Source of the DNA: a virus
DNA: 24,345 nt
Reading direction: 5' to 3' (one strand)
Virus record (IMG/VR): IMGVR_UViG_3300037014_000029
Coordinates: 1-24,345 of that record
A program made the translations under genes and the position numbers. Positions within the stretch are counted from its first letter, which is position 1; each line of letters opens with the position of its first letter. Positions 1 through 24,345 of the stretch are shown piece by piece. A model generated the notes under the pieces. It saw only the letters and a list, made by a program, of their open reading frames with translations. It did not search any database and was not told the origin of the DNA.

Positions 1-55
1 TAAGGGGGGAAGCAAGCGCCGGCTCACCGATGCTCAGCGCCGCGACCATAAGCGG

Positions 56-2209
56 ATGGCGAAGCAGAAGGACCGTCAGAATATGACGGCTGCGCAAAAA
101 ACAAAACACTCGCAAGACAATCTGAAGACGCATCGAAAGGCCGTGAACAAGTTCAGGATTTTGGATCCGATTCCGGAGCCAAAGGATTCCGCACTAAAAG
201 CGAAGTGCCGCGCGGACATGGAAGCGTTCTTTCGGGAGTACCTTCACGAGTCATATCCGAAGCCGTTTTCGTCTGGGCACAAAAAGATTATTGCGCATCT
301 TCAGTCTGCGGTAGAGACGGGCGGAAAGTTCCTTGACATCGTTTATCGGGAGTTCGGCAAGACGGTGCTCGCTGAGGGAACCGTTCTTTTTGCGTCGGCG
401 TATGGATTGCGGAAATTCATTTTGTTTGTGGGCGCAGACCATCCAGCGGCTGAGGAATTGCTGGAGTCAATCCGCAAGGAGTGGGAGACAAATGATAAGC
501 TTGGCGGTGACTTCCCGGAGATTGCCGCGGCTCTTGCGCATTCGGAGGGGATTCCGCAGCGGCTGCAATATCAGCTTTACCGGCCGACGACAGACACGCC
601 AGACGCCGAATGCATTCCGACTAATATGCAATGGACGGGTAACGAGCTTGCTTTTCCAAATATCCCGGGGTATCCGTCCTCCGGTGTGGTGATCGCGTCG
701 CGGTCAATCCTCGGGCGGTTGCGTGGCCTCAAGCGCAAGATGCCGGACCTGTCTCAGGCTCGGCCTGATTTTGTGGTGGTTGACGATCCGCAGGATGATG
801 AATCTTGCCTGAGCGCATCGCAAGTCGAGAAACGATTGAGAATAATCACGCGGACAATTCTTAATCTGTCCGGAATGAAGCGGCAGATATCTATTGTTGT
901 TCCCTCGACGATCCTCGCAAAGAATGACGTGATAGATCAGCTCAGCAATCCGCAATTGCATGGGACATGGTCTTGCATAAAAATCCCGTTTGTCGAGAAG
1001 TGGGCGAACAAGCCCGGGAACGATTTATGGCTGGGCGAGTACCGGAAGATTCTGGAGAACTTCGATCAGACGATTCCGGGATCGAAGGAGGAGGCGCGCG
1101 AAAAGGCGCAGGCGCTCTATGTCAAGAGGCGCGCGATCATGGACGCTGGATGCATCGTGGCATGGGAGCACGGCTACGCTGAGCACGAGGTCAGCGCCAT
1201 TCAGCACGCGTACAATAAACTGATTGAGCTCGGCCGTGAGGATTTCGACTGCGAGTACCAGGCCAAGCCGCCGGACGCGACGGCCAACACCGGGCAGCTT
1301 TCGCTGGAGTCCGACTTCGCCCCGGCTTTCCGTTACGACGGCCGCGCCCGTGGGGAGGTCCCGCGATGGGCCACGCACCTCACGGGATTCATCGACGTTC
1401 AGCTCAATTCCCTTTTCTGGATTGTCTGCGCGTGGGGCGATGATTTTACCGGCGCGGTTGTTGACTACGGGGTTTTCCCTGAGCAAATGAAATCTTATTT
1501 CCGCTCGGCCGACGTTGACCCGACGCTGGAGAGCAAGTATCCGGGAGGCGGGAAAGAAGGCCGATGGACGCAAGCCTTCCGCGATTTGACTGACGTCCTC
1601 TTGTCCAGGTCATGGAAGGGCACCGCCGCCGACCTGAAAATTGAGCGGCTTTGCATCGACGCGAATGACGGATCGGCCTATGACGTGGTACTGGATTTCT
1701 GCCGCGCCGCATCATGGCCGAACGTCATGCCGTGGCGGTCGCGTGGTGTGGGCGCTTCGGACAAGCCGTTTGCCGAGTACCATAAGAACCCTGGCGACAA
1801 GACTGGATTGAACTGGCGAATCCCTGCGAGTCACGGGCGAAAGGCGATACGGACGTTTATCGCGGACGTGAATTACTGGAAATCATTTTGCAAGCATCGA
1901 CTGCAAACGCGGGTCGGGGACGCCGGATGCTTGACCTTGCCGGGGAAATCGTATGCCGAGAACCGATTGCTTGCCGATCACTGCCTTGCGGAGTACGGGG
2001 TCGAGGTTCACGGCCGCGGGCGACGGCTGGAAGAGTGGAAAACACGCAACCCAAAGAATCAAGAGAATCATTGGTGGGATGGAGTGGTTGCTTGCGCGGC
2101 ACAGGCGAGCGCGTGCGGGTGCGCGCTTGGCGGGATGGAAAATTCGTCGGAAGGGCACAGGGCTTTTGTTGTCGCGGGAGCGGACGTACTCGCACGGATG
2201 GGGGGATGA
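56..2209 (+). CDS. Phage terminase large subunit (GpA-like ATPase and nuclease), 5' end may lie outside window
   Basis: Motor that cuts concatemeric phage DNA and pumps it into the prohead through the portal. The N-terminal ATPase half shows a Walker A-like YREFGKT at residues 97-103, a Walker B-like run FVVVDD at 239-244 followed by acidic residues, and an SxLGxLRG-type segment near 216-224. The C-terminal half looks like the RNase H-fold nuclease: Asp in FIDVQ (about 447), Asp in CIDAND (about 535) and NHWWDG (about 671-676), the last resembling the end of GpA-type terminases. At 717 residues it is longer than lambda gpA (641). The frame is open to base 2 with basic coding-like codons and no start codon before 56, so the true start may be upstream of the window. 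A separate small subunit is not visible. Its position before gpW and portal genes supports the call. Confidence 0.9.
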   Translation: MAKQKDRQNMTAAQKTKHSQDNLKTHRKAVNKFRILDPIPEPKDSALKAKCRADMEAFFREYLHESYPKPFSSGHKKIIAHLQSAVETGGKFLDIVYREFGKTVLAEGTVLFASAYGLRKFILFVGADHPAAEELLESIRKEWETNDKLGGDFPEIAAALAHSEGIPQRLQYQLYRPTTDTPDAECIPTNMQWTGNELAFPNIPGYPSSGVVIASRSILGRLRGLKRKMPDLSQARPDFVVVDDPQDDESCLSASQVEKRLRIITRTILNLSGMKRQISIVVPSTILAKNDVIDQLSNPQLHGTWSCIKIPFVEKWANKPGNDLWLGEYRKILENFDQTIPGSKEEAREKAQALYVKRRAIMDAGCIVAWEHGYAEHEVSAIQHAYNKLIELGREDFDCEYQAKPPDATANTGQLSLESDFAPAFRYDGRARGEVPRWATHLTGFIDVQLNSLFWIVCAWGDDFTGAVVDYGVFPEQMKSYFRSADVDPTLESKYPGGGKEGRWTQAFRDLTDVLLSRSWKGTAADLKIERLCIDANDGSAYDVVLDFCRAASWPNVMPWRSRGVGASDKPFAEYHKNPGDKTGLNWRIPASHGRKAIRTFIADVNYWKSFCKHRLQTRVGDAGCLTLPGKSYAENRLLADHCLAEYGVEVHGRGRRLEEWKTRNPKNQENHWWDGVVACAAQASACGCALGGMENSSEGHRAFVVAGADVLARMGG

Positions 2210-2212
2210 TCT

Positions 2213-2431
2213 ATGGCAGACAAGAAGGGATTCCGCGTGGCGCATGATAGCGAGCTCGACGCGCTCCAGGGCGTGAAGGCGGACGCGCGCGGCGTGCGCT
2301 GCAAGGCGTGCGGTTGCGCAGATTTTTATGTCAAGGAAACGACTCGCCGAAAAGACGGAACAATCTCCAGGCGGCGGCAGTGCCGGCACTGCGGGAAGCG
2401 CATAACGACGCGCGAAGAAACCGTCCGATAG
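2213..2431 (+). CDS. Small NrdR-like zinc-ribbon protein
   Basis: A 72-residue protein, almost all of it a treble-clef/zinc-ribbon: Cys30-x2-Cys33 and Cys57-x2-Cys60, separated by KETTRRKDG and SRRRQC, then GKRITTRE. This layout closely follows the N-terminal zinc ribbon of the repressor NrdR (CPxC, arginine-rich strand, CxxCxxRFTTxE), but the ATP-cone domain of NrdR is missing. It begins 3 nt after the terminase stop, with a GGGGGA ribosome site inside the terminase end, so the two are probably co-translated. A nucleic-acid-binding role is likely; whether it helps the terminase (as a packaging accessory), regulates transcription or does something else cannot be told. A hairpin follows it. 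Confidence 0.75.
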   Translation: MADKKGFRVAHDSELDALQGVKADARGVRCKACGCADFYVKETTRRKDGTISRRRQCRHCGKRITTREETVR

Positions 2432-2455
2432 CAGAAATCTACGCTTAAAATTGAA

Positions 2456-2479
2456 ATACCCCCCGCATATGGGGGGTAT
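2456..2479 (+). terminator. Hairpin, possible weak or bidirectional terminator
   Basis: A perfect 9-bp inverted repeat, ATACCCCCC and GGGGGGTAT, with a 6-nt loop, lies 24 nt after the zinc-ribbon stop. There is no proper T tract downstream (CGTTCGTTTCG), while the upstream side carries AAAATTGAAAT. It could act as a partial terminator, an mRNA stability element, or a terminator for transcription from the other side. Confidence 0.5.
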
Positions 2480-2531
2480 CGTTCGTTTCGCCCCGCAGAA
2501 TCTCACATCGCTTAGTCAACTTCCATCGTAG

Positions 2532-2548
2532 GATAATTACAACGGAGG
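2532..2548 (+). promoter_or_regulatory. Possible -10 element and strong RBS before the gpW-like gene
   Basis: GATAAT at 2532-2537 resembles a -10 box, but no good -35 stands at the right distance (TTAGTC is only 14 nt upstream), so the promoter is weakly supported. CGGAGG at 2543-2548 is a clear Shine-Dalgarno 5 nt before the ATG at 2554. The 122-nt gap before this gene, together with the hairpin, makes it the natural place for a new transcript. Confidence 0.3.
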
Positions 2549-2553
2549 CCGCG

Positions 2554-2763
2554 ATGGACCTGCAAGAGATGATCGACAAGCTTGAGGCAGCGCTCCTCGC
2601 CAACCCTGGCGGAGTGGTTACGATCCGTTATGCGGACGGCCGGACCATCACATTTGACCGCAAGCAGGCTATTGACGAACTCGCCTATTGGAATCAGAAG
2701 CTTGCCGCTCAGTCAGGATCAGGGCTGCGTATGGCTCGATGCCACCTGAAAGGGGATGCCTGA
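2554..2763 (+). CDS. gpW-like head-tail joining protein
   Basis: A 69-residue protein matching lambda gpW (68 residues) in length, place and pattern. It has an N-terminal helix (MDLQEMIDKLEAALLANPGG), a two-strand hairpin with VVTIRYADGRTITFD, then a helix DELAYWNQKLAAQ and a polar tail. gpW sits at the portal vertex after DNA packaging and forms the platform on which FII and the tail attach. It lies between terminase and portal exactly as in lambda (A-W-B), and its stop overlaps the portal start (TGATG), which implies coupled translation. The family resemblance is judged by eye. Confidence 0.75.
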   Translation: MDLQEMIDKLEAALLANPGGVVTIRYADGRTITFDRKQAIDELAYWNQKLAAQSGSGLRMARCHLKGDA

Positions 2764-4238
2764 TGGGCAGGCTCCGGCGAATGTTCAACGCGGCAGTCGG
2801 GCGGAAGGAATTATCCGTTTCCGAGATGAAGAGTATGGTCAGTGCCGCCTTCTATGCGGCGACCTCAGATTCTCCGACGATGGACTTTTCTTTCGCGCGC
2901 GACGCGGGGATCAACCAGGCGCTTCTCTCCGACCTCCAGAAGATGCGCTCTCGCTGCCGCTACGAACTAAAGCAGAACGGCATAGCCAAGGGCATGCCGC
3001 GAATCTACGCGAACTCGGTGATTGGCAGAGGGCCGCGCCTGTCACTTGAGGGCGGGAATCCGGAATGGAATAAGCGCGCCGAAAAATTATTTACGAGGTG
3101 GGCGCGCACGGCCGACATGATGGGAGGCGGAAGCTTCGGGCTTCAGACTCATCAAGGATGCCGCCAGCTATTCAGCGCCGGGGAATACTTCCTGGTACCG
3201 CGAACGGCCAAGACTGGGGCAATCCGGCTTCAGTATCTTTCGATTCGCCCGGACCGCGTGAAGACGCCGACGGATGTGCCGACCTCGACGAGGATTGACA
3301 ACGGAGTCGAGGTAGACGCGGACGGAATACCGATTGCCTATTACATTCTCAGGGAGGATCCCGACAACGCTTCGCAGACGATCCAGACTACGCTCGAATC
3401 CTTTGACCGCGTGCCGGTCGATAAGCTCATCCACGTTTTTTACCGTGAGGAGCCCGTGCAGCATCGCGGGGAACCGTGGATGGCGACGAGCCTACCGGTA
3501 TGGCACAAGATGCGCCGGTACGATGAAGCGACCATTGCGGCGGCGATCGTCGCCGCGAAGTTCGCGGCCGTGCTCGTCAACCTGAATCAGGACGCCGTAG
3601 CCGACGCCGCGACAATCCTTCCGACGACGGTTCTTGACATCCAAGATGGCCAGATGATGGTACCTCCACCTGGCTACGAACCGCGCCAGATCGATCCCAA
3701 GCATCCATCGCAGAACTCCTCGGAATTCCGGCGCGATCAGATCGGCGCGGCCGGCGCCGCAACCGCGATGCCGGTCAATATCGCTTCTCAGGATTCGAGC
3801 AAAAGCAATTTCTCAAGCGCTCGCTTTGATGGCGTCTCATTCTCGCAAGAGGGTGCGGTCGCTCGTGAGCTTATCGAGACGCTCCACCTGAACCGCGTAT
3901 GGCAAGCGTGGATCGCGGAGGCGATGGCGGCGGGAGTAGTTCCGGCGATCGACCTCAACGACATCGACACCGCGCCCGCGGTTGAATGGCTGTGGATTGA
4001 GGAGGTCCGCCATAGCGATCCGGCGAAGCAGGCGAACGCTGAGGAGACGCGGCTCAAGAGCTCAACGGCGACGGTGGGCCAGATCGTCATGGAAAAGGGA
4101 ATGGACCGCCAGCAATTCCGCGAAGCCCTGCTAGAAGAAGTCAATTGGTACCGGGCGAACGGACTAACGCATCCGCTCGACGCGGACAGTCAAGGCGGCG
4201 GCGAAGCGCCATTCAACGGAGGAAATGAAGATGCCTAA
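2763..4238 (+). CDS. Phage portal protein (lambda gpB / Phage_portal_2 family)
   Basis: A 491-residue portal that forms the dodecameric ring at one capsid vertex through which DNA passes. The ATG at 2763 overlaps the gpW stop and has AAGGGG upstream; the same frame runs further 5' to 2688, but that part lies inside gpW and is not needed. Family-typical segments: an N-terminal arginine-rich stretch, GIAKGMPRIYANSVIG, QLFSAGEYFLV, GVEVDADGIPIAYYILRED (a strand-rich clip or wing part), DKLIHVFYREEPVQHRGEPW, and a long Ala-rich helix EATIAAAIVAAKFAAVLVN. The C-terminal part carries EEVRHSDPAKQANAEE and is mostly helical. The last codons overlap the start of the capsid gene, so the head genes form one translational chain. 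Confidence 0.9.
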   Translation: MGRLRRMFNAAVGRKELSVSEMKSMVSAAFYAATSDSPTMDFSFARDAGINQALLSDLQKMRSRCRYELKQNGIAKGMPRIYANSVIGRGPRLSLEGGNPEWNKRAEKLFTRWARTADMMGGGSFGLQTHQGCRQLFSAGEYFLVPRTAKTGAIRLQYLSIRPDRVKTPTDVPTSTRIDNGVEVDADGIPIAYYILREDPDNASQTIQTTLESFDRVPVDKLIHVFYREEPVQHRGEPWMATSLPVWHKMRRYDEATIAAAIVAAKFAAVLVNLNQDAVADAATILPTTVLDIQDGQMMVPPPGYEPRQIDPKHPSQNSSEFRRDQIGAAGAATAMPVNIASQDSSKSNFSSARFDGVSFSQEGAVARELIETLHLNRVWQAWIAEAMAAGVVPAIDLNDIDTAPAVEWLWIEEVRHSDPAKQANAEETRLKSSTATVGQIVMEKGMDRQQFREALLEEVNWYRANGLTHPLDADSQGGGEAPFNGGNEDA

Positions 4239-6210
4239 GTTCATGCGCAAGCTCAAGGAAGTTCTCGCCGAGAACGTACCGGCGAACCTCATGATCGAGT
4301 GCGGCGAGCAGATTGAGCTTGCCGAGATCGCGGCCGGGAAGGACGAGAAGAAACCGAAGCGGTTCAAGATGAACGCTTACAACGGCGGGATGATGGAGCT
4401 CGGCGGCTGGTATCTCCCGGTCATTGTTGACCTCGAAGGAATGAGCGTACCGAAGCGCCAGCGGCCGATTCTGCGCGGGCACGACACGGCGCAGATCGTC
4501 GGTCACTCGGACAAGATCACCATTGCGGACGGGAAGATGCACGTCGAGGGCGTCGTGAGCGAGACGACCGCGGCGGGGCGCGAAGTCGCGGGGCTCGCGG
4601 CCGAAGGCTTCCCGTGGCAGGCGTCGATCAACGCGCGCGTGACAAAGGTCGTCCGCAAGGAGGAGGGAGAGAAGGCGACGGTGAACGGACAGGAGTTCGT
4701 CGGTCCGCTCCTCATCGCCAGGAAGTCGGTTCTGGGAGAAGTGAGCTTCGTTCCGCTCGGTGCGGATGGGAGCACAAGCGCGACCGTCGCGGCGAGTGCC
4801 GCGGGCGCGAAGATCAACGTCGAACAGGAGAACGTCATGCCGAAGACCAAACAGGAACAAGAGGTCGAGGCGACGGGCGCGCAGGAACAGGAAGTGGAAG
4901 CGCCGGTCGTCGAGAAGACCGACGAGGTCGCCAAGATTCGGGCGGAAGCCGCTCGCATCGCGTCGATCAACGTCGTATGCAAGGCCGCGCCTGAAATCGC
5001 GGCGCAGGCTGTGAAGGATGGCTGGAGCCCGGAGAAGACCGAGCTCCACGTCCTCAAGGCCGCGCAGGCCCGCAAGGAGCAGGATGCCGGTATCGGCTCG
5101 CCGCCGATCACGGCCGAAACCAAGAACGCCGACCTCCAGTCGATGAAGGCCGGTTTCATGGTGCAGTGCGGCGTCGCGGAGAAGACGATCGAAGCGCAGT
5201 TCGGTAAGGTCGCGCTTGACAAGAGTGACCGCTACCGTCGGATGCGTCTGAAAGAGGTGCTCGCCCTGGCCGCCAGTCTCGACGGCGTGCAGATCAAGCA
5301 CGGGATGAGCGAGCGCGATTTCATCGCCGCCGCCTTCAGCTCGATCAGCGTGACCGAGCTCCTGAGCGACAGCGCGAACAAGTCGCTCCTGGCCGCTTAC
5401 AACGCCGTTCCCGCCGTCGCGCGTCTCTTGGCGAAGGCGCTTTCCGCGAACGATTTCAAGACGCACAAGGGCGTGCGCCTGACCGGCGACCTTGTCTTCA
5501 AGAAGGTCGAGAACGCGGGCGAGATCACGCACGGGACTCTGGGCGAGGACAGCTTCCGCTACAGCCTCGACACCTACGGGCGCATGATCGGCCTGACCCG
5601 GCAGGATCTCATCAACGACGACCTGGGCGCGTTCCTCCAGCTCCCGCAGATGTTCGGTCGCGGTTCCGCCCTGATGGTCGAGAACCTGTTCTGGACTCTC
5701 GTCCTCGCGAACACCGGGAGCTTCTTCAGCGCCGGCAACCTCAACTATGCCAACGGCACTGATACGGCACTTTCGATCGATTCTCTCAGCGCGGCTGAAG
5801 AGCTGATGGCCGAGCAGGTGGACACCGAAGGACAGCCGATCATGGTCATGGGCAAGTATCTCGTTGTCCCGCCCGCACTGAGCGCGGTCGCACAGCAAAT
5901 CAACAAGAGCACCAACCTCATCGACGGCACCTCGTCCGCGAAGCAGGGCGAAGCGAACATCCATGCCGGTAAGTATGCGCCGGTGATGAGCCCGTATCTC
6001 AAGGGCTCCCCGAAGGTGTGGTACCTCTGGGGCGATCCGATGGACGTTGCGGCCTTCGGCATCGCATGGCTCAACGGCGTGCAGACACCGACGATCGAGG
6101 AAGTCCCCGTCAGCGGCGAGTATCTCGGCCGCGCGTGGCGCGGGTATCTTGACGTGGGCGTTTGCCAGATCGACAAGCGCGGCGCCGTCAAGATGAAGGG
6201 CGAAGCCTGA
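4231..6210 (+). CDS. Fused prohead protease, scaffold-like region and major capsid protein
   Basis: One reading frame carries what lambda and HK97 split into protease, scaffold and capsid genes. Numbering from the upstream ATG at 4225, the protease part (about 1-190) shows GHD with His86, an EGVVS strand, WQAS with Ser134, and LGEVSFVPLGAD with Glu172, the usual His/Ser/Glu layout of HK97-type (U35) prohead proteases. Residues about 195-250 are rich in Gln, Glu, Lys and Val and look like a scaffold/linker. The remainder, with DRYRRMRLKEVL, SFRYSLDTYGRMIGLTRQDL and NDDLGAF, is a HK97-fold capsid protein of the Mu-like/GpE-like group. Start: GGAGG at 4218-4222 sits 8 nt before the ATG at 4231 but only 2 nt before the one at 4225, so 4231 is preferred. 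An internal start at 4837 is likely. Confidence 0.88.
   Translation: MPKFMRKLKEVLAENVPANLMIECGEQIELAEIAAGKDEKKPKRFKMNAYNGGMMELGGWYLPVIVDLEGMSVPKRQRPILRGHDTAQIVGHSDKITIADGKMHVEGVVSETTAAGREVAGLAAEGFPWQASINARVTKVVRKEEGEKATVNGQEFVGPLLIARKSVLGEVSFVPLGADGSTSATVAASAAGAKINVEQENVMPKTKQEQEVEATGAQEQEVEAPVVEKTDEVAKIRAEAARIASINVVCKAAPEIAAQAVKDGWSPEKTELHVLKAAQARKEQDAGIGSPPITAETKNADLQSMKAGFMVQCGVAEKTIEAQFGKVALDKSDRYRRMRLKEVLALAASLDGVQIKHGMSERDFIAAAFSSISVTELLSDSANKSLLAAYNAVPAVARLLAKALSANDFKTHKGVRLTGDLVFKKVENAGEITHGTLGEDSFRYSLDTYGRMIGLTRQDLINDDLGAFLQLPQMFGRGSALMVENLFWTLVLANTGSFFSAGNLNYANGTDTALSIDSLSAAEELMAEQVDTEGQPIMVMGKYLVVPPALSAVAQQINKSTNLIDGTSSAKQGEANIHAGKYAPVMSPYLKGSPKVWYLWGDPMDVAAFGIAWLNGVQTPTIEEVPVSGEYLGRAWRGYLDVGVCQIDKRGAVKMKGEA
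4826..4839 (+). promoter_or_regulatory. Internal ribosome-binding site and ATG for a separate scaffold/capsid product
   Basis: AGGAG at 4826-4830 lies 6 nt before an in-frame ATG at 4837 (residue 205 counted from 4225), at the junction between the protease domain and the Gln/Glu-rich linker. Translation from here would give a protein of about 457 residues lacking the protease, comparable in logic to lambda Nu3, which starts inside C. This would supply the large excess of capsid over protease that a prohead needs. Confidence 0.6.
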
Positions 6211-6218
6211 TCCTCCCT

Positions 6219-6268
6219 CCTGAACGGGGGAGGTAGGCGGGAAACCGCTCCTCCCCCTTCAGGTTTTT
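6219..6268 (+). terminator. Strong rho-independent terminator after the capsid gene
   Basis: CCTGAA pairs with TTCAGG (6219-6224 with 6258-6263). After a single bulged C, GGGGGAGG pairs with CCTCCCCC (6226-6233 with 6250-6257), then GCGG with CCGC closes a GAAA tetraloop (6241-6244). TTTTT follows at 6264-6268. It lies 8 nt after the capsid stop, so it should limit transcription of the downstream genes relative to the capsid gene. Confidence 0.9.
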
Positions 6269-6321
6269 CCGTGAGGAGTCTCGCGGATGGGAGCTGAAAA
6301 CCAAAAGAACAAGGAGATACC

Positions 6322-6675
6322 ATGGCAACGGCAACGATGAAGCAAACGGCGGACACGATCGACTATGTGAGCGCGTCGCCGATCGCCGCGAATACGATCG
6401 TGAGGATTGCGCGGTTCATCGCGGTCATCATCCGGGCATTCACTCAGGCCGACATCGACGCGGGCCGCAAGGCCAGCGCCGTGATCTCTGGCGCGTTCAC
6501 CTTCCCCAAGAAGACGGGCGTGACAATCCTCCAGGGCGAATCCCTGTTCTGGAGCGACTCGGAAGCGAACCTTTCCAACGTGTCTAGCGGCCGATGGTTC
6601 GCCGGATTTGCGATCGAGGGCGCGGGGTCGAGCGTGGCGCTTGTGGACGTTCGATTGCAAGCAATGGATTCGTGA
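6322..6675 (+). CDS. Capsid decoration/stabilisation protein (DUF2190-like)
   Basis: A 117-residue, beta-rich protein placed directly after the capsid gene, where lambda D-type decoration proteins sit. The pattern fits DUF2190: an early DTIDYVSASPIAANTIVRIARFIAVI segment split by beta strands, GAFTFPKKTGVTILQGESLFW (strand and loop), then a closing SSVALVDVRLQ strand. Such proteins bind the outside of the mature capsid at threefold or quasi-threefold points and stabilise it. AAGGAG lies 5 nt before the ATG. No signal or membrane segment is present. Family assignment is from pattern only. Confidence 0.7.
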   Translation: MATATMKQTADTIDYVSASPIAANTIVRIARFIAVIIRAFTQADIDAGRKASAVISGAFTFPKKTGVTILQGESLFWSDSEANLSNVSSGRWFAGFAIEGAGSSVALVDVRLQAMDS

Positions 6676-6696
6676 ACCTGAAGCAAGGAAGAAAAA

Positions 6697-7455
6697 ATGA
6701 GTGAGCGCCTCCTCGGAGTTCTGACGGCTATGCGTGGACGCCATGCGATCGCAAAGGCGATGCTGCGTTCAATCCCGAAAGAACTCCGAGGATGGCGCAT
6801 CCTCACACTCGTCGTCATGGACGAGACGGATGTTGACGAGATGCGGCCGTTCCTCCGGGATCTTCATATTGAGGGGCGGCTTGTGACGTATTCGGTTGAG
6901 GAGAATTCTCCGCTTACCAGGAAGTGGCAGAAGGGACTCGACTACATGAAGGATCTCAAGGTCGATGCGCTTTGCATCCAAGGAAGCGATGATTTCGCAA
7001 GCCTCGAATACTGGCAGAACGGAGCGGACCTTTTAGCGACAGCGGTCGCACCGTTCGGGGTTCGGTCGTGCTGGATGCTCGACACCGCTACGGGACGGAT
7101 GGGGTTGTTCTCGATGGGGAGCCCTGACCGACCAATCGGTTGCGGGAGATTCTTTCCGCGCGCGATCCTGGACGCGGCTGAGTGGAAGCTATGGGACATT
7201 GACCTTGATCGTGGGCTTGACGGCGCGGCGGAAGATCGCCTCGCGAAGCTCGGGATCAAGTTCAGTGTTTTGGATATTCCTGGCGTCATGGTGGACGTCA
7301 AGAACAACGAGAATATCAACCGGTTCGACAAGTTTATGAATTTCATGGGGGCCGGGATGAGCCGCTTCGACAAGGTCGTTGAACGCGAAGAAGCGCAGCA
7401 GATTTTGCGCGACGCCGGGCTGGACTGGTCCGCGGCGATGATCGGAGCCGCCTGA
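6697..7455 (+). CDS. Glycosyltransferase-like protein (GT-A fold) inside the head operon
   Basis: A 252-residue protein that looks like a nucleotide-sugar-dependent transferase. It opens with LLGVLTAMRGR, the typical first strand and loop of GT2-like enzymes, followed by RILTLVVMDETD. PLTRKWQKGLDYMK (residues 72-85) matches the helix that precedes the catalytic loop, and ALCIQGSDDF (91-100) supplies an Asp-Asp in the place of the metal-binding DxD motif. The second half, with PIGCGRFFPRAILDA, resembles the acceptor-side region. AAGGAA precedes the ATG, and the stop overlaps the next start (TGATG), tying it to the head-completion genes. It may glycosylate a virion protein such as the decoration protein or act on host sugars; this is inference. 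Glycosyltransferases are sometimes found in phage structural operons, but the substrate is unknown. Confidence 0.65.
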   Translation: MSERLLGVLTAMRGRHAIAKAMLRSIPKELRGWRILTLVVMDETDVDEMRPFLRDLHIEGRLVTYSVEENSPLTRKWQKGLDYMKDLKVDALCIQGSDDFASLEYWQNGADLLATAVAPFGVRSCWMLDTATGRMGLFSMGSPDRPIGCGRFFPRAILDAAEWKLWDIDLDRGLDGAAEDRLAKLGIKFSVLDIPGVMVDVKNNENINRFDKFMNFMGAGMSRFDKVVEREEAQQILRDAGLDWSAAMIGAA

Positions 7456-7805
7456 TGCCTACCATGTTCGAAGACATCGCCGGTCAAGCGCGCGGGACGT
7501 TCTATGACGTTTTCGCGTCGTCCGTGTCCTATACGCAAGGGAACGTGGTCGCGAATTTCACAGCGATCAAATCGAATCCAGGCGACCGGATGCAGACGGA
7601 AGAAGAGGCGGCGGTATGGGCGGGCTTCGTAGAGTTCGTCGCCAAGACCGCGGACAATGCTGGAGTGGTCCCCAAGCGAGGCGATACGTTCTCGGCGGAA
7701 GGCAAAACGTGGACGGTGCTTTCCCCGTCCGAAATGATGCCGGTATGGGAATACGTTGACTCGGAAGAAATGGAAATCAGGATTTTCTGCAAGTTAAGGA
7801 ACTAG
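7455..7805 (+). CDS. gpFII-like head-tail connector
   Basis: A 116-residue protein with the outline of lambda FII (117 residues): an N-terminal helical FEDIAGQARGTFYDVF, a variable loop region, then RGDTFSAEGKTWTVLSPSE, which mirrors the FII segment RRGDTLTIGEENFWV. FII adds to the gpW ring and makes the surface that the tail binds. The start codon overlaps the stop of the glycosyltransferase-like gene, and the tail terminator-like gene follows 2 nt after its stop, consistent with a head-completion role. Confidence 0.65.
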   Translation: MPTMFEDIAGQARGTFYDVFASSVSYTQGNVVANFTAIKSNPGDRMQTEEEAAVWAGFVEFVAKTADNAGVVPKRGDTFSAEGKTWTVLSPSEMMPVWEYVDSEEMEIRIFCKLRN

Positions 7806-7807
7806 GC

Positions 7808-8257
7808 ATGGCTTCGACTATCCCTAACCTCTGCGATGCGATTGTCACAGAAATCAACGGCGCGAACTTCGCCGGGATCGTGACGGCTAACGTCGTCGCC
7901 GAACGCGCTTTCGCGCCGAAGCGGAACGTCAACGAAATGGGCGATGACGTGAACGTGCTCGTTATCCCGAACTCAGTTACGTTTGATCGGCTATCGCGCT
8001 CGGTCGATACGAAGCGGGTCGTCGTACACGTCGCGGTTCAGCAGCGCCTGGCGTCGGACTCTGTTACGGACGTTGACGCGCTCATCGACCTGAGTCAAGC
8101 AATCACGTTCCTGTTCCGCGCCAAAAAATTGACCGGAGTCTCGGATATGCTATGGGTTGCCGGGGAAACTCCGACGATGTTCAGCGGCGAGCATTATGAC
8201 GAGTTCCTCGTCTTCACGGCGATCGTCGCTCTCACTTACCTCCAGACTCAAGGATAA
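7808..8257 (+). CDS. Tail terminator-like protein (gpU/minor tail type)
   Basis: A 149-residue mixed alpha/beta protein. An N-terminal helix (LCDAIVTEINGA) leads into strands with AERAFAPKRNVNEM, VLVIPNSVTFDRLSR and VVVHVAVQQRL, then a helix DVDALIDLSQAITFLFRAK and a final strand FTAIVALTYL. This is the layout of a phage family that I recall sitting between head connectors and tail genes and that is thought to cap the tail tube. The ATG lies 2 nt after the preceding stop, with AAGGA upstream (TTAAGGAACTAGGC). Confidence 0.55.
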   Translation: MASTIPNLCDAIVTEINGANFAGIVTANVVAERAFAPKRNVNEMGDDVNVLVIPNSVTFDRLSRSVDTKRVVVHVAVQQRLASDSVTDVDALIDLSQAITFLFRAKKLTGVSDMLWVAGETPTMFSGEHYDEFLVFTAIVALTYLQTQG

Positions 8258-8261
8258 TCCC

Positions 8262-9425
8262 ATGCCGGAAAATAACTACCTCATGTCGGTGCGGCTCGCG
8301 GGCGCTGGGGATAATTCTTCCATGAACGTCCGGGTAGTGAACGCCGACGAAATCGGCAACGCGCAAGAGGTCGCTGTTCTCCCGACTCCGGGCGAAGAAT
8401 ATCGCAACATATTCTTCCGCCTGACGACGGACAATTTCATTTACTACCTCAACGCAGCCGGAGATGGCTGGCTCGCCCTGGACACGGGGACGAGCGGCGT
8501 GACCAGCGTCAACGGCGACTCCGGTCCGGCCGTCACGCTAGACGCGACGGACGTCGGGGCAGATCCGGCCGGGACCGGCGCGCACGCGGTCGCGGCGCAT
8601 GAGCTCGCCTACGATCACGCGACGATGCAGTCGAACGCGAACGCTGGAGCTGCCTTCGCGAACGGAGCCGGAAGCGCGAACGGAGCGGCGACTTTGGACG
8701 GAAGCGCTAAGGTCTTCGCCGCGCAGATTCCGTTTGGGACGGCGGCGAATACCGTCGCGCAAGGAAATGACTCGCGCCTCTCTGACGCGCGGACTCCGGT
8801 CGGAACAGACCTCAACGCCACGATGATTTACGTCGGAAGCGCGGCGAACCTAGCGGCCAAAGTCTCTGTTTCCGGAGACGTAACTCTTGCGGCAAACGGA
8901 GCCGCGACGCTCGCGAACTCCGCGTCGAACGTCGGGTCATTCACAAACGCTAACATCACGGTAGACGCGAAGGGGCGCGTCACGGCGGCGGCGAATGGGA
9001 CGGGCGGCGGCGGTGGCGCAGTCACGTTCAACGAACCAGCTGCGGATAATTCGGCAGGGACACAAGCGATCTTCGACAGCGCCACGGTCGGGGAGTCTGT
9101 CGCGTTCCCGAACCTTCTCTACCTCAAGAGCGACGGTAAGTGGTGGCTTGCGGACGCGGACGCGGCGGCGAGCATGCCGGGACTCCGCATGGCGCTCGAA
9201 AGCAAGAGCGCCGATCAGACCTGTTCGATGCTCGTCGCCGGTCGCGTTCGGGATGATGACTGGGCATGGACGGTGGGCGGATTGATCTTCGCCAGCACGA
9301 CAGGCGGGGCGTACACCCAGACTGCGCCGTCCGGCACTACTGATATAGTCCAGATTGTCGGCGTGGCTTATCATGCCGACAAGATGATCTTCGCGCCCGA
9401 GGCAGATTCGTCGGAGATCCAGTAA
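8262..9425 (+). CDS. Tail-fibre-like protein
   Basis: 387 residues from the ATG at 8262, preceded by AAGGA; the frame is open upstream but that part overlaps the previous gene. Residues 1-75 form a head that starts each copy of the fibre (RLAGAGDNSSMNVRV). The middle carries shaft motifs common in phage fibres: TSVNGDSGPAVTLDATDVGA, FGTAANTVAQGNDSRLSDA, and SGDVTLAANGAATLANS, with FTNANITVDAKGRVTAAANG. A run of Gly at about 247-252 separates a C-terminal beta-rich knob with WAWTVGGLIFAST and VQIVGVAYHADKMIF. It is probably trimeric and part of host recognition. The gene overlaps the next by TAATG. Confidence 0.75.
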   Translation: MPENNYLMSVRLAGAGDNSSMNVRVVNADEIGNAQEVAVLPTPGEEYRNIFFRLTTDNFIYYLNAAGDGWLALDTGTSGVTSVNGDSGPAVTLDATDVGADPAGTGAHAVAAHELAYDHATMQSNANAGAAFANGAGSANGAATLDGSAKVFAAQIPFGTAANTVAQGNDSRLSDARTPVGTDLNATMIYVGSAANLAAKVSVSGDVTLAANGAATLANSASNVGSFTNANITVDAKGRVTAAANGTGGGGGAVTFNEPAADNSAGTQAIFDSATVGESVAFPNLLYLKSDGKWWLADADAAASMPGLRMALESKSADQTCSMLVAGRVRDDDWAWTVGGLIFASTTGGAYTQTAPSGTTDIVQIVGVAYHADKMIFAPEADSSEIQ

Positions 9426-10675
9426 TGGCTTACGCCAAGACCGTCGGTAAATTGGACCTCTACAACCTCGCCAAGCGCAACGGCGTGGCGATGCGGACGA
9501 TTGCCAAGTATATGCCCGCCCTCAACATCAACTCCGGCCTCATCGGCTGGTGGAAACTGGACGAGGCGAGCGGCACGTCTGCATACGATTCCAGCGGCAA
9601 CGCCATCACGGGAACACTGGTCAATACTCCAGCGTGGGTGGCTGGTAAGATTAACAACGCACTCAACTTCGATAAGGCATCGTATCGACATGTGACTCTT
9701 GCTAGCAACGCCGCGTTGGCCATGGCGTCGGGGAGTTTCACCTTTGCCGCTTGGATCAACCCGACAGCATTTGATACTGACGCTTGGCACGGCATAATCG
9801 GATGCGCTTCTGCCCAAGGTGCAAGTTACGGGATTGCCGACAGTGGAGGCACATCACGACGTATTAAGCTAACGAGAGTCAATAGTGTTGACTTTGCAAC
9901 AGGTACGCAGGCAATCTCCACTGGATCATGGCAACACGTTGCCGTCGTCATGGATCGGGCGAGAACCTCACTCACCTATTACCTCAACGGGGTGGCGGAT
10001 ATTGTCGCTTACTCTACGGAAGTGTTCGATGCTGGGATACAGTCAAACCGTATCGGATGTAGGTATCAGTCTGGCGATCAGCCTTTCGATGGCCAGATCG
10101 ACGATGTTCGCATCTACAACCGCGCCTTGAGCGCAGACGACATCACCGCGCTTTACGCGGTGACAGCGCCAAACTACATCGATGGTTATGCGGGGCCGCG
10201 CAGCTTGGAACGTATGCTCGCAAGTGGGTATGGAGGCGAGAGTGACTACTGGGGACAATGCATCACTCTCGCCAGATCAGTGACCATTACGAAAGCGAAG
10301 TTTGCCGTGCGAAAAATCGGAACGCCAACCGGCAACGTGACGGCGTATTTGTTCGCTACAACTGGAACCATAGGCACAGATGCAAAGGCAACTGGAAGCC
10401 CTCTTGCCACAAGCGGGGCAATAGCAGCGACTGCATTGCCGACAGACAACACCAGCCCATTGGTGGAGTTCACTTTCGCGACGCCTTACCTTGCATCAGC
10501 TGGTGGTATTTGTATCGCCATCGAACACTCCGTAAATGAATGGGAAAAGGTTATTATCCAAGTTGACAATACCTCGCCGTCACACGCAGGCAACGCAGCC
10601 TATCGTGATGGCAATACACAGGTTTGGACTGCTGCCAACACTTACGATCTAATTTTTGAAGTGTACGGATATTAA
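9425..10675 (+). CDS. LamG/concanavalin-like lectin-domain adhesin
   Basis: A 416-residue protein. After a 35-residue leader come GLIGWWKLDEASGTSAYDSS (39-58) and GKINNALNF, the standard first strands of LamG-like jelly rolls; the domain closes near 222-245 with DGQIDDVRIYNRALSADDI. Residues about 255-416 make a second beta-sandwich with a WGQCITL strand, TPTGNVTAYLFATTG and GGICIAIEHSV, like carbohydrate-binding modules that occur at the ends of phage tail proteins. The start overlaps the preceding fibre gene (TAATG). The most likely role is binding of cell-surface glycan at the tail. No enzymatic motif is seen. Confidence 0.72.
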   Translation: MAYAKTVGKLDLYNLAKRNGVAMRTIAKYMPALNINSGLIGWWKLDEASGTSAYDSSGNAITGTLVNTPAWVAGKINNALNFDKASYRHVTLASNAALAMASGSFTFAAWINPTAFDTDAWHGIIGCASAQGASYGIADSGGTSRRIKLTRVNSVDFATGTQAISTGSWQHVAVVMDRARTSLTYYLNGVADIVAYSTEVFDAGIQSNRIGCRYQSGDQPFDGQIDDVRIYNRALSADDITALYAVTAPNYIDGYAGPRSLERMLASGYGGESDYWGQCITLARSVTITKAKFAVRKIGTPTGNVTAYLFATTGTIGTDAKATGSPLATSGAIAATALPTDNTSPLVEFTFATPYLASAGGICIAIEHSVNEWEKVIIQVDNTSPSHAGNAAYRDGNTQVWTAANTYDLIFEVYGY

Positions 10676-10684
10676 GGAGTAACA

Positions 10685-11131
10685 ATGCTACCGATCTACA
10701 TTCCCGCAACAGGCACGATCATCCGGTCCTACTCGGAACGTGTCGTCGTCAATGGCGAAGTCTACGGAGGCACGGACTACGACAACTCTTTCAAGCTGGC
10801 CGAGATAGGCGCGGTGCCTATTACTATCGAAGCTGCGACCGAGGGTTATCGCGCCCTGACATGGGAAACTGTTCAGGTCGATGGCGAGTGGGTCCATCGT
10901 CCTGCCACTACGGAAGCGATCCCCGCACCGACCGCCGAGGAGAAGGCCGCAACGCGCCGTGCGCGATATATCACGGAGGCCGATCCGTTCCTTCACGCGG
11001 CTCTTGGGTACGACATCGAAGCGGCAGCGGAGGAAGATCCCACCGCCAAGGCCGCGATTGAGGCGAAGGCCGCGACCGCTCGCGCCGACTACCTCGCGGC
11101 GAAGGTGACGATCCGGGCGGAGATTGCCTGA
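10685..11131 (+). CDS. Probable tail-fibre assembly/chaperone-like protein
   Basis: A 148-residue protein immediately downstream of the two adhesin genes, with a strong AAGGAG 6 nt before the ATG. The N-terminal third is beta-like (TGTIIRSYSERVVVNGEVY). The C-terminal half is Ala/Glu-rich and helical, with RRARYITEADPFLHAALG, a segment resembling the end of phage fibre-assembly proteins (R-x2-Y-x2-E-x-DP-hydrophobic). The domain family is not securely recognised. Its stop overlaps the next small gene (TGATG). Confidence 0.5.
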   Translation: MLPIYIPATGTIIRSYSERVVVNGEVYGGTDYDNSFKLAEIGAVPITIEAATEGYRALTWETVQVDGEWVHRPATTEAIPAPTAEEKAATRRARYITEADPFLHAALGYDIEAAAEEDPTAKAAIEAKAATARADYLAAKVTIRAEIA

Positions 11132-11310
11132 TGGCGTACAAGCTCCCGAGAGAAATCGTCAGCCGATTTTTCATCCCGCTTCGCGTCGCGACGGAGCAGA
11201 GGAAGATCAAAATTCAGACAGGGAATCGTGCGCTAGGAATTCTGAAATCTGTTGACCCGACGTTGACTATCACACTGACACCGATGCCGAGACAGGATGG
11301 AACGCAATGA
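11131..11310 (+). CDS. Small hypothetical protein of 59 residues
   Basis: The ATG overlaps the stop of the preceding gene (TGATG) and the stop overlaps the next start (ATGA), so it fills an otherwise empty 175 nt exactly and is very probably translated. The product begins MAYKLPREIVSRFF and is basic, with a beta-like hydrophobic end (TLTITLTPMP). No family is recognised. By position between a fibre-assembly protein and a membrane protein it belongs to the tail-adhesin cassette. Confidence 0.6.
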   Translation: MAYKLPREIVSRFFIPLRVATEQRKIKIQTGNRALGILKSVDPTLTITLTPMPRQDGTQ

Positions 11311-11591
11311 ATCACGACGCGGCGCTCGTCAAGAATCACGAGGACCAGCTCAAGGAATTGTCCTCGCGGTCGCTCCCGACTTGGACGCGTGGCATTCTCG
11401 TCACCGCTATCGCTGCGTTGTTTGGATTATACGGCGCGGGCTTCGCCTACAACGCCGTGACGTACTCGACGAAGGATGAACTGAAGGATCTTCGACAGGA
11501 GCTCAAGGAAATGCGCGCGGAGATCCGGCAAGACCTCAAGGAACTGAGCGGGAAATTGGAACCCGCTTTCCAGCGGACAAGGGATAAATAG
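11307..11591 (+). CDS. Small one-pass membrane protein with C-terminal coiled coil
   Basis: 94 residues. One hydrophobic segment at about 26-50 (RGILVTAIAALFGLYGAGFAY) is followed by a strongly charged heptad region at about 55-85 (DELKDLRQELKEMRAEIRQ). The order membrane segment then coiled coil is that of inner-membrane spanins and some holin partners; XhlA-type proteins have the reverse order. The four-base overlap with the preceding gene indicates coupling. It could be a lysis factor placed among structural genes, or a virion component; neither can be decided from sequence. Confidence 0.6.
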   Translation: MNHDAALVKNHEDQLKELSSRSLPTWTRGILVTAIAALFGLYGAGFAYNAVTYSTKDELKDLRQELKEMRAEIRQDLKELSGKLEPAFQRTRDK

Positions 11592-11607
11592 AGCAAAGGA
11601 GAAAGCG

Positions 11608-12036
11608 ATGGGCTTCAAACTCGGAATGAATTGCAAGGCGTATTATGGAACTGCCGGCAACACGGCAAACATCCTGATGGACAACGTCAAGGACGTGACG
11701 CTGAACCTCTCGACCGGAGAGGCCGACGTGACGACGCGCGGTAACAACGGCTGGCGCGCGACTGCCGCGACTCTCAAGGAGGGCAGCGTCGAGTTCCAAA
11801 TGGTTTGGGACACGGACGATCTTGGATTTGTCGCGATCAAGGATGCTTGGTTCGCGGCCGGTCCTATCGCCCTGATGTTCTTGGACGATGTGGCCGGGAG
11901 CGGGTCCGGACTCGATGCCGATTTTGTCATCACGAACTTCTCTCGGAACGAACCGCTGGAGGAAGCCGTGACCGTGGACGTGACCGCGAAGCCGACTTAC
12001 TCGACGCGCGCTCCGACCTGGATCGACGCGACCTGA
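11608..12036 (+). CDS. Major tail tube protein
   Basis: A 142-residue, beta-rich protein with AAAGGAG 8 nt before the ATG. It matches a siphovirus tail tube family: GFKLGMNCKAYYG, DVTLNLSTGEADVTTRGNNG, WRATAATLKEGSVEFQM, LDADFVITNFSRNEPLEEA and TVDVTAKPTYSTR. Hexameric rings of it stack on the tape measure to form the tail. It lies before the completion and G/T chaperone genes, as V lies before G and T in lambda. Confidence 0.82.
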   Translation: MGFKLGMNCKAYYGTAGNTANILMDNVKDVTLNLSTGEADVTTRGNNGWRATAATLKEGSVEFQMVWDTDDLGFVAIKDAWFAAGPIALMFLDDVAGSGSGLDADFVITNFSRNEPLEEAVTVDVTAKPTYSTRAPTWIDAT

Positions 12037-12048
12037 AGCGGAGAGGAA

Positions 12049-12651
12049 ATGCCCGCAACCTTTCGGATCGAAAAAGAATTCGACAAGGTTCTGCGCGCGG
12101 CGGATCGTGCCAACGACTGGGCGCTCCGCCGCGCCGGGGCATACGTTCGGGGAATCGCGAAGCAGTCGATCGGTATTTCCCCTACACCGTCAGCGCCCGG
12201 GAAGCCGCCGAAATCGCGAAAGGGAAGGCTTAAGAAGTCGATCCTCTTCGCCGTGGATAAGAAGGGCGTCAATGTTGTAATAGGGCCGTCATCGTCTTGG
12301 ATCGGAAAAATCGGATCAACGCACGAGTTCGGAGGGACGGAGCCGCCCAAGAAATATAAGAACGTCAAGGTGGACGCCGGGGGAAATCCGATCACCGTTC
12401 CCGGAACGAACTGGAAGCTAGGGCCTGGAGGCTTCGGACCGATCGAGGTACAAGGGAACGGCTTCCGCTACGCGCGCCTGGTGCACATGAGGCAGGTCCG
12501 CAGGGCGCAGCGAATTGCGAAGGAGCACGTCCCGTCGCTTCGGTTCGCAGGCAAGGCGCGCAAGTATCCTAAGCGCGCGTTCATGCGGCCGGCGCTCAAC
12601 GTAACGCAAGATCGCTTGCCGGATTTCTGGTATCAGTCAGTACGCGGATAA
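12049..12651 (+). CDS. Tail completion / neck protein (HK97 gp10 or Z-like)
   Basis: A 200-residue basic protein. RRAGAYVRGIAKQSI, SAPGKPPKSRKGRLKKSI and VNVVIGPSSSW, then HEFGG and, near the end, KYPKRAFMRPALN are in the order typical of phage tail-completion proteins: a helix, then SAPGxPPxxRxGxL, a strand, HExGG, and PxRPFMxPAL. It connects tail to head. A GGAGAGG ribosome site is 2-3 nt from the ATG. In lambda Z precedes U and V; here it follows the tail tube gene. Confidence 0.75.
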   Translation: MPATFRIEKEFDKVLRAADRANDWALRRAGAYVRGIAKQSIGISPTPSAPGKPPKSRKGRLKKSILFAVDKKGVNVVIGPSSSWIGKIGSTHEFGGTEPPKKYKNVKVDAGGNPITVPGTNWKLGPGGFGPIEVQGNGFRYARLVHMRQVRRAQRIAKEHVPSLRFAGKARKYPKRAFMRPALNVTQDRLPDFWYQSVRG

Positions 12652-12682
12652 AAACGGACTGGAGAAAAAAAGGGAGGGCATC

Positions 12683-13183
12683 ATGGGGAAAGGATTCGCC
12701 GACACGGAAGGGAGAACGTGGGACGTAAGCGTCAACGTCTCGACGCTCGCGCGCGTCAAGTCGCTTTGCGGGGTCAATCTCCTGGAGGCAGTCGAGACGG
12801 GGTCAAAGCTCCTCGACGATTTGTCCGGAGATCCGGTCCTGCTGTGCAACGTGCTGTTCGCGATCGTCAAGCCGCAGGCGGACGCGCGCGGGATCACGGA
12901 TGAGGCGTTCGGATCGGCGCTCGGCGGCGATGCCTTGGCGTCCGCTACGGAGGCTTTCGTCCAGGCGATCATTGACTTTTTCCCGAAGGCCCGGCGCGAC
13001 GTGTTAACCCGCGCGTTCGACCGGGCGAAGCAGATCCTGACAAAGCGGGAGGCGGCGGTCGAGGCGAAGCTGGATCAGATTCTCGACGCGGCGGAGGCCT
13101 CGCTGGAAAAGCAGAGCGGCTTATCTGGCAAAGCGCCGGAATCTGCGGAGTCGATCCCGGAGGGCTCACTCTCCGGCAAGTAA
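12683..13183 (+). CDS. Tail assembly chaperone, G-type
   Basis: 166 residues, with GGAGGG about 5 nt before the ATG. The N-terminal part (DTEGRTWDVSVNVSTLARV, then GVNLLEA and DDLSGDPVLLCNVLFAIVKP, QADARGITDEAFG) fits a family of tail chaperones that coats the tape measure during tail assembly. The C-terminal 60 residues are a helical charged region ending in a Ser/Gly/Glu tail of low complexity. The -1 frame is open across this C-terminal part and codes for the front of the T-like protein, so this ORF is the zero-frame product of a G/GT pair. Confidence 0.78.
   Translation: MGKGFADTEGRTWDVSVNVSTLARVKSLCGVNLLEAVETGSKLLDDLSGDPVLLCNVLFAIVKPQADARGITDEAFGSALGGDALASATEAFVQAIIDFFPKARRDVLTRAFDRAKQILTKREAAVEAKLDQILDAAEASLEKQSGLSGKAPESAESIPEGSLSGK
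13105..13111 (+). other. Candidate -1 frameshift site for the G-T fusion
   Basis: The heptamer G GAA AAG lies in the zero frame of the G gene. It resembles the lambda site G GGA AAG in the A-site codon (AAG slipping to AAA) but has a mismatch in the P-site (GAA to GGA). From here the -1 frame reads straight into the conserved T-like sequence without a stop. Confidence 0.5.
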
Positions 13184-13188
13184 TCATC

Positions 13189-13401
13189 ATGGCCGAAGAG
13201 CGGACAAAGATGGAATGGGAAATCGCCAGTACACAGATGGCAGTCTTGGCGAACTGCAATCGCGATCCAAAGAAGCATGCAACACCGTTCAAGCCGAACG
13301 AATTTAATCCGCTGAAGCGGAAGAAGGAAGAAGTGATCCGGGATACGAAGGAAGGATTCCGGATGATGAAAGCCCTCTGGTGCAAAAAGGAGAAGAAATG
13401 A
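13189..13401 (+). CDS. Tail assembly protein T-like frame, expressed as G-T fusion
   Basis: 70 residues from the ATG, but the coding signal starts earlier in the same frame (from about 13112). Upstream in-frame codons read ERLIWQSAGICGVDP and GGLTLRQVIIMAEERTKMEW, continuing into STQMAVLANCNRDPKKHA and PFKPNEFNPL. AGxxGVDPGxLTLRxL-xMAExR and LANxxRDPKK-x-PFxPxxFxP are hallmarks of this T-like family. There is no Shine-Dalgarno before the ATG and it is in the -1 frame relative to G. The product is therefore best seen as the T half of a roughly 240-residue GT protein that bridges tube and tape measure during assembly. Independent initiation at 13189 is the less likely alternative. Confidence 0.72.
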   Translation: MAEERTKMEWEIASTQMAVLANCNRDPKKHATPFKPNEFNPLKRKKEEVIRDTKEGFRMMKALWCKKEKK

Positions 13402-13880
13402 AGAAGACTATCCTGCTTGTTTTCCTGCTCTTGGCCGCTTGTGTTCCGCTCTTCGCCGAAGAGCTTTCGCCGCTCATGCCGTCGGCCGTCGAAGCCGTGA
13501 TTGCGGATTCGGTCGCCGTCGCCGTTGCGCCCGCTCCTGCCGTGCCGTCCATCGTCGATCAGATCCTGACATACGTCAACAGCAGCGCAGGCGTGACGAT
13601 TCTCGGCGCGGTCCTCGTTTTCATTCTCGGCAAATTATTCCAGAAGAAGCCGGAATGGAAGCTAGTTTACGAAAAGTATTTCCCAATAATCATGCGCGGA
13701 GTCAAGTATGCGGAGAAGACGATTCCGAACAATGCACCTAATACCGCACTCGCTCGCGCCGATGCCGCTTTGAGGTTCATCATCGACCTGGAGCCGAAGC
13801 TCGCCCGTATTTCGCCGACCGTGCTCGTACAAGCTATCACTATGGTTCACGCGGCCGCAGAGACGAACGAGAACATCTAG
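13398..13880 (+). CDS. Holin-like secreted/membrane protein
   Basis: 160 residues; the ATG at 13398 overlaps the T stop (ATGA) and has AAGGAG upstream. A signal sequence (MKKTILLVFLLLAAC) carries a lipobox-like LAAC at 12-15, but LFA-EE at 18-22 also suits signal peptidase I. Residues about 21-55 are Ala/Pro/Val-rich. A transmembrane segment (GVTILGAVLVFILGKLF) spans about 65-81, followed by a basic KKPEWK and a helical soluble end with MRGVKYAEKTIPNNAPNT and DAALRFIID. The tail of this kind (one helix after the membrane segment with VKYAE) recalls some phage holins, but the family is not certain. Confidence 0.5.
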   Translation: MKKTILLVFLLLAACVPLFAEELSPLMPSAVEAVIADSVAVAVAPAPAVPSIVDQILTYVNSSAGVTILGAVLVFILGKLFQKKPEWKLVYEKYFPIIMRGVKYAEKTIPNNAPNTALARADAALRFIIDLEPKLARISPTVLVQAITMVHAAAETNENI

Positions 13881-13890
13881 GGGGGAACCC

Positions 13891-14052
13891 ATGGGAACTA
13901 TTGGAGCTCTGCTTCTTCAGGTCATTCTCGGGATCTTCAAGACGATCTTCGGGACCGACAATCCATGCGAGACGGAGGTGAGAAATGCGAAGCCTGAAAT
14001 CCCTTTGCCTGCTCGTCCTGACGCTGACCTTCTGCGCGAGCTAGGATTATAA
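13891..14052 (+). CDS. Small membrane-associated protein, 53 residues, with a nested micro-ORF
   Basis: GGGGGGA precedes the ATG by 4 nt. The product opens with an amphipathic to hydrophobic helix (MGTIGALLLQVILGIFKTIF) and continues with a Pro/Glu-rich tail that contains TEVRNAKPEIPLPARPDAD. It ends one base before the HNH-type gene begins. A second reading frame (+1) inside it encodes a lipoprotein-like signal peptide. No family is recognised. The layout resembles nested spanin genes (Rz/Rz1), but the length is too short for a standard Rz. Confidence 0.5.
   Translation: MGTIGALLLQVILGIFKTIFGTDNPCETEVRNAKPEIPLPARPDADLLRELGL
13974..13981 (+). promoter_or_regulatory. Exceptionally strong Shine-Dalgarno for a 19-residue micro-ORF
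   Basis: GGAGGTGA matches the 16S anti-Shine-Dalgarno over 8 consecutive bases. The GGAGG core is 6 nt from the ATG at 13985. No other site in the window is this complete, yet the ORF it serves is only 19 codons long, which argues that this ORF is, or was, well translated. Confidence 0.65.
13985..14044 (+). CDS. 19-residue lipoprotein-like micro-ORF, possibly a truncated gene
   Basis: The product MRSLKSLCLLVLTLTFCAS is a signal peptide with positive N-terminus, hydrophobic core and a Cys preceded by LTF, then stops two residues after the Cys. It is nested in the +1 frame of the 53-residue gene. It may be a complete micro-lipoprotein, or the 5' remnant of an outer-membrane lipoprotein gene interrupted by the homing endonuclease gene that begins 10 nt downstream. 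The lipobox is atypical because Phe at -1 is unusual, so lipid modification is uncertain. Confidence 0.4.
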   Translation: MRSLKSLCLLVLTLTFCAS

Positions 14053-14053
14053 T

Positions 14054-14602
14054 ATGCGCCGGTTTAGACCGAAGGCTTGCGTTCATTGTGGGAAAGAATT
14101 TACGCCGCGTTCGCGCACGCACGCATGGTGTGAGGATGCAGAGTGCCAACGGGTCAAGAACGCATACCAAAAAGAAGAGCGCAAAGCGTTCTTTAAACGG
14201 CGCGCGAAAAATCCTGAGTACATACGCAAGCAGAAGGAATGGTATAAAAAGAATACGCATCGACACAAGCAATACAGAGAGAATATGAACCGGGACCATC
14301 CGGCAAAGTGGATACTCGGGAACGCGAAGACGCGGGCGAAAATGTTCGGCCTAGAGTTCAGCATCTCGGAAAAGGATATTTCGATACCTAATACATGTCC
14401 TGTCCTCGGAATTCCCCTTCGTAGAGGGAAAGGAAGACAAGAAGATGGATCTCCATCGATTGATCGGATTCTCCCGTCAATCGGTTACGTTCGCGGGAAT
14501 ATCGTTGTAGTGAGCGCGTTAGCAAACAGAATCAAGAACAGTGCGACAGTAGAACAGATTCAAGCCGTAGCTGATTTTTATAGAAAGCTGGTGACGAAAT
14601 GA
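14054..14602 (+). CDS. HNH-type homing endonuclease-like protein
   Basis: About 182 residues. An N-terminal zinc finger with Cys9-x2-Cys12 and Cys26-x4-Cys31 is followed by a long basic helix. The C-terminal half carries CPVLGIPL, then SPSIDRI with GYVRGNIVVVSALANRIKNSAT, the signature of phage HNH/endonuclease VII-like homing enzymes (SxDRIDxxxGYxxGNxxxxSxxANxMKxxAT). An obvious first catalytic His is not seen, so activity is unproven. The gene is visibly richer in A and T than its neighbours, has only a weak GGA upstream of its ATG, and overlaps the next gene by ATGA. All of this fits a mobile insertion between structural and lysis-like genes. Confidence 0.75.
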   Translation: MRRFRPKACVHCGKEFTPRSRTHAWCEDAECQRVKNAYQKEERKAFFKRRAKNPEYIRKQKEWYKKNTHRHKQYRENMNRDHPAKWILGNAKTRAKMFGLEFSISEKDISIPNTCPVLGIPLRRGKGRQEDGSPSIDRILPSIGYVRGNIVVVSALANRIKNSATVEQIQAVADFYRKLVTK

Positions 14603-14883
14603 GAAAATACTTTTTCATCGCGGTCTATTCGGTCGTTCTCGTAGCCGGATGCGATGTTACTCTAGGACCGAAAACCCGACAGGTCTACACGATCGTGCAT
14701 CCGGGGAAGCCGCTCCAGATTGTGAAGAACCAAGTCGTGACCGCGCGCGTCCTGGACGGCGGCACGGACGCGCCTGTCCTCCAAGACGTCGGGGGATGGA
14801 TCGTGATGCCGATCGAACACTTCGACGCGCTCAAGCGCGCGGCGAAGATCGCGGCTCCGCTCAGCCCGAGCGAAGTAAAGTAA
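14599..14883 (+). CDS. Phage lipoprotein
   Basis: 94 residues with a classical lipoprotein signal: MRKYFFIAVYSVVLVAGC, lipobox VAGC with Cys18. The mature part (VTLGPKTRQVYTIVHPG, VVTARVLDGG, GGWIVMP) is beta-like and ends in a short helical tail. The start overlaps the stop of the endonuclease gene, which is AT-rich and probably recently arrived, and the tape measure gene follows 9 nt after its stop. It might be an outer-membrane spanin or a superinfection-exclusion lipoprotein; no direct evidence decides. Confidence 0.62.
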   Translation: MRKYFFIAVYSVVLVAGCDVTLGPKTRQVYTIVHPGKPLQIVKNQVVTARVLDGGTDAPVLQDVGGWIVMPIEHFDALKRAAKIAAPLSPSEVK

Positions 14884-14892
14884 GGAGAACGC

Positions 14893-16944
14893 ATGGCTGG
14901 CGCACAAGGGATCAAGGCTGGCTCCGCCTACGTTGAGCTATCCGTCAAGGATCAGATCAGCAAAGGACTCGACGCGGCGGCGGGGAAGCTCAAGGCGTTC
15001 GGCCTCGGGGTCGCGGCCGTGGGCGCGAGCATCACCGCGGTCGGGGCGGCGATGGCCGCTCCGTTCGTCGGCGGATTGCAGGACTTTGCGAAGGTTGGGA
15101 CCGAACTCGCCAACATGCAGAAGCGGACGGGGCTCGCGGTACAAGCCCTATCCGAACTGGCATTCGCCGCGCGCCTGGCGGACGTGGAGTTCGGCGACGT
15201 CGAGATCAGCGTCAAAAGGATGCAGAAGACGATCGCGGACGCGGCGAGCGGTGAGAAGTCCGCCGCTGACGCGCTCGCCCTCGTCGGGCTACAGGCTAAG
15301 AACCTCATTGACCTCGCGCCGGAAGATCAATTCCGGCGCATGGCGGAAGCGGTCGCGGCGATTCAGAATCCTACGAAGCGGACTCAGGCCGCGCTCGACC
15401 TGTTCGGCAAGAGCGGCACGAAGATCCTCCCACTAATCTCGGATATGGCGAAGCTCCGGCAGGAAGCCGTTGACCTCGGGCTCGTCATGACCGATGAGAT
15501 GGCGAAGGCGGCGGACGAGCTCGGGGATTCTTGGGACCGCGTTGGCGCGACGCTGAATTTTCTGAGCATCTCGTTAGGGGCGGCAATCGCGCCGGAGATC
15601 ACGAAGCTCGGGAATGAACTGGCGAAGATCATCGCGCAAGTAATCAAGTGGGCGCAGGAGAACCCGGAGCTCGTGGCGACGATCGCCAAGATCGGAGCGG
15701 CAGTCTTCGCTGCGGGGTCGGTGATCACGGCGTTTGGTGCGATCGTCGGCGGACTAGGCTTCGTGTTCGCTGGAGTATCCGCCGCGATCTCCGCGATTGT
15801 CCCGCTGCTCCCGGTCCTCGCCGTCGGCTTCCTCGTCGTTGTCGGGGCAGTAGCTGCTGCTGTCGAGGCGTTCGCTGGCTTTATGATCCTTTGGAATACG
15901 TTCCCCAAGACGTTCGACAGGGTCGGCTCCGCGATCAAGCAGACGTTCACCTCGATCCTCGACACGGTCAAGACGACGTTCGGCGCGATCAAAGATGCGC
16001 TAGCGGCCGGGGATATATCGCTCGCGTTTAAGATCGCGTTGCAAGGGATGAAGGTCGTCGCGCTGCAGATCACGGGGGAAATCCTGGGACTATTCCAGAA
16101 GATGGTCGACAAGATATTCGCCGCGATGATGCGCCTGTCCTTGGCGTTCGATCCGTCCGGCGTGGCCGCCCGCGCCCTTGGAGTCGTGTTCAAGAGGCTC
16201 GGCGATGAGATCAAGTCCAGCCTCGACATCTCCGATGCCATGAAAAAGATGAAGGCGGATCTCTCCGGACTCGCGTGGCTCGCGGAGTATAACAAGACGC
16301 TCGCCGAGACGAAGAGGCGGATGGACGAGCTCAATAAGGCCGACGCGCAAGAAGATGCGAAGCGCGGCGTGAAGATATACACCGGCAAGCAGAAAGGCCC
16401 GGACAAGACCGCCATGGAGAAATTGCTCGCGCCGCTAGACCCGATGCAGCAACTATTCGCGAAGGCGTCCCTGGCCCTCGGGTCGAACCTCGAGGCGATC
16501 AATGCCTTCGTCTCCGGGCGAACTCTTCTTGAGCAGCAACGGCAGGCGGAAGAGACGGCGGAGCCTATGGCCGCGATCGGCGTTGATCGCTTCGCGAATG
16601 ACATCGACGTCTTGCGGAAGTCGCTGGCGTCCGTCGAGAGTGAAACGTTCTTGGCCGGAGCGCAGATCAGCGGCATGACCGATAAAGAGGCGCGGACAAA
16701 GGGGAGGATCTTCGACATCGCGCAAGCCCTCGACTTCGACTCCATCGGTGACGCGGTAGGCGAAGCAACGGCGCGGGCGTCGAGCACGGTACTCGGACAG
16801 TTTGGTGGAGAAGGCGTAATGCAAGTTGTCGGCGGAACCGATGCCGCGGAACAGACCGCGGAGAACACAAAAGCGACAGCCGACAACACAAAGAAAACCA
16901 TCACCACGCTTGAAAACGTTGCCGCCAAGCTCGCGTTCAATTAG
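14893..16944 (+). CDS. Tail tape measure protein
   Basis: 683 residues, with AAGGAG before the ATG. It opens with GSAYVELSVKDQISKGLDAA and a helical, Gly/Ala-rich hydrophobic stretch at about 35-60, then a TP901-type core with TGLAVQALSELAFAARLAD, then LDLFGKSGTKILPLI and VDLGLVMTDEMAKAADELGD, all well known in tape measure proteins. A large hydrophobic region at about 265-345 holds several membrane-length segments that may insert into the host membrane during DNA entry. The C-terminal third is coiled-coil-like and polar. By the usual rule of about 0.15 nm per residue the tail would be near 100 nm. Its place after G/T and before tip proteins is standard. Confidence 0.92.
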   Translation: MAGAQGIKAGSAYVELSVKDQISKGLDAAAGKLKAFGLGVAAVGASITAVGAAMAAPFVGGLQDFAKVGTELANMQKRTGLAVQALSELAFAARLADVEFGDVEISVKRMQKTIADAASGEKSAADALALVGLQAKNLIDLAPEDQFRRMAEAVAAIQNPTKRTQAALDLFGKSGTKILPLISDMAKLRQEAVDLGLVMTDEMAKAADELGDSWDRVGATLNFLSISLGAAIAPEITKLGNELAKIIAQVIKWAQENPELVATIAKIGAAVFAAGSVITAFGAIVGGLGFVFAGVSAAISAIVPLLPVLAVGFLVVVGAVAAAVEAFAGFMILWNTFPKTFDRVGSAIKQTFTSILDTVKTTFGAIKDALAAGDISLAFKIALQGMKVVALQITGEILGLFQKMVDKIFAAMMRLSLAFDPSGVAARALGVVFKRLGDEIKSSLDISDAMKKMKADLSGLAWLAEYNKTLAETKRRMDELNKADAQEDAKRGVKIYTGKQKGPDKTAMEKLLAPLDPMQQLFAKASLALGSNLEAINAFVSGRTLLEQQRQAEETAEPMAAIGVDRFANDIDVLRKSLASVESETFLAGAQISGMTDKEARTKGRIFDIAQALDFDSIGDAVGEATARASSTVLGQFGGEGVMQVVGGTDAAEQTAENTKATADNTKKTITTLENVAAKLAFN

Positions 16945-16952
16945 GAGCATCA

Positions 16953-17816
16953 ATGCCAAACGTCGTAACCGAATTTGTTCTATCTCGCACTACCACTATC
17001 GGCTCAAGCCCGCAGCACGAGAAAATCTACATCGTGCGCGGGACGGATGATGAGTCCGTCGCGCTCGCCGCCGCCTGGAACGGCGCGCCGAACACCTTCG
17101 GCGGGTCGGGAATCTTCCCCTATCTTACCAAGCGCAATGCGACCGTCGAGCCAACGCACGTCGAAGAGGGCAACGCGAACGCCTGCGTATGGACTTCGAC
17201 GATCACCTATCTCCTGCCGCAGGGCGGGACGGGCGGCGGGCCGGATGGAGTGTTCTCCTTTGACACGGGCGGCGGCACGAAACACATCACGCAATCCATC
17301 GCGACGGTTGCGGCAAACTCAGTCGCGAACGTGACGGCGAACGTCTCAAAATACGCGAACGCGATCGGCTACCGAAATAATCAGGGCGTTGAGGAAATCG
17401 AGGGCGTTGACATTGTTTCCGGCGTCTTCAATTTCAAAATTACCAAATATCTTTCGGACGCATGCGTCTCTGACGCATACAGAAACACGCTGGCGAACAT
17501 GACCGGGACTGTCAACAATGCGAATTTCAAAGGCTTTGCCAACGGTGAAGTGCGATATGACGGGACGGCCGGATCGAAGCGCGACAGCGATAACGTATGG
17601 GAACTTGTCTTCAATTTTAGCGTCCTAAAAAATCGGACTAATGTCGCGGTAGGCGACACGATGATCTTCCCGAACGTCAAGGGATGGGAGTACCTTTGGA
17701 TTGTGTACGCTCCTTATCCTGCCGCTACATCCGGCGCGAAGAAGGTTCCGGTCGAGGCGTACCTTGAGAAGGTTTATAACTATTCAAATTTCGCACAGCT
17801 TTTGATAGGGACCTGA
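16953..17816 (+). CDS. Conserved phage tail-tip-like protein, unknown function
   Basis: 287 residues, beta-rich, with no enzyme motif. Notable segments are YIVRGTDDESVALAAAW, FSFDTGGGTKHITQSIATV, GVEEIEGVDIVSGVFNF, ANFKGFANGEVRYDGTAG and GWEYLWIVYAPYP. The set resembles, as far as I recall, a family found just after the tape measure in phages of Planctomycetes-like hosts, where it takes the place of lambda M/L or a distal-tail protein. AGGAG lies upstream of the ATG. It probably forms part of the tail tip at the end of the tube. Confidence 0.5.
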   Translation: MPNVVTEFVLSRTTTIGSSPQHEKIYIVRGTDDESVALAAAWNGAPNTFGGSGIFPYLTKRNATVEPTHVEEGNANACVWTSTITYLLPQGGTGGGPDGVFSFDTGGGTKHITQSIATVAANSVANVTANVSKYANAIGYRNNQGVEEIEGVDIVSGVFNFKITKYLSDACVSDAYRNTLANMTGTVNNANFKGFANGEVRYDGTAGSKRDSDNVWELVFNFSVLKNRTNVAVGDTMIFPNVKGWEYLWIVYAPYPAATSGAKKVPVEAYLEKVYNYSNFAQLLIGT

Positions 17817-17817
17817 C

Positions 17818-18534
17818 ATGGCTGGAGATCCGCTGAGGAAGGTAGCGCCAGGCGCGCCGCTCGTCATTCCGGCGGCGGCGTACAACGCCTTCATTGACGC
17901 CGTGCGCGAACTCAAGTCCATGCAGACGAGCGGTCCGGAGGCGCTCAAGGCTGGACTCCCACATTCAAATATTGTCCGCTGCGTTAATCAAGTCGGCGCG
18001 GAGATCCTGCAATATGGCGTGGTCGGTCTTGACGATCCGGTGACGACCTGCGACTCGGCGGACGCCAACACGGTGCAGACGTTCTCCGCAAACGATCGGC
18101 TATTCAAGGCCGTGGTACCGACCGTGGCTAATCACGCGGACAGATTCGCGCTTGCTATGTTTTCGGTAGAAAACAACGCGGAGGCTATCGGCTCATTCGC
18201 GGTCGCGGGGATCTATCCTTGCAAGGTGGACGTCACGAATGAAGCTCATGTATTCGCGACGGTCAAGGAGGGGTCAATCGAGATGCTTGCCAGCGCCGAT
18301 TCTGGGCTTGCGCAAATTCTCTGGAAAGAGCCAGGGACGGGAACGAAGTGGGCGACCGTGCGTCTTGGCGGCACGGGCGGTGGCGGTGGATCCTTCGCGC
18401 TCGCGCAGGCGACTGCGGACGGCACGGGCGGCACCGTCACGCTCAAGGCGGTTCAGCACCTCGTCAACCTTTCGGCGAGTCCGAACTTCGAGCAGACAGG
18501 CGCGAACTTTACCGCGAAATACTTCAAGATATGA
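17818..18534 (+). CDS. Conserved phage structural protein, unknown function
   Basis: 238 residues; starts 1 nt after the previous stop with TAGGGA upstream. The N-terminus DPLRKVAPGAPLVIPAAAY, then NAFIDAVRELK is a recurrent opening in phage tail-tip operons of the same kind as the upstream gene. The rest is beta-like, with a Gly-rich linker at about 183-191 and a C-terminal domain with VTLKAVQHLVNLSASP. The stop overlaps the next ATG (ATGA). A baseplate or adhesin-anchor role is plausible from context only. Confidence 0.5.
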   Translation: MAGDPLRKVAPGAPLVIPAAAYNAFIDAVRELKSMQTSGPEALKAGLPHSNIVRCVNQVGAEILQYGVVGLDDPVTTCDSADANTVQTFSANDRLFKAVVPTVANHADRFALAMFSVENNAEAIGSFAVAGIYPCKVDVTNEAHVFATVKEGSIEMLASADSGLAQILWKEPGTGTKWATVRLGGTGGGGGSFALAQATADGTGGTVTLKAVQHLVNLSASPNFEQTGANFTAKYFKI

Positions 18535-21500
18535 GCCTGAATCCCCTCAATCCGCGCGAACCAAAAACGGCTGACATCTGCTTGCGGTCGGGCGAGGACG
18601 TTTTGCCCATGCTCCCCGGCGCGTACACGCCATGCAAGGGCGAGCCATTCTTCACTGACCGCAAAGTGATCGTGCCGGTGGAGCCGTTCTACTCCGAGCC
18701 AAAGGCGCACGACGCGCCGGTTATTACCATCTCCGGGAGGATTGACCGCGAGCCGCCATTTTACGATCAGACGGATATGGCCATTGCAACGCCTTGCGTC
18801 GCTCCATTCCAATGGGATGACGCAACCGGCGCGGCGCTGGCGGCAAGCGTCCGGACGATAATTCTCGACACCGTTCCGGATGCCGACGCGACCGACGAGG
18901 AGAAGGCGCTTCCCGGATACGTTGCGAACCCTGGCCTACTCCTGTCCTCGCGGTCTATGGCAAAATTCGCACCATCCGCACCAGTCTACACCGACACGGG
19001 CGGAGTGGCATTTCTCTGGTCGCTTCCCATCGACCGGAACGAAATTGCGGTTACCTCGACCGTGAACCAGAAGCGGTACAAGATCACCAAGGTTGGCAGC
19101 ACAGCCGACTGGTCCGGTTGGGGTGGGCCGAATCCCGCCACCACTGGAGCGGAGTTTGTCGCCACCGGAGCGGGAAGCGGGACGGGCAAAGTCACACTGG
19201 CCCCGCTGGCACATCCGCTACTTCGGACAGGGCAGACGCGCTACACCTTCCCGGAAGTAACGAAGGTCGGCACCGCCTTCGCTGGAGATCCGTTCATCCC
19301 CGGAGAGGTCGGCAAGTTCACCTCTGGCAATCTGTCGGTGTGCGCCTATCGCTATGGCTTCCTGCTTGGCACGGCGCTCTGGTATATCGCGGTCAAGGTT
19401 GGTCGCGGCAAGGCGACATGGAACAAGGCCGCGAAGGCGTTGACGCTTGCCTGCAACACCGAGAACTCGACCATCTACTATTCGACGGATGGCTCTGCAC
19501 CAACCACGGAATACACCGGACCGATCTCCGTTACCGATACCAAGACCGTGCGGTGGTATGCTCGCAAGCTGAACGCGGATGCAACGCCGGTCCCTATGAT
19601 GCTCGACTCGGACGAATGGCAAACGTATATCGAGTACCAGGACGAAGCTCCGCCCGATGATTTTGAGACGGTTGTTTTCTCCACGCTTCCGGCCTTGCGT
19701 GACAATAACGCGATCACGATAGAGACGCAACTGCAACGAGCGCCGGCACTCTTCATCGCGCCGGCAGGTATAGGTGACGGTGACGCGCCGGACGATCCAA
19801 GCACCGCCGCCAAAATCATCGGCGTGTCCAGCGTTGCGGCTAACGCGACGGTATCCGGACAGGCATACAAAATCCTGTCGATCAATGATGGGATCGGCGG
19901 CGGGGATACAAACTGGCCGTCAATCGGCGCATGGCAAAATGTGGTCGGGGTAGAGTTCGTGGCGACCGGGGTAGGAAGCGGCACCGGTTCAGCGCAACTG
20001 ATCGGCAAAGCGCGGGGCGAACGAACCGTCACCGCCTCGCGGTACACCGGCGCATACCTCAAGCTGGTTCGCGGAGGAAGCGAGCCGCAGGGATGCTCGA
20101 CCAATGTTGATGCGGGGAGATTTACGGTCGGCAGGTTCTACAGGATCGAGGAAGTGGGCTCCACTAATTTTACGCTGATCGGCGCTGCGGCAAACACCGT
20201 AGGCGAGGAGTTCAAGGCGACCGGCACCGGCTCCGGGACCGGGAAGGCATCGCGGATCGGCGGATTGGAGTACGCCGCCACACTGACCGAAAAGGCCGTG
20301 ACCGCTCTTGCGGAAGGCGACCGATGCGTCATCTCAGAAATCGGCAATACCAACTTCACGCTGATCGGCGCAAACGCAAACACGGTCGGCAGCGAATTTG
20401 TGGCGACCGGCGCGGGAACGGGAACGGGCAAGGCGCTGGCGTATGATGCGTGGGTTGATTACGAAGCGCCCATTGCAGAAGCCGACTTCGCTCCTGGCAT
20501 TGTGTGGTTCCGGCGCAAGCGGCTTGACGATACCCACTACACGCGGGACTTCCGGTTGCCGTGGTTCCTGGGCGATATCACTCTGCGGGCCGTATGGGAC
20601 AAAGACGCCGGGACATTAACGCTTTCAATCGACGAAGCAACCGCTGCCACCGCCCGCTATTTGAAAATCTGGTATGGCACGGGCGCGAGCGCAGACACGC
20701 TCTACACCGGGCCGATCACGGTAACCGAGACGACGACTTTCCGCATGGCGGTTTGGCACATCAATGAAAATATCCCGTACGACTTTATCACTTCAACGGA
20801 CGAATGGGCGCTTAACGTCATTGACCCGACCAGTACCGTTGACTTCACCGACACGGAAGCGGCCACGCTCACCGGCACCGTTCCGACGCAGACCTTCACG
20901 CAATCCGCCGATCTGGTGTGGGCGAGCAACGGTTTTTACTTTCCAGCGGCCAAGCCCTTTTCATCCGACTCGGCAATCATCGTTCGAGGCGGTTACAACG
21001 AAGACTTCACGGAGCGCGATGTGAAAGGAACGAAGGCCACATTCCCCTCGCTCTCCGTTGCCAACGGGATTCTGGATGGCGTATGCTGCGCTCCAGAGTA
21101 CACAGCAACAACCATCGTGAAGGGGCTGAAAGCATCCATCCTCTACAACTGCCATATCCCGACCGTGACAATAGGAGCTGATCCGTTTGATCTTGACCCG
21201 GAAGAAGTGAACGTCACCTGCCTCGATGGTGAGTGCTACTACTGTTCTATCGACCTCACCTGCAAGCGCTCGGACGTACAACATGTGACGGTCGTGCTCA
21301 CCATAGGGACGGCGACCGATTGCGATTTTGTTGCTGATGCGTCCTCGGCAGATGGCGCGGATTTCCCGTGGTCCCTCGGACACTATGCCGACACGTTCCT
21401 GACTCTCAGTTCCGGGCTCGTGTATGGCGGAACGGTTGACATCACAGCGGTATCCGGGGAAGGCGGGCTTGGCGGACCAGCGCAAATTCCGCCTCCGGCT

Positions 21501-22214
21501 GGCGGGTTTTCCACTGCGACCGTCACCATGCCGCTATATGGAGCCGTGACCGGCACAATCAGCGTGACCTCCGGGGATGGCGGATGGGGGTCTCCAGGTG
21601 GATGGTCTAAAGCTGTAGGCGACTTTAGCGGCGCAATCGGGAACGGTGGGGAAGTCGATATTACGGTCGTGTCCGGAGACGGTGGAGAGGCGTCAATTAC
21701 GGTTCCCGATAGGCCATCTTTGGAACTCTTCGGAACGACGCTGGCGACGTGCGCCGTTGGGGTCACGGACGGCGGAACTGCAACAGTTAACCTCACCTCT
21801 GGAAATGGGGCGAGTTACTCATGGATTGGATTTACGCGCACAGCGCTCACCATCACAGCGCTGGATCACGGTGGGACCCTGACGGCAGCATTGGCGCACG
21901 GTACGGGAAGCACCTTCCCCCCGGTCGGGCCATCCGACGGGGAATGGGGCGCATCCTACTCAGAGGTCATCATGGCCGTTGCACCGATCTATCCGGGGAC
22001 GCTCACCGTCACCGGACGGGACGGCGGGAACGGGTACTACACAGCGCCTAACGCGAGCACACCCTACATGGGACCATACTATTACCCGTCGTATCCGACC
22101 ATCGGAGCATGGGCCGGATGGTACAGCGGAACGCCGAACGGCGACGGCGCTCCGCTCAGTGGCTACACGACGCCGCAGGGGACTGGCGTGGCGCTTGGGA
22201 GGTATTGGGAGTAG
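18531..22214 (+). CDS. Large modular tail adhesin with chitobiase-type and repeated modules
   Basis: 1227 residues; the ATG at 18531 overlaps the previous stop, and the longer frame upstream is shadow sequence. After a conserved head (residues 1-180) the protein contains four copies of a roughly 40-residue module at about 183-223, 446-491, 537-573 and 599-636, with the core VGSTNFTLIGAxANTVG, then EFxATGxGSGTG. Two CHB_HEX_C-type domains are seen at about 295-350 (IYYSTDGSAPTTEYTGPISV) and 687-745 (TLYTGPITVTETTTFRMAV). The C-terminal 300 residues are Gly/Thr-rich, with GGTVDITAVSGEGG-like repeats suggesting a beta-helix or stacked sheets. It probably forms the receptor-binding fibre or side fibre of the tail. 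No enzymatic residues are apparent. Confidence 0.72.
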   Translation: MSLNPLNPREPKTADICLRSGEDVLPMLPGAYTPCKGEPFFTDRKVIVPVEPFYSEPKAHDAPVITISGRIDREPPFYDQTDMAIATPCVAPFQWDDATGAALAASVRTIILDTVPDADATDEEKALPGYVANPGLLLSSRSMAKFAPSAPVYTDTGGVAFLWSLPIDRNEIAVTSTVNQKRYKITKVGSTADWSGWGGPNPATTGAEFVATGAGSGTGKVTLAPLAHPLLRTGQTRYTFPEVTKVGTAFAGDPFIPGEVGKFTSGNLSVCAYRYGFLLGTALWYIAVKVGRGKATWNKAAKALTLACNTENSTIYYSTDGSAPTTEYTGPISVTDTKTVRWYARKLNADATPVPMMLDSDEWQTYIEYQDEAPPDDFETVVFSTLPALRDNNAITIETQLQRAPALFIAPAGIGDGDAPDDPSTAAKIIGVSSVAANATVSGQAYKILSINDGIGGGDTNWPSIGAWQNVVGVEFVATGVGSGTGSAQLIGKARGERTVTASRYTGAYLKLVRGGSEPQGCSTNVDAGRFTVGRFYRIEEVGSTNFTLIGAAANTVGEEFKATGTGSGTGKASRIGGLEYAATLTEKAVTALAEGDRCVISEIGNTNFTLIGANANTVGSEFVATGAGTGTGKALAYDAWVDYEAPIAEADFAPGIVWFRRKRLDDTHYTRDFRLPWFLGDITLRAVWDKDAGTLTLSIDEATAATARYLKIWYGTGASADTLYTGPITVTETTTFRMAVWHINENIPYDFITSTDEWALNVIDPTSTVDFTDTEAATLTGTVPTQTFTQSADLVWASNGFYFPAAKPFSSDSAIIVRGGYNEDFTERDVKGTKATFPSLSVANGILDGVCCAPEYTATTIVKGLKASILYNCHIPTVTIGADPFDLDPEEVNVTCLDGECYYCSIDLTCKRSDVQHVTVVLTIGTATDCDFVADASSADGADFPWSLGHYADTFLTLSSGLVYGGTVDITAVSGEGGLGGPAQIPPPAGGFSTATVTMPLYGAVTGTISVTSGDGGWGSPGGWSKAVGDFSGAIGNGGEVDITVVSGDGGEASITVPDRPSLELFGTTLATCAVGVTDGGTATVNLTSGNGASYSWIGFTRTALTITALDHGGTLTAALAHGTGSTFPPVGPSDGEWGASYSEVIMAVAPIYPGTLTVTGRDGGNGYYTAPNASTPYMGPYYYPSYPTIGAWAGWYSGTPNGDGAPLSGYTTPQGTGVALGRYWE

Positions 22215-22257
22215 ATCCTACCGGCCGCGCGCTCGCGCAACCCACCAAGCGCGGCTG

Positions 22258-22285
22258 ACCCCTCCCAGATCGGAGGGGTTTTTTT
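22258..22285 (+). terminator. Rho-independent terminator ending the late operon
   Basis: ACCCCTCC pairs perfectly with GGAGGGGT across a 6-nt loop (22258-22265 with 22272-22279), followed by an uninterrupted run of T at 22279-22285. It lies 43 nt after the adhesin stop and marks the end of the structural transcription unit. Confidence 0.92.
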
Positions 22286-22456
22286 GGGCCGAACCGGCAC
22301 TGGACACCGTGGCCAGAGATGCCCTTTCCCTGCCCGTGGCGCGCTCGCGGGGGGCGGGGTAGTCCGATTGCCTGCCCGGGCAGTCTGGACCTCGCCTTGC
22401 CCCTGCAACTTCGTATAGCCGGCTTGCGCACGGTCACGCGCGAAAAATAAAAAAGC
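22286..22456. other. Intergenic region with no clear gene
   Basis: The 305 bases from the adhesin stop to the first small gene hold the terminator, then this GC-rich stretch, then the promoter. No ORF with a ribosome site and reasonable composition is seen on either strand; the longer minus-strand frames here are Arg/Pro-rich and unlike protein. The only structured element is the palindrome described separately. A-rich sequence at 22443-22454 lies just upstream of the promoter and may act as an UP element. Confidence 0.6.
22372..22383. promoter_or_regulatory. 12-bp palindrome, possible operator
   Basis: CTGCCCGGGCAG is a perfect palindrome, with flanking GTCC (22362-22365) and GGAC (22387-22390) giving a longer imperfect dyad. 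It is about 75 nt upstream of the promoter -35. In GC-rich sequence such a site can arise by chance, so operator function is only a suggestion. Confidence 0.3.
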
Positions 22457-22458
22457 TC

Positions 22459-22486
22459 TTGCAATTTTTATCGTGTGCCGTATTGT
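22459..22486 (+). promoter_or_regulatory. Sigma70-like promoter for the right-hand unit
   Basis: TTGCAA (-35, 22459-22464), a 16-nt spacer and TATTGT (-10, 22481-22486), with an A-rich tract (22443-22454) directly upstream. It follows the late terminator and precedes the small-gene operon, so transcription is expected to start near 22493. Confidence 0.6.
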
Positions 22487-22519
22487 CCTAGCGAACACTA
22501 ATGGAACCGGCGAACCACA

Positions 22520-22780
22520 ATGAAAACATCAGCCCAAGATTGCCCCCCCGTCGCTCCAGTCGCGGTTCTCGCCGGTTCCGTACAGGCGGCGGGGGGGCGC
22601 GTTTTCCCCTGCGCCTGGTGCGAGAAAAACGGGCGGACGCAACGCCACAAGGTGTTCGGAACCTGGACCGCGACCATGCCGGCCGGATGCGTACCGGACG
22701 AATGCAGCCATGGCATGTGCCCAGAGTGTTTCCAGATTGAGGTGGCCCTGATTTCGGCCGCGGCGGCGCGAACGGCTTGA
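22520..22780 (+). CDS. Small zinc-binding protein with SHGMCPEC motif
   Basis: 86 residues. Cys31-x2-Cys34 and SHGMC67-PEC70 form a four-cysteine zinc site. The pair CAWC and SHGxCPEC is known from the zinc-binding tails of many bacterial signalling proteins (response regulators and histidine kinases), here without the signalling domains. It is the first gene after the promoter, with a short leader and only a weak ribosome site, so the exact start is uncertain; an overlapping frame from 22501 has no protein-like features. Role unknown: possibly a small regulator or host-modifying protein. Confidence 0.6.
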   Translation: MKTSAQDCPPVAPVAVLAGSVQAAGGRVFPCAWCEKNGRTQRHKVFGTWTATMPAGCVPDECSHGMCPECFQIEVALISAAAARTA

Positions 22781-22866
22781 CTCTCCAGTCCGACCGGAAA
22801 TTGAATCGCGCTCGTAGCCGCGGCCTTTTTTTGAATATCACGCGGCAACTAATAGCGGAAAAAAGA

Positions 22867-23304
22867 ATGCCCTGGATTGCACCATATCGCAAGGCCACGA
22901 AAATGACCGGCCGGAAATGGTATCCGGCTGGCGCGCACCGGACAGCGATGGCTGAATATGACGCTCAACTGGCGGCGGTCCGCGAAACGCAAATGGATGC
23001 GATCCTCGATTCAGCACTGCTGGCGGAACTTACCAAGAACCAGAAGGCGTTCCAATACTCAATGGGGAAGTTGCGCGACGCGCGGGAGAAGCACCTCGCA
23101 AGCGTAAGCGTGACTGATCCGAAGGCGCCGAAAAGGCCACGGAAGAAAAGGAAGCCAAATGCCGACACGCCCGCAGCCAAGCCGCCGAACAGTGGAGCTG
23201 ATCATGTTGAGGGCGGACCGGTTCTCGGTGATGCCGGGGAAGTACAGGAAGAGCGTTCGGGAGATCTTCCGCTTTGCGGCGGACGCGGCACAGAAAACGC
23301 TTGA
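22867..23304 (+). CDS. Hypothetical basic protein
   Basis: 145 residues from the ATG at 22867. The first 60 percent is helical and charged, with WIAPYRKATKMTGRKWYPAG and LAAVRETQMDAILDSALL, followed by a lysine/arginine/proline-rich linker (DPKAPKRPRKKRKPNA) and an acidic-Gly tail that overlaps the next gene in another frame. An alternative TTG start at 22777 would overlap the previous stop (TTGA), but the stretch between holds a T7 run and looks non-coding. No family is recognised; the basic linker suggests nucleic-acid contact. The last 35 residues may be poor-quality sequence if the next gene is the selected frame. Confidence 0.45.
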   Translation: MPWIAPYRKATKMTGRKWYPAGAHRTAMAEYDAQLAAVRETQMDAILDSALLAELTKNQKAFQYSMGKLRDAREKHLASVSVTDPKAPKRPRKKRKPNADTPAAKPPNSGADHVEGGPVLGDAGEVQEERSGDLPLCGGRGTENA

Positions 23305-23413
23305 GGAGATGCACCGTGGACAGAGAAGCCGAGAAGGACAGACGGAAGCGGAGATTGAAAGCGACGCGGCGGAAAGAGGAACGATGGGAGCGCGAGCTAC
23401 GCACGCGGTTTGA
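23204..23413 (+). CDS. Small hypothetical protein, 69 residues
   Basis: From the ATG at 23204, with GGAG 6 nt upstream; another in-frame ATG at 23159 is possible. The product begins MLRADRFSVMPGKYRKSVRE, then IFRFAADAAQKTLEEMHRG, which looks like a soluble helical protein, and ends in a polar, low-complexity tail. It overlaps the preceding gene by about 100 nt and the following one by about 98 nt, each in a different frame. No family is recognised. Confidence 0.45.
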   Translation: MLRADRFSVMPGKYRKSVREIFRFAADAAQKTLEEMHRGQRSREGQTEAEIESDAAERGTMGARATHAV

Positions 23414-23462
23414 CAAGCGAGAGTATGCGGCGCGCCGCTACGCCGACAGAGACGAGGACTAA
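23316..23462 (+). CDS. Small highly charged protein, GTG start
   Basis: 48 residues, read from GTG at 23316 with GAGGAG 7 nt upstream. Over half the residues are Arg, Lys, Glu or Asp (DREAEKDRRKRRLKATRRKE), giving a single charged helix. It overlaps the previous gene in another frame. A longer frame from ATG 23274 lacks a ribosome site. Function unknown; nucleic-acid binding or an inhibitor-like role is possible but not shown. Confidence 0.4.
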   Translation: MDREAEKDRRKRRLKATRRKEERWERELRTRFDKREYAARRYADRDED

Positions 23463-23466
23463 CCCC

Positions 23467-23625
23467 ATGCCCACCGGAGTCCGAAAAATGATTGCCCCGC
23501 GTAAATGGATCGTCAAGCAATACACCTGGGGCGAGGAGTACGCGCGCAAGGACACTTTCCGCCATTGGCTTTTTTGGCTCTTCGTGGCCGCGGCTGTCTG
23601 CGGCGTGATCGGGGCCGCGCTATGA
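23467..23625 (+). CDS. Small one-pass membrane protein
   Basis: 52 residues from the ATG at 23467 (GAGGA 8 nt upstream), or 45 from the ATG at 23488 (GGAG 8 nt upstream). The N-terminal part is basic and aromatic (KWIVKQYTWGEEYARKD), and the C-terminal HWLFWLFVAAAVCGVIGAAL is one membrane segment. The end overlaps the next start (ATGATG). It belongs to the right-hand unit of small proteins; a lysis-regulating or membrane-targeting role is possible. Confidence 0.5.
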   Translation: MPTGVRKMIAPRKWIVKQYTWGEEYARKDTFRHWLFWLFVAAAVCGVIGAAL

Positions 23626-23798
23626 TGGCCGGAACAATAGCCGAGTTGATGGAGATCGCGAGCAACGGCAGCGACGCGGCGCGGGAGGAAATCCGTAGGC
23701 GGCTGGAGCGGTACGAGCAACTGAGCCACGAGCACGGGAACCTGGAGGCCGAGGTCGTGCGGCTGATGGCGGAAGTCGAGGCGCAGCGAAAAAAATAA
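23622..23798 (+). CDS. Small coiled-coil protein
   Basis: 58 residues; two adjacent ATG codons (23622 and 23625) overlap the preceding stop. The sequence is almost all helix with heptad character, from IAELMEIASNG through REEIRRRLERYEQLSHEHGN to VVRLMAEVEAQRKK. It is probably a dimeric or oligomeric small protein. No family is recognised. Confidence 0.5.
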   Translation: MMAGTIAELMEIASNGSDAAREEIRRRLERYEQLSHEHGNLEAEVVRLMAEVEAQRKK

Positions 23799-23812
23799 CC
23801 AGGAGATATTCC

Positions 23813-24345
23813 ATGTGCAAATTTATCAGCTTTTTTCACCAACCAGGAACGGACCAGATTTTCGTCAAGGACCTGGCGTCTCACAGCAACACTGAGGGGC
23901 ATTTGCCGAAAGGAATCTGGAGGGAAGGCCATTACCTGCCGACCGGAGAAATTGAGGCGAGAGTTGCGGGCGAAGACCGCGCGACGAATGAGCAATGCGC
24001 CGACCTGATCCGTGCACGCTTCCCGTCTTTCGCTGCGTTCTTTTCATTCTGCCTGCGTGAGCTAGGGGCGGAAAAAGAATACGGCGGCTGGCTGGACCTG
24101 AGCGGCCTGACGAGCGCGAAGGACCTCGTTCTGCCGAAGACGGTCGGCGGCTCGCTGGACCTGAGCGGCCTGACGAGCGCGAAGGACCTCGTTCTGCCGA
24201 AGACGGTCGGCGGCTCGCTGTACCTGAGCGGCCTGACGAGCGCGAAGGACCTCGTTCTGCCGAAGACGGTCGGCGGCTCGCTGTACCTGAGCGGCCTGAC
24301 GAGCGCGAAGGACCTCGTTCTGCCGAAGACGGTCGGCGGCTCGCT
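23813..24345 (+). CDS. Partial gene: N-terminal domain plus tandem 21-residue repeats
   Basis: The gene starts at ATG 23813 with AGGAGA 7 nt upstream and runs off the window without a stop. Residues 1-93 form a compact domain (MCKFISFFHQPGTDQIFV, SHSNTEGHLPKGIWREGHY, LPTGEIEARVAG, AFFSFCLRELG). From residue 94 on come identical 21-residue repeats with LxLSGLTSAKDLVLPKTVGG. The pattern of a hydrophobic residue every few positions and a GLTSA turn resembles leucine-rich or beta-solenoid repeats found in phage and bacterial proteins, perhaps used for binding a surface or inhibitor target. The final copy number cannot be seen. Confidence 0.62.
   Translation, partial: MCKFISFFHQPGTDQIFVKDLASHSNTEGHLPKGIWREGHYLPTGEIEARVAGEDRATNEQCADLIRARFPSFAAFFSFCLRELGAEKEYGGWLDLSGLTSAKDLVLPKTVGGSLDLSGLTSAKDLVLPKTVGGSLYLSGLTSAKDLVLPKTVGGSLYLSGLTSAKDLVLPKTVGGS
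24092..24343 (+). repeat. Tandem array of four 63-bp repeats, continuing past the window
   Basis: Four direct copies at 24092, 24155, 24218 and 24281. They are identical except for one codon (GAC in copies 1-2, TAC in 3-4). The unit is a whole number of codons (21), so copies can expand or shrink without breaking the frame. Near-perfect DNA identity points to very recent expansion or ongoing homogenisation. Confidence 0.97.

Follow-up and report, generated by a model that had tools for sequence, protein, structure and literature searches.

Repeat proteins that combine a scaffold evolving in concert with a few positions held variable are already known among fungal recognition receptors. In phages, the variable proteins of diversity-generating retroelements (DGRs) combine a constant region with a C-terminal one that varies, as does the protein described here, and DGR targets of the DUF6273 type have been reported (PMC11792537, PMC10743442); in the protein family described here, in contrast, variation sits in tandem units. 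The phage repeat shares with LRRs of the LPX-like and Leptospira LPKEIG types the LxL core and the LPK(E/T)(I/V) motif, but differs from LRR types in its turn of 21 or 20 residues and in the GG preceding the strand. A related 20-residue repeat, found in Edwardsiella phage Edno5, matches Pfam DUF5649 just below the curated cut-off (E 4e-5), whereas the protein analysed here has no DUF5649 match.

The window, by which we mean the entire stretch of DNA analysed, is a whole IMG/VR contig, a linear virus contig of 24,345 bp. Its source is a tailed phage, as predicted from recognisable terminase, lambda-like portal, capsid-protease fusion and tape-measure genes. A cysteine-rich, endonuclease-like ORF in the tail module (14054-14602) may encode a homing endonuclease, and an ORF of 1288 residues (18348-22214), which features glycine-rich stretches and has no family match, is perhaps a tail or fibre protein. 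The array gene, the features of which are listed in Table 1, lies at the right end of the contig, starting at 23813 and leaving the contig without a stop. The neighbouring genes present on the contig belong to the tail region or are small and unknown, and the contig stops before any recombination module.

Table 1. Coordinates of the array gene and its repeat units in the window
Feature	Coordinates	Strand	Basis or remark
AGGAG ribosome-binding site	23801..23805	+	read from sequence; 7 nt upstream of ATG
Array ORF, 177 residues, no stop before contig end	23813..24343	+	full-length homologues in other phages
Constant N-domain, residues 1-90	23813..24082	+	alignments A3 and A9, AF2 model
Repeat unit 1, GGWLDLSGLTSAKDLVLPKTV	24083..24145	+	TRF, unit alignment
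Repeat unit 2, GGSLDLSGLTSAKDLVLPKTV	24146..24208	+	TRF, unit alignment
Repeat unit 3, GGSLYLSGLTSAKDLVLPKTV	24209..24271	+	TRF, unit alignment
Repeat unit 4, same sequence as unit 3	24272..24334	+	TRF, unit alignment
Start of unit 5, truncated by contig end	24335..24345	+	sequence
Final 124 bp, exact repeat of 24159-24282	24222..24345	+	

The 63-bp in-frame tandem array reported in the first-pass annotation is real: TRF detected 4.2 copies at 24082-24345 (score 507, 99% match), spanned by the ORF starting at 23813, along with one further, weak tandem repeat in the contig. The four copies had been said to differ by a single base; two columns actually vary across the four full units, both non-synonymously, namely TGG/TCG (W/S) at residue 3 of the unit and GAC/TAC (D/Y) at residue 5. 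An N-terminal domain does precede the array, although its length is about 90 rather than 93 residues, as the first unit begins at residue 91 (24083). The array is likewise cut as described, not by an arbitrary window edge but by the end of the record itself. Chance is excluded for this array because a full-length relative, L002, carries 8.7 units of the same repeat. The L002 protein, which is complete (281 residues, including a short tail after the last unit), matches the window protein over its full length (56% identity, E 6e-66). DNA mimicry was also considered, but the repeat unit, with two or one Asp and two Lys, has approximately no net charge.

The window array belongs to an unannotated phage protein family, of which no description was found in the literature searched. 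Pfam, NCBIfam and PDB sequence searches with the window protein returned nothing usable, and PHROG 19821, of unknown function, was a weak match (E 4e-5). A plasmid match in Priestia was discarded because it falls in a gene with collagen-like repeats, translated in a different frame. In the larger of the scans, searches of IMG/VR with N-domain alignments identified 14 loci. Two scans covering the genomes of 84,980 bacterial and archaeal species detected no copy of the domain, and searching named phages with it gave no convincing match. Residues M1, C2, S6, F7, H9, P11, S23, H24, T27, W36, E38, G39, H40, Y41, P43, R50, F73 and F76 are invariant throughout the family (alignments A3 and A9). Intact members occur as one copy per contig; the L013 gene is broken by stops. 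Repeats of the same type also follow other N-termini in EBPR podovirus 1, Edwardsiella phage Edno5, Tetrasphaera phage TJE1 and further contigs. No annotation exists for the array ORF of EBPR podovirus 1 (L003, 1-780), and at the TJE1 repeat ORF (L005, 3345-4212) the annotated feature is a hypothetical gene that covers it on the opposite strand.

AF2 models of the window protein (pLDDT 92) and of L002 (pLDDT 91) feature a compact N-domain followed by a solenoid. The modelled N-domain, in which pLDDT is mostly above 90, has the order beta-alpha-beta-beta-alpha-alpha, and each turn of the solenoid has a pair of short strands, of which one covers residues 4-5. Neither model retrieved a similar solved fold from the PDB. 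Tad2-like proteins, which recurred among Foldseek matches, were rejected (E 2-10, TM about 0.1). Since AF2 is known to predict spurious beta-solenoids with high confidence when repeats are near-perfect (PMC11795689), the model of the array is weak evidence. The window protein has no Pfam LRR match; the EBPR podovirus array matches LRR_1 (E 4e-17), and the family profile matched the LRR chains 6lx0 (E 1e-7) and 4tzh (E 2e-5) in the PDB, partly through composition and an LPKEIG-like motif. The solenoid envisaged in the first-pass annotation is likely, and its use as a binding surface possible.

Differences among units are concentrated at residues 3, 5 and 7 of the GGxLxLxG motif. This concentration was first spotted in L002, L008 and L009 and was analysed in 17 arrays, eight from the N-domain family and nine, held out, from outside it; the window array contributes just two variable sites. 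Residues 3, 5 and 7 account for 29 of the 66 non-synonymous variants in the family arrays (16% expected), 36 of 68 in the held-out arrays (17% expected, p 2.5e-11) and 65 of 134 overall (17% expected, p 2e-17). The pN value of 0.51 at these positions compares with 0.11 elsewhere in the unit and with these arrays' pS of 0.27 (p 4e-6 overall and 4e-4 for the held-out arrays), where all p-values, including those above, assume independent variants, an assumption violated by copying between units, and show concentration rather than calibrated selection. We firmly conclude that variants are concentrated at residues 3, 5 and 7. Two arrays preceded by another N-domain (L042 and L043) are hypervariable at these positions as well.

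The intervening residues are nearly fixed, residue 4 being leucine in 101 of 102 units (isoleucine in one) and residue 6 leucine in all. Position 5 is mostly occupied by D, Y, N or H, with a third base that is constant in nearly every array, while S, Y or W are seen at position 3 and S, R or N at position 7. The same small set (D/Y/N, S/Y/W, S/R/N) recurs across arrays that have different codons and scaffolds. Units are homogenised within each of the 17 arrays. Within-array diversity at the three positions amounts to 0.6-0.8 of between-array diversity in the 21-residue class and to 0.56-1.01 in the 20-residue class. From position 8 on, where many positions differ strongly between arrays, the ratio is 0-0.34; for instance, positions 13, 14 and 19 of the 21-residue class are variable between arrays but hardly within them. 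The comparison points to concerted evolution of the arrays, with a common repertoire retained at three alternating positions of the strand. Of the suggestion that expansion is recent or maintained, homogenisation or maintenance of the units stands, but "recently expanded" does not suffice as a full account, since comparison with 16 other arrays shows the more specific pattern of concerted evolution in which three positions are kept variable.

Conceivably, the arrays are nearly neutral products of slippage, the protein serving as a spacer or rod in which exposed residues are free and buried ones are constrained. The units are tandem and near-identical, most of the variation in many solenoids falls at solvent-exposed positions, and the N:S ratio within positions 3, 5 and 7 alone fits neutrality, being at most marginally above it (p 0.05 and 0.67). 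However, these positions have a pN roughly double the synonymous rate of the arrays concerned, the same residues recur despite different codons and scaffolds, and the changeable positions 13, 14 and 19 hardly vary within arrays. We regard near-neutrality as unlikely, and infer with moderate confidence, from pN exceeding pS, that diversifying selection keeps the three positions diverse.

Our preferred reading, which we consider somewhat more probable than its negation, is that of a phage recognition protein of variable length and variable chemistry, built from a constant N-domain and an LRR-like solenoid with a concerted scaffold. A constant N-domain of ~90 residues would be followed, in this phage accessory protein, by a solenoid of 21-residue turns. 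As the comparison of arrays suggests, unequal recombination or slippage between 63-bp units would change the length by whole turns and homogenise the scaffold, while selection would keep residues 3, 5 and 7 of GGxLxLxG diverse. These residues flank leucines 4 and 6, both near-invariant, in an alternating pattern, and would thus come to lie on one exposed strand face, forming a candidate binding surface that can be changed in both length and chemistry. A variable binding protein is the most likely identity of the window protein. It would most likely operate within the infected cell, where its recognition would be directed against a variable partner from the host or from a rival phage.

The intracellular role is proposed because relatives often adjoin early recombination genes. 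L009 adjoins Erf and a RecE-like exonuclease, and homologues of this pair are carried by L014; a RecE-like exonuclease adjoins L021, and YqaJ lies near L012, L033 and L027, together with RecT in the first two. In EBPR podovirus 1, Edno5 and TJE1, RecT/ERF and exonuclease genes are annotated beside the arrays. Pfam detects RecT in just 2 of the 15 contigs of the N-domain family, so the recombination setting rests on mixed annealing proteins and exonucleases. Most relatives with informative neighbours adjoin early recombination genes, counted as raw occurrences. This setting corresponds to the early accessory region of many phages, where anti-host genes are often located. A reverse transcriptase gene is found about 25 kb from the array gene in the contig of L016 (G006, 101779-102474).

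The position of the window gene after the tail region would also suit a late protein of the virion or of lysis, such as a variable adhesion protein, and the gene following the L002 array encodes a protein that resembles a secreted cysteine amidase. Yet searches with the window protein gave no tail-fibre or other structural similarity, and the recombination genes that adjoin most relatives with informative neighbours argue against a late function, which we consider improbable. Still less probable is a TALE-like code, in which the 3/5/7 triplet of each turn would read one nucleic acid or glycan subunit. Units that are nearly alike and vary chiefly at fixed positions resembling specificity determinants, and neighbouring genes whose products act on DNA, are consistent with such a code; however, no discrete code was found in the arrays, and the modelled fold is unlike that of known code-reading repeats.

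Array length varies in whole-unit steps, as expected if copy number shifts without frameshift, and the recommended search of metagenomes for the same N-terminus with other repeat counts recovered relatives with about 1.5 to 18 units. Complete members of the N-domain family carry about 1.5 (L012), 2.5 (L014), 6 (L009), 8 (L016), about 8 (L019), 8.7 (L002), 10 (L008) and 18 (L007) units, and closed relatives reach a stop roughly 10-20 residues past the last full unit. In the window, copy number is not fixed by the assembly, because the final 124 bp are an exact repeat. The contig breaks off a few bases at most from the point at which a 127-mer loses its last distinguishing base (24221), suggesting assembly at k=127. 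Assemblies are known to break at tandem repeats (PMC6868369), and the assembly trouble foreseen in the first-pass annotation is borne out both by this duplicated end and by the 12 of 21 IMG/VR contigs containing two or more units that end inside the array, against 1.2 expected for arrays assumed to be 600 bp long (P about 3e-11). L019 and L020, identical over 6 kb upstream, are discordant inside the array, one closing it and the other stopping within it with a differing fourth unit. The remaining broken contigs have a shorter repeated end (0-64 bp), which implies that strain mixture or low coverage must contribute too. That assembly produced the identical copies themselves would accord with the ending of the window contig and of so many others within arrays and with the L019/L020 discordance, but is scarcely credible, as complete, closed arrays of the same kind occur in eight other phage contigs and artefacts would not put differences at three codons.

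A repeat-bearing contig, L037, features a different N-domain, MCNFASGILTKDKEFWCDTSDSHEDII. Searching with this domain and one relative retrieved 43 loci, the C-termini of which are short tandem arrays of many kinds, often with alternating variable positions, and include the GGxLxLxG arrays of L042 and L043. The 169-kb phage contig behind L057 (L094-L097) carries nine N-domain copies with different arrays, and a 90-kb contig (L093) carries six N-domain matches, one copy being frameshifted. In six contigs (L069, L070, L071, L074, L075 and L079), an MC...SH N-domain is followed by a non-repeat C-terminus that is a DGR target. All six contain a reverse transcriptase, together with a template repeat of 86-89 bp located some 0.5 kb past the target gene (gene at locus 3001; repeat at about 4261-4352). 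A first template-repeat search with stricter settings had found none. Summed over the six contigs, two of which are identical here, 88 of 111 template-to-variable changes occur at adenines. The DUF6273 match of the DGR-form protein is below the curated cut-off, and no description of the L037-type N-domain was found in the literature searched. Dulem virus 35 and MT835516 carry tandem arrays after N-domains that share 55% identity with the DGR form. Because such similar N-domains precede either a DGR target or tandem arrays, the variable module seems exchangeable within this family, as far as sequence can tell.

The N-domain of this second, larger family is possibly related to that of the window. 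Comparison by hhalign of the window N-domain with the MC...DSHEDII family (A8) gave 87% probability over 37 columns, the first seven of which drive the score; a control keeping these seven columns and shuffling the rest scored equally, and the putative relationship rests mainly on a short N-terminal motif. The A8 model gives no match to the window. DGR activity was rejected as the direct cause of variation in the window's family: RVT_1 was detected neither in the window contig nor in 9 of 10 relatives' contigs, which are incomplete, and variation at position 3 is not adenine-specific, being TCG/TGG (window, L002) or TGG/GTA (L019). We tentatively suggest, as a doubtful extension, that both families belong to a widespread phage class in which a small constant Met-Cys N-domain carries an exchangeable hypervariable module, whether a homogenised solenoid whose variable positions are fixed or a lectin-like domain mutated by a DGR. 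Such proteins, at times encoded by several genes, would form a recognition repertoire that serves within the host or against rivals.

A clear example from a phage would suggest that these viruses possess a fast, length-changing binding system similar to that of fungal receptors, which, if so, short-read databases systematically truncate. Residues 3, 5 and 7 provide a concrete, testable prediction, and the array pattern helps explain why annotation of such genes is missing. The closest parallel is drawn by analogy with the Podospora anserina proteins HET-D and HET-E, which are fungal NLRs with beta-propeller repeats and a known ligand, whereas the phage protein has LRR-like repeats of 20-21 residues, preceded only by the ~90-residue N-domain; NLR/NACHT architecture was not found in it. 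The pattern of phage variation is nevertheless like that of these fungal recognition repeats. The WD40 repeats of HET-D and HET-E are, like the phage arrays, near-identical and subject to concerted evolution, with few hypervariable codons per repeat, located on the recognition face, and with an unstable repeat number that makes short-read assemblies unreliable (PMC12222747, PMC2873952).
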